Of a stretch of 54,651 nucleotides of DNA, positions 1 through 54,651 are shown piece by piece; the stretch's first letter is position 1, and the number at the start of each line of letters is the position of its first letter. Source of the DNA: an uncultured bacterium (GTDB lineage Bacteria > Vulcanimicrobiota > CADAWZ01); NCBI GenBank assembly GCA_949288455.1, contig CASEKF010000062.1, positions 1 through 54,651 on the forward strand. Direction: 5' to 3'. The translations under genes were made by a program, and so were the position numbers. The notes beneath the pieces were generated by a model that was given only the letters and a program-made list of their open reading frames with translations, searched no databases and was not told where the DNA came from.

Positions 1-174
1 CCTCCTCTTGCGGTTCAGCGCGAGATCGTTCGTATTTTGGATAAATTTTCCGAGCTTACTTCAGATCTTGCTTCCGGTTTGCCGGCCGAAATCGAAGCGA
101 GAAAGAAACAATACGAATATTATCGCGACAAACTTTTAACATTTCAACCGATTAAAAAAGGAGGAGACTTATGA
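1..174 (+). CDS. hsdS: Type I restriction specificity subunit HsdS, C-terminal fragment (5' end outside window)
   Basis: An open frame enters at base 1 and ends at TGA 172-174. Its 57 residues read as the conserved C-terminal helix of HsdS: the pattern [15 protein letters not shown], then an acidic helix ending in [15 protein letters not shown]. This is the coiled-coil spacer that follows the second target recognition domain in type I S subunits. The stop overlaps the ATG of the restriction subunit gene (ATGA at 171-174), and an AAAGGAGGA ribosome binding site for that gene lies inside the hsdS tail, so the two are translationally coupled. HsdM presumably lies upstream, outside the window. 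Sequence specificity cannot be judged because both recognition domains are missing. Confidence 0.85.
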
Positions 175-3100
175 GCGTCTACAACATGATCTTATCAGCC
201 AATGAAAGCACCGTTGTAGCGGAATACGAGCCGCAGACGATACGTTCCGAAGCTTACCAAAGCGAAGCTGAGCTGGAACGGGCTTTCATTAAAATGCTGA
301 CGGAACAGGGTTACGAATACGCGGACGTTCACAGCGAAGACGCTCTGATCGATAATCTCCGCAAACAGCTGGAGCGGCTCAATAAGTACAGATTTACGGA
401 TAAAGAATGGGACGGCTTTTTCAAGAACAAAATAGCCAATCGAAACGAAGGAATCGCGGAAAAGACCCGTAAGATTCAGGAAGATCATGTGCAGAACCTT
501 ATCCGTGAGAACGGCGACACCATAAATATCAGCCTGATTGATAAAAAGAATATTCATAATAACCGCTTGCAGGCGATTAACCAATATGAAGAACGCGGCG
601 GAAAACATGACGCCAGATACGACGTGACCGTTTTGGTAAACGGCTTGCCGCTTGTCCATATTGAGCTTAAACGCCGCGGCGTCGCCCTCAAGGAGGCCTT
701 CAACCAAATCAACCGCTATCAAAGAGACAGCTTTTGGGCAGGTTCAGGCCTGTATGAGTACGTACAGATTTTTGTTATTTCCAACGGAACCAATACAAAA
801 TATTACTCTAACTCCACCCGATTCAATCATATAAAAGAGAAAAACAGCGTATCCGTAAAACGCGGCAGAAAAACCTCCGACAGCTTTGAATTCGCTTCTT
901 ACTGGGCGGACGGGAACAACCGAGCCATTTCCGATCTTGTGGACTTTACGAAAACGTTTTTTACAAAAACAGCTTTGCTGAATATTTTGACAAAGTACTG
1001 CGTATTTACTTCCGAGGAGCTCCTTCTGGCGATGCGTCCATACCAGATCGCAGCCACGGAACGAATATTAAACCGCGTTGAAATCTCCTCCAATTATAAA
1101 AAAGCCGGAACCGTAGAAGCCGGCGGATATATCTGGCACGCCACCGGCAGCGGTAAAACGCTGACTTCTTTCAAAACCGCGCAGCTTGCGGCAAATCTTC
1201 CCTATATTGACAAGGTACTTTTTGTAGTCGACCGCAAAGACTTGGACTATCAGACCATGAGAGAATACGATCGCTTTGAAAAAGGAGCGGCTAACGGCAA
1301 TAAAAGCGCCGCCGTGCTGCAAAGACAATTGGAGGATAACTCTTCCCGAATTATCGTTACGACTATCCAAAAGCTGGACGTTTTTATAACGAAAAACCCC
1401 GCGCATCCTATTCAAGATAAGCATATCGTCTTAATATTTGACGAATGTCACCGCAGCCAATTTGGCGATATGCATGCCAGAATCGCAGGCGGAACCGTCA
1501 AAAAAGGAGAAAAGATCGTTAAGGTAAACCGATACTTTAAAAACTATCATATTTTCGGATTTACGGGAACGCCAATCTTCGCCGCGAACGCGTCAAGCGG
1601 CGGAAATCCCAATCTGAAAACCACCGCGCAGGCATTCGGCGGGGAGCCGAACGATAAAGGGGAAAAAATATTGCCGCTGCATACGTATACCATAGTGGAC
1701 GCGATCAACGACGGAAACGTGCTGCCGTTTCGCATTGATTATATCAATACCGTCAGGCAGAAAGAAAACGGCAAAGACAAGCAAGTCACGGCTATCGATA
1801 CCGAAGAAGCCCTTAATTCGCCCGAACGTATTTCCGAAGTGGCAAAATATATTCTGGAACGCTTCGATCAAAAGACCATGCGCAATTCATATTACGACCT
1901 GAAAGGACGGAGAGCAAACGGATTTAATTCCATTCTTGCGGTCAGTTCCATTCAAGCTTGTAAAAAATATTATACGGAATTGAAAAAGCAGCTTGCCCAA
2001 ACGCAAAAGGCTTTAACGATCGCCGCCATTTTTTCCTTCGCTCAAAATGAAGAAGACTCCGCCGACGGCATTTTAGAGGACGAAAGTTTTGATACCGACG
2101 AATTGGATCAAAATTCCCGCGATTTTTTGGAGATGGCGATCGACGATTATAATAAAATCTTCAAGACTAACTTTAACGGTTCCGGCAAAGGATTTCAAGA
2201 TTACTATAAGGATTTGTCCGATAAAGTAAAAAGGCGGGAAGTGGATTTGCTTATCGTCGTAAATATGTTCCTAACGGGTTTTGACGCTACGACGCTGAAT
2301 ACTCTTTGGGTAGACAAAAATCTGAAAATGCATGGTTTAATTCAGGCCTTCTCCAGAACAAATCGTATACTGAACTCGGTCAAAACATACGGCAATATCG
2401 TCTGCTTCCGCAATTTGGAAAAAGAGACGAACGACGCGATCAAATTGTTCGGAGACAAAAATGCCGGAGGCATCGTTCTTTTAAAATCCTATGACGATTA
2501 TTATTACGGTTACGAAGACGAAAAAGGACGTAAACAAAAAGGATATGAAGAACGCATTGCCGAGTTGGTTCAAAAATATCCTCTGGGACAGCCTATCGTC
2601 GGAGAACAGAATAAAAAGAATTTCATAGTTCTATTCGGCAATATTCTGCGCCTTCGAAACATTTTAACCGCGTTTGACCGTTTCGCAGGCAACGAAATCC
2701 TTTCGCCTATCGATTTCCAGGATTATACGGGCATTTATCATGACGTATATGAGGAAATAAAGCCGAAAGCCGGAGACAAAGACAGCATTATGAACGACGT
2801 CGTTTTTGAGCTGGAATTGGTAAAGCAGGTAGAAGTCAATATCGATTACATACTTATGTTGGTAGCAAAATACCATAAAGATAACTGCAATAATAAGGAA
2901 ATCCTCATAGCAATCGATAAAGCGATCAAATCCAGCTTGCAGCTGCGTTCAAAAAAGGAATTGATCAAAAACTTCATCGAAACAATCAATACCGAAACAA
3001 AAGTGAACGACGATTGGCAACGGTTTGTAAGAGACCAAAGGGAAGCCGATATAAAGGCTCTGATTGCCGACGAAAATCTGAAACCTGAAGAAACGAAAAA

Positions 3101-3302
3101 GTTTCTGGCAAACGCATTCCGCGACGGCGTGCTAAAAACGATCGGCTCCGACATAGACAAAATTTTACCGCCGGCTTCCCGTTTTGACGGCGAAGGATCC
3201 CGCGATAAGAAAAAACAATCGATCATAAAAAAATTGAAAGCATTTTTTGAAAAATACTTTGGCCTGGTTAATCCTGCGGATTCTTTAGAAAAAAACAGTT
3301 AA
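171..3302 (+). CDS. hsdR: Type I restriction enzyme, restriction/translocase subunit HsdR
   Basis: The 1043-aa protein has the length and order of EcoR124I-type HsdR. An N-terminal PD-(D/E)XK nuclease shows D151 (ARYDV), E165 and K167 (HIELK), the numbering I recall for the EcoR124I catalytic residues. It is followed by two RecA-like helicase lobes: Walker A ATGSGKT near residue 323, DECHRS near 422, and GFTGTP near 463. Lobe 2 contains the [15 protein letters not shown] and QAFSRTNR motifs. The alpha-helical C-terminus ends with lysine-rich residues. The family translocates DNA using ATP and cleaves at collision, in complex with HsdM and HsdS. No frameshift or missing motif is seen, so it looks functional. 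Codon use is somewhat less A/T-biased than in downstream genes, in line with the mobility of such loci. Confidence 0.95.
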
Positions 3303-3531
3303 AAAAACATTTTAAACGCAAACGCGGATGATTCGCAGCTTGACGATTAAAATATGCGTAAAAACGTTTCGCGCCTCCGCAAACGGACTCTCGCTTACCC
3401 GTGCGGCGATCCGCCTTATTACGCGCCAAGCTGAACGCCGTTATTCCCCGTCGAATGATCGCAACTAAAAATTATATCCTCATGACGCATCCCGTTTAGT
3501 CGCCGCTTATAAGCCGAGGAAAAAATTGCCG

Positions 3532-4035
3532 TTATTCATAGTCGGATATAATGGCATATTGCACTTCCGTAACGATTTTGCCGCCGATTTCGACTTCTTT
3601 ACTTTTACCGCTGCAGATAAACCCTGCTTTTTCATAAAAACTCCTTGCGCCGAGGTTATCCTCAAGAGTCCAAAGGAAAATGCTTTCGTAACCACAAGCC
3701 TGCAGTCGCTCGATTACGGCGTCTATCAGCCGCTTGCCGTAGCCTTTGCCCATATATTCGGGCAGAAGGTAAATAGAATATATTTCCCCTTGTCCCGCAT
3801 ATTCGGCGTCTCGCGACTCGCCGTAGCTTGCCGTGCCGATCGGATTTCCGTCAAGCTCGGCAATCAAGGAATATCGGTCGACTCTGTCAAGCCTGTCTGC
3901 CCATTGCGCCGCAGATAAATTATCGAGGTATTCTTTCGGAAGCAATTCCTTATACGCGTATTTCCAGCTGTCCGCATATATTCTACCGACAGCCATGCGA
4001 TCATCAGCAGGTTGCAGTTCTCGTATCTCGATCAT
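3532..4035 (-). CDS. GNAT-family N-acetyltransferase
   Basis: This 167-aa protein is a single GNAT domain. Acetyl-CoA binding motif A is clear around residues 83-100 (EIYSIYLLPEYMGKGYGKRL, with the Q/RxxGxG/A-type loop MGKGYG). It is followed by the NLGARSFYEKAGF segment typical of motif B. The N-terminus (IRELQPADD...IYADSWKYAYKELLP) resembles small-molecule or ribosomal-protein acetyltransferases. The substrate cannot be assigned. The ATG at 4035 is preceded only by a weak purine stretch and overlaps the stop of a short upstream frame (ATGA), so translation may be coupled. No functional link to the restriction locus on one side or the rRNA methyltransferase on the other is evident. Confidence 0.85.
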   Translation of the reverse strand: MIEIRELQPADDRMAVGRIYADSWKYAYKELLPKEYLDNLSAAQWADRLDRVDRYSLIAELDGNPIGTASYGESRDAEYAGQGEIYSIYLLPEYMGKGYGKRLIDAVIERLQACGYESIFLWTLEDNLGARSFYEKAGFICSGKSKEVEIGGKIVTEVQYAIISDYE

Positions 4036-4097
4036 ATTGTTCGCTTCTTTTTCAGAATATCGAAGCTCTTATTCATAAAACTATATATTTCCTCCAT
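4032..4097 (-). CDS. Possible 21-codon leader ORF overlapping the acetyltransferase start
   Basis: The minus strand shows ATGGAGGAAATA... at 4097, giving MEEIYSFMNKSFDILKKKRT plus I and a TGA at 4034-4032 that overlaps the acetyltransferase ATG by the usual ATGA arrangement. An internal ATG (MNKSFD...) is preceded by TGGAGGAA at 10-12 nt and may be the actual start. It could be a coupling leader peptide or the residual 3' end of a decayed upstream gene. No homology is recognised. Confidence 0.3.
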   Translation of the reverse strand: MEEIYSFMNKSFDILKKKRTI

Positions 4098-4388
4098 AAG
4101 CGCGCTTCCGTCAGAACAATTTGCATTTTCAAATTATTGTTTCATTGAATAGCGTCTTTTCGCCAATCCATACGCTCAATCGCCGCGTCATAAGTACGTT
4201 CCGCAATCTATCCGTAATCTATTAGCCAAATCCGCCGCGATAAAGTTGCCTCAGCGCTTTCCCGAGCGTTTCAGAAACGACGCGATCGGAAAAAAACAGA
4301 GCTTATCCAAAACTTATTCCTTCAGTTCCTCGTAAACGGCCTTTATCTCGGCGGCCGCAGCGTTCAGCGAATCCCGGTTCGAGTCGCT
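4098..4388. other. Non-coding stretch with possible decayed coding sequence
   Basis: No intact gene is present. On the minus strand, directly after the rRNA methyltransferase stop (TAG 4391-4389), the same frame stays open for 24 codons (SDSNRDSLNAAAAEIKAVYEEL..., stop TAA). This has protein-like composition but no match that I recognise. The remaining bases are broken by stops in all frames. It may be remnant coding DNA between the restriction locus and the housekeeping genes. Confidence 0.35.
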
Positions 4389-5723
4389 CTATACGGTATC
4401 GTCAGGCTTTGATCGGGACAAAAGTACTACCGTCTCGACATGGACGGTTTGAGGAAACATGTCTACCGGCCGAACTTTACGAACTTTATAGCCCCGCTCG
4501 CAAAAAACCTTTAAATCTCTCGCTAAAGTCGAAGGATTACATGAAACGTATATAATATTGGAAACGCCAGACTCGGCAAGAGACAATATAACGGAAGGCT
4601 CCAAACCTTTTCTCGGAGGATCCAAAACGGCCCACCCTACTTTCTCGGAAAGATGAGCGGACAGAAAATCTTCGGTCTTTAAACATAAAAATTCAGCGTT
4701 TAAAATCCCGTTTTCCAAAGCCAGTTCTTTTGCGGCGACGATAGAAGCGGCATGTTCCTCCACTCCGATCGCTTTCTTATATCTTTCGGCCGAAAACATG
4801 GTAAAAAAACCGCTCCCGCAATAAGCGTCCAAAAGGATCGAATCGGATTTTTCGGGCATAAAACTCAAAACCGTTTTCGCTAACTTTTCAGCGGCTTCAA
4901 GGTTAACCTGAAAAAACGATTCGCAGCCGATATAAAATTTCCTATTTAAAAGACGCTCCTCTATTCTTCCGGAACCGACTAAAATAAACGTATTTTTGCC
5001 GTATATAACGTTGGTATTTTCAGGATTTACGTTTAAAGATACTCCGCCTATGCAAGGGAATTCTGAGCAAAGTCTTTCCGCCGCCTCTTTTAAGCCTCTG
5101 ATTTTTTTCCTTTTCGCCACAAAAGTAACCTGAGCCGTTCCTAAAGACGAAGTTCTTATTCCTATATGTTTTAAATAAGAAGCGTCCGAAAGGCCGCCTC
5201 TGAGAAAATCCTTACAACGTCGAAGAATTTTATTGGACAAATCGTTCTGAAGCTCGCAGCGATCTATCTCTATAATGCGGTGAGAATTAAAAGCGTATAA
5301 ACCGCTCTTTTCTCCGGAAACGACGAACTGAACCTTGTTCCTGTAACCGAAAGGCTTTGAAGGAAGAATGGAAGAAAAAGAATATTCGGAAATCCCCCCT
5401 ATCCTCTCAAGCGCGTCTTTTACGAAGCGTTCCTTTATACGCAGCTGTCCGTCATATGAAATATGCTGAAAACTGCAACCTCCGCATTGAAAAAAATAAG
5501 GGCACTCCGGTTTAATCCTAAAAGCCGAAAAAGACTTAAAAGACAAAATTTTGCCTACGGCATAACTTTTTTTGACCGTGCCGAGAATTATTTCAACTTC
5601 GTCTCCCGGAGAAGCGTAAGGAACGAATATCACAAAATCGGAAATCCTTGCGACTCCCTGCCCTCCGTTAGCGACAGACTCAATCTTTACGTTAAGTTTT
5701 TGCCCCGGATAAAAACCGCTCAA
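4389..5723 (-). CDS. rlmD: 23S rRNA (uracil-C5)-methyltransferase, RlmD/RumA (TrmA) family
   Basis: The 444-aa protein begins with a TRAM domain (GFYPGQKLNVKIESVANGGQG). A [4Fe-4S] ligand set follows (CPYFFQCGGCSFQ near residues 70-82), then a Rossmann SAM-binding core (LLDAYCGSGFF, VLDPPRKGL) and the catalytic Cys in YVSCNPSTLARDL near the C-terminus. Such enzymes methylate U1939 or U747 of 23S rRNA or tRNA U54; which one cannot be decided here. I place the start at TTG 5723-5721, because a GGGAGG site lies 10 nt upstream and the TRAM domain begins immediately. A longer frame upstream is hydrophobic AT-rich leader translation and collides with the nth gene. The gene is divergent from nth. 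Confidence 0.9.
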   Translation of the reverse strand: MSGFYPGQKLNVKIESVANGGQGVARISDFVIFVPYASPGDEVEIILGTVKKSYAVGKILSFKSFSAFRIKPECPYFFQCGGCSFQHISYDGQLRIKERFVKDALERIGGISEYSFSSILPSKPFGYRNKVQFVVSGEKSGLYAFNSHRIIEIDRCELQNDLSNKILRRCKDFLRGGLSDASYLKHIGIRTSSLGTAQVTFVAKRKKIRGLKEAAERLCSEFPCIGGVSLNVNPENTNVIYGKNTFILVGSGRIEERLLNRKFYIGCESFFQVNLEAAEKLAKTVLSFMPEKSDSILLDAYCGSGFFTMFSAERYKKAIGVEEHAASIVAAKELALENGILNAEFLCLKTEDFLSAHLSEKVGWAVLDPPRKGLEPSVILSLAESGVSNIIYVSCNPSTLARDLKVFCERGYKVRKVRPVDMFPQTVHVETVVLLSRSKPDDTV

Positions 5724-5790
5724 AATAAACAACCTCCCAAGACAATTAACGACTTTAAATTTTTTAAAAATCGTGATATTATTGAAAAAT

Positions 5791-5796
5791 ATTATA
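5791..5796 (-). promoter_or_regulatory. -10 element for the rRNA methyltransferase gene
   Basis: The minus strand reads TATAAT here in a very A/T-rich region, about 70 nt upstream of the TTG start. A recognisable -35 is lacking (a T-rich TTTTAA-like hexamer lies at suitable spacing), so this is a moderate call. It shares the intergenic region with divergent nth. Confidence 0.45.
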
Positions 5797-5835
5797 ACAA
5801 ATAAAAAATTAAAATAAAACTTAAAAAAGGCCCAA

Positions 5836-6483
5836 ATGAAACTTCTTTCAAAAAAACAAATAAATAAACTTCTTGAAGAGCTTGACAAATTATATCCGAA
5901 TCCAAAATGCGAATTAAATTACTCGACTCCCTGGCAGCTCTTAATCGCCGTTATTCTCTCGGCGCAATGCACGGATAAAAGAGTTAACGTAATAACGGAA
6001 GAGCTTTTTAAAAAATACGGGAACTTGGAAGATTTTATTAAAGTAAGTCAAGACGAACTCGAGCGAGATATAAAAAGCGCCGGCTTTTATAGAAATAAAG
6101 CTAAGGCGATTAAAGGATGCGCCGAAAAAATAGTTTTCAAATTTAACGGAAAAGTTCCGGATACGATGGAAGAATTGACGGAGCTTCCGGGAGTAGCGAG
6201 AAAAACGGCTAACGTTATGCTCGGAGAATATTTTAAAAAAAACGAAGGAATAGCCGTAGACACCCACGTGCTAAGACTTTCTCAAAAAATCGGCCTGGCC
6301 GAATTTTCAACTCCGGCAAAAATAGAGAAAGAGCTGATGAAAAAAATACCTAAAGAAAAATGGGCCGATATATCGCTGCAGCTCATATTACATGGGCGGC
6401 GAGTCTGCAAAGCCCTGAAACCGGACTGCTTACGCTGCAAATTAAACGAAATATGCAAAAAAAATCAGGCTGAAAAACAATAA
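5836..6483 (+). CDS. nth: Endonuclease III (DNA glycosylase/AP lyase)
   Basis: At 215 aa this has the standard length of bacterial Nth. It carries the helix-hairpin-helix LTELPGVARKTANVML near residues 113-129 with the catalytic Lys (ARKTA). The catalytic Asp is in AVDTHVLRLS. The C-terminal [4Fe-4S] ligands have the classic C-X6-C-X2-C-X5-C spacing (CKALKPDCLRCKLNEIC). The enzyme removes oxidised pyrimidines and cleaves the abasic strand in base excision repair. The ATG at 5836 is preceded by AAAAAAGG. There is no close downstream partner; a new promoter follows within 20 nt. Confidence 0.95.
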   Translation: MKLLSKKQINKLLEELDKLYPNPKCELNYSTPWQLLIAVILSAQCTDKRVNVITEELFKKYGNLEDFIKVSQDELERDIKSAGFYRNKAKAIKGCAEKIVFKFNGKVPDTMEELTELPGVARKTANVMLGEYFKKNEGIAVDTHVLRLSQKIGLAEFSTPAKIEKELMKKIPKEKWADISLQLILHGRRVCKALKPDCLRCKLNEICKKNQAEKQ

Positions 6484-6499
6484 ATTAAAGCAAAAAGTA

Positions 6500-6528
6500 T
6501 TGAAGCAATTACAAAAATATGATATATT
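6500..6528 (+). promoter_or_regulatory. Sigma-70-type promoter for the YqzL-like gene
   Basis: TTGAAG at 6500-6505 and TATATT at 6523-6528 are separated by exactly 17 bp. It lies 55 bp ahead of the 29-aa frame at 6584, just after the nth stop. Confidence 0.6.
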
Positions 6529-6583
6529 AATAAAGCGGAAAATAAAAAACGATTCAAAATAAATTTAATGAGGTGTTAAAGTT

Positions 6584-6673
6584 ATGACAGAATCTGATTT
6601 TTACTGGGAAATATTCAGCAATACAGGCTCTCCGGCGGCATACCTTCTATATAAAGAAGAACACCTTCTATAA
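6584..6673 (+). CDS. YqzL-like micro-protein, 29 aa
   Basis: The frame encodes MTESDFYWEIFSNTGSPAAY followed by LLYKEEHLL. This matches the short YqzL-like family known from Firmicutes, whose signature is an aromatic F.W..F..TG...AYLLYKE. The Trp, TG and AYLLYKE positions are all kept. A GAGGTG ribosome binding site lies about 10 nt upstream, a 17-bp-spaced promoter precedes it, and an intrinsic terminator follows within 35 nt, so it is a complete monocistronic unit. Function of the family is unknown. It is too short for most gene callers. Confidence 0.7.
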   Translation: MTESDFYWEIFSNTGSPAAYLLYKEEHLL

Positions 6674-6702
6674 ACGATTTGCGCAAATTCAACGGCGATT
6701 AC

Positions 6703-6736
6703 GGGGTTTGCTTTAACGGCAAACCCTTTTTATTTT
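6703..6736 (+). terminator. Intrinsic terminator after the YqzL-like gene
   Basis: GGGTTTGC (6704-6711) and GCAAACCC (6719-6726) form an 8-bp stem with a 7-nt loop, directly followed by TTTTTATTTT. It sits just ahead of the ribosome binding site of the next gene. Confidence 0.8.
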
Positions 6737-6750
6737 AGGAGACAAAATCA

Positions 6751-7602
6751 ATGAAAAAACATATATACGCAGCGCTGCTGTTCATATTTTTACTTGTTCC
6801 ATTCTACGGTTCCGCAAACGCGGAAACCTATAATCTTATTAAACTGTTAAAGCAAAAAGACGAAGAATTAAAATTTATATTAACTCAAATCGGCGAATCC
6901 CGCAAAATTTTAAACGACTATTTAACGGGATATCTGGACGAAAAAGAAGCGGAAGCAAAAATAAATTCGCTGAAATCAAAGCTGAACTCCCAAAATATAT
7001 CCTCCGAAAGCGGAGACGGCAAAAAATATATATATAAAGCGGCCGAAGCGCTTATCTCAAACGCGGCGCTTTTTATTTCGTCGGGCAAATGCGACGATCG
7101 AAACGAACTCGCGGCATTTTTAAAAAAACAAACCGAAGACTCGTACGAAATTATGAAAACCGCGGCTGAAGAAGAAAAAAAAATATTGACCGAAAATCAT
7201 GCGTCGGACGCTCAAATTGAAATGGATTACGCAGCTTGGCGACAAAAAGCCGTCCCAATCTCGGAAAAACAACGGAACGTATCGCTCGAAACAGAACTCT
7301 TTCTTATCGACAGCCAGTTTTCTCCGGATCAAACTCGAACGGCAAAACGCATAAAATCTATAGTCAAACAAGCCGAAACTATAGGAGAAGAGTTAGACAA
7401 TTTAAAAATTCCATTGTCAATGAAGCCGATACTGGAAGCTTCAAGCGACGGATGGAAAGCATTCGTCGCGCTTCTCAAAGCCATGGAAGCGTCGGCGAAC
7501 GGAGACGAAAATCAAAATATGGAAAAGGCTATGAAAGACTACAGAGAGGCGGCGGAACGAGCGCAGCAAAAAATTACGAATTTTATAAAATTTACGCCAT
7601 AA
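6751..7602 (+). CDS. Secreted/periplasmic coiled-coil protein of unknown function
   Basis: The 283-aa protein has a clear Sec signal peptide (MKKHIYAALLFIFLLVPFYG, cleavage likely after SANA near residue 25). The mature part is almost entirely helical and charged, with heptad-like stretches (LLKQKDEELKFILTQIGESRKILND; EAEAKINSLKSKLNS), and contains no cysteine-rich or catalytic motif. ATG is preceded by AGGAGA. It lies 15 nt after a terminator, so either partial read-through or a promoter hidden in that terminator region drives it. A near-repeat of about 14 nt (ACGCCATAAAA twice) overlaps its stop codon at 7590-7620. I do not recognise a family. Confidence 0.75.
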   Translation: MKKHIYAALLFIFLLVPFYGSANAETYNLIKLLKQKDEELKFILTQIGESRKILNDYLTGYLDEKEAEAKINSLKSKLNSQNISSESGDGKKYIYKAAEALISNAALFISSGKCDDRNELAAFLKKQTEDSYEIMKTAAEEEKKILTENHASDAQIEMDYAAWRQKAVPISEKQRNVSLETELFLIDSQFSPDQTRTAKRIKSIVKQAETIGEELDNLKIPLSMKPILEASSDGWKAFVALLKAMEASANGDENQNMEKAMKDYREAAERAQQKITNFIKFTP

Positions 7603-7630
7603 AATTGACGCCATAAAAATACTAAAAGTT

Positions 7631-7659
7631 TTTATATAGGAAAATAGCAGGATTATAAT
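7631..7659 (+). promoter_or_regulatory. Putative promoter of the kinase-WD40 gene
   Basis: TATAAT at 7654-7659 with a TTTATA -35-like hexamer at 7631-7636 (17-bp spacer), about 60 bp before the ATG. The -10 is good and the -35 weak. Confidence 0.45.
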
Positions 7660-7720
7660 ACTAAAAACTAAAATAAGTTTATGATAGTTTCACACCGAAA
7701 AGGACTTTTAAATACGAAAC

Positions 7721-10486
7721 ATGCCTCTAATTAAATGTACGAAATGCGGCGCTCTGTTTCCTCAGAATACGCCTAACGCAAAATGCAGCATATGCGGAGG
7801 AGCCTTAACAGGGATAGTGGCTTCCAAAAAGCCGGCGGCTTCAATAGGAGCCTCCAGGCCTATGGCGTCTATTATCGAAAAACCTAAAAGCCAACAACCG
7901 GAACCCGCTCAAGGGGCGTCGTTTGCCGTAAAGCAACCCGAACAGCCTCCGCAACGGCAGATTCAACAGCAGAGCCAACCTCAGCAGCAACAGCAGAGTA
8001 AGTCTCACAAATCGTCCATTTTTGACAGCATATTTCCTCACAAGCCTAAACCGGCGGAAGAAAAAGAACAAACCGAGAATAAGCAAGTAAAAATCCAGGC
8101 GGGCAGACGTCTGCCGCCATCGGTTATTCCGCCTCAAAAAGCTCAAACTAAAAGCGAAGATCCCTCAAAAGCAGCGAAAAACGTCAAGCAAGAACAAAAC
8201 GCGGAACAAAAAAAGCAGAACGTTTCCGGCTACGTTCAGCAAGGAAAAAATAAAGTAATACAAAACAGATATGAAATTCTAAGGCCGATCAAGCGCGGAG
8301 GAATGGGAGCCATTTATGAAATACTGGATAAAAGGCTCCATAAAAAATGGGCTCTGAAAGAAATGATCGAGACTTTCGACAACGAGCAGGAATGCAAGGA
8401 AGCTAAAGAAAGATTCGAACGGGAAGCTATGCTTCTTGCGTCATTGAATCATCCTAACTTGCCCAGAGTAATAGACTTTTTTGAAGAAAACGAACGTTTT
8501 TATCTGGTTATGGATTATATAGCCGGAATAGATTTAAACGATCTGATCAAGCAAAAACAAGACAGAAGACTTCCGATAAGTCAAGTAATATCCATCGCCG
8601 CGGATATCCTGAATATCTTGGATTACCTGCATCATAGAAATCCTCCGATTATATATAGAGATATCAAGCCGGGGAATATAATGATAAGAACGGAAGATTC
8701 AAAAACCGTTCTTATCGATTTCGGCATAGCGCGAGCAATCTCGCAGGATTCGACGGATCCGAAAACAGAAGTGGGAACCGTAGGTTACGCTCCTCCGGAG
8801 CAGTATACCGGCAATCCTCTGCCCTGTTCCGATCTCTATGCCCTTGGAGCGACTATGCATGAATTGATCTCGGGAATTCCTCCTAAAATTCCGTTTCAAT
8901 TCGCGCCGTTAAAAGAAATTATACCTAATATTCCGGAAGAAATTAATTTTCTCATAACTAAATCTCTCGAGCTAAACCATAACGATAGATGGCAGACGGC
9001 CGCCGAGATGCTAAAATATTTAAATCAGAACGTTATTCGCGTTAAAGAGCATCAGGAAATGCCAACGCCTCAATTCCAAAGCGTCGGCATTCCGGACGAA
9101 AAAGAAGAGAAATTAAAAGCTCAGGTAAAAACGCCTCAAAATAAAGTGGTAGAACTTACAAATTTTACTCCTAAGTCTCAAGCCGTCCAGGAAATTCCAT
9201 TCTCAAACGTATCTAACTTATCTTTAGAAAATCTAAACTCGACTTTAAAACCGTCGGCTCCGCATCAACTTTCGCCGGTGGTAGAGCTTGGGCATTATCC
9301 TCATACTCTTCCAAACAGACAACAAGATCAGACGATCAGGAATAAAGTAAATCAATTTTATCCTGAAAATCCTTCGATCATTCAAGATAAAATTATAGAA
9401 ATTCCAAAACAGCCGGCCCAGCCCTCCCCTATGGCGGCTGCCGCGGCTCAAGCGCAAGGCTCGAATACTTATTCTATGCCCGCGGGAGGAGTTTATCTGC
9501 CCGAAACGCCTCAAGAATATACGAATCAAACGCCTGAAATGTCTCAGCCGATCAAATCTCTGGAATATCAATCGCATAAATCGATACATGATTATGCCGT
9601 GAAGTTTAAAAACCCGAGCATTGTTCTGGAAAATAAAAATCCTATAGCAAATATTAAATTTCATCCTATAAGAGAAACTATCTGCATACTTGACAAAAAC
9701 GGCGAACTGAAGGTAAAAGATTTGAAAACCATGAAAGAAATCTCGACGGTTCAGACAGGTTTCGAAGGATTATCGGCCATAGATTTTACCGCTGACGGTT
9801 CTTTATTCGCCTATAATTCCAAGTATAACGAGTGTTCTATTCTGGACGCCAAAACTTTGAGTTCCATCAATAAATTCGCCGTAGAAGATTGCAACATAGT
9901 CCAAGTAATTTTCCATCCCTACGAACCGCTGCTTATAGCCGGATGCGACGACGGAACGATAATAAAATTCGATTATCTGGACGGGAAAAAATCAGAACTC
10001 AGGTATAAGAAAAATCCAATAACCGCAATGGATCTCAGTACGGACGGAAAAAATATATTTACCGGACATATAAACGGGAATATAAATGTCTGGAATACAA
10101 AAGACGAAATAATGCAATATACCGTTAAAGAACATAAAGCCAAAATCAATTGCATATCGATAGCTCCTCACAATAAACTTCTGGCTTCTTGTTCCGAAGA
10201 TAAGACTATAATACTGTGGTCTACCGCTAATCTATCGCAAGTCAGAAAACTATCGGACCACCAAGCCGGAAGCGTATATTCGGTAGCATATATAATTAAT
10301 AATCCATATCTGGCCGCAGTCACGGCAGATAAAACTTTTAGGATATGGGACGTAAAAACAGGCAAAAATATCGCGGCTTATACTTCAGAAGCAAAATTTA
10401 ATACGGTAAGAATCAAAAACTATAAAGACAATTCATACATAGCGGCGGCAGGAGACAACAACCTTGTAATATGGCACAACCTTTAA
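7721..10486 (+). CDS. Zinc-ribbon / Ser-Thr protein kinase / WD40-repeat fusion protein
   Basis: Domains in order across 921 aa. An N-terminal zinc ribbon has CTKC and CSIC pairs (residues 5-27). A Pro/Gln-rich low-complexity linker runs to about 180. A Hanks-type kinase domain spans about 183-450, with a glycine loop (KRGGMGAIYE), Lys in WALKEM near 212, catalytic loop YRDIKPGN near 311, metal-binding DFG in LIDFGIARA near 332, and GTVGYAPPEQY. A second Pro/Gln-rich linker follows. The C-terminal beta-propeller (about 640-921) has at least five WD40-like blades (for example HKAKINCISIAPHNKLLASC, KTIILWS, KTFRIWD). All catalytic residues are present, so it should phosphorylate Ser/Thr. No transmembrane segment is seen, so it is probably cytoplasmic with the propeller as a docking surface. 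Substrates are unknown; the adjacent zinc-ribbon membrane proteins are candidates by position only. Confidence 0.93.
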   Translation: MPLIKCTKCGALFPQNTPNAKCSICGGALTGIVASKKPAASIGASRPMASIIEKPKSQQPEPAQGASFAVKQPEQPPQRQIQQQSQPQQQQQSKSHKSSIFDSIFPHKPKPAEEKEQTENKQVKIQAGRRLPPSVIPPQKAQTKSEDPSKAAKNVKQEQNAEQKKQNVSGYVQQGKNKVIQNRYEILRPIKRGGMGAIYEILDKRLHKKWALKEMIETFDNEQECKEAKERFEREAMLLASLNHPNLPRVIDFFEENERFYLVMDYIAGIDLNDLIKQKQDRRLPISQVISIAADILNILDYLHHRNPPIIYRDIKPGNIMIRTEDSKTVLIDFGIARAISQDSTDPKTEVGTVGYAPPEQYTGNPLPCSDLYALGATMHELISGIPPKIPFQFAPLKEIIPNIPEEINFLITKSLELNHNDRWQTAAEMLKYLNQNVIRVKEHQEMPTPQFQSVGIPDEKEEKLKAQVKTPQNKVVELTNFTPKSQAVQEIPFSNVSNLSLENLNSTLKPSAPHQLSPVVELGHYPHTLPNRQQDQTIRNKVNQFYPENPSIIQDKIIEIPKQPAQPSPMAAAAAQAQGSNTYSMPAGGVYLPETPQEYTNQTPEMSQPIKSLEYQSHKSIHDYAVKFKNPSIVLENKNPIANIKFHPIRETICILDKNGELKVKDLKTMKEISTVQTGFEGLSAIDFTADGSLFAYNSKYNECSILDAKTLSSINKFAVEDCNIVQVIFHPYEPLLIAGCDDGTIIKFDYLDGKKSELRYKKNPITAMDLSTDGKNIFTGHINGNINVWNTKDEIMQYTVKEHKAKINCISIAPHNKLLASCSEDKTIILWSTANLSQVRKLSDHQAGSVYSVAYIINNPYLAAVTADKTFRIWDVKTGKNIAAYTSEAKFNTVRIKNYKDNSYIAAAGDNNLVIWHNL

Positions 10487-10521
10487 CGTTTCGTCTCTTT
10501 AACTCGCTATATCGCAAACTC

Positions 10522-10550
10522 TTGCTAAAAAAAAATAAGTGTGCTATAAT
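10522..10550 (+). promoter_or_regulatory. Promoter of rpmB
   Basis: TTGCTA (10522-10527), 17-bp A-rich spacer, TATAAT (10545-10550). The leader to the rpmB ATG is about 60 nt and includes GAGGAGG as a strong ribosome binding site. Confidence 0.75.
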
Positions 10551-10614
10551 ACTACAGATTTTTAATGATATTAACCGCTAAGCGGAGGCTTAAATAGTAG
10601 AGGAGGAACTCACA

Positions 10615-10809
10615 ATGTCATCTATATGTCAGAATTGCGGCAAAAGGCCTATGGCAGGAAATAACGTCAGCCACTCTCACAGAAAAACAAAAAGACGCTG
10701 GCTTCCTAATATACAACCTATTACATTGTATATGTACGGCGAAAAAAGACGGATTAAAATATGCACCAGATGCCTAAGAACCTTTAATCACAAAGGAATA
10801 TTGCCATAA
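10615..10809 (+). CDS. rpmB: 50S ribosomal protein L28 (zinc-binding form)
   Basis: The 64-aa protein has the L28 signature: CQNCGKRPMAGNNVSHSHRKTKRRWLPN, then RIKICTRCLRTFNHKG. Cys5/Cys8 and Cys50/Cys53 form a complete two-CxxC zinc-ribbon, the C+ form of L28 found in Thermus and many anaerobes, so the protein is zinc-binding. It is a monocistronic unit with its own promoter and a following terminator. Confidence 0.95.
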   Translation: MSSICQNCGKRPMAGNNVSHSHRKTKRRWLPNIQPITLYMYGEKRRIKICTRCLRTFNHKGILP

Positions 10810-10893
10810 AATAAACGGAAAATTATATATCTCGAACGCGCAGATTAAAATTAACGCGCAAACGAAAATTCGTAATTTTAACCGTATATTAAA

Positions 10894-10947
10894 AGCATAA
10901 AAAAACCGCGTTGCAGCTTAAAGCTTGATACGCGGTTTTTTTATGCT
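10894..10947 (+). terminator. rpmB terminator, long-stem and bidirectional in form
   Basis: AGCATAAAAAAACCGCGT (10894-10911) pairs perfectly with ACGCGGTTTTTTTATGCT (10930-10947): an 18-bp stem with an 18-nt loop that itself contains an AAGCTT self-complementary core. A-tract and T-tract lie inside the stem. Confidence 0.75.
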
Positions 10948-10980
10948 AAAAGTCCGGGCGTGAAAAACGCGGAAGAAATC

Positions 10981-11043
10981 TTAATTATTTACAAGAAGAT
11001 CCGTAAGTCTTCTGACTATACGGATCTTCTTGTAAATAATTAA
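10981..11043. repeat. 25-bp perfect inverted repeat with 13-nt spacer
   Basis: Arms 10981-11005 and 11019-11043 are exact reverse complements (TTAATTATTTACAAGAAGAT plus CCGTA). No T-tract follows either arm, and the rpmB terminator lies only 34 bp upstream, so it is not an obvious intrinsic terminator. It could be a bidirectional terminator variant, an mRNA-stabilising hairpin or a small mobile palindrome. Confidence 0.7.
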
Positions 11044-11167
11044 AAACATAACGTTAAAATTAAAAGATATATATATTTGTGCCTTCAAAAGGAATAGATA
11101 TATATTCTAAAGAAAATTATCTAAATAAAAAACAAAATAACGCATAAACAGGAGAATTATAAAAGCG

Positions 11168-12472
11168 ATGATATGTCCGTATTGCAACTCTAATATTGAA
11201 GACTCCATGACGTCTTTATGCCCGGAATGCGGCCTCGATTTTAAAACAGGCAGAAAATTCGTCGCTAATATAAATCCTCTCGGAGTTAAACTTCCTTTCT
11301 GGTCCTCAATTACTCAGGAAGACAACGCGATCGTTATTAAAATGAAAAATTCCAATACTTCAAACTATATTATATTTGCTCCTTTAACAATCTTTTTTAT
11401 TTTATCCTTTTTTGGCGTGTTTAGCAACTTAGACGGCATAACCTACTTTGGTATAATGTTAACATTTATTTTTATCGGTCTTGGCATATATTTGTTTTTA
11501 GATAATAGAGTTTCTACGGTGAAAATAGACGATCGACAAGTATATGTAAAAACGGTGGACGGACAAGAGAACTTATTGTCCTCCTCCTCTATAACTCAAA
11601 TATACTGCGAATTAGTACAAACCCTACAAGAGCATATCAGAATATATAGAAGACATTACGGTTTTTTTTACTTGCTTGAAAGCTTGCTGGATATAGCGAA
11701 AGACAAAGAAAGAAAATATTCGGTGCATTACTCTTTTTCCATAATTGCCAAACTTGAAAACGGAAGCGAAGCAGTCATTTTGGATAATATCAAATCAGCT
11801 TTAACAGCTCAATTTATAGAAGAAAAAATAGAAGAAAAATTAGGAATAATAAACCTTCCCTTGCCTAACGAATATGAGTCAATAGCCAAACGCACTATTG
11901 CCGAAATGAAATTTAAGCAATATAACGAATTGGAAACTAACCCTATAGGAGGAGTGGACTGGAGCGATCTAAACGGACATTTGACAATAAAAAGAAAATG
12001 GCATGCTCCTAAAAATTTAACTCTTATGATCGTCTTAAACGCGCTGACTTTAATATTTCTGTTCAATATGAATCTTTACTCCTCTTTGCCGCTTCCGGAG
12101 GCGTTTTCCTGCGCAATCGCTATTATGCTCCAGGTATGCGTAAATATTTACGCCATAACTTTATTCAGTAAAAATACCACGAAAATAAATGTCGACAATA
12201 TGGGAATAGACGTAACCGTCTATCCTATATTTTATCCCGGAAATTTTAGAATTGAGAAACATCAAATAGAAGATCTGTACGTTACGGACACGCTTATGAA
12301 AAATAATATGCCGGAATATAATATAGTAGTTAAATTATCAAGCGGAAATAAATACAGGCTTATGAGCGATATAAAACAGCTAAGCGAGGCTCAATTACTC
12401 GTATATAAAATAAAATGCATACTCGGAATGCATACGGGAGAGGATTTGTTATACAGACTGAAAGGATTTTAA
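11168..12472 (+). CDS. Zinc-ribbon membrane protein with two repeated membrane/PH-like modules (paralogue A1)
   Basis: The 434-aa protein starts with a zinc ribbon (Cys3, Cys6, Cys18, Cys21; MICPYC...LCPECGLDFKTGRKF). A hydrophobic hairpin (about residues 70-115) and a beta-rich segment (STVKIDDRQVYVKT...SSITQIYC...NIKSALTAQFIEEKIEEKLGI) follow. The second half repeats the plan: two hydrophobic helices (about 290-345) and a beta-rich segment (TTKINVDNMGIDVT...HQIEDLYVTDT...SEAQLLVYKIKCILGM). Each half looks like a membrane hairpin plus a bacterial PH-like domain; this is inference from pattern, not a database hit. It is a tandem paralogue of the next gene (shared block GLDFKTGRKFV.NINPLGVKLP.WSS). 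Function unknown. Confidence 0.75.
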   Translation: MICPYCNSNIEDSMTSLCPECGLDFKTGRKFVANINPLGVKLPFWSSITQEDNAIVIKMKNSNTSNYIIFAPLTIFFILSFFGVFSNLDGITYFGIMLTFIFIGLGIYLFLDNRVSTVKIDDRQVYVKTVDGQENLLSSSSITQIYCELVQTLQEHIRIYRRHYGFFYLLESLLDIAKDKERKYSVHYSFSIIAKLENGSEAVILDNIKSALTAQFIEEKIEEKLGIINLPLPNEYESIAKRTIAEMKFKQYNELETNPIGGVDWSDLNGHLTIKRKWHAPKNLTLMIVLNALTLIFLFNMNLYSSLPLPEAFSCAIAIMLQVCVNIYAITLFSKNTTKINVDNMGIDVTVYPIFYPGNFRIEKHQIEDLYVTDTLMKNNMPEYNIVVKLSSGNKYRLMSDIKQLSEAQLLVYKIKCILGMHTGEDLLYRLKGF

Positions 12473-12615
12473 TACGGCTTCTTAAAACAGCTTAAATGCT
12501 CAAGTTAATCTATAAAAATAAATATAATCCAAGGATACCAAAAAAAATTTTCCGCCGTTTATCTTAGATTAGATAAACGTCGGAATTGCGCTCGCAAATA
12601 ACAAAGGAGAAAAAT

Positions 12616-13860
12616 ATGAACTGTCCGTATTGTCAAACCGAATTAAACGATTATAATATATCTTTCTGTCCGGAATGCGGATTAGACTTTAAAACGGGAA
12701 GAAAATTCGTATCAAATATAAATCCTTTGGGCGTTAAACTGCCAATATGGTCCTCCGTTAAAAATGAAGGGGACAGACTGGTAATTAAATTAAAGAATTT
12801 TGACACGCCGATATGCATTATCTATATTCCTTTTATAACGACCGTTTTTTTCCTCATGGCGGCAGAATCGTCTCTTAATTTAACCTGGGACGTAATAACG
12901 CTCATACTCGCGGCTTCCGCAATAATAGGAGCGGGAACATACTTATATTTATTGAGCAACTTATCTACGTTAACGGTGGATAATCAAAACATGGTTTCAA
13001 AAATGTCCGGCGAAAAAGAAAAAATCATAACATCCTCGTCTATTAGGCAAATATATTGCAAAATGGAGAAAAAACTCGTGAAACGGGTTTACCTGGCAAC
13101 CGCCAAATATGGAGGCAATTACGTAACATATGACGTTTACTATTATTTTTCTCTTTTAGCCCTTCTCGAAAACGGAACGCATCTTATTATAATGGATAAT
13201 ATAAATTCGGCTTTAACCGCCCAGTTCTTAGAAGAGAAAATAGAAGAAAAACTGGGAATAATAAACCAATCGATAAAAGGCGAATATGAAGAGGAGATCA
13301 AAAAAGAAATACAAAATATAAATTTTACTCAAAACGACACGACTGATTTTAACGCTAAAAATTGGATGGAAGACGAAAATGCTTTAATTATTAAAAAGCC
13401 ATGGGGTAGTGAAGATACATACATAATGCAATTTCTTCTGTTCAGCATTTTTTTAGCGATATTGCCGATTTCATCCTCAGGAACAATGATAACCGACGAT
13501 ACGGGCACATATATTCTAATGGTAGTCATATTGTTGTTAATGAATATATATCTGGGCCTTATGACCGTTAAAAACTCAACTAACATAACCGTAAACGAAA
13601 ACGGCATAGATATACAAATATCTCCTATATGGTGGCCCGGCAGTCGCTTTCTAAAATACCAAAATATAAAAGATATCTACGTAACAGATACAATTCGAAA
13701 AAACGAATCTCCGACTTATAATATCATGGCGATAATGTTTAACGGAAAGAAGTATGCTATAATGCGCAATGTACAATCGCTTGGAAGCGCCCAAATAGGC
13801 GTTTATAAAATAAAATGCAAACTGGGCAGGGATCCGCTAAAGAGAGAAACGTACCGCTAA
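12616..13860 (+). CDS. Zinc-ribbon membrane protein (paralogue A2)
   Basis: The 414-aa paralogue of the preceding protein has the same N-terminal zinc ribbon (MNCPYC...FCPECGLDFKTGRKF) and the same two-module layout: hydrophobic hairpins at about 70-115 and 275-330, each followed by a beta-rich unit with TVDNQNM / TVNENGI strands. The block SALTAQFLEEKIEEKLGIIN is almost identical in both. I start at ATG 12616, where AAAGGAGAAAAAT precedes it and the Cys spacing matches A1; an in-frame extension upstream has no ribosome site. The 140-bp gap to A1 contains no terminator, so co-transcription is likely. The gene ends at a terminator at 13949. Confidence 0.75.
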   Translation: MNCPYCQTELNDYNISFCPECGLDFKTGRKFVSNINPLGVKLPIWSSVKNEGDRLVIKLKNFDTPICIIYIPFITTVFFLMAAESSLNLTWDVITLILAASAIIGAGTYLYLLSNLSTLTVDNQNMVSKMSGEKEKIITSSSIRQIYCKMEKKLVKRVYLATAKYGGNYVTYDVYYYFSLLALLENGTHLIIMDNINSALTAQFLEEKIEEKLGIINQSIKGEYEEEIKKEIQNINFTQNDTTDFNAKNWMEDENALIIKKPWGSEDTYIMQFLLFSIFLAILPISSSGTMITDDTGTYILMVVILLLMNIYLGLMTVKNSTNITVNENGIDIQISPIWWPGSRFLKYQNIKDIYVTDTIRKNESPTYNIMAIMFNGKKYAIMRNVQSLGSAQIGVYKIKCKLGRDPLKRETYR

Positions 13861-13948
13861 TCGCGATAAGCTTATTTCACCATATCGACAAATAAAGTTT
13901 GTATCCGTTTACGCCAAATTATTATACTCGCGATTTAAAACATAAAAA

Positions 13949-13979
13949 AAGCGCGGAGTCCCGCGACGGCTCCGCGCTT
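13949..13979. terminator. Bidirectional terminator between paralogue A2 and the peptidase gene
   Basis: AAGCGCGGAG (13949-13958) and CTCCGCGCTT (13970-13979) form a 10-bp GC-rich stem. A run of A precedes it (AAAAAAA) and TTAATTATTT follows. It separates convergent genes. Confidence 0.65.
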
Positions 13980-13992
13980 AATTATTTAACGA

Positions 13993-15399
13993 TTATAACC
14001 CTTGGCGCATTAAATCGTATTCGGGAAGAACTTCCGGAGTCTGATTCAAAATATCGAGAATGTCTTTCGAAAGATATTTTTTATTAACTATAAATTGAAA
14101 AACATTATCGTCAACCCAACTGTCGTACATCGTAAAAAATCCATTATCTCCCGGTTTCGTTCCCCAACTATTCTCCACAAGCCATTTTGTAATTTTTCCG
14201 TTAATCTCGTCGAAACCAGTTATAATCATAGCATGATTTGCCGTGCTTCCGCCGTAAAGATATCTTTCTTTTCTATGCATGTCGGTATCGATGCCGAGAA
14301 GAGAAGAATAATCGTATAAATCTTTAGCCATAATACCGGCTATTCTATCCATATCATGAGACGCGTCAGCGGCGAACCAAACCGGTTCTCCCGCCTTGAT
14401 AGAATCTGCCGCGGCCTTCTTAAAAGCTTCGAGTTCAATATTAATCATCGGAAGATCTTCACATTCAAAAATGTTTCTGTTATTTTCAATAACGTAATAT
14501 TTGCCGTATTCCCAAGCCGGATTCGAAAAAAGAGAAACGTAATCTTTAAGATTGACGCCTATTTCTTTATAAAATTCGACCGGAGTCATAGTTTTGGGAT
14601 CAGTTATCTTATCGTCCTTATCCTCAAATCTGAGAATAAATTTCTGAGGAGGTTCGCCAAGGCACATAACCAATATGGCGTAAACTTCCCCAAGATATTT
14701 TTCTTTTACGGTTCTTAACTCATCGACGGTTTTCCCCTGGGAGTATAAATCTCTAATTTCGGCGGCATGTTTTCTAAGGAGATTTTCAAGCACATAATTC
14801 ATCGTTCTGCTGTCGGCGGTATGAGCAGTTTCCGACATGGCGTATGAAGGTACGACGCCGTACTTTTCAATCAAATCGGAAGCGTAAGTCCAATGTCCTC
14901 CGTCAGAAATAGGATTGGCAAGCCAAACTCTAAGATTCCTGTCCATTATATCCCTGTCGGCGTACTTTATCATCATTTCATAAAACATATTGGCTTTTTC
15001 GAATTTATCCCAGAAAAAACCGTACGTTTGAGAAAATTCAAAATCTTTAAGAGAATATTTTTTCATAACGACCGGACTCATCATTGAAAGAGCCGCAAAC
15101 ATCCAACATCTGCCGGACCTTTTTTGATCGCTGACCGAACCTGAATCGATCTTTGTGGAAAAAAACGAATCTTTAGAAGAAGTTATCGAACGTTTTTCAG
15201 ATAAATTATTGATATTATTTGAACTTATAGCGTTTATCTTAGCGTCGGAAGGAACGCTGCGCATAATTTTTTTAAGCGTGACTCCGTCTACTCCGCCGCT
15301 TCCCGCAGGAACGGCAGACGTTTCCGTAAGAGTCTGACCATATAAAGAACCGCAAGTTAATATTGCGGCAAGCATAAATGGAAAAATTTTTCGTATCAT
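13993..15399 (-). CDS. Secreted bleomycin hydrolase/aminopeptidase C-type cysteine peptidase (C1B)
   Basis: The 468-aa protein shows the papain-fold triad in C1B order: Cys98 in QKRSGRCWMFAALSM, His in NHAMIITGFDEING near residue 390, and Asn in WLVENSWGTKPGDNGFF near 412. Length and the insertions around YKEIGVNLKDYVSL are typical of PepC/bleomycin hydrolase, usually a cytoplasmic hexamer. Here an N-terminal signal peptide (MIRKIFPFMLAAILTCGSLY) is present, so the enzyme should be exported; the Cys in LTCGS may alternatively make it a lipoprotein. ATG 15399 is preceded by GGAGGG at 5 nt. It follows the flavoprotein gene by 15 nt and is probably co-transcribed with it. Confidence 0.9.
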   Translation of the reverse strand: MIRKIFPFMLAAILTCGSLYGQTLTETSAVPAGSGGVDGVTLKKIMRSVPSDAKINAISSNNINNLSEKRSITSSKDSFFSTKIDSGSVSDQKRSGRCWMFAALSMMSPVVMKKYSLKDFEFSQTYGFFWDKFEKANMFYEMMIKYADRDIMDRNLRVWLANPISDGGHWTYASDLIEKYGVVPSYAMSETAHTADSRTMNYVLENLLRKHAAEIRDLYSQGKTVDELRTVKEKYLGEVYAILVMCLGEPPQKFILRFEDKDDKITDPKTMTPVEFYKEIGVNLKDYVSLFSNPAWEYGKYYVIENNRNIFECEDLPMINIELEAFKKAAADSIKAGEPVWFAADASHDMDRIAGIMAKDLYDYSSLLGIDTDMHRKERYLYGGSTANHAMIITGFDEINGKITKWLVENSWGTKPGDNGFFTMYDSWVDDNVFQFIVNKKYLSKDILDILNQTPEVLPEYDLMRQGL

Positions 15400-15414
15400 T
15401 AAAACCCTCCTTAA

Positions 15415-16665
15415 TTAAATCTTTCCGGCGCTTTTTCCGGCGGAGAACCCCGTAGAAAAAGCCGCCTGTAAATTGAAACCTCCGATATAGCCGTCTATAT
15501 CAAGAGTTTCGCCCGCAAAATAAAGCCCTTTTATAATTTTACTTTCCATCGTTCTCGGATCTATATCTTTAAGATCTACGCCACCTTGAGTAACTTCCGC
15601 TTCAGACATGCCTCTGGGTCTTAAGACGGTCAAAGTAAATCCCTTTAAACCTTCCGCAATTTTATTTTTTTCCTTAGAAGTCAGCTGAGCGCACTGTTTT
15701 GCAGAAGTTAATCCCATCTCCTGCATAAAGACCGGAGTCATCTTCTGAGGCAAATAGTCGTCAAGTAAATTTTTAAGCAATTTTTTTCTGTTCTTTTCCA
15801 AATCCGCGTCAAGTTTAGAAGCTATTTTTTCTTTCGCAAGAGCGGGTTTCAAATCTATAACGATATATGTCTTTAAATTTTCGGCCAGACAATTAACCGT
15901 TTTCCTGCTCAAATACAAAATAACGGGGCCGGATAATCCGTAAGAAGTAAAAACCATTTCTCCGAATCTTTGATCTATAACTTTTCCGTCGGCCTTCAAA
16001 AAAGCTTTCACATTTTTCAGAGATAACCCCTCCAAAGCGAAGCTGATATGAGTCTCCGCAACTTCTAAGGGAACTAAGGAAGGTCTTGGAGTAACTATTC
16101 CATGTCCAGTCTTTTTCGCAAAAATATATCCGTCTCCGGTAGAACCGGTCCACGGATAAGTCATACCTCCGGTAGCTACTATGACCTTGGAGCAGTCGAT
16201 AATTTCCTTCTGAGCAGTTCTGACCGAGGCTATACTGCCCGACTTCGCCATTATTTCAATAATAGGAGTATTGAGCCTGACGGAAACTCCGCCGCGCTTT
16301 AATTCGTCTAAAAGGACTCCGCAGATATCCGACGATTTTTCGCTGGCAGGAAAAATACGCCTGCCTCTATCAGGTTTACATTTGACTCCTCTGGACTCGA
16401 AAAACTTAATTAATTCCGCAGGCGGAAATTTATTAAAAGAAGAATGCAAGAACTGAGCTCCCTTAGGATAACCTTCGAAAATCTCCTCAAGCCTGCCGAT
16501 TTGATGAGTTAAATTACATCTTCCCTTGCCGGTAATCAGCAATTTTGTTCCAAGCTTCTCCATTTTATCAAAAAGAATTACCTTATTAGACGAAGAAGAA
16601 GCCGCAATAGCGGCCATCATTCCGGCCGGACCGCCGCCGATTACGGCAACAACCTTATTTGAAAT
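15415..16665 (-). CDS. HI0933/BaiN-type FAD-dependent oxidoreductase (NAD(P)/FAD flavoprotein)
   Basis: The protein (about 416 aa) has a GGGPAGMMAA dinucleotide-binding motif at the N-terminus, GKGRCNLTH after the first beta-alpha unit, VIVATGGMTYPWTGSTGDGY, and the C-terminal GLYFAGETLDIDGYIGGFNLQAAFSTG. This is the complete signature of the HI0933/YhiN family of uncertain substrate. The start is problematic: no ATG, GTG or TTG has a usable ribosome site, but GGAGGTG (16678-16672) is followed after 6 nt by ATT at 16665, which gives the usual family N-terminus. A TTG at 16713 would add 16 residues but lacks a close ribosome site. It precedes the exported peptidase gene in one unit. Confidence 0.88.
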   Translation of the reverse strand: MSNKVVAVIGGGPAGMMAAIAASSSSNKVILFDKMEKLGTKLLITGKGRCNLTHQIGRLEEIFEGYPKGAQFLHSSFNKFPPAELIKFFESRGVKCKPDRGRRIFPASEKSSDICGVLLDELKRGGVSVRLNTPIIEIMAKSGSIASVRTAQKEIIDCSKVIVATGGMTYPWTGSTGDGYIFAKKTGHGIVTPRPSLVPLEVAETHISFALEGLSLKNVKAFLKADGKVIDQRFGEMVFTSYGLSGPVILYLSRKTVNCLAENLKTYIVIDLKPALAKEKIASKLDADLEKNRKKLLKNLLDDYLPQKMTPVFMQEMGLTSAKQCAQLTSKEKNKIAEGLKGFTLTVLRPRGMSEAEVTQGGVDLKDIDPRTMESKIIKGLYFAGETLDIDGYIGGFNLQAAFSTGFSAGKSAGKI

Positions 16666-16833
16666 TTTAAACACCTCCAATAACGCAGCTGAAGCATACG
16701 CTTTTATAATCAATCAAGAATTTTATATTCATCCTTTCATTACCGCAAACAAGATTTCCTTTTTTTATCGTAAAGTTTTTCTCCCCTTTCCAAAGAACAA
16801 AGACGAGCAAAGCCGCCTTTTATATAATAAAAT

Positions 16834-16862
16834 TTTCTTTTTTTCAAATATTGTGATATAAT
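16834..16862 (+). promoter_or_regulatory. Putative promoter of the secreted Pro/Asn-rich protein gene
   Basis: TATAAT at 16857-16862 with a poor T-rich -35 (TTTCTT at 16834) at 17 bp. The leader to ATG 16895 includes ACAGGAGGCGG as the ribosome site. Confidence 0.4.
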
Positions 16863-16894
16863 AAAACTAAAGAAGGCAACAGGAGGCGGAATTT

Positions 16895-18064
16895 ATGTTC
16901 CTAAAAAAAATATCCTCGCTCTGCGCATACGCGGTATGTTTCGCGCTGACTCTCATAGCTTTTGCTTCGGAAGTTCAAGGCGCGGCGCGTATGTCAGGAA
17001 AAATTTTATCTATAAACGGAAACGTATATTTTATCGAATTAGGAGACGGCTCCAAAATTAAAGTAAAACTTAAAGAAGGGGCTAAAAGCCTTAGAAGTCA
17101 AAGCTCCGGCGCGTTTAAAACGGGAGAAGAAGCCGTATTTAACATAATCAGCGCGTTAAACGACAATCCTTTACTGGCAGATTCAATAATGGACGTCGCA
17201 TACGCAAGACAAAATACGGCTAAAGCTTACGTAATGCCAAGAGACACCAGAATAGGCGGATTTGCGACTACGGCAGGCCCATCCGCTACGGGAGGAGCCA
17301 GACCAAACGCCGTAGGGCAAATAGGAATAGGCGGAAGTCAAAATATAAATCCTCCGGTAACCGTAAACGCGCCTTTTACAGCTTCGCCCGCTCCTTTAAA
17401 TTCTCCTTTTACCGGGGAAGCTTTAACCTCGGGAAGCAATATACCCCAACCTCAAACTCCAAACGCTCCTAATGCGGCCGCCTCTTCGCAATATAACATG
17501 CCGGGAGCTCCGTCTCCTATGTCCCCCTTAAATACTCCCGGACCGTCAGGCCTTTATGAACAGCCCAATCAGGGAAGCTACAACCAGCCTATGATGAATC
17601 TTACGGTAGGAGACTCTCCCGCCCAAAATCAAGACCCGGCGTCTTTAATAATGGGAAACTCCACTATGAAAGGAGGAACTCCGGATCCATATAATCCGTA
17701 TGGAGGAACGACTAACCCTTATGACGCTGCGTCTCTATTCTCGGGAGGCGGCGGAGACGAGGAAGAAGAAGCCGATCCTCTGGACGCTCTAAATCCTGCT
17801 AATACGATGGGGCAAATGACCCAAATAACCGGGAAAGTTATGAATTTGGACGCGTCTAAGGGAATAATTTTCTATATGGCAACCGGAGCTCCGGGTATGC
17901 AGGAGCTTGGAAGCGCCATCGTTACTCAAAGAACAATAATGCTGGACGGACGGACGGGAAACGCCATAGCTTTCGGAAACATAATTCCGGGTTCAATCAT
18001 AAGGATTGAAGGAATCATGCAAAACGGAACCATACAAGCTACAAGAATTACTTTAACTCAGTAA
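16895..18064 (+). CDS. Exported protein: two small beta domains joined by a Pro/Asn/Gly-rich linker
   Basis: The 389-aa protein has a signal peptide (CAYAVCFALTLIAFASEVQG, cleavage near residue 29). Residues about 33-100 form a beta-rich unit (MSGKILSINGNVYFIELGDG). About 185 residues of Pro, Asn, Gly and Ala-rich low complexity follow (PNAPNAAASSQ, PYNPYGGTTNPYDAASLFSG). A second beta-rich unit closes the protein (ITGKVMNLDASKGIIFYMA...IIRIEGIMQNGTIQATRITLTQ). Both ends carry a G-K-[IV]-[LM]-x-[IL] opening strand and resemble OB-like or DUF5666-type folds by eye. Probably a surface or periplasmic protein. It is followed by the permease gene after 39 nt. Confidence 0.7.
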   Translation: MFLKKISSLCAYAVCFALTLIAFASEVQGAARMSGKILSINGNVYFIELGDGSKIKVKLKEGAKSLRSQSSGAFKTGEEAVFNIISALNDNPLLADSIMDVAYARQNTAKAYVMPRDTRIGGFATTAGPSATGGARPNAVGQIGIGGSQNINPPVTVNAPFTASPAPLNSPFTGEALTSGSNIPQPQTPNAPNAAASSQYNMPGAPSPMSPLNTPGPSGLYEQPNQGSYNQPMMNLTVGDSPAQNQDPASLIMGNSTMKGGTPDPYNPYGGTTNPYDAASLFSGGGGDEEEEADPLDALNPANTMGQMTQITGKVMNLDASKGIIFYMATGAPGMQELGSAIVTQRTIMLDGRTGNAIAFGNIIPGSIIRIEGIMQNGTIQATRITLTQ

Positions 18065-18103
18065 ATATATTAATAAAAACGAATATATTAAGGGTAGTAT
18101 ATT

Positions 18104-19270
18104 TTGAATATCGAAGATATAAAAATAAAAACTTTTCGGATTTGGTATGCTATAGGATCGCTTCTTCTTATTTTCATAATCTTATGGATTTTATCTATAA
18201 TTAAAAACATCTTGGCTCTTATTATAATATGTACTTTACTATCCTATCTTATGATGCCGATAGTAAATTTTTTTTCCGGTCCGATTAATATCCAAATACG
18301 AGACAAACTGAAAATATTTAAATGGACGATAAAACTTCCTGCCGCCGGGAAAAAAATAAAAACGAAAAAAGGGCTTCCGAGAATTTGGGCCATTACTTTA
18401 ACGTTCGTACTTTTTTTTATGCTGATACTGGCCGTAATATTATTAGTAATACCTTTGGTGTCGCAAGAGTTAAACAATTTATATGCAAACAGACTGGTCT
18501 ATAGGGACGCTATAAGCGAATTTTACAACTCCTCTCTGAACTTTCTGGAAACGCATACTCCAATGACAATAAAGCCCTATATAAAGAGTTTGACGGAACA
18601 AGTAAATATAATAGACGTACATGAAACTTTGAAAAACGCGATATCTTCGTTAATGCCTGCCATGCAGAATTTCATGACTTCCATGTCTTACCTTCTTTTA
18701 ATACCGTTCGTTACTTTTTATATTCTAATGGATTACGAAGTATATCGAGACGGCCTTATATCTCTAATCCCTAAAACCAGAAAAAAAGAAGCGCTGGAAC
18801 TTTTATACGACCTTGACGTAATGTTAAAACAATATATTCGAGGACAACTTCTCGTTTGTCTTATAATAGGAGTGTCCGTAACCATAGCTATGATTATTCT
18901 GGACATACCTTACGCGATATTGTTCGGAGCGTTTGCCGGGGCCATAGACGTAATTCCTTATATAGGAGTAATTTTAAGCCTTATACCGGCAGTTCTGTTC
19001 GCTTTAATGAAAAGTCCGCTGTACGCTCTTTTAGTTTTGGCGATACTTTATTTTATCCACTGGTTTGAAGGTCATGTCATTATTCCGAATATAATGGGAC
19101 AAAGCGTCAAGCTTCCTCCTCTGACCGTAATAGTGGCGCTTATAATAGGAGCCGAAATTATGGGACTCTTAGGAATGTTCCTGGCTGTGCCAGTCGCCGC
19201 GATAATCAGAGTATGCATAGATTTTCATGTTAAGAAACGAATAGAAAAAGAAAATGCGGCTCCTCTTTGA
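18104..19270 (+). CDS. AI-2E family transporter (PerM/DUF20) membrane protein
   Basis: The 388-aa polytopic protein has two N-terminal hydrophobic helices, a third near 95-120, a soluble middle segment (about 125-200), then a cluster of at least four helices. The family signature is present at IGVSVTIAMIILDIPYAILFGAFAGAIDVIPYIGVILSLIPAV and in FEGHVIIPNIMGQSVKLPPLTVIVALIIGAEIMGLLGMFLAVPVAA. Members are reported as exporters or Na+/H+ antiporters; the substrate is not predictable. A loop of about 30 residues rich in Lys (LKIFKWTIKLPAAGKKIKTKKG) is inserted after helix 2. The start is TTG 18104 with AAGGGT upstream. Confidence 0.88.
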   Translation: MNIEDIKIKTFRIWYAIGSLLLIFIILWILSIIKNILALIIICTLLSYLMMPIVNFFSGPINIQIRDKLKIFKWTIKLPAAGKKIKTKKGLPRIWAITLTFVLFFMLILAVILLVIPLVSQELNNLYANRLVYRDAISEFYNSSLNFLETHTPMTIKPYIKSLTEQVNIIDVHETLKNAISSLMPAMQNFMTSMSYLLLIPFVTFYILMDYEVYRDGLISLIPKTRKKEALELLYDLDVMLKQYIRGQLLVCLIIGVSVTIAMIILDIPYAILFGAFAGAIDVIPYIGVILSLIPAVLFALMKSPLYALLVLAILYFIHWFEGHVIIPNIMGQSVKLPPLTVIVALIIGAEIMGLLGMFLAVPVAAIIRVCIDFHVKKRIEKENAAPL

Positions 19271-19422
19271 CCTAAGCGTATAACAATTGCGTTTAAACCT
19301 TCCGAACGGCGCGATCAAACTATAAAAAACGCCTGTTTCAGCCAAAATTTAACGGCAATTGCTATAAAAAGCTTTTCGTTGCCTCAAATAAATTAAAGCC
19401 GAATATTTAAAACCTCATAAAA

Positions 19423-19443
19423 AAAGCGCCTTAAAAGCGCTTT
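19423..19443. terminator. Terminator between the permease and aminotransferase genes
   Basis: AAAGCGC (19423-19429) and GCGCTTT (19437-19443) with a 7-nt loop. The A-run on the left serves the leftward aminotransferase gene and the weaker T-run on the right the permease gene. Confidence 0.5.
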
Positions 19444-19466
19444 ACAAAATTATAAAAAACTTACAT

Positions 19467-20699
19467 TTATAATAACGTATCTTTAAAAGAATCTTCAATT
19501 ATAGCAAGAGCCTTTTTTAAATCGTCATTAGAATGACGATAGCAAATATACCAATGATGATAAGGTTGTATAAAGAGACCTCTTCTTATGGCTCCCGTAT
19601 AAAAAGCCGTCCTTAATTTTTTATACCTGCCTTCAGGATCTCTGTCAAACGTAACGAACGGCATAGGAGGAACGTCCGAAACGGTTACTTTATAAGGCAA
19701 TTTCGCGGCGATTTTCTTTAAGCCTTCGTTAAACTCAACGCCTTTTTGCCATATATCCTCGGCAACTTTTTCACGTTCCATAATTTCGAGACATTTTAAA
19801 GCCGCCGTCATCTCAAGACTGTTGGGAAAATATGTAGACGAAATAAACACTTCTTTTTCCGCAATTTTCATTATATCGGCTTTACCTAAAACAGCCGCTA
19901 TAGGATATCCGTTCGCCAAAGCCTTTCCAAAAACGCCTATATCCGGAACGACTCCATATTTAGCCTGAGCTCCTCCCAAGCCGAATCTAAACCCGGTTCT
20001 TATCTCATCCATAATAAAAACCGCGCCGTTACTATGAGCTATCTCGGCTACGCCTTCAAGAAATCCCTCGTTAGGCTCTACTACGGGTTCTCCCAAAGGA
20101 TGACCGACTCCTGTCACTATAACGCATGCCACTTCGTTTTTATTTTTCTCAAATAAAGCCTTAAGCTCTTCAAGATTATTGTAATGAAACTCAAAAGTAT
20201 CTTCGTAAGCCTTTTTAGGAACGCCTCCATGAACTTCCACGCACCAATCATGCCAACCATGATACCCGCAGCGAATGATCTTATCCCTTCCGGTATGTCC
20301 TCTGGCAATCCTTACGGCGCATGAAGTAGCGTCAGAACCGGTCTTTACTATTATTCCCATCTCAGCGCATGGAATCAATTCTCTGAGTTTAGCCAAAAGA
20401 ATATTCTGCCATTTCTGAACCAAGCTAAAACAAAATCCATCCGACATTTGTCGTATAACGGCGTCGTTTATTTCTTCTTCTACATAACCCAAAATAATAG
20501 GACCGTAAGCGCAGAGCATATCCATATAAACGTTGCCGTCTTCGTCAAGAATATTGCCTCCGAAACCTTTTTTGATAAAAATAGGATATTCTCCCGGAAC
20601 AAAATTATAAGGGCGTCTAATTCCCATCATCCCTCCGGGAGAAAGAGATTTAGCTTCATCATAAAGTTTTAAAGATTCGTCAAGTTTCAATTTTTCCAT
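19467..20699 (-). CDS. Class III PLP aminotransferase, glutamate-1-semialdehyde aminomutase-like
   Basis: The 410-aa fold-type I PLP enzyme has GSDATSCAVRIARGHTGRDKIIRCGYHGWHDW (PLP phosphate and aromatic stacking region), VIFMDEIRTGFRFGLGGAQ with the ring-contacting Asp, and the PLP-lysine in DIGVFGKALANGYPIAAVLG. The closest family by eye is glutamate-1-semialdehyde 2,1-aminomutase and its many paralogues in amino-sugar or secondary metabolism. No haem gene is nearby, so I do not call it HemL. ATG 20699 is chosen: AAGGAAGG lies 8 nt upstream, whereas the in-frame TTG at 20705 is too close to it. A good promoter lies 57 bp upstream, and it appears monocistronic. Confidence 0.85.
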   Translation of the reverse strand: MEKLKLDESLKLYDEAKSLSPGGMMGIRRPYNFVPGEYPIFIKKGFGGNILDEDGNVYMDMLCAYGPIILGYVEEEINDAVIRQMSDGFCFSLVQKWQNILLAKLRELIPCAEMGIIVKTGSDATSCAVRIARGHTGRDKIIRCGYHGWHDWCVEVHGGVPKKAYEDTFEFHYNNLEELKALFEKNKNEVACVIVTGVGHPLGEPVVEPNEGFLEGVAEIAHSNGAVFIMDEIRTGFRFGLGGAQAKYGVVPDIGVFGKALANGYPIAAVLGKADIMKIAEKEVFISSTYFPNSLEMTAALKCLEIMEREKVAEDIWQKGVEFNEGLKKIAAKLPYKVTVSDVPPMPFVTFDRDPEGRYKKLRTAFYTGAIRRGLFIQPYHHWYICYRHSNDDLKKALAIIEDSFKDTLL

Positions 20700-20755
20700 A
20701 ATCAAAGCCTTCCTTTTAAATATGCCGAATTAATTCTCCGCTTCTCCGGTCTTTA

Positions 20756-20784
20756 AGTATAACACAGATCCAAGGTTATGCCAA
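20756..20784 (-). promoter_or_regulatory. Promoter of the class III aminotransferase gene
   Basis: On the minus strand TTGGCA (20784-20779), 17-bp spacer, TATACT (20761-20756), both close to the sigma-70 consensus. Confidence 0.7.
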
Positions 20785-20956
20785 GAAAAACGAACGCCTA
20801 AATAAATCTTAATTAATATCCTCGGAATGTTCCCAAATTAATTTTCATTTAAAAGAAAGGAATAAAATAGTTAAAGATTAAATTTATTCATTAAAAATCT
20901 ATTTAGTCAAACATACAAATTAAACATAATGACAAGATTAAAATTTGGAGAAAAAC

Positions 20957-21709
20957 ATGAATAAAGATATAAAAATTATTTTTATAGCGCTAATTCTTCT
21001 TCTTGCAAATTCTTCGTTAATTTTTTCTCAAGAGATAGAGATATTCAATCCTATAAATCAAAACGGCGGGGTAACCGGAAAGGTAATCTCAGATGACGGA
21101 CCTTTATCGGGAGCCTTAGTGACGCTGAGTAACGGGACCTCATCCATGACAGGCCCGGAGGGAGAATATTCCATAAACGATCTTAAGCCCGGAATATATA
21201 GCATACAAATATCAAAAGACGGGTTCAATCCCGCTCATGGCACGGTCAAAGTCGTTCAGGGCGAAGTAAAATCAGTTCTTATAAAACTATCTCCCGACAC
21301 TGCGGTTCCAAACAATATACAGATAAGCAATCCGAATTTTGAAGAACAGAAGCCCAGATATAGACAAGAACAGCGCGTAAACGACAAACCCAGATATACT
21401 ACTATGACTATAAAAGTACACCCAAGCAAAGATTTAACCGGAGGGTTCAAAAATTATGGAAAATTTTGGTGGGTCTACTCGATCAAAGTCGAAGACAAAA
21501 CCGGAAGCAAAAGATGGAGCGAGTCATATTCAAGGCCATATAGAGGAGACGGCGAAAAAGAACTTATATGCAGAGACGCTATACTGGGTAAAGAATATAG
21601 AATAGAAATAGAGTGGAGAGGTTTTAGAGATTCAAAAACAAGATACTGGACTAAAAAACTTGAATACGAAGATCAAGTCTTTGATTATGATTCTCCTCTA
21701 GGCTATTAA
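20957..21709 (+). CDS. Exported protein with carboxypeptidase-regulatory-like (Ig-fold) domain
   Basis: The 250-aa protein has a signal peptide (MNKDIKIIFIALILLLANSS, cleavage near residue 25). A CarboxypepD_reg-type beta-sandwich at about 35-105 shows the usual pattern GVTGKVISDDGPLSGALVTLSNG, then SINDLKPGIYSIQISKDGF. A basic linker follows. The C-terminal domain of about 100 residues is rich in Trp, Tyr, Arg and Lys (FWWVYSIKVEDKTGSKRWSE, ..WRGFRDSKTRYWTKKLEYE), and I do not recognise it. ATG 20957 is used, since TTGGAG upstream is its ribosome site. The next gene, an ankyrin lipoprotein, starts 36 nt later. Confidence 0.75.
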   Translation: MNKDIKIIFIALILLLANSSLIFSQEIEIFNPINQNGGVTGKVISDDGPLSGALVTLSNGTSSMTGPEGEYSINDLKPGIYSIQISKDGFNPAHGTVKVVQGEVKSVLIKLSPDTAVPNNIQISNPNFEEQKPRYRQEQRVNDKPRYTTMTIKVHPSKDLTGGFKNYGKFWWVYSIKVEDKTGSKRWSESYSRPYRGDGEKELICRDAILGKEYRIEIEWRGFRDSKTRYWTKKLEYEDQVFDYDSPLGY

Positions 21710-21745
21710 CTCTACCATATCTAAATTCAGGAGGACGTTATCTCT

Positions 21746-22330
21746 ATGAAAATTAAAAAGCTTCTTCCGATGACAATCATGTTTTTACTAATTTTTGCAG
21801 CTTCATGCGCGAATCATAAGACGGCGGATGTTCCTCCTGCGACCAGAGTCGCAACAAAAACTCTTCCAAACGAACAGGACGTTCTGGACGCGGTTTTCAA
21901 CGACGATACTAAAACCCTGGCTTTAGCCCTGGAAAAAGTTCCCAAACTTGCAAATACCAAGACGGAATACGGTTATACGGCGCTGCATATAGCGATCTGG
22001 AAAAATAACGCAAGAAGCGCGAAAATATTATTGGGAAATAAAGCCGACGTCGAAGCGAAAACACAATGGGGATTTACTCCTCTGCATGAATTGACCAGAT
22101 GCGAAGAAAGCAACGATAGAAAAGAAATAATGGAAATGCTCATTATGCGCAGAGCCGATATAAACGCTCTTACCAATACCGGCAATACCCCGCTGGATAT
22201 AGCTGAAATCCAAGATAAACAGGACTTTGCAAAGACTTTAAAACGTTACGGCGCCAGGCGGGTGAAACAGAATTTAGATCTGCCTCCCCTGCCCGATTTC
22301 GTAAAACGAAACAACGAAATAATCGAATAA
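21746..22330 (+). CDS. Ankyrin-repeat lipoprotein
   Basis: The 194-aa protein has a lipoprotein signal peptide with lipobox FAASC (Cys22) and three to four ankyrin repeats: YGYTALHIAIWKNNARSAKIL, WGFTPLHELTRCEE...EIMEMLIMRRADIN, and TGNTPLDIAEIQDKQDFAKTL. It should be lipidated and, after Lnt acylation (lnt is at 45624), anchored to the inner or outer membrane facing the periplasm, where ankyrin repeats mediate protein contacts. A CAGGAGG ribosome site precedes it. It lies between the exported Ig-fold gene and the amidohydrolase gene with short gaps, so the three are probably one operon. Confidence 0.85.
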   Translation: MKIKKLLPMTIMFLLIFAASCANHKTADVPPATRVATKTLPNEQDVLDAVFNDDTKTLALALEKVPKLANTKTEYGYTALHIAIWKNNARSAKILLGNKADVEAKTQWGFTPLHELTRCEESNDRKEIMEMLIMRRADINALTNTGNTPLDIAEIQDKQDFAKTLKRYGARRVKQNLDLPPLPDFVKRNNEIIE

Positions 22331-22360
22331 TAAATATCTTAGCAGCGACAGGAGAAAAAA

Positions 22361-23836
22361 ATGACCGATAAAAAATTCAAACTTATAAGAGGAAAATTTT
22401 TGCTTCCCATGACGGAGGATTTTCCCAGAATAAAAGACGGCTACGTTTTGATAAAAGACAAACTGATTGAAGAAGTCGGACAATATTCCAAGGAAATCGG
22501 CGAAAAAATCATATCGTCGTTTAAAAACGAACTTCAAATAATCGGCATGCCGGATAAAGACGAAATAGCAGAAGAAGATATACCCATGCTTCCCGGAGTA
22601 ATAACTCCGGGATTTGTAAAAGCTCATGGGCACGATCACGAATCCCCTCTTATCGGAATAGCAAAAGACGAACCTCTTACCGCCTGGCTTGATCATGCCG
22701 TTAATTTATTTACCGGCTTTATGAATGAAAATAGAGAAAAATTAACGGCACGCTTTGGTAAGTCTCCCAATTATGTTACTTATATAAAAGCGAGAATAGA
22801 CGACATATATTATGGCATAACTTCGTCTATGGTACATCATTGCAATCATGGAAAATATCATGTAGAAGATATTGTGCAAGCCAATTTAAACGCCGGAACT
22901 AAAATGATAATCGCCGTCGGAGCTCAAGACAGGAACTATGATTCAAGAATTCTAGACACTCCTCAGATTGCGCTCGAAAGAATGAATAAATATCTGAGCG
23001 AATTTAAAGGAACGGAGCGTACAAGGATTATCCCCGGCCCGGATCAAGACTTTTCCAACGGTCCCGAACAGCTGAAGGTATTAAAAAAATGGGCTAAAGA
23101 CCATGGAACTCTTATACATATCCACTCGTCAGAAGAGCCTGAAACTACAAAATGGTTTACCAAAGAATATGGTATGACTCCGGTAGAATATTTCGAAAGC
23201 ATAGGTTTTCTGGATCAAGACACAATCCTGGCTCATCAAGTAAATTGTACGGAACATGATTTAGAAATATTGCGAAAAACAAAAGCCGTAGTAGTGCATA
23301 ACCCTCTTGCGAACACAATACTGGGCTCAGGTATGCCGCCTATTATGAAAATGATGGAAATGGGCATACCGGTTCTTATTTCCACCGACGGTTCGGGCAG
23401 CGCCGACAATCAAAATATCCTGTCTGCGGCAAGACTCGCTTCTCAATATCAAAAAGCTCTTAACAAAGACGCTTCTCTGCTGAAAACCAAACGACTTCTT
23501 AGATTAATAACATCCGAACCGGCGAAATACTTGAGATTTAACTCAGGATCTTTAGAAAAAGGTAAAGACGCAGACGTTATTTTTATCGATATGACTGCTC
23601 CAAACGTTACTCCGACAAGAATAACGAACGTAGCGGAAAACTTAATCTGGGCGTCTAACGGCAACGAAGTTAAACATGTCATAGCAAACGGCAAAATTTT
23701 AATGGAAAACGGCAAAATAACCGTTCTTGACGAACAAAAAATAAAAGACGATATCCTCGAACTTGCGGAAACATTTGATAAATATGCGGCAAAAGCCCCT
23801 GAAATAAAACAAACTGGAGCGCATAAATTGACTTAA
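22361..23836 (+). CDS. Metal-dependent amidohydrolase, ATZ/TRZ-guanine deaminase-like family
   Basis: The 491-aa TIM-barrel hydrolase has metal and catalytic residues in order: VITPGFVKAHGHDHE (HxH after strand 1), LIHIHSSEEPE (His and Glu after strands 5-6), ILAHQVNCTEHD (His), and LISTDGSGSADNQNI (Asp after strand 8). An N-terminal beta-sandwich (KLIRGKFLLPMTEDFPRIKDG) and its C-terminal completion (GKDADVIFIDM...KHVIANGKILMENGK) flank the barrel. The HGHDHE form differs from the more usual HTHxH. Likely reaction: hydrolytic deamination or dechlorination of a ring amine; the substrate is unknown. AGGAG ribosome site; a strong terminator overlaps the stop codon. Confidence 0.85.
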   Translation: MTDKKFKLIRGKFLLPMTEDFPRIKDGYVLIKDKLIEEVGQYSKEIGEKIISSFKNELQIIGMPDKDEIAEEDIPMLPGVITPGFVKAHGHDHESPLIGIAKDEPLTAWLDHAVNLFTGFMNENREKLTARFGKSPNYVTYIKARIDDIYYGITSSMVHHCNHGKYHVEDIVQANLNAGTKMIIAVGAQDRNYDSRILDTPQIALERMNKYLSEFKGTERTRIIPGPDQDFSNGPEQLKVLKKWAKDHGTLIHIHSSEEPETTKWFTKEYGMTPVEYFESIGFLDQDTILAHQVNCTEHDLEILRKTKAVVVHNPLANTILGSGMPPIMKMMEMGIPVLISTDGSGSADNQNILSAARLASQYQKALNKDASLLKTKRLLRLITSEPAKYLRFNSGSLEKGKDADVIFIDMTAPNVTPTRITNVAENLIWASNGNEVKHVIANGKILMENGKITVLDEQKIKDDILELAETFDKYAAKAPEIKQTGAHKLT

Positions 23837-23893
23837 AAAACGAAGCCTTGCCTAAAACGTAGTTAAAAACGTTTTCAGCAAGGCTTCGTTTTT
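23836..23893. terminator. Long-stem bidirectional terminator after the amidohydrolase gene
   Basis: AAAAACGAAGCCTTGC (23836-23851) pairs perfectly with 23878-23893; inside it CTAAAACG and CGTTTTCAG extend the stem with one bulge. It has an A-tract on the left and a T-tract on the right. Confidence 0.8.
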
Positions 23894-23926
23894 AATTATA
23901 ATATAAACCGGAGAGAAACCTCTAAA

Positions 23927-25201
23927 ATGGAAGATATCGAAGTTTTTGCGGCTCAATGTCCTAAATGCGGAAAAGAAACATTTTTTTTAAACTCTAATAC
24001 AAGAATAACGGCCTGCTCCGCATGCGGTCAAAATTTCTCGGCGGGAACAAAAAAAACGCCTAAAGAATTAGGAAATATCTCAACAAAATGCTATTGCAAA
24101 AATAAACTTTCGCCATGCGGCGACAATTTAACATGCTTAATATGTCAACAAACATATCCATACGCGCAATATACCGAAAAAAAAATAGACGGAAAAAGAA
24201 TAGCAAAAATTCCCTCGATAAGCGACGACGAGCTGAAATTGCGTCTCATTGAATATATTACCGACGGAGATTATACCAAAGAAGATTTCGCGGAACGCCT
24301 AAACTTTGAAAATGCCGTTAAAGTCATGATTCCGGTAGATTTATATAAAAGCAGATTTAAAGTATCTTGGCAAGAAAGAATAAATAGAAACAACAACAGG
24401 CGATATATAAACAGAGTTATGGAGGGAGAAGCCTCTATAGGCGTAACTCTTACTTCAAAAATACAGCATGAGCTTATGTCTTTTATATCATACGCGGCGT
24501 CATACGGGCAAGTTTACAATACGCTTGACGCCTATCTAAATCAAGACGCGGAGGAAGTCGATAAAGAAACGGAAATTAAAAATCTTCAAACGGACGATAT
24601 TCAGCTGCTGCCCATAGATATAAATCCCGAAGACGAATATAAAAACAAACATAAGGAATTAATCGATAACGCCGTCAAGAAATACGTTCTTGAAGGAGCG
24701 GATAAAAAAACTTATATCAATATCACGGTAGAAATACAAGCGACAAAGCATTACAGGCGGCTTTACTATCCTTTCCTTATAGCTCCGATAGAATATCAAG
24801 ATAAAAACGCAATATATCAAACGGCTGCGGCAGCTTTCAATACGGGAAGATGCGGAGGAGATAAAGCCGAATATATCTCTTTCAAAAAAAATATAAACAA
24901 AATTATGAACACGGCCGGACTCATAAGCGTCTCAATTGTAGTTTTAATGTATTGCTTATCATTCTCGGAAGAAATGCCCATAAATTTAATGCAAAAAATG
25001 TCAGACCTTTTGCTGTTCGTTATATCGCCCATCCTGTTAACCTTGTTAGGCTCTTTGTATTATTACAAATATTATTTTATCTCCAGCTTAAAGAAGAAGA
25101 GACTTATAATCCGAGAAAAACTTTTAAGACAAGAAAATTTACTCTATCTTATAGATGTGAACGATTCGACAGAAAGCAAAAAATTGAGTAAAAAACAATA
25201 A
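23927..25201 (+). CDS. Cysteine-rich zinc-ribbon membrane protein (paralogue B1)
   Basis: The 424-aa protein has an N-terminal cysteine-rich region. Cys11/14/30/33 form one zinc ribbon and Cys55/57/64/70/73 a second, less regular one. A soluble middle part includes SISDDELKLRLIEYITDGDYTKEDFAE and the block KVMIPVDLYKSRFK. Near the C-terminus come RRLYYPFLIAPI, then two transmembrane helices (about residues 330-350 and 360-385), then a basic tail with a helical end (LKKKRLIIREKLLRQENLLYL). No catalytic motif is seen. It is a tandem paralogue of the next gene and is not related in sequence to the zinc-ribbon pair at 11-14 kb. Function unknown. Confidence 0.7.
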   Translation: MEDIEVFAAQCPKCGKETFFLNSNTRITACSACGQNFSAGTKKTPKELGNISTKCYCKNKLSPCGDNLTCLICQQTYPYAQYTEKKIDGKRIAKIPSISDDELKLRLIEYITDGDYTKEDFAERLNFENAVKVMIPVDLYKSRFKVSWQERINRNNNRRYINRVMEGEASIGVTLTSKIQHELMSFISYAASYGQVYNTLDAYLNQDAEEVDKETEIKNLQTDDIQLLPIDINPEDEYKNKHKELIDNAVKKYVLEGADKKTYINITVEIQATKHYRRLYYPFLIAPIEYQDKNAIYQTAAAAFNTGRCGGDKAEYISFKKNINKIMNTAGLISVSIVVLMYCLSFSEEMPINLMQKMSDLLLFVISPILLTLLGSLYYYKYYFISSLKKKRLIIREKLLRQENLLYLIDVNDSTESKKLSKKQ

Positions 25202-25339
25202 AGCGTCGCCTGAAAAACAATTGTTTAAAACGCTGCCAAAAATATTCTTTTTCGTGATCAAAACTCAACATAGTCCGCTTGTGCTTTTAAAATTGCATAT
25301 CCTCGGCGAATTTAATAAACAATGGAGAAAAAGCCTAAA

Positions 25340-26674
25340 ATGGAAGATATAGAAATTTTTTCGGCCAAATGTCCCAATTGCGGAAAAGAAGCGTATTTTT
25401 TTAACTCTCATATAAGAATAACAATTTGTTCCGCATGCGGCGAAAATTTCTCGGCGGGGATAAAAAAATCGCCTAAAGAATTAGAAAATATTAACGCAAA
25501 ATGTTATTGCAAAAATAAACTTGTACCTTGCCCGGACGATCTGAAATGCTCATTATGCCAGCAAAAATACCGTTACGTCCAATATGCCGAGAAAAAAATA
25601 GAAGGCGGGAGATTAGCCAAAATACCCTCGATAAGCGACGACGAGCTGAAGTTGCGTCTCATTGAATACCTTACCGACGGAGACTATACCAAGGAAGACT
25701 TCGCAGAAAACATAAATTTTGAAAATACCGTTAAAGTCATGATTCCGGTAGATTTATATAAAAGCAGATTTAAAGCGTCTTGGGCAGAAAGAATAAACAA
25801 AAACTATATAGAAAAAGCGATAGAAGGAGAAATCACGGTAGGCATAACAATTACTTCCAAAATACAGAGGGAACTTATATTGTTGATATCTTCAGAAGAT
25901 CCCTCCGAGAAAGAAACGGAAATTAGAAATCTTCAAAATGAAAATATTCAGCTGCTTCCAATAGATATAAACCCGGAAGACGAATATAAAAACAATTACA
26001 ATGAATTAGCCGCTATCGCCGTAAAAAAATATTTAACTGAAGAAAAATCGAACGAAACATGCAGCGACAAGAGAGCAGAAAAACAAACGGCGGAACAGAA
26101 TAAGCGATTTCGACGCTCTTTCCTTAAATCTGTCAATACGGTCTTGAAAAAAGATTTATCTGAAGCAGACGCCGGCAAAAAGTTCCTCAACTTTCAAATA
26201 AAAACACAAGATACGCGACATGAAAAGCGGCTTTACTATCCTTTTCTTATAGCTCCCATAGTTTACGGAAATCAAAACAAAATATATCAGACGGCTGTCT
26301 CGGCGGTAAGCGCAGGCAAATGCGGAGGATTAAGACCGGAGTATACGGATTTTAAAAATAAAATAAAAGCAAATATGAAAATCAACGGCTTAATCCTCAT
26401 ATTAACTGCGATTTTTTCTTGTTATTTTCCTGTCCTAATCGTCGATGCTTTTCCAAACATTTCTATGGATCTTCTGCGGAATATCTACGCAGTTTTGCTG
26501 TTCATTATATTGCCCCTACTAATAATAAACCTAGGAGCTCTGTGGTATCGCAGATACCGCTTTGTATCCGATTTGAAAAAGAAAAGACTAAAAAACCGCG
26601 AAGACATTTTAAAAAGAGAAAACCTTCTTTACCTTAAAGACGTTAAAGAATACGGCGGCAAAAATTATAATTAA
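25340..26674 (+). CDS. Cysteine-rich zinc-ribbon membrane protein (paralogue B2)
   Basis: The 444-aa paralogue of the preceding protein has all N-terminal cysteines conserved (CPNC, CSAC, CYC, CSLC) and identical blocks IPSISDDELKLRLIEYLTDGDY and VKVMIPVDLYKSRFK. Relative to B1 it lacks a segment of about 30 residues before the LLPIDINPEDEYKN block and has a Lys/Arg-rich insertion of about 50 residues after it. Two C-terminal transmembrane helices and a basic tail are kept. ATG 25340 is chosen to match the N-terminus of B1 and because the upstream ATGGAGAAAAAG contains the ribosome site. The 138-bp gap between the paralogues holds no terminator. Confidence 0.7.
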   Translation: MEDIEIFSAKCPNCGKEAYFFNSHIRITICSACGENFSAGIKKSPKELENINAKCYCKNKLVPCPDDLKCSLCQQKYRYVQYAEKKIEGGRLAKIPSISDDELKLRLIEYLTDGDYTKEDFAENINFENTVKVMIPVDLYKSRFKASWAERINKNYIEKAIEGEITVGITITSKIQRELILLISSEDPSEKETEIRNLQNENIQLLPIDINPEDEYKNNYNELAAIAVKKYLTEEKSNETCSDKRAEKQTAEQNKRFRRSFLKSVNTVLKKDLSEADAGKKFLNFQIKTQDTRHEKRLYYPFLIAPIVYGNQNKIYQTAVSAVSAGKCGGLRPEYTDFKNKIKANMKINGLILILTAIFSCYFPVLIVDAFPNISMDLLRNIYAVLLFIILPLLIINLGALWYRRYRFVSDLKKKRLKNREDILKRENLLYLKDVKEYGGKNYN

Positions 26675-26874
26675 ATCAAAAAAAAGAAAAAAATGGGCTT
26701 AGGATTAATATCATTGGCGCACATATTACATACTTCGGAACAAAAAAGGAATTTCACAAGAAAATCCGGCTAAAATATTAAGTCTTCAAAATCATTCCAT
26801 AATATCAACATGAAAAACCGTACAAATCCTACGCTGACTTTTGCTCGATCGATACTCTGAGAAGGGCCGAAGAA

Positions 26875-26933
26875 CAAAATAAGGCGGTATGCCCCTCCAT
26901 GGGGAGCATGCCGCCTTATTTTGTTTTGTGGAA
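26875..26933. terminator. Long-stem hairpin terminator after paralogue B2
   Basis: The 18-bp stem has one G-U pair, with an inner CCCC/GGGG stack. It is followed by TTTTG on the right and preceded by AACAAAAT on the left, so it is usable in both directions. It lies 200 bp downstream of the last stop codon. Confidence 0.65.
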
Positions 26934-27132
26934 ATATCTGTCCCGTCCTTCATCCTACGCTCCGACTTATCCAAAATTTATACGCATATCTAATAACGAC
27001 ATATTCATGCCTTCCGACTCGTAAGTCGCTTTGAGGTTAACTTATCTGCGACTACTTTTTATTTATCCTAAAGATCAAGATAACTCCAATATTACAAACT
27101 CTCAACCTTAATCGTCGATATTCAAGATAAAA

Positions 27133-27160
27133 TTGCCGTCTTAATATTGCGCGCTATAAA
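27133..27160 (+). promoter_or_regulatory. Putative promoter of the phoH operon
   Basis: TTGCCG (27133-27138), 16-bp spacer, TATAAA (27155-27160), about 95 bp upstream of the phoH ATG. Confidence 0.5.
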
Positions 27161-27255
27161 GGATAACCGAGAAGATATAAAGAAATTCTACATACTCTGT
27201 AAAAGAGGTTTTATATTCAATTTAAAAGCCGAGGCAAATACGGCGGGGAGGAAAA

Positions 27256-28620
27256 ATGGCAAGAAAAACTTTTGTTCTCGACACAAGCGTGCTGCTCCAT
27301 TCAGCCGATTCTCTCAATTCCTTTGAAGACAACGAAATAGTGCTTCCTATCGTAGTTTTAGACGAAATTGACAAATTTAAAAAAGGGTCGTCTGAAGTCA
27401 ATAGAAACGCAAGAAGAATCATAAAACAAATAGATCAGCTGCGGCAGGAAGGCTCTATAACCGAAGGCATACCGCTTTCAAACGGCGGACTGCTTAGAGT
27501 CGTAACCGACTTAGGGAAGACCGCTATGGCCAAACTTCTTCCCGAAGGTTTCGATTCTTCCAACGATAACAGAATACTTTCTCACGCTCTCGCATTAAAG
27601 AAAAACTCCAAAAACAGAAGAACGATACTGGTAAGCAAAGATATTAATATGAGAGTAAAAGCCGACGCGGTGGGCATAGAAGCCGAAGACTACGAAGCCG
27701 ATAAAGTAGAACTGGACGAATTATATTCCGGTCATGCAGAGATATACGTTTCTCCCGAAGAAATTGCCTCATTTTATAGAACCGGATCTCTTAAAAATCA
27801 TATCGACGAGCTAAAACCTAACGAATACGTTACTCTTTATAATTCTGAAGATCCGTCCGGCACTGCGCTGGGAAGATATGATTCGATAATGAGAGAAATT
27901 GTGCCGCTTCAATCTGAGGAAAATCTGTGGGGTATCGCTCCCAGGAACAGAGAGCAGCGCTTTGCGATAGATATGCTTTTAAACGATAAAATACAATTGG
28001 TTACATTGCTTGGCAAAGCGGGAACGGGAAAAACTCTCCTGGCTCTGGCTGTAAGTCTTCATAAAGTTTTAAGCTCAAACGCAAAAGATCCGGAAACAGA
28101 AACTTTCAGAAAATTAAACGTGTATAGACCGATAATTCCAATGGGCAAGGATATAGGTTATCTTCCCGGTAGGGAGGAAGATAAGATTCATCCATATATG
28201 TATCCTATATATGATAATCTTGAATATCTTTTGCATGACGGAGTTAAATACGATGGAATGAAGCATTCGGGAGGAGCCGCTTTGACGACTAAATATCTCC
28301 AGGACGCTCAAAAACTGGAAGTAAAAGCCCTTACGTACATAAGAGGAAGAAGTCTGCCTTATCAGATTATACTTGTCGACGAAGCTCAAAACCTAACTCC
28401 GCATGAAGCGAAGACAATTATTACAAGGGCCGGAGAAGGAACTAAAATCATATTCACCGGAGACGTATATCAAATTGATCATCCATATTTAGACTCTACC
28501 AGCAACGGACTCGCCTATATAGTAGAAAGATTTAAATATCAAAATCTTGCGGCTCATATTACTTTAAGTAAAGGCGAGAGATCAGATCTTGCGGAGCTTG
28601 CCGCAACCATATTGGAATGA
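27256..28620 (+). CDS. PhoH2 protein: PIN-domain ribonuclease fused to PhoH ATPase/helicase
   Basis: The 454-aa protein has an N-terminal PIN domain (about 1-140) with acidic residues in FVLDTSVLLH, VLDEIDKF and SNDNRILS plus VSKDINMRVKAD, as in PIN nucleases. A PhoH P-loop domain follows (about 225-454): Walker A LGKAGTGKTLLALA, Walker B IILVDEAQNLTPHEAKTIITR, then GTKIIFTGDVYQIDHPYLD. PIN-PhoH (PhoH2, YlaK-like) proteins act as RNA-unwinding ribonucleases in the cases I know. The gene starts a unit in which the next two frames follow at short distances; its stop overlaps an ATG (ATGA at 28617). Confidence 0.93.
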   Translation: MARKTFVLDTSVLLHSADSLNSFEDNEIVLPIVVLDEIDKFKKGSSEVNRNARRIIKQIDQLRQEGSITEGIPLSNGGLLRVVTDLGKTAMAKLLPEGFDSSNDNRILSHALALKKNSKNRRTILVSKDINMRVKADAVGIEAEDYEADKVELDELYSGHAEIYVSPEEIASFYRTGSLKNHIDELKPNEYVTLYNSEDPSGTALGRYDSIMREIVPLQSEENLWGIAPRNREQRFAIDMLLNDKIQLVTLLGKAGTGKTLLALAVSLHKVLSSNAKDPETETFRKLNVYRPIIPMGKDIGYLPGREEDKIHPYMYPIYDNLEYLLHDGVKYDGMKHSGGAALTTKYLQDAQKLEVKALTYIRGRSLPYQIILVDEAQNLTPHEAKTIITRAGEGTKIIFTGDVYQIDHPYLDSTSNGLAYIVERFKYQNLAAHITLSKGERSDLAELAATILE

Positions 28621-28643
28621 TATCGCAAGAAAAAGGCGCGCTC

Positions 28644-29957
28644 ATGAAAAAGACGCTTACCACCATTATTTTAATATGCTTTATAACCCGGCTTGCGGCG
28701 GCGGGAGAGCAAGATCTCTCAGCCGCCACGGGCAAATTTGATTTTGCCAAACCGATAAAAAACAAAACGTCGCTCTATGTGCCAAACGACAAACATTTAA
28801 ACGTATATAAAACGGCTTATATAGATAAAGCCAAAAAATATCAATCGGAAGGCAATTATATACAGGCCTGCGCGGTCATTCAAAAATTAGTCGACATATT
28901 GGTAAAAAAATCTTCGGAAATAACGATGGAAGAATGGCTTGCCTCTTACAATCGTTTTTATCAGCAGGTCCTAACGGAGCAAAACGCGTATAAAGCTCAG
29001 CTCGAGGCCCATAGAACCGGAACATTGAAAAAAGCGTTTGAAAAAGCGCAGAAAGAACGGCTTTCGACCATTAAAGGCGCTTTGTCAAATAAAAAAGACA
29101 TAGCTTTGAAAGGCTCTCTATCGGTAGATCAAACCGTCTATATCCTCTCTTCGGCAGCGTCTTCTAATTCTATAGCAATTTCAGCGTTCAGCTTAGCCGG
29201 AGAAAAACTTTACGACGATATAGTTATTCCGGACGATACGAACAATCCGCAAATCAAACGATGGAGCAAAACGTATAGGTCAACCTTTCCCAAATGGTCT
29301 CCGGACGGATCTAAATACGCCTATATACTAAACGGAGCTTTATGCGTCTCAGACAGAGACGGCAAATCCTTTCTGATATCAAACATATCCGATTCAGCCG
29401 AAGAAAACGACATATCTTACGAATGGTCGTTAAACGGCAAAAAACTATGTTATCTGAGACAAAATCAAGGAAATATTACGGCATATGCGAACTCTGCGTC
29501 AGGCGGAGAGGAAATAAAACTAGGTCCTGCGGAAGAAGCGTCAATCTCGGGAGACGGGTCTAGAGTTCTATGTTCGTTCAATGGAAAAATCAAACTTTAC
29601 AATAGCGTTTCAGGACAAGGTTCTCTTTTCGCCAGCGGGACTAAAGCGACGTTTTCAACGGACGGCGCGCAAGTCATATATATTGCGAACGGTCTTGTAA
29701 AAATAAGAAACATAGATTCTAAAGAAGAGAACGTTCTTTATAAAATCCCTCAAGGACGCAAAATCGTATCTCTTGCGGGATTGGCCCGTAATGCCGCGGC
29801 TTGCGTTTTTTCGAACGGAGACGTTATAATAATATATTCGGACGGAAAATCCGCGCAAATATCTAAAAATGCCGGAGCTATCGACAAATCGTTCTTAAAT
29901 TCCCCGTCCGGTATCTTATGTACAAATAAATTAATAACATTAACCGTTAAGGAATAA
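28644..29957 (+). CDS. Exported protein with helical N-domain and TolB-like beta-propeller
   Basis: The 437-aa protein has a signal peptide MKKTLTTIILICFITRLAAA (cleavage near residue 20). Residues about 35-150 are helical (KTAYIDKAKKYQSEGNYIQACAVIQKLVDIL, TPR-like, then a coiled-coil). The remainder holds several TolB/WD40-type blades (FPKWSPDGSKYAYILNGALCVSDRDG; YEWSLNGKKLCYLRQNQG; SISGDGSRVLCSFNGKIKLYN; ATFSTDGAQVIYIANGLVKIRN). An upstream ATG overlapping the phoH stop would place nine residues before the signal peptide; ATG 28644 is more likely. Probably periplasmic with a scaffolding role. The pyruvate kinase gene starts 5 nt downstream. Confidence 0.75.
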   Translation: MKKTLTTIILICFITRLAAAGEQDLSAATGKFDFAKPIKNKTSLYVPNDKHLNVYKTAYIDKAKKYQSEGNYIQACAVIQKLVDILVKKSSEITMEEWLASYNRFYQQVLTEQNAYKAQLEAHRTGTLKKAFEKAQKERLSTIKGALSNKKDIALKGSLSVDQTVYILSSAASSNSIAISAFSLAGEKLYDDIVIPDDTNNPQIKRWSKTYRSTFPKWSPDGSKYAYILNGALCVSDRDGKSFLISNISDSAEENDISYEWSLNGKKLCYLRQNQGNITAYANSASGGEEIKLGPAEEASISGDGSRVLCSFNGKIKLYNSVSGQGSLFASGTKATFSTDGAQVIYIANGLVKIRNIDSKEENVLYKIPQGRKIVSLAGLARNAAACVFSNGDVIIIYSDGKSAQISKNAGAIDKSFLNSPSGILCTNKLITLTVKE

Positions 29958-29962
29958 ATAAA

Positions 29963-31693
29963 ATGAGAAAAACAAAAATTGTCTGCACTATAGGCCCTTC
30001 CAGCTCAGACGAAACCTCTATTAAACAATTGGCTCAAGCCGGTATGGACGTCGCAAGACTGAATTTTTCGCATGGGACTCAAGAAGAACATGGAAAAGTA
30101 ATCGATATAATAAGGAAAATATCGGCGGAAATAAAGAAGCCGATAGCGATTCTTCAAGATTTATGCGGCCCAAAAATCAGGCTTGGAAATATAAAAGACG
30201 GAAAACAATCCATATTTCGTGGCAATTATTTCCGCCTTTATGCAAAAGAACGTCTTGGAGACGAATCGGGAGCTTCCGTAACTTACCCTCGCCTTTCCGA
30301 CGACGTAAAACCGGGAGATAAAATTCTTATCGACGACGGCCTTATAGAATTGCAGGCGGAAGATATAAGGCAAGACGAAATAAAATGCAGAATCGTTACG
30401 GGCGGAGAAATAAAATCTCATAAAGGCGTAAATTTTCCCGGAATAAAGCTTTCTATACCTTCGTTAACTGAAAAGGATCTGGATGATTTAAAATTTGGCA
30501 TTGAGAAACAAGTCGACTTTGCGGCTGTCTCTTTCGTACGATCCGCAGAAGATTTAATTCCCGCATATGATTTAATGACCAAAATGAGCAAGGTAATCCC
30601 TCTAATTTCTAAAATAGAAAAACCTGAAGCGGTTACCGATATCGAACGTATAATAGATCGTTCATACGGCATTATGGTAGCGAGGGGGGATTTAGGAGTA
30701 GAACTTCCATTTGAAAATCTTCCTTTAATTCAGAAGAAAATAATATATTTATGCAATAAATCCAGAACTCCGGTTATCACGGCCACTCAAATGCTAGACT
30801 CAATGATACGAAATCCATCCCCTACTCGAGCCGAAGTCACAGACGTAGCTAACGCGGTTTTAGACGGATCAGACGCAGTGATGCTTTCCGGCGAAACGGC
30901 CGCAGGAGCTTATCCCGTGAAAGCCGTAGAAACTATGCGTAAAATCGTCGCAAAAGCTGAAGAAGGATTAAACTATGAAAATATCATGAACGCTATCCCG
31001 GAGGCAAATAACGCCGCGGATATCCTTTGTCTGGCAAGCTGCGAAATGGCTCTAAAAATGTCGGCTAAAGCTATAATGGCGTACACTGCTACAGGCAAAA
31101 CGGCACGCTACATAAGCAGATACCGCCCTAACTGTCCCGTAATAGCGGTTACCGATTCTCAAGAGACGTACAGATTGTTAGCTCTTTCTTGGGGCGTAGT
31201 TCCTATATATATTAAAGGGAAAGGACTATTTCAAAAAACTTTGCCTGAAGCTATAGCTTCCGCTTCGGCCGCAAATCTTATAACGCAAGGCGATTTGATC
31301 GTAATAACGGCCGGAATTCCGGACGGTATGAGAACAAGCGCGAATATGCTTATGTTCCAAGTAGTAGGAGCTTCGGTCTTACGCGGTAAAGGAATGGGAA
31401 ATTTACGAGTCGCTTCGGGAAGAGCAATTTTTGTTCCGGACACCGGGATAATGCCACAAGATAAACGTCGCGGAGACATAGCGATAGTAAAATCTTTTTC
31501 CTGCGTTAAAAATCCTTCGGAATATTATGGGATAGAAGGATTAATAACGTTGGAGCCGCCTCGCTGCAACGATCAAGACGTTAATTATCTAAAAATTCCG
31601 ATTATCGCGGGAGTGCCTTCCGCCAAAACGGATATAAAAGAAGGAACTCTGGTTACCGTAGACGCCAAAAGGGGGCTGGCGTACTTTCAATAG
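29963..31693 (+). CDS. pyk: Pyruvate kinase with C-terminal phosphohistidine-like extension
   Basis: The 576-aa enzyme converts PEP and ADP to pyruvate and ATP in glycolysis. Residues 1-470 are a full pyruvate kinase: RKTKIVCTIGPSS, LNFSHGTQEEH, the ISKIEKPEA Lys/Glu site, GIMVARGDLGVELP, TATQMLDSMIRNP, and DAVMLSGETAAGAYP. The C-terminal extension (about 475-576) corresponds to the PEP-utiliser/PPDK-like domain of Bacillus and cyanobacterial enzymes. However, the Thr-Ser-His-Ala phosphohistidine motif expected before the IPIIAG strand is replaced (LEPPRCNDQDVNYLKIPIIAGVPSA). The extension is therefore probably structural or regulatory only. It is in an apparent operon with phoH and the propeller gene. 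Confidence 0.95.
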   Translation: MRKTKIVCTIGPSSSDETSIKQLAQAGMDVARLNFSHGTQEEHGKVIDIIRKISAEIKKPIAILQDLCGPKIRLGNIKDGKQSIFRGNYFRLYAKERLGDESGASVTYPRLSDDVKPGDKILIDDGLIELQAEDIRQDEIKCRIVTGGEIKSHKGVNFPGIKLSIPSLTEKDLDDLKFGIEKQVDFAAVSFVRSAEDLIPAYDLMTKMSKVIPLISKIEKPEAVTDIERIIDRSYGIMVARGDLGVELPFENLPLIQKKIIYLCNKSRTPVITATQMLDSMIRNPSPTRAEVTDVANAVLDGSDAVMLSGETAAGAYPVKAVETMRKIVAKAEEGLNYENIMNAIPEANNAADILCLASCEMALKMSAKAIMAYTATGKTARYISRYRPNCPVIAVTDSQETYRLLALSWGVVPIYIKGKGLFQKTLPEAIASASAANLITQGDLIVITAGIPDGMRTSANMLMFQVVGASVLRGKGMGNLRVASGRAIFVPDTGIMPQDKRRGDIAIVKSFSCVKNPSEYYGIEGLITLEPPRCNDQDVNYLKIPIIAGVPSAKTDIKEGTLVTVDAKRGLAYFQ

Positions 31694-31726
31694 CCCTGCG
31701 GCAAAACGACTGCTATAAAGAAGCGC

Positions 31727-31760
31727 CGCGGCTTTGTCCACATGAACAGACAAAGCCGCG
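31727..31760 (+). terminator. 12-bp GC-rich hairpin after pyk
   Basis: CGCGGCTTTGTC (31727-31738) and GACAAAGCCGCG (31749-31760) form a perfect stem with a 10-nt loop. The following sequence TATATA is not a T-tract, so termination efficiency is doubtful. The rest of the 215-bp gap shows nothing clear. Confidence 0.45.
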
Positions 31761-31908
31761 TATATACGGAATATCAAATTAAAATCACATTCGACGCTAT
31801 CCGGTAAATATATCCGGAACTCAATATGACCGGGACGACTATAAAACGACTCCGCATGTGTAAATTTTCCGTATACAGATAGTATCATTTTCACGGTAGG
31901 ATTGAGAT

Positions 31909-32433
31909 ATGACGCGTAAAGGAACTAGCGAAAAACATAAAAAAACCTTTAAATTTGACTCAAAATTAAGAAAAATTTTACTCTACGCTATCATAGTAGG
32001 ACTTACTACTTTGATCTCCATTTCTATATTTATCCAATCTTACGCTAAAAAATCTGCAGATCATCATAAAAGGTTAGCTGAAATTGCCGCAATTGAACGA
32101 GAAAATAAAGAATTAGCCGAAGTTAACGAGGATCTGAGAAAACAAATAGCATATTTAAAAACAAAAAATGGAGTAGAATCCGTAGCGAGAGAAAAGCTAG
32201 GTTTAGTAAAAGACTCGGAAATAGCTTTCGTGGTAGTCAAAGATACAAAAGAAGAAAAACGCGGCGTTCAACAAAACCCCAAAAACGATAAACGGCTTCA
32301 AAACGAACGCCAAAGCGACAAAGACGAGCAAAAAATAACTAAGGAAGAACTAGCGCAAAATAAAGAGCCTAAAAACTCAAACTGGATTACGCTAATCTGG
32401 AACGATCTATTCGGAAGCGAAAGCGATAAATAA
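31909..32433 (+). CDS. Septum formation initiator (FtsB/DivIC family) protein
   Basis: The 174-aa bitopic protein has a basic cytoplasmic N-terminus (residues 1-25), one transmembrane helix (about 26-46, ILLYAIIVGLTTLISISIFI) and a periplasmic coiled-coil (about 50-90, AIERENKELAEVNEDLRKQI). The family hallmark VESVAREKLGLVKDSEIAFVVV follows. The C-terminal tail is charged and low in complexity, ending NSNWITLIWNDLFGSESDK, and extends beyond the usual FtsB length of about 100 aa. FtsB/DivIC binds FtsL and FtsQ/DivIB in the divisome. There are no other cell-division genes nearby. Confidence 0.85.
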   Translation: MTRKGTSEKHKKTFKFDSKLRKILLYAIIVGLTTLISISIFIQSYAKKSADHHKRLAEIAAIERENKELAEVNEDLRKQIAYLKTKNGVESVAREKLGLVKDSEIAFVVVKDTKEEKRGVQQNPKNDKRLQNERQSDKDEQKITKEELAQNKEPKNSNWITLIWNDLFGSESDK

Positions 32434-32483
32434 AAACATAAGGAATTCATTTCTATTTTTGTCAACGCCAAATCAATTAACAT

Positions 32484-33431
32484 ATGATGGAATATCGAAA
32501 ACTTGGAAATAGCAATATAAAAATATCTGTCGTATCCATGGGAACTTTAACAATGTCTCCTATGCAGAAAAATATGACGCGCAAAGAAGGAGGCAAATTA
32601 ATAGAAGACGCCGAAGCGGCGGGAATAAATTTTTTTGACTCGGCAGAAATATACGATACATATAAACATATTGGAGCGGCCAATTTAAAAAACAAAACGA
32701 TGATCGGAGCTAAATCATACGCAGTCTCATATAAGGAAATGGAGACTTCGATAGCAAAAGCTCTAAAAGAAACTAAAAGAAAATATATAGATATTTTTAT
32801 GCTGCATCAGCAAGAATCGGAACTTACTTTAAAAGGGCATAAAGAAGCGTTAAAATGTTTGCGAGACGCGAAGGAAAAAGGGATAGTACGACTTTCCGGC
32901 ATATCGACTCATCGCATATCCGGAGTAGAAGCGGCTGCAAAACATCCTGACATAGACGTAATATTCGCTATTTTTAATTATAAAGGACTAGGAATATTAG
33001 ACGGCAATTCCGCAGAGATGGCAAAAGCGCTTGGGAAAGCGGCGGAATTAGGCAAAGGCATTCTTATAATGAAAGGCTTAGGCGGCGGACATTGTTTCAG
33101 AGAGCCGGATAAAGCTTTCTCATTTTTAAGAAATTATCCTTGGATATCCTCCGTAGTAATAGGTATGCAGAATATCGACGAAATTCAAGCTAATATAGCT
33201 TTGATGCATGGCAAAGATATTCCCAAAGACGTTTTCCAACGATTAGCCGTCAAGAAAAGACGTTTAAACATAGAGAGAGAAGGATGTCAAAAATGCGGAA
33301 GCTGCGTTAAAAAATGCGATCAAAAAGCTTTGACTCTAACGGACGACGGAATTATAATAAACCATGACAAATGTATTTTATGCGGCTATTGCGCGTCTGT
33401 CTGTCCTGAATTCTGTCTTGAAGTAGTATAA
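32484..33431 (+). CDS. Aldo/keto reductase fused to a C-terminal two-[4Fe-4S] ferredoxin domain
   Basis: The 315-aa protein begins as an aldo/keto reductase barrel (MEYRKLGNSNIKISVVSMGTL, GINFFDSAEIYDTY with the catalytic-type Asp/Tyr, YIDIFMLHQQE). Residues 220-270 are helical, and the last 50 residues carry two CxxCxxCxxxC clusters (CQKCGSCVKKCDQKAL and CILCGYCASVCPEFCLEV). This architecture belongs to the Fe-S AKR-like family of strict anaerobes, whose electron donor is probably reduced ferredoxin. The AKR catalytic His region is modified, so the substrate is unpredictable. The start may be either of two consecutive ATG codons (32484 or 32487); no strong ribosome site is visible. Confidence 0.88.
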   Translation: MMEYRKLGNSNIKISVVSMGTLTMSPMQKNMTRKEGGKLIEDAEAAGINFFDSAEIYDTYKHIGAANLKNKTMIGAKSYAVSYKEMETSIAKALKETKRKYIDIFMLHQQESELTLKGHKEALKCLRDAKEKGIVRLSGISTHRISGVEAAAKHPDIDVIFAIFNYKGLGILDGNSAEMAKALGKAAELGKGILIMKGLGGGHCFREPDKAFSFLRNYPWISSVVIGMQNIDEIQANIALMHGKDIPKDVFQRLAVKKRRLNIEREGCQKCGSCVKKCDQKALTLTDDGIIINHDKCILCGYCASVCPEFCLEVV

Positions 33432-33523
33432 AAACTCGTTACGTCTTGAAACGACACATCGCTCTTATTTTTTATACTCGAGGATTCTTCGCACCTCATT
33501 TTTCTTGTTTCATCCAGTTCAAG

Positions 33524-33579
33524 AATTAAATAGACTATAGCTCCTCGCATAAAAGCGAAGAGCTATAGTCTATTTAATT
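33524..33579. terminator. Bidirectional terminator between convergent AKR and pheT genes
   Basis: AATTAAATAGACTATAGCT (33524-33542) and its exact complement (33561-33579) form a 19-bp stem. A further 7 pairs (CCTCGC/GCGAAG with one mismatch) close a 6-nt loop ATAAAA. A-rich and T-rich flanks serve both converging genes. Confidence 0.75.
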
Positions 33580-33621
33580 TATAAAATAAATACTAAAATC
33601 TTCGGCATATGCTTAAATTTG

Positions 33622-35277
33622 TTAAAAAGACAATTCAAAACAGGCGCATGGCATAGCTATAGACCAATTTTCAAGCGTCTCAGGATGTATCTCCCCTATA
33701 ATGCCTATTCGCTTGCCGCCTGAAACGATAATTCCGCATCTTCCGGGTATAAAAGACGGATGTTCAAAAGGAATCAAAGAATAATCCCAATTAAGATAAA
33801 ACATAAGAGACTGTAATACGCTGCTGATTTCTGAAAAATTAGACGTTCCATGAGCTATTAAAGCCGCAACTTTATAAAGCGTCACAGAACGCTCGGGAGA
33901 TTCTTCGCAAGGCAAAGCGACTTCTCCGGTTTCAAAAATCCTATGGGGATATTCGGCTCTGGGATTTTTCGATTCGATTTCTAAAAGAATAGGAATAAGA
34001 GAACGTCTTACGGCTCCAAAAGTCTCAGTCATGGGATTAGCTATTTCCAGAATATCCGAAAAATCGCGCATTTTATCTCTTTGATTTTCAGCTGACGTAA
34101 GAATATACGTCATTACCTCTTGAAAACTCATACCAACCATTAATTCTCTTATTTTTTTTTCAAAAAGAGCTTTGTCTGATTCCGTACCTACCGTAAAACT
34201 ATCAAGCATTTCGGGTTCGAAATTATTATAACCAAACGCGATGCAATAATCTTCGGCTAAATCGGACATATGCATTACGTCGCCTCTGTAAGGAGGAGGC
34301 AAACATATCGCGGAATTACCCGATATGCGAACTTTATGTCCCATTCTCTCCAAATATCCGGCAAGATCGTCTACGGATACCTTCATCCCGGAAATTTTCT
34401 CTGCAAATTCACAGGTTATCTCTGTTTCGCAATTAAAAATTTTAGGCGAAACGTCAGTCATAGAAGAGTACTCGACGGCAAAAGGATATATAACTCCTCC
34501 ATGATCGGCTATATTTACGGCCATTATATTTGCCGCAAGATTTACCGCTTCTTTATCCGTTCCCGTAACCTCAACGAAAAGACGTTTATCCCCTACCTTA
34601 ACTCGTCCAAGATCGTTGCTGTTGATTATAGGAGGAAAAGAGAGAACGGAGCCGTTATCGTCATACAAAATTGGAGCGGCGTCAGATCCGGTAAGAATAA
34701 ATCCATACTGTATTCCCTTAGGATGTTTTGACAAAATTTCCCTTAACGTCATTTTTTCTTCAAACCCAAGAGGCGAGAAAGCGACGTCATCCAAAATCGC
34801 GGCTTTATAATGTATCGGAAAAGCTATCTGACCGGCGTCGTATACTCCTATCGCTATAAGCTCTCGTTTTCTGCCGAAATTATCGCAAAGTTTTTCTTGA
34901 GCCTGTATAATCTGTTCAAGAAAAGAATCTGAAACTTCTATATCGCTTACGGCAAATCCGGCTATAAAAGGACGAATTGAAGCGACTTCTTCGGACACGA
35001 TGATTTTATGTTTAGATTCCGGAGTTTTGCCAAAAAAATCATAATCCTTTCTCTCGTTGAAATGAACGGACAAAATTTGCCTGGCCGTACCTTCCAAAGA
35101 CCAAAGATCAGGACGGTTGGTATCATTATTCTCAAGTTTAAGTTCGTCTTTTTGTTCGTCGTAGCCCTTAAATTCGCTCTTAACGCAGTCAAGATAATAT
35201 TCCAAATTATCAAGCGAGATTTCGTCTTTCGATATCATTTTTAAAAGTTCTTTTAAAGAACATGTATATCCCGGCAT
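33622..35277 (-). CDS. pheT: Phenylalanine-tRNA ligase beta subunit, archaeal/eukaryotic type
   Basis: At 551 aa this is the short archaeal/eukaryal PheT rather than the roughly 800-aa bacterial form: no tRNA-binding EMAP domain and no C-terminal FDX anticodon-binding domain are present. Recognisable parts are the N-terminal LENNDTNRPDLWSLEGTARQI, the B3/B4-like editing region (about 85-270), the B5 helix-turn-helix (AGYLERMGHKVRIS, PPPYRGDVMHMSDLAEDYCIAFGYNN), and a catalytic-like domain ending RCGIIVSGGKRIGIIGEIHPE. It pairs with PheS in an (alpha-beta)2 enzyme charging tRNA-Phe. The gene lies 3 nt after pheS, so translation is coupled. Confidence 0.92.
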   Translation of the reverse strand: MPGYTCSLKELLKMISKDEISLDNLEYYLDCVKSEFKGYDEQKDELKLENNDTNRPDLWSLEGTARQILSVHFNERKDYDFFGKTPESKHKIIVSEEVASIRPFIAGFAVSDIEVSDSFLEQIIQAQEKLCDNFGRKRELIAIGVYDAGQIAFPIHYKAAILDDVAFSPLGFEEKMTLREILSKHPKGIQYGFILTGSDAAPILYDDNGSVLSFPPIINSNDLGRVKVGDKRLFVEVTGTDKEAVNLAANIMAVNIADHGGVIYPFAVEYSSMTDVSPKIFNCETEITCEFAEKISGMKVSVDDLAGYLERMGHKVRISGNSAICLPPPYRGDVMHMSDLAEDYCIAFGYNNFEPEMLDSFTVGTESDKALFEKKIRELMVGMSFQEVMTYILTSAENQRDKMRDFSDILEIANPMTETFGAVRRSLIPILLEIESKNPRAEYPHRIFETGEVALPCEESPERSVTLYKVAALIAHGTSNFSEISSVLQSLMFYLNWDYSLIPFEHPSFIPGRCGIIVSGGKRIGIIGEIHPETLENWSIAMPCACFELSF

Positions 35278-35280
35278 TTT

Positions 35281-36813
35281 TTACACCACCTTTGCGTCTC
35301 TTAGAAATTCCAGATCATGACTAAATAACTGCCTAATATCGTTAATGCCAAGCGAAACCATAGCCATTCTATCAATTCCAAGTCCCCATGCTATCACCGG
35401 AGCTTCAACTCCTAAAGGCAAAGTTACTTCCTTTCTAAATATTCCGGCTCCGCCTAACTCTATCCAGCCTAAAACGGGGTGTTTAGCATGCATTTCTACC
35501 GAAGGCTCGGTAAACGGAAAATAAGCCGGGGTAAAACGTATATCGTCAGCTTGAGCTATTTCTTTGGCAAAAAGCTTTAAAAGACCTAAAAGCTTTCTGA
35601 AATTAAGATTGTCGTCTATTGCTATGCCCTCTACCTGGAAAAAGTCAGTGCCATGCGTAGCGTCTATCTGATCGTATCTGAAGCATCTGGCTACGGCGAA
35701 ATATTTTCCGGGATTATCAGGGCCTCCGGCAAGAGTTCTTGCCGATAAAGCCGTGCCTTGACTCCTCATAATAAGCTTTTTAGTTCTATCGACGTCGAAT
35801 TTATAATTCCATCCTTTGCTGGAAAAAGCTCCTCCGTTTTCATGCGCCGCTTTTACGTTGGAAAGATAAGGTTCCGCAATTTCAGCTTTACCTAATGAGG
35901 GTTTTAAAAAATAAACGTCATGGATATTGCGGGCAGAATGGAACTGAGGCATAAACAAAGCGTCCATATCCCAAAATTCGCTTTCGACAAGAGGCCCGTA
36001 CATCTCTTTAAATCCAAGAGCGGTCAGCTTATTTCTAACTCCCTCCAAAAATTGTCTGTAAGGATGTTTTTTGCCTATAACTAATTTTGGAGGATTAAGA
36101 TTTATATCGTATTTTCTTATCTCTCCTTCGCGCCATTTTCCTGAAGAAAGCATTTGAGGCGTAATTTGATTAATAACCTGTCGCAATTTAAGACAAGGCA
36201 AAATATCTTTCCCTTTAGACGTAATCTCAACGTCAGAAAGAGTTCTTTCGTCTATTCTAAAATAACCTTTTTCGGGACTCCTTTTTTTAAAGCCGTCGCG
36301 CGCTTCATTCCGCTCTTCTTCAGATAGCTCGGCTAAATCGACGCTTTTAAGTTCTCTTATTTTAATAAAAACTTTACGTCTTTCCTCAAGTTTTTCGATA
36401 AATTTCAAATCGACAACTTTAGCCGCTCCTTGTTCGACGGTCAAAGCTCCGCTTTTGCGAAGCGTTCCGATTAAAGGATTTACTGAAGCCGCGTCTAATC
36501 CGCAAGCGTCCGGCAAATCTTTTATAAGGATTCCGTCCTTATGCCCGGCTAAAGTTTTAAGAATCTTAGATTCGATAAAACCATTTTCAGCCACCGAGTC
36601 GCCTAAAGCGGTAAGAGAAACTATATTTTCCTTTCCGGTCTCGACAACGGTTATAAATTCCTTTAACAAAAGCCATTCGATGGCGGTTCTAAGCTGAGCC
36701 GCCGGTATGCCGGCAGCCTCCGCAAGATCAGAGGAAGAAAACCTTTCCTTTTTCTTAAAAGCCAGAAGAACCGCGGTTTCAAGAGGATGAAGAGATTCGG
36801 CAGTTTCGTTCAT
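35281..36813 (-). CDS. pheS: Phenylalanine-tRNA ligase alpha subunit, archaeal/eukaryotic type
   Basis: The 510-aa subunit has the archaeal/eukaryal plan. N-terminal winged-helix DNA-binding-like domains (about 1-130) come first: LLAFKKKERFSSSDLAEAAGIPAAQLRTAIEWL and ILKTLAGHKDGILIKDLP. The class II catalytic core (about 225-505) follows, with motif 2 KYFAVARCFRYDQIDATHGTDFFQVEGIAID and motif 3 APVIAWGLGIDRMAMV. Bacterial PheS is about 340 aa with an N-terminal coiled-coil, which is absent here. An AGGAGAAAG ribosome site precedes ATG 36813. It sits between spoIID (44 nt upstream) and pheT (3 nt downstream) and is probably co-transcribed with both. Confidence 0.92.
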   Translation of the reverse strand: MNETAESLHPLETAVLLAFKKKERFSSSDLAEAAGIPAAQLRTAIEWLLLKEFITVVETGKENIVSLTALGDSVAENGFIESKILKTLAGHKDGILIKDLPDACGLDAASVNPLIGTLRKSGALTVEQGAAKVVDLKFIEKLEERRKVFIKIRELKSVDLAELSEEERNEARDGFKKRSPEKGYFRIDERTLSDVEITSKGKDILPCLKLRQVINQITPQMLSSGKWREGEIRKYDINLNPPKLVIGKKHPYRQFLEGVRNKLTALGFKEMYGPLVESEFWDMDALFMPQFHSARNIHDVYFLKPSLGKAEIAEPYLSNVKAAHENGGAFSSKGWNYKFDVDRTKKLIMRSQGTALSARTLAGGPDNPGKYFAVARCFRYDQIDATHGTDFFQVEGIAIDDNLNFRKLLGLLKLFAKEIAQADDIRFTPAYFPFTEPSVEMHAKHPVLGWIELGGAGIFRKEVTLPLGVEAPVIAWGLGIDRMAMVSLGINDIRQLFSHDLEFLRDAKVV

Positions 36814-36857
36814 GATAACTTTCTCCTAAAATAATATTCGATTCAATAAGGTTGAAA

Positions 36858-38216
36858 TTAAAAAGACGCCTTTGTCAAGTTAGTCCCGGGATAATAATTA
36901 TAAAGAATTTTGCGGTAATCCCAGCCATTTTTAGCAAAACCGTAAGCTCCCCACTGACACATGCCTACTCCATGCCCCCAACCTGAACCGGAAAAAGTAA
37001 ACGCGGAAGAAACGTCTATTTCAGATATTTCGCTTTTAATAGAAGCTATGGAAACCGGAAGACGAGACGCCGCCAGAATCCCGGCTAAATGTTCTAAAGA
37101 CTCTTTTTCCATCTGCGCCTGAAGCATCGTGTCCGCCTGCACGACTTTTTCGTCGACAAGAGTCGAAGTTTCGTTATCCGAATCGTTTGAAGGCAAACAA
37201 ATTTTTACCGATAAAAGAAATACTTTCTTTTCTGCCCCGTCCATAGGCGTAGAAACTAAGGAATATTTAGTGCTTTTTTGTTTGTCGGCTCCCAACGCAA
37301 GCCTAAAATCTGCCGCTTTAACCGTCGTTACGCCGTTAGAAGCGATTATCTTCAAAGAGACGGCTCTGCCGGAATCGTCCGTTTTATCAATTTTTATATC
37401 CAGCAAATCTCCGGATATAATTTTTTTATCGTTTAAAAGTTTTGAAAGTTCATCGCGCTTAATCGAATAAGTCCATTCCGAAGGAGCGCAATACGGACAT
37501 GAAGCCGAAGCCAGATACGGCAAATCTCCGGATTCAAAAACGTTGTCTCCGGGACTTGTCCTGCCCGCGCAATTAGAATGAAAAAACGCGGAAATAGGCG
37601 AATCATTAAAAACAAGAATCTCGCCTGAAGTAGCGTTCACAGCCTCGATAACAGAAGGAGATTCTCCTTCGACTCCAGCGTAGATTTGATCTTTAACCGT
37701 TGAAAAAACGTCGAACGACGCATGTCTGGGAGTTCTTTTCATAGAAGCGGCGTAAGTTCTGGCCGCCACGCTCTGAGCCTTTAAAGCTTCTATATGCCAT
37801 GAAGCGGGCATTTCTCCGCCTACTACGCCGTATAAATATTCGTCGGTTTTTAATTTATTTATAACAAGCAAATAACCCGGTTTTTCAGATAAAATAAAAA
37901 TATCTCCTCTGTATGGCTTGCCGTTTACTTGCATATAGGACGGAGACGACAACTTTAAAATTCCCGACGCCTTATTATCTTTGAAAGAAATGAAATCGCC
38001 TTCCGCTTTAAATTCAGTCTCTTCTAAAAATTCGTCCGTATGCCCGTCAGGCTTAACTACAGAAAAACAGCCTGAAAGCGAAATAATTTTAACGGAAGGA
38101 GCTTCGAGTAAAAGGACTCTCATCATACCCGGAGTATCTTCTATAACGGCCGAAAAGGCAAAACCGAAGAAGACGCAAAATACAACCGCCGCAATAATCG
38201 TTCTTTTCAAATTCAT
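36858..38216 (-). CDS. SpoIID/LytB-domain protein (putative peptidoglycan lytic enzyme)
   Basis: The 452-aa exported protein has a signal sequence (IIAAVVFCVFFGFAFSAVIE). The SpoIID domain signature is LKTDEYLYGVVGGEMPASWHIEALKAQSVAARTYA with the catalytic Glu, then SSCPYC-type pair CPYC, and at the C-terminus GSGWGHGVGMCQWGAYGFAKNGWDYRKILYNYYPGT. In sporulating Firmicutes SpoIID cleaves stem-less glycan strands during engulfment. Related LytB/SpoIID proteins occur widely in non-sporulating bacteria and cyanobacteria, so this does not by itself imply spores. It is upstream of pheS-pheT in the same direction with no terminator between. Confidence 0.9.
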   Translation of the reverse strand: MNLKRTIIAAVVFCVFFGFAFSAVIEDTPGMMRVLLLEAPSVKIISLSGCFSVVKPDGHTDEFLEETEFKAEGDFISFKDNKASGILKLSSPSYMQVNGKPYRGDIFILSEKPGYLLVINKLKTDEYLYGVVGGEMPASWHIEALKAQSVAARTYAASMKRTPRHASFDVFSTVKDQIYAGVEGESPSVIEAVNATSGEILVFNDSPISAFFHSNCAGRTSPGDNVFESGDLPYLASASCPYCAPSEWTYSIKRDELSKLLNDKKIISGDLLDIKIDKTDDSGRAVSLKIIASNGVTTVKAADFRLALGADKQKSTKYSLVSTPMDGAEKKVFLLSVKICLPSNDSDNETSTLVDEKVVQADTMLQAQMEKESLEHLAGILAASRLPVSIASIKSEISEIDVSSAFTFSGSGWGHGVGMCQWGAYGFAKNGWDYRKILYNYYPGTNLTKASF

Positions 38217-38359
38217 AATCTAAATCAACTTTCAAAATAAAATAAATATTACGAAAAAACAAAAAATTAAAATAACGGCAAAGCGCAAATCTTAAGCGAA
38301 GCGGATAATCAATTAAAAATTAACGAATTAATCTAATTAGTTAAAATGTTAAAATAAAA

Positions 38360-38411
38360 CGGATTCTTTCTCCTTGTCCTTTTAATTAAACGGACAAGGA
38401 GAAAGAATCCG
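38360..38411. terminator. 20-bp perfect hairpin, bidirectional terminator
   Basis: CGGATTCTTTCTCCTTGTCC (38360-38379) pairs exactly with 38392-38411 around a 12-nt loop. It lies 9 bp beyond the tRNA-Leu 3' end and is followed leftward by TTTTATTTT, so it terminates the leftward tRNA transcript. Confidence 0.75.
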
Positions 38412-38420
38412 CTCCAAATA

Positions 38421-38505
38421 CCGAAGATCGGGGTCGAACCGATACGGGATTATCCATCCCCCAGGATTTTAAGTCCTGTGCGTCTGCCTATTCCGCCACT
38501 CCGGC
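38421..38505 (-). tRNA. tRNA-Leu (anticodon UAA)
   Basis: The 85-nt class II tRNA is read on the minus strand. The acceptor stem is GCCGGAG / CTTCGGT (two G-U pairs), with discriminator A. The D-loop contains the AATAGGC box, and the anticodon stem-loop CAGGA CTTAAAA TCCTG carries TAA. A long variable arm (GGGGATGGATAATCCC) and the T-loop GGTTCGACCCC follow. It decodes UUA, a frequent leucine codon in this AT-rich window. CCA is not encoded. Confidence 0.95.
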
Positions 38506-38520
38506 TTTTCAACAATAAAT

Positions 38521-38548
38521 ATTATAACAATTTTTAAAAATATGTCAA
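38521..38548 (-). promoter_or_regulatory. Promoter of tRNA-Leu
   Basis: On the minus strand TTGACA (38548-38543), 16-bp spacer, TATAAT (38526-38521): both hexamers are perfect consensus. The mature tRNA 5' end lies 16 nt downstream. Confidence 0.85.
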
Positions 38549-38703
38549 CTACAACTTTTAAAAAATTAAAGTTATATGAATAAAAAACGCTTTGCCTAAG
38601 GACATACCGAAACAAATAAATCCAACCAAATAATTGCGCCTACGTAACGTATAACCTAAAAGAATTCAAATATGCAAAAAGCCCTATATATAAAAGGGCA
38701 GTC

Positions 38704-38732
38704 TTGACAGTTTCAGCCTGCGTCTATATAAT
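38704..38732 (+). promoter_or_regulatory. Perfect-consensus sigma-70 promoter of the SigH-like gene
   Basis: TTGACA (38704-38709), exactly 17 bp, TATAAT (38727-38732). The leader of about 50 nt contains a CGGATATCC palindrome and the ribosome site ATCGGAGGAT 8 nt before the TTG start codon. The 38549-38703 stretch upstream shows no other feature. Confidence 0.88.
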
Positions 38733-38787
38733 TGGAGAGTGAATCCCTTTAGCCGGATATCCAGGTTAAGGATCGGAGGATTAGAAT

Positions 38788-39429
38788 TTGTTAAAGCTTT
38801 CGTCGCAAACCATAGCAAATTTCAGTCAAGAGACTGACGAGGATATTGTTAAACTTGCAAAAAACGGGGAGGAATTTGCAACAGAATATTTAATCAATAA
38901 ATATAAAAATTTTGTCAGGGTAAAAGCGAAGTCATATTTTTTGGTAGGAGCAGATAGAGAAGATATAATCCAGGAAGGAATGATAGGATTATATAAAGCG
39001 ATAAGAGATTTTAGAGCAGACAAACTGTCTTCTTTTCGAGCTTTTGCCGAATTGTGTATAACCCGTCAAATTATTACGGCGATTAAAACAGCCACAAGAC
39101 AAAAGCATATTCCCTTAAATTCATATATATCTCTTAATAAGCCTATATATGACGAAGATTCGGATAGAACTATGCTCGATATACTCTCGGGAACAAAAAT
39201 AACGGATCCTGAAGAAGTTTTTATAAGTCATGAATTATCAGACGACTTAAGAGAAAAAATTCAGGAAAACCTGAGCGAACTTGAATCGCAAGTTCTTCTG
39301 TCATATCTGGAGGGCAAAAGCTATCAGGAAATGGCAAAAGAATTAAATCGCCATGTAAAATCGATAGACAACGCTCTGCAAAGAATTAAAAGAAAAATAG
39401 AAAAAACCCTTGGAGAAAAGAACTTTTAA
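38788..39429 (+). CDS. sigH: Sigma-70 family factor of the SigH (Spo0H) type
   Basis: The 213-aa sigma factor has region 2 (FVRVKAKSYFLVGADREDIIQEGMIGLYKAIRDF, then SSFRAFAELCITRQIITAIKTATRQKHIPLNSYISL) and region 4 (LSELESQVLLSYLEGKSYQEMAKELNRHVKSIDNALQRIKRKIEKTL). Regions 1.1 and 3 are absent. From memory it is close to Bacillus subtilis SigH along its whole length, including the PLNSY.SL segment and the NRHVKSIDNALQR recognition helix. The start is TTG with a strong ribosome site and a perfect housekeeping promoter, so transcription is probably high or controlled by a trans-acting repressor. A bidirectional terminator isolates it from the downstream oxygen-defence genes. Regulon unknown. 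Confidence 0.93.
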   Translation: MLKLSSQTIANFSQETDEDIVKLAKNGEEFATEYLINKYKNFVRVKAKSYFLVGADREDIIQEGMIGLYKAIRDFRADKLSSFRAFAELCITRQIITAIKTATRQKHIPLNSYISLNKPIYDEDSDRTMLDILSGTKITDPEEVFISHELSDDLREKIQENLSELESQVLLSYLEGKSYQEMAKELNRHVKSIDNALQRIKRKIEKTLGEKNF

Positions 39430-39437
39430 TAAAATGG

Positions 39438-39477
39438 GCATTTCTTATACTTAAGCTCGCCTAAGTATAAGAAATGC
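39438..39477. terminator. Terminator after sigH-like gene
   Basis: GCATTTCTTATACTTA (39438-39453) and TAAGTATAAGAAATGC (39462-39477) form a 16-bp stem with an 8-nt loop, flanked by AAAA on the left and TTTT on the right. Confidence 0.75.
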
Positions 39478-39530
39478 TTTTCGGCTTTTAGCCGGGTAAA
39501 TTGCTCAAAAAGGAAAGGAAGAGATTTTAT

Positions 39531-39905
39531 ATGACAAAAATAAATCAAATTTACAAATGCAACATATGCGGAAATATGATTGAGATCATACATGCCGCGG
39601 CAGGAAAACTTATGTGCTGCGGACAGGAAATGTCTCTTCTTGACGAAAACACGAGGGATGCCTCTAAGGAAAAACATGTGCCGGTTATCGAATATAAAGA
39701 CGGCGGAACTCTGGTGCGAGTAGGCTCTCTCCCGCATCCTATGGAAGAAAAGCATTATATAGAATGGATAGAGGCAATAAGCGGGAACACAGTGATAAGA
39801 AAAATGTTAAAGCCCGGAGATCAGCCTGAAGCATTTTTCAAATGCGCTTTAGAAAACGCTTCAGTCAGAGAATTATGCAACCTGCACGGTTTGTGGAAAG
39901 CGTAA
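39531..39905 (+). CDS. dfx: Desulfoferrodoxin (2Fe superoxide reductase)
   Basis: The 124-aa protein is a complete class I superoxide reductase. Desulforedoxin-type Fe centre I has Cys10, Cys13, Cys29 and Cys30. Catalytic Fe centre II has His49, His69, His75, Cys116 and His119, with the Glu47-Lys48 pair in EKHVP next to the active site. It reduces superoxide to peroxide using electrons from rubredoxin, which is encoded two genes downstream. ATG 39531 is used; AGGAAAGGAAGAG lies upstream. It starts a three-gene oxygen-defence operon (dfx, fprA, rubredoxin) with spacings of 17 and 2 nt. No promoter close to consensus is obvious after the preceding terminator. Confidence 0.95.
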   Translation: MTKINQIYKCNICGNMIEIIHAAAGKLMCCGQEMSLLDENTRDASKEKHVPVIEYKDGGTLVRVGSLPHPMEEKHYIEWIEAISGNTVIRKMLKPGDQPEAFFKCALENASVRELCNLHGLWKA

Positions 39906-39922
39906 AGCCTAAGGAGAGAAAT

Positions 39923-41134
39923 ATGGAACCTATAAAAATCAAAGAAAATCTTTGGCAGATTCCGGTGACTGATTGGAACATAAGAGATTTTCACGGATAT
40001 TCGGTATACAGCGGAACGACTTATAACGCATATTTGTCCACAGGCTCTAAGAACGTACTTTTCGACACGGCGAAAAAAGGATTCGGGGAACATTTTTTCG
40101 GTATGATCTCCAAAATAATAGAGCCGAATAAAATCGATTATATATTTGTAAATCATGCGGAACCGGATCATTCTGGTCTGCTTCCGGAAGCCGTAGAAAG
40201 AATACGTCCTGACAAAATATTCTTAAGCGAAACATGCGGAAAAGCTATAACGGATCATTATCACGGAAAGGATTGGCCTTTTGAAATATTAAAAGACGGA
40301 CAAGAAGTCGACATATCTTCTAGAAAAGTCGTTTTTCTGGAAACAAAAATGCTGCATTGGCCGGACAGTTGTTTCTCATATCTTAAAGACGACGGCATTC
40401 TGATATCCAGCGACGCTTTCGGGCATCACTGGGCTACAAGCGGCAGATATGACGACGAAGTAAACTCTGAAGAGCTGGTCAGGCACTCTAAAAAATATTT
40501 TGCCAATATTCTTTTGCCGTTTGCTTCCCTAATCAAAAAACTGCTGCGAAGAACAGCGGATATGAAATTAAAAATCAATATGATATGTCCGGATCATGGA
40601 GTGATATGGCGCAATAATCCTGATCGTATAATAAACTTATACGATAAATGGAGCGAGTCAAAACTCGAATCTAGAGAAAAAAAAGCGGTGATATTCTACG
40701 ACACAATGTGGCAAAGCACTGAAAAAATGGCTTACGCTATAACGGACGGCTTCAAACTGCAAAACTTCGAAGTAATTATGATGAATTTGAGAGCAAATCA
40801 TAGAAGCGAAGTAATGACGGAAATTTTAGACGGAGCTATAGTAGCGGCGGGATCGCCAACTTTAAATAATGGAATCATGCCGACGGTCAGCGATATGCTA
40901 TGCTATATGCGCGGTTTGAAGCCTTCCGGCAGAATAGGAGGATGTTTCGGCTCTTACGGCTGGAGCGGAGAATCTGTCAAGGAAATCGGAGAATATATGG
41001 CGAAAGCAGGATTAGAACAGCCATGCGGCGCAATCAAGGCAAAATATGTTCCAACTGAAGAAGATTTGCAAAAATGCAGGCAATATGCGGCAGATCTTGC
41101 CGAGCAATATTTAAACCACATAAAAGGAGAATAA
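39923..41134 (+). CDS. fprA: FprA-type flavodiiron protein (rubredoxin:oxygen oxidoreductase)
   Basis: The 403-aa protein combines a metallo-beta-lactamase-like diiron domain with a C-terminal flavodoxin domain. The diiron ligands are His78, Glu80, Asp82 and His83 in NHAEPDH, His in MLHWPDS, Asp in SSDAFGHHW, and His in CPDHGVIW; all are present. The flavodoxin domain (about 255-400) starts [18 protein letters not shown], with [17 protein letters not shown] and GSYGWSGES loops for FMN. It reduces O2 to water (or NO to N2O) with electrons from rubredoxin. ATG 39923 follows AAGGAGAG; a longer frame overlapping dfx is not credible. It is the middle gene of the oxygen-defence operon. Confidence 0.95.
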
Positions 41135-41136
41135 AC

Positions 41137-41295
41137 ATGAAATTTGTATGCAGCGTGTGCGGTTACGTATATGATCCACAGCTTGGAGACGACGCCGCAG
41201 ATATAGCTCCCGGAACGAGATTTGAAGATCTTCCCGACGATTGGGTATGTCCGGTATGCGGAGTCGGAAAAGACGATTTTGAACCGGAAGAATAA
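41137..41295 (+). CDS. rub: Rubredoxin
   Basis: The 52-aa rubredoxin has Cys5-x2-Cys8 and Cys38-x2-Cys41, the conserved [24 protein letters not shown] and terminal acidic residues. Its single Fe(Cys)4 centre carries electrons to FprA and superoxide reductase, both encoded immediately upstream. The ATG is 2 nt after the fprA stop, with AAAGGAG inside the end of fprA. The stop codon lies inside the left arm of the operon terminator. Confidence 0.96.
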
Positions 41296-41344
41296 AGAAA
41301 CGAAAGACCGCTTCATGTCGAAGCGGTCTTTCGTTTCTTTATTC
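41290..41344. terminator. 25-bp perfect bidirectional terminator after rubredoxin
   Basis: Arms 41290-41314 and 41320-41344 are exact complements (outer part GAATAAAGAAACGAAAGACC) around a 5-nt loop ATGTC. The left arm contains the rubredoxin stop codon. It serves both the rightward oxygen-defence operon and the leftward rsfS gene. Confidence 0.8.
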
Positions 41345-41383
41345 TAAAATATCTTAAAAACGCGCAAAACAAAGCCGGAATTA

Positions 41384-41851
41384 TTAGCTTTTTAAACTTG
41401 ATAATTTTAAAAACTCTTCTCTTAACCGTTCAAAAGCAGGCTCATTTTCAAAATCCAGTCTGGGCATATCGCGCCATAACTCTTCAAGATTATAAAAAAG
41501 GCGATAATTAGAAGACGAGCCGGGCGCAGGCCTAAAACTTCTAAAAGGCAGTTCTCTATCCTGTTCGGCAAAAATATGAATGACTATGGAGCCATAATCA
41601 AGTAAAATCCATCCTCCCCCTTCCATTCCCTGCACTACTCTTCTTTTAAAATTAAAATTTTTAAAAACCAAATCTATAGCCGAAGCTATAGCCTTTGTCT
41701 CTCTATTTGAAAACGCGGAAGTTATCACTACGTAATCATATAGAGAAGAAAGGCCTTCAAAATCTATTACTACAACGTCTTTTCCCTTTTTCTCCTGAGC
41801 TATAACGGCTGCAAAAATTGCAATTTCCTTGCTGTTATCAATATCAACCAT
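41384..41851 (-). CDS. rsfS: Ribosomal silencing factor RsfS (Iojap family)
   Basis: The 155-aa protein carries the whole RsfS domain: KGKDVVVIDFEGLSSLYDYVVITSAFSNRETKAIASAI, QGMEGGGWILLDYGSIVIHIF and FYNLEELWRDMP. It binds ribosomal protein uL14 and blocks subunit joining in starvation. A C-terminal extension of about 25 residues (RLDFENEPAFERLREEF) is longer than in E. coli. It lies 40 nt downstream of nadD, the common bacterial arrangement, and a GGAGAAAATG ribosome site precedes ATG 41851. Confidence 0.94.
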   Translation of the reverse strand: MVDIDNSKEIAIFAAVIAQEKKGKDVVVIDFEGLSSLYDYVVITSAFSNRETKAIASAIDLVFKNFNFKRRVVQGMEGGGWILLDYGSIVIHIFAEQDRELPFRSFRPAPGSSSNYRLFYNLEELWRDMPRLDFENEPAFERLREEFLKLSSLKS

Positions 41852-41891
41852 ATCATTTTCTCCAATTCTGCATTTTAATTAAAATAGCAAA

Positions 41892-42494
41892 TTAATCATA
41901 AAGCATATTTGCGCAAATATATTCTCTAACTTCGTCGGGCACAAGATATCTTATAGATTTGCCTTCTTTTATCCTGGTTCTTATATCGGTAGAAGAGATA
42001 TCGACTCCCGGAACGTTCAAAGAAATAATTTTATCCCTGTTGGCAAACTTTTCAATTTTACGTTCAAGGTCTATAAAAGACGAGCCCGGCCTAGAAACTG
42101 CGACAAAAAATTCCAATTTTCCAAGAAGTTCGTCGAAACGGCTCCATACGTTATTTAAAACGGCGTCCGCCCCCGTTATGAAGACTAAACGTCTATCGCT
42201 ATTCTGTCTTAAAAGCTCGTCGACCGTATCTATGGAATATGAAAGTCCTCCCCGTCTAAGCTCTATATCCGACGCTTCAAACTTAGGGTTAGATTTAATC
42301 GCCAATTTCAACATATTAAACCTGTCGTTTCCTCCGGCAAAATTTGAGCCGACAATTTTATGAGGAGGCGTAAAATTAGGAATAAAAAGAACCTTGTCAA
42401 GCCTAAAAGAGTTTAACGCTTCCTCCCCCGCTATTAAATGACCAAAATGGATAGGATTAAAAGTTCCCCCCATAACGCCTACAATTTCAGACAT
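41892..42494 (-). CDS. nadD: Nicotinate-nucleotide adenylyltransferase
   Basis: The 200-aa nucleotidyltransferase has GVMGGTFNPIHFGHL (the HxGH active-site motif), FIPNFTPPHK, the ISSTDIRTRIKEGKSIRYLVPDEVREYI block (SSTxIR) and a C-terminal helix. It makes deamido-NAD from nicotinate mononucleotide and ATP in NAD synthesis. It is first in the leftward nadD-rsfS unit, with a promoter at 42533-42561. Confidence 0.94.
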   Translation of the reverse strand: MSEIVGVMGGTFNPIHFGHLIAGEEALNSFRLDKVLFIPNFTPPHKIVGSNFAGGNDRFNMLKLAIKSNPKFEASDIELRRGGLSYSIDTVDELLRQNSDRRLVFITGADAVLNNVWSRFDELLGKLEFFVAVSRPGSSFIDLERKIEKFANRDKIISLNVPGVDISSTDIRTRIKEGKSIRYLVPDEVREYICANMLYD

Positions 42495-42532
42495 TTTGTT
42501 ATCCCGGAAAAATAAAATTTAAATGGTTTAAA

Positions 42533-42561
42533 ATTCTAACGTTTTTTCGCAAACCCTTCAA
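42533..42561 (-). promoter_or_regulatory. Promoter of nadD-rsfS
   Basis: On the minus strand TTGAAG (42561-42556), 17-bp spacer, TAGAAT (42538-42533), 39 bp ahead of the nadD start. It is divergent from lptD. Confidence 0.6.
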
Positions 42562-42666
42562 GCAAACAAAAATTAATCGTCAGAAGCATTAAGTATAGCA
42601 GGAAGAATTTATCGATTGTCAAAACAGAATAAGACGGTTCGGGTTATTTTCCGGAGGGACTTTATT

Positions 42667-44865
42667 TTGTCAAGCATAAGGCTTATCGTTATATATATAT
42701 TTCTTTCGGCGGGAATATTTGTATTGACCGCTTCAAACGCCTATCCAAACGCAAACGTATCTCCAATATCTTTGCAAAGAAGAGATCCGTTCCAAATCGT
42801 ATTTCCCGCGACAAATTTTTCACAAAAAAACGACAGATTAGCAATGCGTAAGCAAACATCAAAAAAGGCGAAAGCGGCAAATCAAAAAGCAAATATATCG
42901 GCGGAACAAATAACGTACAAAAATCAAAAAGCCATGGCTTCAGGAAACGCTACAGTTATATATAGAGACGCCGTAATAAAAGCCGATACAATTATTTACG
43001 ACGAATTAAATAGAACTATTACCGCTTCCGGCAACGTAGACGTCACGCAGAAAAACAGCAATTTAAAAGGAGATTACGGAACATATAACTTAGACGACGG
43101 AAGCGCGGAATTAATTAACGCTTACGGAAGCACGGACGAAGTAATTCAAAATGATAAAAAAATTCAAGGCAAAATATATTTTTGGGGCGAAAAAATCACT
43201 AGAGACGAAAAATCTACGAAGATTAAAAACGCCGTAATAACTACCTGCGACTGTCCCAGACCTGACATTCACTATCATATTACAAGCGAAGAAACGGAAA
43301 TAATACCGGGAGATAAAATAATCGCTTATAAATCAAAATTAAAATTCAAAGAAAAAACCTTTCTTAATTATAACCGTTTAGAATTATCGCTCGATAAAAA
43401 GAAGCAAAGCCTTATACCGACGATAGGAAGAAACGAAAATGACGGTTGGTATCTCAAAAAAGATCTTGACTTCAAATTGTTTAATAATCCGGGCATCGCT
43501 CATATTGATCTTTATGAAAAAACGGGGATAGGCTTTGGAATAAAATACCCATACTCTTTGCTGGGAGGCAAAATCTTCGGATATCTGGATTATTATGATC
43601 ATACTCCCGCCTCAACGGCAGTGATAACGGAAAACCTCACTAACGACCAAAGAGAAATGACCATAGGAGAAAAAGAACTTAGAAATGATTTAAGATATGA
43701 AATAGGCAACGGATATTACGCAGGATTTAATTTAGGCTCATACGATTATCAATATCCGGGGGAATTGAGCAGCAGTTGGAACAATTATTACTTTTACTTT
43801 GGAAGAAGTACGGAAAACCAATCTATACTTCTATCGCAAGCCACTACGGACTATAATACTTATACTTATCAAAGCAAATCTCTTGAATTTGCCCAAAAAT
43901 TAGGCGAAGGATGGACTTGGAGAGTCGGAGGATATAATAGCGGATATGCCGGGAGTATCGACACAAACGACTCAATCTGGAGATATTATACGAATCTGAA
44001 TTATTCAAACGACTTTAGCGAAGCAAATTTAACATACTTAAGAACTAACACAAGCGAACTTTATCATCTGGATAAAATTCCGGAGATAAATTTTATGACT
44101 AAAAATCTCAATATAGCCGGTCTGCCCATAAAAGCGGCGGTCAGCGCGGGCAGCTACAGAGAGGAACCCAGCGGACTAGCTCTAAATAGAGGCAAATTTT
44201 ATATAGGGCTCGAACCCGTAAGCGTAGCGGTAGGCAATTACGGCAAGCTGGACATAGGCGGAGGTTTTCAGCAAACGCTGTGCGACGACGGAAGCGGCAG
44301 ATATGTATTCAGCGGGGAAACCGCATATAAACACAAAATTACTGATAATATAAACTTGAGTTTAAATTACCTCTTCCAATCTCCTAAAGGACACTCGCCG
44401 TTTATAGACGATTACGTTCCTTCATACAGCTTATTCACAGTGGGAGCCGAAATCTTCAACGGAGATTCATGGAAATTTTCAATATCAGGCGGATACGACT
44501 ATCTTTACGACGTAAGAACAAGTATAATAACGACTTTAAAGCTTAAACCGAGCGAAAAATTTGACTGGACTTTAAGCGCTCATTATAATGCCAATACTCA
44601 TGAGCTTCCCAACCTTACTTCTCAGCTTAAAGTAGATTTAGGGAACGGATTTTCAATTGAAAACTGGACTTTATACGATAATATCAACGACAGATTTACA
44701 TACCTAAACATAGGAATAACAAAAGAAACGCATGACTTCGTCACTAAACTTTTATATAGGAATCAACAAAAAGAGCTATGGCTTCAATTTTATTTAAAAG
44801 CTTTTCCTGAAGAACCTGAAATTATACTGCCTTCCCCTAACCATATTATAAGCCCGAATCAATAA
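42667..44865 (+). CDS. lptD: LPS-assembly outer-membrane protein LptD-like (OstA)
   Basis: The protein of about 732 aa has a signal peptide (SSIRLIVIYIFLSAGIFVLT, cleavage near ASNAYPNA). An OstA beta-jellyroll domain spans about 70-170 (ISAEQITYKNQKAMASGNATVIYRDAVIKADTIIYDELNRTI). A short segment with the DCPRPDIHYHI motif often seen in non-proteobacterial LptD leads into a beta-barrel rich in alternating Tyr/Trp/Gly strands, to residue 720. It would insert LPS into the outer leaflet. I choose TTG 42667 because GGAGGG lies 8 nt upstream and the signal peptide then has normal length; TTG 42616 would add 17 residues. No paired LptE is seen. The 3' end overlaps the convergent lipoprotein gene by 7 bp. 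Confidence 0.85.
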   Translation: MSSIRLIVIYIFLSAGIFVLTASNAYPNANVSPISLQRRDPFQIVFPATNFSQKNDRLAMRKQTSKKAKAANQKANISAEQITYKNQKAMASGNATVIYRDAVIKADTIIYDELNRTITASGNVDVTQKNSNLKGDYGTYNLDDGSAELINAYGSTDEVIQNDKKIQGKIYFWGEKITRDEKSTKIKNAVITTCDCPRPDIHYHITSEETEIIPGDKIIAYKSKLKFKEKTFLNYNRLELSLDKKKQSLIPTIGRNENDGWYLKKDLDFKLFNNPGIAHIDLYEKTGIGFGIKYPYSLLGGKIFGYLDYYDHTPASTAVITENLTNDQREMTIGEKELRNDLRYEIGNGYYAGFNLGSYDYQYPGELSSSWNNYYFYFGRSTENQSILLSQATTDYNTYTYQSKSLEFAQKLGEGWTWRVGGYNSGYAGSIDTNDSIWRYYTNLNYSNDFSEANLTYLRTNTSELYHLDKIPEINFMTKNLNIAGLPIKAAVSAGSYREEPSGLALNRGKFYIGLEPVSVAVGNYGKLDIGGGFQQTLCDDGSGRYVFSGETAYKHKITDNINLSLNYLFQSPKGHSPFIDDYVPSYSLFTVGAEIFNGDSWKFSISGGYDYLYDVRTSIITTLKLKPSEKFDWTLSAHYNANTHELPNLTSQLKVDLGNGFSIENWTLYDNINDRFTYLNIGITKETHDFVTKLLYRNQQKELWLQFYLKAFPEEPEIILPSPNHIISPNQ

Positions 44866-45578
44866 CTATACACATTAACGTCAAACATTACGATATCGGC
44901 GTTTTCGTAAGGAGTCCCTGCGGGTATATTAGAATCATAACAATCGTTTAACATATCGTTAGGATAGCTTGACGGCACGTCTACGGCGCCCGAAGTAAGA
45001 CTAACGGTAATCGTATACTGGCTGCTGACGGATAAATCCGGCCCTATAGTGTCTATAAATTTTCCCAATTCAGCTCCCGACGTATCGGTAACAAGAGCTT
45101 GAGCCGTAAAGGTATTCTGAATATAGTTATCAAAAACTACCGAAGAATTATTCAAGGGAAAAGTTATTATAGCCATAGACATATCGTCGGAATAGGACAC
45201 GTAATTAGTAAGATCCGCAATATAAGACAGAATCCTATCGGAAGGACTTATTCTGTGATACCAAATATACTGAGGAGCAGATAAACTATCGGGTTTATAT
45301 ATTCGAATAACGTCAGTAAAAGTACCTATATCGTCAGATTGAATCGGCTGAGCCTCGGCATTTAAAAGTATAGCGTAGTAAAGATTTCCGGATATTTCTC
45401 CGTTAACGGCGAATCGAAACGTAATATAACGCTGCGTTTCTTCCTGACTTGGATCGGAAGGGTTAATTACTACCGAGCCGGAACTTGAAGAACTAGAGGA
45501 AGACCCCTCGCTCGCACAGGAAAAAAGGAAAGAAACCGTAACTATAACAAAAAATAAAACGAAATGTTTTCTCTTCAA
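44859..45578 (-). CDS. Lipoprotein of unknown function with Ser-rich linker
   Basis: The 239-aa protein has a lipoprotein signal (VIVTVSFLFSCAS, Cys21) followed by a Ser-rich tether (EGSSSSSSSSGS). The remaining 200 residues are beta-strand-like (RYITFRFAVNGEISGNLYYAILLNA, QYTITVSLTSGA) with no recognised family. The start is TTG 45578 with GGAGG 9 nt upstream. It is convergent with lptD (7-bp overlap of stops) and divergent from lnt. Placement beside lptD and lnt suggests an envelope role, by position only. Confidence 0.75.
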   Translation of the reverse strand: MKRKHFVLFFVIVTVSFLFSCASEGSSSSSSSSGSVVINPSDPSQEETQRYITFRFAVNGEISGNLYYAILLNAEAQPIQSDDIGTFTDVIRIYKPDSLSAPQYIWYHRISPSDRILSYIADLTNYVSYSDDMSMAIITFPLNNSSVVFDNYIQNTFTAQALVTDTSGAELGKFIDTIGPDLSVSSQYTITVSLTSGAVDVPSSYPNDMLNDCYDSNIPAGTPYENADIVMFDVNVYSY

Positions 45579-45623
45579 AATATAAAACCTCCGGATATAC
45601 GACGTGGAAACTTTAAGTAGTTA

Positions 45624-47153
45624 ATGAATACAGTAATAAAAACCAACGCTTTACTTTTAAATTTCTTTCTTTCAGTTCTTAGCGGATTCCTGCTTGTAAT
45701 GACAATTCCAGGGACTAACGCTCCTTTAGCGGCATGGATAGCCTTAGTCCCGGCAATTTTAAATTTAAACGGATCCTCTTTTACAAAAGCGTTTTTTTTC
45801 TCGTTTTTAACGGGATTTTTATATTTTTCCTCGCTTCATTTATGGGCAAACGTTTTCGGCTGGGAAGTCTGGCTGGCGTCTTCGTTAGTACATCCAATAT
45901 GCGCAGGCATGTGGGGAGGCCTTGCAAGCTTATGCTTAACGAACAAATATTCGAGTTCGTTTGTTCGAATATTTGTTCCGGCAGGATTATGGGTAATATT
46001 CGAACATTTCAAAACTCTAGGCGTTCTGGGAGTAAACTGGGGAAGTTTAGCTTACTCGCAATATCAATGTATTGAATTAATACAAATAGCCGGAATAACA
46101 GGCATGTACGGAATAACGTTCCTATTGGCTTTTTCTTCAAGCTTAATAAGCGAATTGATACGCCTGGTTATCTTAAAACAACAGATAACCAAACTTCATA
46201 TTCTTATTGTCGCGGCATTTGTTATCATTTTAATAAGCGTTATAAAATATGGGGCCTTAGTAATTCATGAAGACGAAACGCAAGCCGGCACATCCATTCG
46301 AATAGGCATAGTTCAGCCTTCATTTGAAATGGCAATAAAAACGGATCCTTACTATAAAAAGTTCATGTTAGCTCATATTATAAATCTTATACGTCAATGC
46401 GAAAAAGAGCGGCCTGACATTATAATACTTCCCGAAACTTCTATACCGTATGCCTTGCCGAACAGGCCTATGCAATTAATTATGTCGAAGCTTGCAAAAG
46501 ACGTCAGAACGCCGATAGTATACGGAGCGATAACTATAAACGAACGACAGCAGACGTATAACAGCGCCGTTTTATACGACTCATATGGAAAAGTCTCCGG
46601 CATTTACAGCAAAAGGAAGCTTGTGCCCTTCGGCGAATATCTTCCGCTGCCGGATTCCTGGCGTACAATGCATAAACAGCTAAAACGAATTCCAAACTTT
46701 ACTCCGGGCACACAACTCGCGAATTTCTCAATAAAAGGACAAAAATTTGGCGCCATAATATGTTTCGAATCAGATTTTCCGGCTTACGTTACGGAAGCGG
46801 TCAATCATGGGTCTAAATTCATAGTCGCTCTTACAAACGACGCATGGTTTGAAAACTACAGCGTCGCCGAAAATCATGTCAGCTGGAACGCGATACGAGC
46901 CGCAGAAAGCCATGCTCCGATCATCCAATCGGCCAACGCGGGCATAAGCGCGATAATAAATCGAAACGGGAAAATACTAAAACGTATCGAATTGTTTAAT
47001 AGAGCCGTTATGTGCGAAGAAATAAAATTACTCTCCACGGGTTCTTTTTACGCTAAAAACGGAGAAATTTTTCTTGTCGCGTGTTATTTTATTACTTTAT
47101 TAGCAATGTTGACTATAGTTTTAAATAAAACGCAGAAAACGGAGAAAACATGA
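45624..47153 (+). CDS. lnt: Apolipoprotein N-acyltransferase
   Basis: The 509-aa protein has six to seven N-terminal membrane helices (about 1-215) followed by a periplasmic carbon-nitrogen hydrolase domain. The Glu-Lys-Cys triad is Glu in ILPETSIPYAL near residue 272, Lys in YSKRKLVPFGEYLP near 330, and Cys in GAIICFESDFPAYV near 380. A last membrane helix (about 475-500) ends the protein. It transfers a third acyl chain to the N-terminal cysteine of lipoproteins; at least three lipoprotein genes lie in this window. The next gene overlaps it (ATGA at 47150). Confidence 0.95.
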   Translation: MNTVIKTNALLLNFFLSVLSGFLLVMTIPGTNAPLAAWIALVPAILNLNGSSFTKAFFFSFLTGFLYFSSLHLWANVFGWEVWLASSLVHPICAGMWGGLASLCLTNKYSSSFVRIFVPAGLWVIFEHFKTLGVLGVNWGSLAYSQYQCIELIQIAGITGMYGITFLLAFSSSLISELIRLVILKQQITKLHILIVAAFVIILISVIKYGALVIHEDETQAGTSIRIGIVQPSFEMAIKTDPYYKKFMLAHIINLIRQCEKERPDIIILPETSIPYALPNRPMQLIMSKLAKDVRTPIVYGAITINERQQTYNSAVLYDSYGKVSGIYSKRKLVPFGEYLPLPDSWRTMHKQLKRIPNFTPGTQLANFSIKGQKFGAIICFESDFPAYVTEAVNHGSKFIVALTNDAWFENYSVAENHVSWNAIRAAESHAPIIQSANAGISAIINRNGKILKRIELFNRAVMCEEIKLLSTGSFYAKNGEIFLVACYFITLLAMLTIVLNKTQKTEKT

Positions 47154-48049
47154 ATATTGCGATAAAAACGGCGCTGATAGCCGGCATTTGCCTGTTTATA
47201 ATTCTTCCAATATCAGCGCAGGAAAACCAGGATATAAACCTTCAAAAAAAACCGGCTTCGCCTCGAAAAAGCGAAATACCTCCGATAAAAGAGCCTGAAT
47301 TTGCAAACAATCCCAAAACCGTTAAAATGACTGCGGACAGATTGTTATACGACGATCAAACAAAAATATCTCAGCTTCGAGGAAACGTAAAAATTACTTA
47401 CGGAGATTCGGTAATTACGTCGCGATACGCTACGTTTCATGGAGACTCTAAAGAAGCGTTTTTTACCGGAGGGGTACGACTATTTCGTCCCGGAACCACT
47501 CTTACGGGAGATAAAATGGACGTCTACTACAATGAAGAAAGAGCCGTAATAAAAGAAAACGTAAGAGGAGTCTCTTACCAAAAACAAGAGAAAAAGCCGG
47601 GTAAAAAACAAGGAACCCCGGATGAAGAAGCCCCGTTAATTATAACTTGCAGACAAGCCGAGTATTTCTGGGGAAACGAAGAAGCATACGTAGACGGAAA
47701 CGTCAGAATATCGAAAAACGACAAACGGGCGTATGCCGACCATGGACATTACAGCCAAAGTATTCAAACGGTTATTCTAACCGATAACGTACGATTTGAA
47801 CAAGGCTCCGGCAACTGGATGACCTGCCCTGAAGCGGTCTTCGATATAAAAGCCGAAACCTTCGCGGCTAAAGGAGGAGTCAGCGCCGAAATAGAAATAG
47901 CGTCTCCGGAACAACAAGAAAATAACGACGAGAAAAGCGCTAACAATCAAAAGGATAATCTGAAAGAGTTGCCTGAAGATAGAGTATTGGTTCCGAAAAT
48001 AGAGCCGCAAGAAACAGACGAAGTTATATTCACGGAAGAAGATTTTTAA
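47150..48049 (+). CDS. LptA/OstA-like periplasmic protein
   Basis: The 299-aa protein has a signal peptide (LIAGICLFIILPISAQE) and an OstA-type beta-jellyroll of repeated short strands (VKMTADRLLYDDQTKISQLRGNVKITYGDSVITSRYATF; AFFTGGVRLFRPGTTLTGDKMDVYY; AEYFWGNEEAYVDGNVRISKND). It is the likely LptA-type bridge passing LPS to LptD. The C-terminal 60 residues are acidic and low complexity. The start overlaps the lnt stop (ATGA), so translation is coupled. The IS element begins within about 40 nt of its stop, or could even have supplied the last codons, as the insertion point is not resolved. Confidence 0.85.
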   Translation: MNIAIKTALIAGICLFIILPISAQENQDINLQKKPASPRKSEIPPIKEPEFANNPKTVKMTADRLLYDDQTKISQLRGNVKITYGDSVITSRYATFHGDSKEAFFTGGVRLFRPGTTLTGDKMDVYYNEERAVIKENVRGVSYQKQEKKPGKKQGTPDEEAPLIITCRQAEYFWGNEEAYVDGNVRISKNDKRAYADHGHYSQSIQTVILTDNVRFEQGSGNWMTCPEAVFDIKAETFAAKGGVSAEIEIASPEQQENNDEKSANNQKDNLKELPEDRVLVPKIEPQETDEVIFTEEDF

Positions 48050-48089
48050 TAATAGAATCGGTAGATATATAAAAACAGGAGTAAAACCA

Positions 48090-48497
48090 ATGATATTAGA
48101 TAGCAATTCGCATTCAGTATTTTTGCTATACTATCACTTGGTTCTTGTTGTAAAATATAGAAGAAATGTATTTGATGATATAATTTCTGAATTTGCCAGA
48201 AAAATATTTGTAAGAATTGGAACTTTCTACCACATTACTTTAGTACAATGGAATCATGATAAAGACCATGTACATATAATGTTCAAGGCTCATCCTAAAA
48301 CAGAATTGACAAAATTTATAAATGCGTACAAATCAGCAAGTTCTAGAATAATAAAAAAAGAATTTCCACATATAAAAAAATATCTTTGGAAAGAAATGTT
48401 TTGGTCTAAAAGTTTTTGTTTATTGACTACCGGAGGGGCTCCTATTGAAGTCATAAAAAAATACATAGAAGAGCAAGGAAAAAAGAATAAAAAATAA
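48090..48497 (+). CDS. tnpA: IS200/IS605 Y1 transposase TnpA
   Basis: The 135-aa Y1 HUH single-strand transposase has HUH motif His60-Val-His62 (HDKDHVHIMF) and nucleophile Tyr125 in VIKKYIEEQG. The N-terminus (SHSVFLLYYHLVLVVKYRRNVF) is typical. The gene is intact, with an ACAGGAGT ribosome site. It would excise and insert the element as single-stranded circles, usually at replication forks. It ends 19 nt before tnpB. Confidence 0.94.
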   Translation: MILDSNSHSVFLLYYHLVLVVKYRRNVFDDIISEFARKIFVRIGTFYHITLVQWNHDKDHVHIMFKAHPKTELTKFINAYKSASSRIIKKEFPHIKKYLWKEMFWSKSFCLLTTGGAPIEVIKKYIEEQGKKNKK

Positions 48498-48516
48498 TTT
48501 TGAAGAATGTAGACTG

Positions 48517-49656
48517 ATGAAACTCCTCAAAGCATATAAATTTAGAATTTATCCAAATGATGAACAAAAGATATTTTTTAGTAAAACTTTTGGTTGTGTT
48601 CGTCTTGTCTATAATCTTATGCTAAACGATAGAATTAAGGAATATGAAGAAAGCAAAGGTAATCCTAATAAACGGATAAAATATCCTACTCCTGCAAAAT
48701 ATAAAAAAGAATATGAATTTCTAAAAGAGGTTGATAGCTTAGCTCTTGCTAATGCTCAAATGAATTTGAATAAAGCATACAAGAATTTTTTTAGAGATAA
48801 ATCTATCGGTTTTCCCAAATTCAAATCTAAGAAAAATCCTGTACAAAGTTACACAACTAATAATCAAAATGGAAGTATAAATATTTTTGAAAATTGGTTA
48901 AAACTTCCTAAATTAAAAGAATTAATAAAGATAAAAGCACATAGGAAACTAGATGGTATAATAAAAGCCGCTACTATTTCGCGTACCGGAAGCGGTAAAC
49001 ATTTTATCTCTTTGTTGTGTGAAAGCGATATACAAGAATTACCAAAAACTAATTCATCAGTAGGAATTGACTTAGGTATTAAGGATATGGCTATTTTATC
49101 TACCGGAGAAAAAATCAAGAATATTAGATTTAGCAAACAATTAGAAGATAAACTAAAAAAAGAACAAAGAAAATTATCTAAAAGATTATTAGTGGCTAAA
49201 AAAGAAAATAGGAAATTACATGAATCTAAAAACTATCAAAAACAAAGAATTAAAGTAGCTAAGATACATGAAAAGATTATGAATATGAGAGTGGATTTCT
49301 TACATAAGTTAAGTATGGATATTATCAAAAATCACGATATTATCTGTATTGAAAACTTAAATATAAAGGGATTGCTTTGTAATCATAAATTAGCAAAATC
49401 TATCGCAGATGTATCTTGGCATAGTTTTATAAATAAATTGGAGTATAAAGCTAGATGGTATGGTAAAGAAATAATAAAAGTTGATAGATTATATCCATCT
49501 AGTCAAATATGCTCCGTATGTGGTTATAGAGGTGGCAAAAAAACTCTTGATATTAGAGAATGGACTTGTCCTGTTTGTCATACTCATCATGACAGAGATA
49601 TAAATGCAAGTAAAAATATATTGGCTGAAGGTCTAAGAATAAGAGAAATAGCCTAA
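48517..49656 (+). CDS. tnpB: RNA-guided nuclease TnpB
   Basis: The 379-aa TnpB has RuvC residues Asp185 (SVGIDLGIKD), Glu279 (ICIENLNIKGL) and Asp361 (HDRDINASKNI), all present. The zinc finger is Cys332/335 and Cys351/354. The N-terminal wedge/REC region (AYKFRIYPNDEQKIFFSKTFGC) is complete. TnpB proteins of this kind cut DNA guided by an omega-RNA made from the element's right end. All catalytic residues are kept, so the protein should be active. The start is ATG 48517. Confidence 0.94.
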   Translation: MKLLKAYKFRIYPNDEQKIFFSKTFGCVRLVYNLMLNDRIKEYEESKGNPNKRIKYPTPAKYKKEYEFLKEVDSLALANAQMNLNKAYKNFFRDKSIGFPKFKSKKNPVQSYTTNNQNGSINIFENWLKLPKLKELIKIKAHRKLDGIIKAATISRTGSGKHFISLLCESDIQELPKTNSSVGIDLGIKDMAILSTGEKIKNIRFSKQLEDKLKKEQRKLSKRLLVAKKENRKLHESKNYQKQRIKVAKIHEKIMNMRVDFLHKLSMDIIKNHDIICIENLNIKGLLCNHKLAKSIADVSWHSFINKLEYKARWYGKEIIKVDRLYPSSQICSVCGYRGGKKTLDIREWTCPVCHTHHDRDINASKNILAEGLRIREIA

Positions 49657-49782
49657 AAATTATAAAGAACCGTAGGAACTATGGGGATAGCTTGGTAAAT
49701 ATAGTTGGCTTATAAAAGCAACTACTTCCCAAGAAGAAGCTCCCACTTCAAAAGCTGTAAGCTTTAAGCGGGAGAGGTTCAC
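49657..49782 (+). ncRNA. Probable omega-RNA scaffold at the IS right end
   Basis: This is the conserved right-end sequence of tnpB-bearing IS605 elements, with the pattern ACCGTAGGAACTATGGGGA, ATAGTTGGCTTATAAAAGCA and the terminal CTCCCACTTC...GCGGGAG hairpin. In studied systems the omega-RNA spans the 3' end of tnpB and the right end, and its guide begins just outside the element. The guide would then read TTATGATATCGAGCGGCTAC (49783-49802). The RNA's 5' boundary cannot be set from sequence. Confidence 0.65.
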
Positions 49783-49844
49783 TTATGATATCGAGCGGCT
49801 ACATTATATCCGTCCAATAATATTACATAAAAAGGAGTTAACTT

Positions 49845-50153
49845 ATGAAGGTTATAAAATTAACGAAACAAAACTTTAGCAAAGAAGCGGAAGAATCGTC
49901 CATCCCGGTCTTAATAGACTTTTGGGCTCCCTGGTGCGGTCCATGCAGAATGTTTTCTCCAATTATAGAAGAGTTAGCGGAGGAAACGGACTCGGCTAAA
50001 ATTTGCAAAGTCAATATCGACGAAGAACCGGAGTTAGCGGAAAAATTTTCCATCGCCAGCATTCCGACAATATTAGTAATGAAAAACGGAAAAGAGACAA
50101 AAAAACATATTGGACTTACCACAAAAGAAAATCTTCTCGCTATGCTGAAATAA
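49845..50153 (+). CDS. trxA: Thioredoxin
   Basis: The 102-aa thioredoxin has the active site Trp30-Cys31-Gly-Pro-Cys34 (WAPWCGPCRM), the Asp in IPVLIDFWAPW and the cis-Pro in IASIPTILVMKNG. It reduces disulfides in the cytoplasm. ATG 49845 has AAAAGGAG upstream. It may have been transcribed with the genes upstream of the IS before the insertion; the element now supplies the intervening sequence. Confidence 0.96.
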   Translation: MKVIKLTKQNFSKEAEESSIPVLIDFWAPWCGPCRMFSPIIEELAEETDSAKICKVNIDEEPELAEKFSIASIPTILVMKNGKETKKHIGLTTKENLLAMLK

Positions 50154-50245
50154 CAATCGGATAATTTAAGAATAACAGGAAACGATTCGGCTTGCGATAG
50201 ATACGCGTAATTTAAATGTTATGAGTTCTTAAAGGAGAAAAATAC

Positions 50246-51277
50246 ATGAAAATTCTAGTCACCGGAGGGGCCGGTTTTATCGGCGGCAATTTTATAAGAT
50301 TTACGCGTAATAAATATCCTAACTATAAAATAGTATGCGTAGATTTATTAACTTACGCAGGCAATCTGGAAACCCTTGCCGACATGCTTGGAATGTCAAA
50401 TTTTAAATTTGAAAAAGCGGATATATCCAACGCGAAAGACATAGACAGAATTTTTAATGCGGAAAGACCGGATATAGCGGTAAATTTCGCGGCCGAATCT
50501 CATGTAGACAGATCCATAGAAGATCCCGGCTTATTCCTTAAAACAAATATTTTAGGGACTCAAACTCTCATGGACGCATGTATTAAATATAACGTCAAGA
50601 GATTTCATCAAGTCTCCACAGACGAAGTTTACGGAGATCTGCCGATTGATAAGCCGGAGCTTCTTTTTACGGAGAATTCTCCTATACATGCTTCTTCTCC
50701 TTATTCGGCCTCGAAAGCTTCGGCGGATCTTTTGTGTTTAGCATATCAAAGAACCTTCGCTTTACCTGCTACTATATCAAGATGTTCCAATAATTACGGA
50801 CCTTTTCACTTTCCCGAAAAACTTATACCTCTCGTAATAAGCAGGGCTCTAAACGATCAATCCATACCGGTGTACGGAGAAGGAAAAAATATACGAGATT
50901 GGCTCTACGTAGAGGATCACTGTTCCGCCATAGACAAAATAATCCATGAAGCTAAAAACGGAGACGTTTATAATATAGGCGGAGGATGCGAAAAACAGAA
51001 TATAGACGTGGTAAAACTGATCTTAAAAATATTAAATAAACCAGAGTCCCTTATAACGTATGTTAAAGATAGACCTGGGCATGACTTACGTTACGCGATA
51101 GACTACTCAAAGATAAAAACAGAGCTTGGATGGACCCCATCGGTTAAATTTGAAGAAGGACTTAAAAAAACGGTAGATTGGTATTTAACTAATAAAGACT
51201 GGTGGCAAAATATTATAAGCGGCGAATATAAAAATTACTATCAAAAAATGTATTCGGGGAGAGAAACGGCCAGATGA
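50246..51277 (+). CDS. rfbB: dTDP-glucose 4,6-dehydratase
   Basis: The 343-aa extended SDR has GGAGFIGGNFI (NAD-binding), STDEVYGDLP, and the YSASKASAD Tyr-x3-Lys motif near residue 160. AESHVDRSIEDP and KLIPLVISRALN are in the positions of RmlB. It makes dTDP-4-keto-6-deoxyglucose, the second step of dTDP-L-rhamnose synthesis. Its last codons overlap rfbD (ATGA), so the two are coupled. The first and third pathway enzymes (RfbA, RfbC) are not in this window. Confidence 0.95.
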   Translation: MKILVTGGAGFIGGNFIRFTRNKYPNYKIVCVDLLTYAGNLETLADMLGMSNFKFEKADISNAKDIDRIFNAERPDIAVNFAAESHVDRSIEDPGLFLKTNILGTQTLMDACIKYNVKRFHQVSTDEVYGDLPIDKPELLFTENSPIHASSPYSASKASADLLCLAYQRTFALPATISRCSNNYGPFHFPEKLIPLVISRALNDQSIPVYGEGKNIRDWLYVEDHCSAIDKIIHEAKNGDVYNIGGGCEKQNIDVVKLILKILNKPESLITYVKDRPGHDLRYAIDYSKIKTELGWTPSVKFEEGLKKTVDWYLTNKDWWQNIISGEYKNYYQKMYSGRETAR

Positions 51278-52122
51278 AGATACTTGTCACGGGAACGGAC
51301 GGTCAACTGGGCTTCGACGTAGTAAAGATACTGGACGGAATGGGAGTCGAGAATATCCCGACTACGATAAAAGAATTTGACCTTACCAACTTTCGGCAAA
51401 CTGAAGATTTTATCAAAAATAGTAAGCCTTCGGTAGTAATACATTGCGCGGCATATACGGCAGTAGACAAAGCCGAAGAAAATATAGACGACTGCATGAA
51501 AATTAATCAAGGAGGAGCTGAAGCCGTAGCTGAAGCTTGCGCCGCTATCGACGCAAAAATGATTTACATAAGCACGGACTACGTTTTTAACGGAGAAGGA
51601 GAACGGCCGTGGGAAACATATGAACAAGCCGATCCTATAAATACTTACGGACTTTCCAAATATAAAGGAGAATTAGCGGTAAAAGACAAGCTTGAAAAAT
51701 ATTTTATAGTGAGAACGTCCTGGGTATTTGGCATAAACGGCTCCAACTTCGTAAAGACTATGTTAAGGCTGTCTGAAAAATCAAACGAATTAAAAGTGGT
51801 AGACGATCAAACAGGTTCGCCGACTTATACGGCTGATCTAGCTCAGCTGCTATGCCAAATGGCATTTACGGATAAGTACGGCACATACCATGCGTCGAAC
51901 GAAGGCTTTTGCTCTTGGGCGGAATTTGCGGAAAAAATTTTTGAATTAACAAACAAAAAGGTAAAAATCGTAAAAGTTAACTCGTCCGATTTTCCAACCA
52001 AGGCCTCAAGACCTCAAAATTCAAGATTGTCGAAGATATCGCTTGACAATGCCGGATTTAAGCGTCTGCCAATATGGCAAGACGCTTTAAAAAGATATTT
52101 AAGCGAATTAAAACTAATATAA
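51274..52122 (+). CDS. rfbD: dTDP-4-dehydrorhamnose reductase
   Basis: The 282-aa SDR is of RmlD type: MKILVTGTDGQLGFDV, AAYTAVDKAEEN, STDYVFNGEGERPWETYEQADPINTYGLSKYKGE (Tyr-x3-Lys), and VVDDQTGSPTYTADLAQ. It reduces the 4-keto group to make dTDP-L-rhamnose with NADPH. It overlaps rfbB by 4 nt. Rhamnose probably enters LPS or another surface polymer of this diderm cell. Confidence 0.95.
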   Translation: MKILVTGTDGQLGFDVVKILDGMGVENIPTTIKEFDLTNFRQTEDFIKNSKPSVVIHCAAYTAVDKAEENIDDCMKINQGGAEAVAEACAAIDAKMIYISTDYVFNGEGERPWETYEQADPINTYGLSKYKGELAVKDKLEKYFIVRTSWVFGINGSNFVKTMLRLSEKSNELKVVDDQTGSPTYTADLAQLLCQMAFTDKYGTYHASNEGFCSWAEFAEKIFELTNKKVKIVKVNSSDFPTKASRPQNSRLSKISLDNAGFKRLPIWQDALKRYLSELKLI

Positions 52123-52166
52123 ATTTAAATCCGCTTGATAAAATAAAAAGGAAAAAACGAACGATA

Positions 52167-52811
52167 ATGAAAAAAATTATCCCTCTCGTATTTACGTTGC
52201 TAATTTTCATTGGAGGATGCTTTTCAAATTCGCAAAACGACTCAGACGCCGCTTCGTCTTTGTCTAAAGATCATTCTCATGCTTCTAAATCGGAAACTGC
52301 GGCTAGCCGGAAAGAAGACGAATCTACGAATAAAACGCTGCAAAATAAACTAGAAAAAATAGATATCAAAAATATCAAAATAGGCGAAGGCGAAAAAAAG
52401 ATGATTCAAGATCTCGCTAAGCGGCAAGGAGCGAATATAGATTTTAAAAAAAATGAAATATCCGTCTCGGATAAAGAAGGTCATCAAGTGGCCGTCGCTA
52501 ACGAATGGTTACGCAATGAACTTACCGAATTAATCCCAGAGCCGACATCAGGCAATATAACTATGTCCGCAATGCTAGACGGACAATTCAACGCCAGCGT
52601 TTCCAACGTAAAAGAAGAAGAATATAAATCGTATGTGGAAACGTTGAAAAAACAAGGATTTAAAGAAGTCAAGCAAGAAACGAACCAAGAATGGAAGCGA
52701 TTCGCAGGAGTAAAAAACGACTGCTTAATTACTGTAGCTTATGCGATGAACGTAATGATTGTAGATCTTAAAAAACAGGAAAAAAACAAAAGCGACGAAG
52801 AGCCTCAATAA
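52167..52811 (+). CDS. Lipoprotein of unknown function
   Basis: The 214-aa protein has the lipobox FIGGC (Cys18), then a Ser/Asp/His-rich low-complexity segment (about 20-75). The C-terminal part of about 110 residues (NEWLRNELTELIPEPTSGNITMSAMLDGQFNASVSNVKEEEYKSYVETLKKQGFKE) has a YD-repeat-free alpha/beta look. I do not recognise a family. ATG 52167 is used; the longer upstream frame overlaps rfbD without reason. A terminator hairpin begins inside its stop codon. Confidence 0.7.
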   Translation: MKKIIPLVFTLLIFIGGCFSNSQNDSDAASSLSKDHSHASKSETAASRKEDESTNKTLQNKLEKIDIKNIKIGEGEKKMIQDLAKRQGANIDFKKNEISVSDKEGHQVAVANEWLRNELTELIPEPTSGNITMSAMLDGQFNASVSNVKEEEYKSYVETLKKQGFKEVKQETNQEWKRFAGVKNDCLITVAYAMNVMIVDLKKQEKNKSDEEPQ

Positions 52812-52847
52812 AATATAGCCCATTGTTTTTACAATGGGCTATATTTT
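52810..52847. terminator. 17-bp terminator after the lipoprotein gene
   Basis: AAAATATAGCCCATTGT (52810-52826) pairs exactly with 52831-52847 around a TTTT loop. The stem starts in the stop codon. Confidence 0.75.
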
Positions 52848-52959
52848 GCCTAAAGAGCAATTAAACCATATCAAAGCTAATATGGCTAAGAATATTATCT
52901 TTAATAATTTTAACGCGAAAAAGCGGGAAATATCACGAGATTTTCTATAAATTAAAGTC

Positions 52960-53832
52960 TTATTTTACAAATAAAACCGAAGCGTAACTTACAAAATTAT
53001 GCTTAGCAAACTGTTCTTTGGTTACCTTTAAACTATTAGTATGTTCTAAAAGTATGCCTTTTGAAGCTCCTAAAGCTTCACATGCTCCGATACAAGCGGC
53101 TATTGCTCCTCCTCCGCATGCGCTTCTGGTATTTTCGATATTCATAAAAATATCTCTTCCCCGCATCGCCTCCATAAGACTTATTAATTCGGCGTCGTTC
53201 TGAGTCATAACCCATTTTTCGGCTTCCTGGCCTATTCCATGAGAAGTAAAACCATAAGACACCCCATAATGAGTTAAATCGGAAGAAGCTATTACAAAAA
53301 ATTTTTTCTCAAGCTTTTTTAATAAATTTCCCAACGCTAAACCGCAGTCATACGCTAAATAAAAAAAAGGACAAGCTATAGGAAGCAGTTTGGCTTTCGG
53401 AAACATATAAGAAATAAACGGTACGTTAACTTCTATAGAATGCTCCTTATCATGCGCCATTACGGAAGGAACCGCGCATATCGACGGCTCGGCCAGTACG
53501 GCGGAAGCCGTTTCTTCGTCTATTTCAATCGAGCCTATCGGAGTTTTCCAGGAACCGGAAGGAAAAATCGACAACTGCCGTACGTCGGAATGGTGAACGG
53601 CTCCCAATATGACGAAAGTATCGGGAATATCGAGAGGATCTATGCTCAACAACGCTTTAGCGACCGCATAACCGGAATAAATCCATCCCGCATGAGGCAT
53701 AACCGCGCCTACCGCGCTAGGCTCCTTCTTTACTTTACCTGCTTTATTAAGGCAATAAAGCAACATATCAATACAAGTAGCTTCATCGGCAGGATAAAAC
53801 ATATCCGCCGCTACGCTTTTTCTAATTGGCAT
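52960..53832 (-). CDS. Memo-family protein (AmmeMemoRadiSam system protein B)
   Basis: The 290-aa protein has the MEMO1/AmmeMemoRadiSam B signature: MPHAGWIYSGYAVAKAL, GAVHHSDVRQLSIFPSGSWKTPIGSI, AHDKEHSIEVNVPFISYMFP, IASSDLTHYG and SACGGGAIAACIGACEAL. The metal-site His residues and Cys are all present. In full AmmeMemoRadiSam loci it sits with an AMMECR1-domain protein and a radical SAM enzyme; neither is within this window, although upstream sequence is cut. A GGAGGT ribosome site precedes ATG 53832. Its role is uncertain. Confidence 0.9.
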   Translation of the reverse strand: MPIRKSVAADMFYPADEATCIDMLLYCLNKAGKVKKEPSAVGAVMPHAGWIYSGYAVAKALLSIDPLDIPDTFVILGAVHHSDVRQLSIFPSGSWKTPIGSIEIDEETASAVLAEPSICAVPSVMAHDKEHSIEVNVPFISYMFPKAKLLPIACPFFYLAYDCGLALGNLLKKLEKKFFVIASSDLTHYGVSYGFTSHGIGQEAEKWVMTQNDAELISLMEAMRGRDIFMNIENTRSACGGGAIAACIGACEALGASKGILLEHTNSLKVTKEQFAKHNFVSYASVLFVK

Positions 53833-53862
53833 AACAAACTAACCTCCAAAATAAGCAATTTT

Positions 53863-54651
53863 CTACTCTGCGGCGTCTTTAGAATAAACGTCGGATTCAG
53901 CGGCAAAAAGGTATTTCATAATATCGTAAAACCGCCTTCCCCAACATATTTCGTCATGTATTCCATGAGGATCTTCAAAATAAACCAGATTTTTATTTAA
54001 AACAAAACCTTTTTTAACTAAAATATTGCAAAAAACTCTGCAGAAATTAACCGGATTATATATTTCCTTTAAAGTGTCGTCAATAAGAAAAGAACCGCCG
54101 CCCTCTTGAAGCCCCATATCTATCCAAAGTTTAATGTCTTTTGCCGATTCCATATTCCAATTTCTGGCATATTCAAGCATAATTCCAAAGTCCCACCAAA
54201 AAGACGGAGACAAAGCGGCAAATTTTGAAAATACGTCAGATTTTAAACGAGACGCTTCCAAAGTTAAAATTCCCCCTAAAGAAGACCCCATAATAGCCGT
54301 ATTCTTCCTATCTCCAAGAATCCTATATTTCGATTCAAGAAAAGGTTTCAATTCTTCGGTCAAAAAAGATAAATATTTTACCGAACCTCCCCCATTATCT
54401 ATAAGAGCGTCGTAAGTCGGCGTAAACTCATATTCTCTCGCGCAAAGATGAGTAACTCCTACGATTATAGTTTCAGGAACAGCCCTTTCTTCATAAAGTC
54501 TATTCATAACAAAATCTACGTTCCATTTTTTATGCCAATTGCCATGCGTTGAAAATAAATTTTGACCGTCGTTCATATAAACGACCGGATATTTTGCGTC
54601 GGAAGCCTGGTAACCCGGAGGCAAAAGAACATAAATTTCTCGTTCGTTATC
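53863..54651 (-). CDS. Alpha/beta-hydrolase, esterase D/enterochelin-esterase-like (5' end outside window)
   Basis: The frame runs off the right edge; 263 codons are visible. It shows REIYVLLPPGY, YPVVYMNDGQNLF, the nucleophile elbow GSSLGG (near the visible residue 130), SPSFWWD, and a His in EDPHGIHDEICWGRRF near the end. The family (esterase/Fes-like, PF00756) hydrolyses esters of siderophores, xylan side chains or S-formylglutathione; the substrate is unknown. It ends 30 nt before the Memo gene on the same strand, so they may be co-transcribed. Confidence 0.88.
   Translation of the reverse strand, partial: DNEREIYVLLPPGYQASDAKYPVVYMNDGQNLFSTHGNWHKKWNVDFVMNRLYEERAVPETIIVGVTHLCAREYEFTPTYDALIDNGGGSVKYLSFLTEELKPFLESKYRILGDRKNTAIMGSSLGGILTLEASRLKSDVFSKFAALSPSFWWDFGIMLEYARNWNMESAKDIKLWIDMGLQEGGGSFLIDDTLKEIYNPVNFCRVFCNILVKKGFVLNKNLVYFEDPHGIHDEICWGRRFYDIMKYLFAAESDVYSKDAAE

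Follow-up and report, generated by a model that had tools for sequence, protein, structure and literature searches.

In Bacillus, sigma-H stands at the entry to endospore formation. A gene of this type lies in a stretch of DNA of 54,651 nucleotides, here called the window, from a diderm bacterium of LPS type, and the locus raises the question of whether the gene encodes a working sigma-H, how it came to be present and what it may control in such a host. The host phylum is Eremiobacterota (WPS-2; Vulcanimicrobiota in NCBI), and the window's genome (G000) comprises 2.13 Mb at 98.9% completeness. Sequences from the same phylum at the sigH locus match a named Candidatus Eremiobacterota record with 92% identity over 0.8 kb (G025 and L020) and a named WPS-2 record with 90% identity over 3 kb (G027 and L026). 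In a tree of RpoB, the window's genome and its phylum mates group with the named Eremiobacterota L010 and L015 and with L029, a third metagenome-assembled genome (MAG) from the same SigH clade as those two (SH-aLRT 99); the named Eremiobacterota in the trees are ranked as Vulcanimicrobiota by NCBI. Two further records, L007 and L072, titled Melainabacteria and Armatimonadetes, have SigH proteins that group with the window's phylum, as does the RpoB of G006, the genome of L072; they are probably mislabelled.

The lptD, lnt and lptA-like genes ascribed to the window by the earlier note were recovered there as matches to LptD_N, Lnt and an LptA/LptC-like family (Table 1). Spore formation is not known from this phylum, and its cultured member, Vulcanimicrobium, is described as having an LPS-covered outer membrane and as non-spore-forming (PMC9758169). 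Near the Lpt-type genes of the window lies an IS605-type OrfB/TnpB gene with a Cas12f1-like TNB domain.

Table 1. Features of the window, in order of position.
Feature	Position	Strand	Evidence or remark
Weaker near-consensus SigH-type site	11088..11116	+	52 bp upstream of gene at 11168
Weak near-consensus SigH-type site	20856..20884	+	61 bp upstream of gene at 20945
Near-consensus SigH-type site (GAAAT for GAAT)	27158..27186	+	70 bp upstream of PhoH/PIN gene
PhoH/PIN-domain gene, predicted SigH target	27256..28620	+	Near-consensus site, G002 counterpart
SpoIID/LytB-domain gene, divergent from sigH	36858..38216	-	Also adjoins sigH in G002, G003
tRNA-Leu (TAA), between SpoIID-like gene and sigH	38419..38505	-	tRNA/Rfam search
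Second perfect promoter, TTGACA-16-TATAAT, TG before -10	38521-38548	-	Adjoins tRNA-Leu gene
Sigma-70-type promoter of sigH, TTGACA, 17-bp spacer, TATAAT, exact	38704..38732	+	Motif search
Shine-Dalgarno-like GGAGGA in sigH leader	38775..38780	+	Leader TTAAGGATCGGAGGA common to G002, G003
sigH ORF, 213 aa, TTG start	38788..39429	+	ORF call, profile scores, tree
Region 2.4 (-10 recognition), residues 94-122	39067..39153	+	27/29 positions invariant, 28 SigH proteins
Region 4.2 (-35 recognition), residues 186-213	39343..39426	+	18/28 positions invariant, 28 SigH proteins
18-bp inverted repeat 3' of sigH, likely terminator	39438..39477		Repeat search
Desulfoferrodoxin, then flavorubredoxin-like	39531-41134	+	Directly 3' of sigH
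LptD_N-domain gene	42616-44865		Domain search
Lnt	45624-47153		255 bits vs cut-off 132.9
LptA/LptC-like protein	47150-48049		Domain search
IS605-type OrfB/TnpB	48517-49656	+	Near Lpt-type genes

The identity of the gene was assessed through whole-protein profile searches. The window protein scores 348.7 bits against TIGR02859 (spore_sigH), for which the equivalog cut-off is 294.8, and 367.9 bits against NF006148 (SigH; cut-off 208). The SigB, SigBFG, SigK and SigE models yield merely 37-54 bits, with TIGR02980 at 40.9 (cut-off 234.35) and TIGR02941 at 40.8 (cut-off 315) both far below the thresholds of the SigB/SigF/SigG families, and the RpoE_Sigma70 subgroup model gives 49.4 bits where 236.15 is needed. 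Extracytoplasmic function (ECF, group 4) factors share the two-domain build and a similar length, but the superfamily model sigma70-ECF gives 91.5 bits, against the 348.7 of spore_sigH. Identity to Bacillota and clostridial SigH is 73-79% among the best 80 of at least 585 loci. In an alignment of 28 SigH proteins, drawn from Bacillota and from the window's own phylum, the region that we take to be 2.4 is near-invariant, and the presumed region 4.2 is conserved to the extent given in Table 1. The TTG start recurs in sigH of G002 and G003, and is replaced by GTG in that of G004. The SigH-type motifs and the start codon proposed earlier are thus upheld, although the interval then assigned, 38704-39429, holds both the gene and its promoter, the ORF itself beginning at 38788. 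On the evidence of sequence, it is best taken as a genuine orthologue of the Bacillota factor; its family is a known one, and its interest is evolutionary.

Upstream of the gene lies an exact match to the sigma-70 consensus, just as had been claimed. Promoters of this perfection, with spacers of 16-18, occur twice in the window where 0.03 would be expected, and the second of them likely drives the tRNA-Leu gene. Both hexamers before sigH are preserved in full (12/12 positions) in G002 and G003, both members of the window's family, and in G010, G013 and G016; 11/12 positions match in G004, G006, G012 and G018, and weaker matches, of 8-9/12, are found in G007, G020, G022 and G024. Since the hexamers have been kept while the flanking DNA diverged, selection on the promoter is suggested. 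By its sequence it is of a near-consensus-perfect housekeeping type, from which its strength may be inferred. A riboswitch-like leader was considered and rejected: the window's leader folds with a z score of -0.25, neither it nor the G002 leader does better than shuffled sequence, and the tRNA is the only Rfam match in the window, with no leader RNA family found. Directly 3' of sigH, the desulfoferrodoxin and flavorubredoxin-like sequences constitute an oxygen/superoxide defence pair of an anaerobe.

Since region 2.4 is near-invariant (27/29 positions in 28 SigH proteins), genomes of the phylum were searched for the Bacillus-type SigH consensus, AGGAWWW-N11/12-RNNGAAT. The same half-sites at spacings of 8-9 and 14-15, which preserve codon phase, served as controls. 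A reversed-pattern control was rejected as the main control, as it would overstate the excess (for G004, 154 against 8): reversal makes GAAT into TAAG, which is expected to be rarer in coding DNA. In the window's family (f1), the correct spacing outnumbers each control in every genome, with 57 sites against 41 and 38 (at 8-9 and 14-15, respectively) in the window's genome, 47 against 34 and 24 in its relative G001, the horse-faeces MAG Horse_feces333, 82 against 53 and 53 in G002, and 56 against 37 and 42 in G003. Pooled, this gives 242 correctly spaced sites against 322 in the two controls (p 1.4e-6); for the window's genome alone the excess is modest (p 0.022). The effect is far stronger in G004, from the window's order (154 against 59 and 75; p 1.7e-12), and is seen in one further family with G006 (61 against 27 and 40; p 5.5e-4). 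No excess was found in G010 (39 against 46 and 55), G013 (53 against 49 and 50) or G018 (2 against 21 and 12), nor in families f8, f9, f12, f14 and f16. As a positive control, the listing for Moorella thermoacetica covered 100 of 147 matches; of the 96 distinct ones in it, 62 have a spacing of 11-12, against an expectation of 24. The genome-wide search for SigH-type promoters, proposed as a check by the earlier note, thus yields a spacing-specific excess in f1, G004 and G006. What appears to be new here is a genomic footprint of the SigH consensus that is specific to spacing; we infer that the window SigH recognises RNAGGAWWW-N11/12-RNNGAAT promoters, with which this footprint agrees.

The location of the sites points the same way. 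Each of the 57 in the window's genome was inspected: 35 are intergenic, and for 32 a same-strand ORF, as called mechanically, begins no more than 300 bases downstream of the site. Among 50 of the 79 wrongly spaced sites, 8 are intergenic and 7 upstream, so that the upstream fraction is 32/57 against 7/50 (p 6.6e-6). Bases outside the search pattern also follow the SigH consensus in the 32 upstream sites, with A before AGGA in 23 and a purine two before it in 26, a match that is partly one of composition since the comparison sites are mostly coding. In G002, which belongs to another genus, 42 of the 82 sites, all examined, are intergenic and 36 upstream. With the distance limit at <=300, a homologue among the 36 predicted targets of G002 exists for 13 of 33 predicted targets in the window's genome; among 117 control ORFs, the same is true of 2 (p 2.5e-8). 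Ten of the 13 pairs share at least 45% identity; two members, L189 and L264, match weakly within large families and are possibly not orthologous. The recurring pairs mostly keep their half-sites and differ in the spacers. With the window's genome and G002, G004 has a lipoprotein family (L215) in common; with G002 and G003, it has a zinc-ribbon family (L173) in common. The window contains no strict SigH site. One of the two control hits was the PhoH/PIN-domain gene of the window, upstream of which a near-consensus site was then found, as the regulon model predicts; its G002 counterpart, with a protein 78% identical, has a strict site. In G004, a SigH-type site precedes by 51 bases the start of a gene judged by eye to be EF-Tu-like (L212).

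The 32 predicted targets of the window's genome, named by their Pfam families, include two T2SSE ATPases (one with MshEN), PilZ, HU, CarD, RRM, EF-P, DnaJ and cyclophilin proteins, as well as PspA, OsmC, two HlyD adaptors, NlpC/P60, a PlsX-type fatty acid synthesis protein and a ketoacyl synthase. The rest comprise DegT, amidohydrolase, M20, PfkB, Fic, BsuPI, glycosyltransferase and DUF6941 proteins and several without a family. A handful are probably chance hits, judging by the control rate (7 of 50 control sites also being upstream). As a set, the targets suggest nucleoid, stress, envelope and surface functions. It is possible, though we think it rather unlikely, that SigH is chiefly a pilus or competence switch, as are the ComX-like and SigH factors of non-sporulating Bacillota, with the other targets being minor. 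SigH-type sites do stand at both T2SSE ATPases, at a homologue in G004 and at the PilZ protein, and the SigH regulon of Lactobacillus sakei consists of competence genes, according to PMC3364868; however, most of the predicted targets are neither pilus nor DNA-uptake genes, and no pilus ATPase figures among the strict-site targets of G002. The Bacillota factors in question (L. sakei SigH, Staphylococcus aureus SigH and streptococcal ComX) resemble the window protein as SigH-family factors operating without sporulation and in having secretion- or pilus-type ATPases among their targets, here predicted. They are, on the other hand, highly divergent, L. sakei SigH having only 24% identity to that of B. 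subtilis (PMC3364868), whereas the window SigH retains its 73-79% to clostridial SigH among the best 80 of at least 585 loci.

How the gene came to be in this phylum was addressed through its distribution, its neighbours and its phylogeny. SigH above the family cut-off is present in 124 of 149 phylum genomes, and a match of any score in 147; the remaining matches fall below the cut-off, some of them being fragments and some only paralogous sigma factors. The hint in the earlier note of a gene peculiar to this organism finds no support, sigH being ordinary in its phylum. Gene order was counted by protein searches around sigH. Where at least 600 bases of sequence were available, the gene immediately before sigH encodes RlmB in 25 of 26 Eremiobacterota-type loci, in 12 of 19 others from the window's phylum, in 5 of 6 from Armatimonadota/ANGP1 and in 41 of 49 from Bacillota. 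With at least 2.2 kb, CysS lies upstream in all 14 Eremiobacterota-type loci, none of 3 other loci of the phylum, all 6 of Armatimonadota/ANGP1 and 34 of 45 of Bacillota. In G026 (L102), CysS, RlmB, SigH and NusG all occur in Bacillota order. The window's family has lost the linkage to rlmB (0/3), its sigH adjoining a SpoIID-domain gene, so that the cysS-rlmB-sigH-nusG location, typical of the family if not strictly defining, is not that of the window's gene. According to PMC3364868, sigma-H-like factors occur widely in Firmicutes and are linked to the cysS-nusG locus, and the location of sigH varies even within Bacillota. Searches of the open-access PMC library turned up nothing on SigH for either Eremiobacterota or Armatimonadota.

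The SigH tree has 81 rows, with Bacillota thinned to 24; it is unrooted, and is based on the best 80 of at least 585 loci, with the other phyla sampled shallowly. It separates Bacillota (SH-aLRT 98), Armatimonadota with ANGP1 (97), Eremiobacterota proper (98) and the broader clade of the window (92), and the same groups are recovered by the RpoB tree, built from tblastn segments. A grouping with SigB/SigF or generic ECF factors, named earlier as the outcome that would tell against SigH, is seen in neither the profile scores nor the tree. The phylum-wide presence, the Bacillota-like gene order of other lineages in the phylum and a SigH tree splitting by phylum like that of RpoB together favour an old, vertically kept gene; of the two origins first envisaged, a very old shared trait or a transfer, the former is thus preferred, and a recent transfer is rejected on the same three grounds. 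There remains an ancient transfer of SigH and its neighbourhood between phyla, for example from early Bacillota to the ancestor of Eremiobacterota and Armatimonadota, followed by vertical inheritance. The strong conservation of SigH (73-79% identity between the window and Bacillota, on the same best 80 of at least 585 loci) and the joining of the groups by one branch of an unrooted tree would be compatible with it; the gene order common over several genes, the presence throughout the phylum and the agreement of the SigH groups with RpoB make it improbable.

The families without an excess are informative in another respect. Strict matches in 27 GC-rich genomes numbered 21, of which 12 were copies in a single genome, G011, which was dropped to leave 9 in 26. 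Over the spacing range 8-15, these 26 (families f9, f14 and f16) yield 145 matches; 36 of them would be expected to have a spacing of 11-12, but only 9 do (p 2.9e-9). Among 50 matches listed for the same families, a spacing of 11-12 is seen once, and the control spacings in the same phase account for 41. G018, from f12, has 2 of 48 matches at 11-12 (p 1.4e-4). Correctly spaced SigH sites are about fourfold depleted in the GC-rich families, which may be read as the effect of an active SigH whose regulon is small, with stray SigH promoters being selected against. The copies in G011, a single-contig GC-rich genome, are twelve near-identical copies of an element with a SigH-type site (L155, L157, L159-L168).

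That SigH is present without any real role, its sites being chance matches in AT-rich DNA, would be in keeping with the small excess in the window's genome (57 against 41 and 38) and with the five families, f8, f9, f12, f14 and f16, in which there is none. We regard this as very unlikely, given the location of the sites and their recurrence (32/57 against 7/50, and 13/33 against 2/117), the strong excess in G004 (p 1.7e-12), the spacing-specific depletion in the GC-rich families and the near-invariance of region 2.4.

The domain Spo0A_C is absent from all 148 phylum genomes in a profile search for which B. subtilis gave a positive control, leaving the sporulation-initiation pair of SigH and Spo0A incomplete in the phylum. 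The window's genome encodes five sigma-70-type proteins, namely SigH, one RpoD-like, one FliA/WhiG-like (exceeding the TIGR02479 cut-off) and two ECF-like, and none of the other four passes the SigE, SigF, SigG or SigK cut-offs. A Spo0A-independent route to sporulation, started by SigH, is barely credible: sigH and the SpoIID-domain gene stand side by side, but with Spo0A missing in 148/148 genomes, no SigE/SigF/SigG/SigK over cut-off in the window's genome and a cultured relative, Vulcanimicrobium, non-spore-forming according to PMC9758169, that neighbour is rejected as a sign of sporulation. As for the stationary-phase regulon in a non-sporulating diderm that had been proposed, the regulon is supported by its footprint, its conservation and the absence of Spo0A; 'stationary phase', at which the kinds of target may hint, is not supported.

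Measured against the sporulation sigma-H of Bacillota (TIGR02859), the window protein is alike in its full-length, over-cut-off match and near-invariant region 2.4, in the cysS-rlmB-sigH order found elsewhere in its phylum, and in a presumed promoter consensus and a spacing footprint such as those of Moorella. It differs in its host, an LPS-type diderm without Spo0A, in a predicted regulon without recognisable sporulation-specific genes and in the departure of its family from the ancestral locus. The explanation we favour, and consider quite probable, is of a working sigma-H, older than spores and vertically kept, with a housekeeping promoter, post-transcriptional control and a non-sporulation regulon. 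The gene would have been kept by vertical descent in Eremiobacterota, from an ancestor that predates, or is coeval with, Bacillota, and would be transcribed from its near-consensus-perfect promoter. SigH would load core RNA polymerase onto AAGGAWWW-N11/12-RNNGAAT promoters, as region 2.4 and the spacing footprint suggest, and would transcribe about 25-30 units in the window's genome, those of the T2SSE ATPases, HU, CarD, RRM, efflux adaptors and lipoproteins among others. Since Spo0A is absent and a perfect sigma-70 promoter lies upstream, its activity would most likely be set after transcription, through protein turnover, translation or competition for core polymerase, although such a promoter fits constitutive expression equally well. 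The outcome would be a growth-transition or envelope/surface-structure programme rather than sporulation.

In a broader reading, on which our confidence is evenly poised, sigma-H was a growth-transition or surface-structure factor of the common ancestor of Bacillota, Armatimonadota and Eremiobacterota, already on the cysS-rlmB locus and with the same promoter code; Spo0A and sporulation would have been added later in Bacillota, while the diderms keep it active. If so, some diderm lineages today use many SigH promoters and others purge stray ones. A diderm phylum with a near-identical SigH, the same promoter code and no Spo0A would offer a natural picture of the state 'before spores', and the ancestral regulon would be the one that this phylum has in common with Bacillota. 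Spacing-specific excess or depletion may, moreover, provide a cheap and general test of sigma-factor activity in uncultured lineages.
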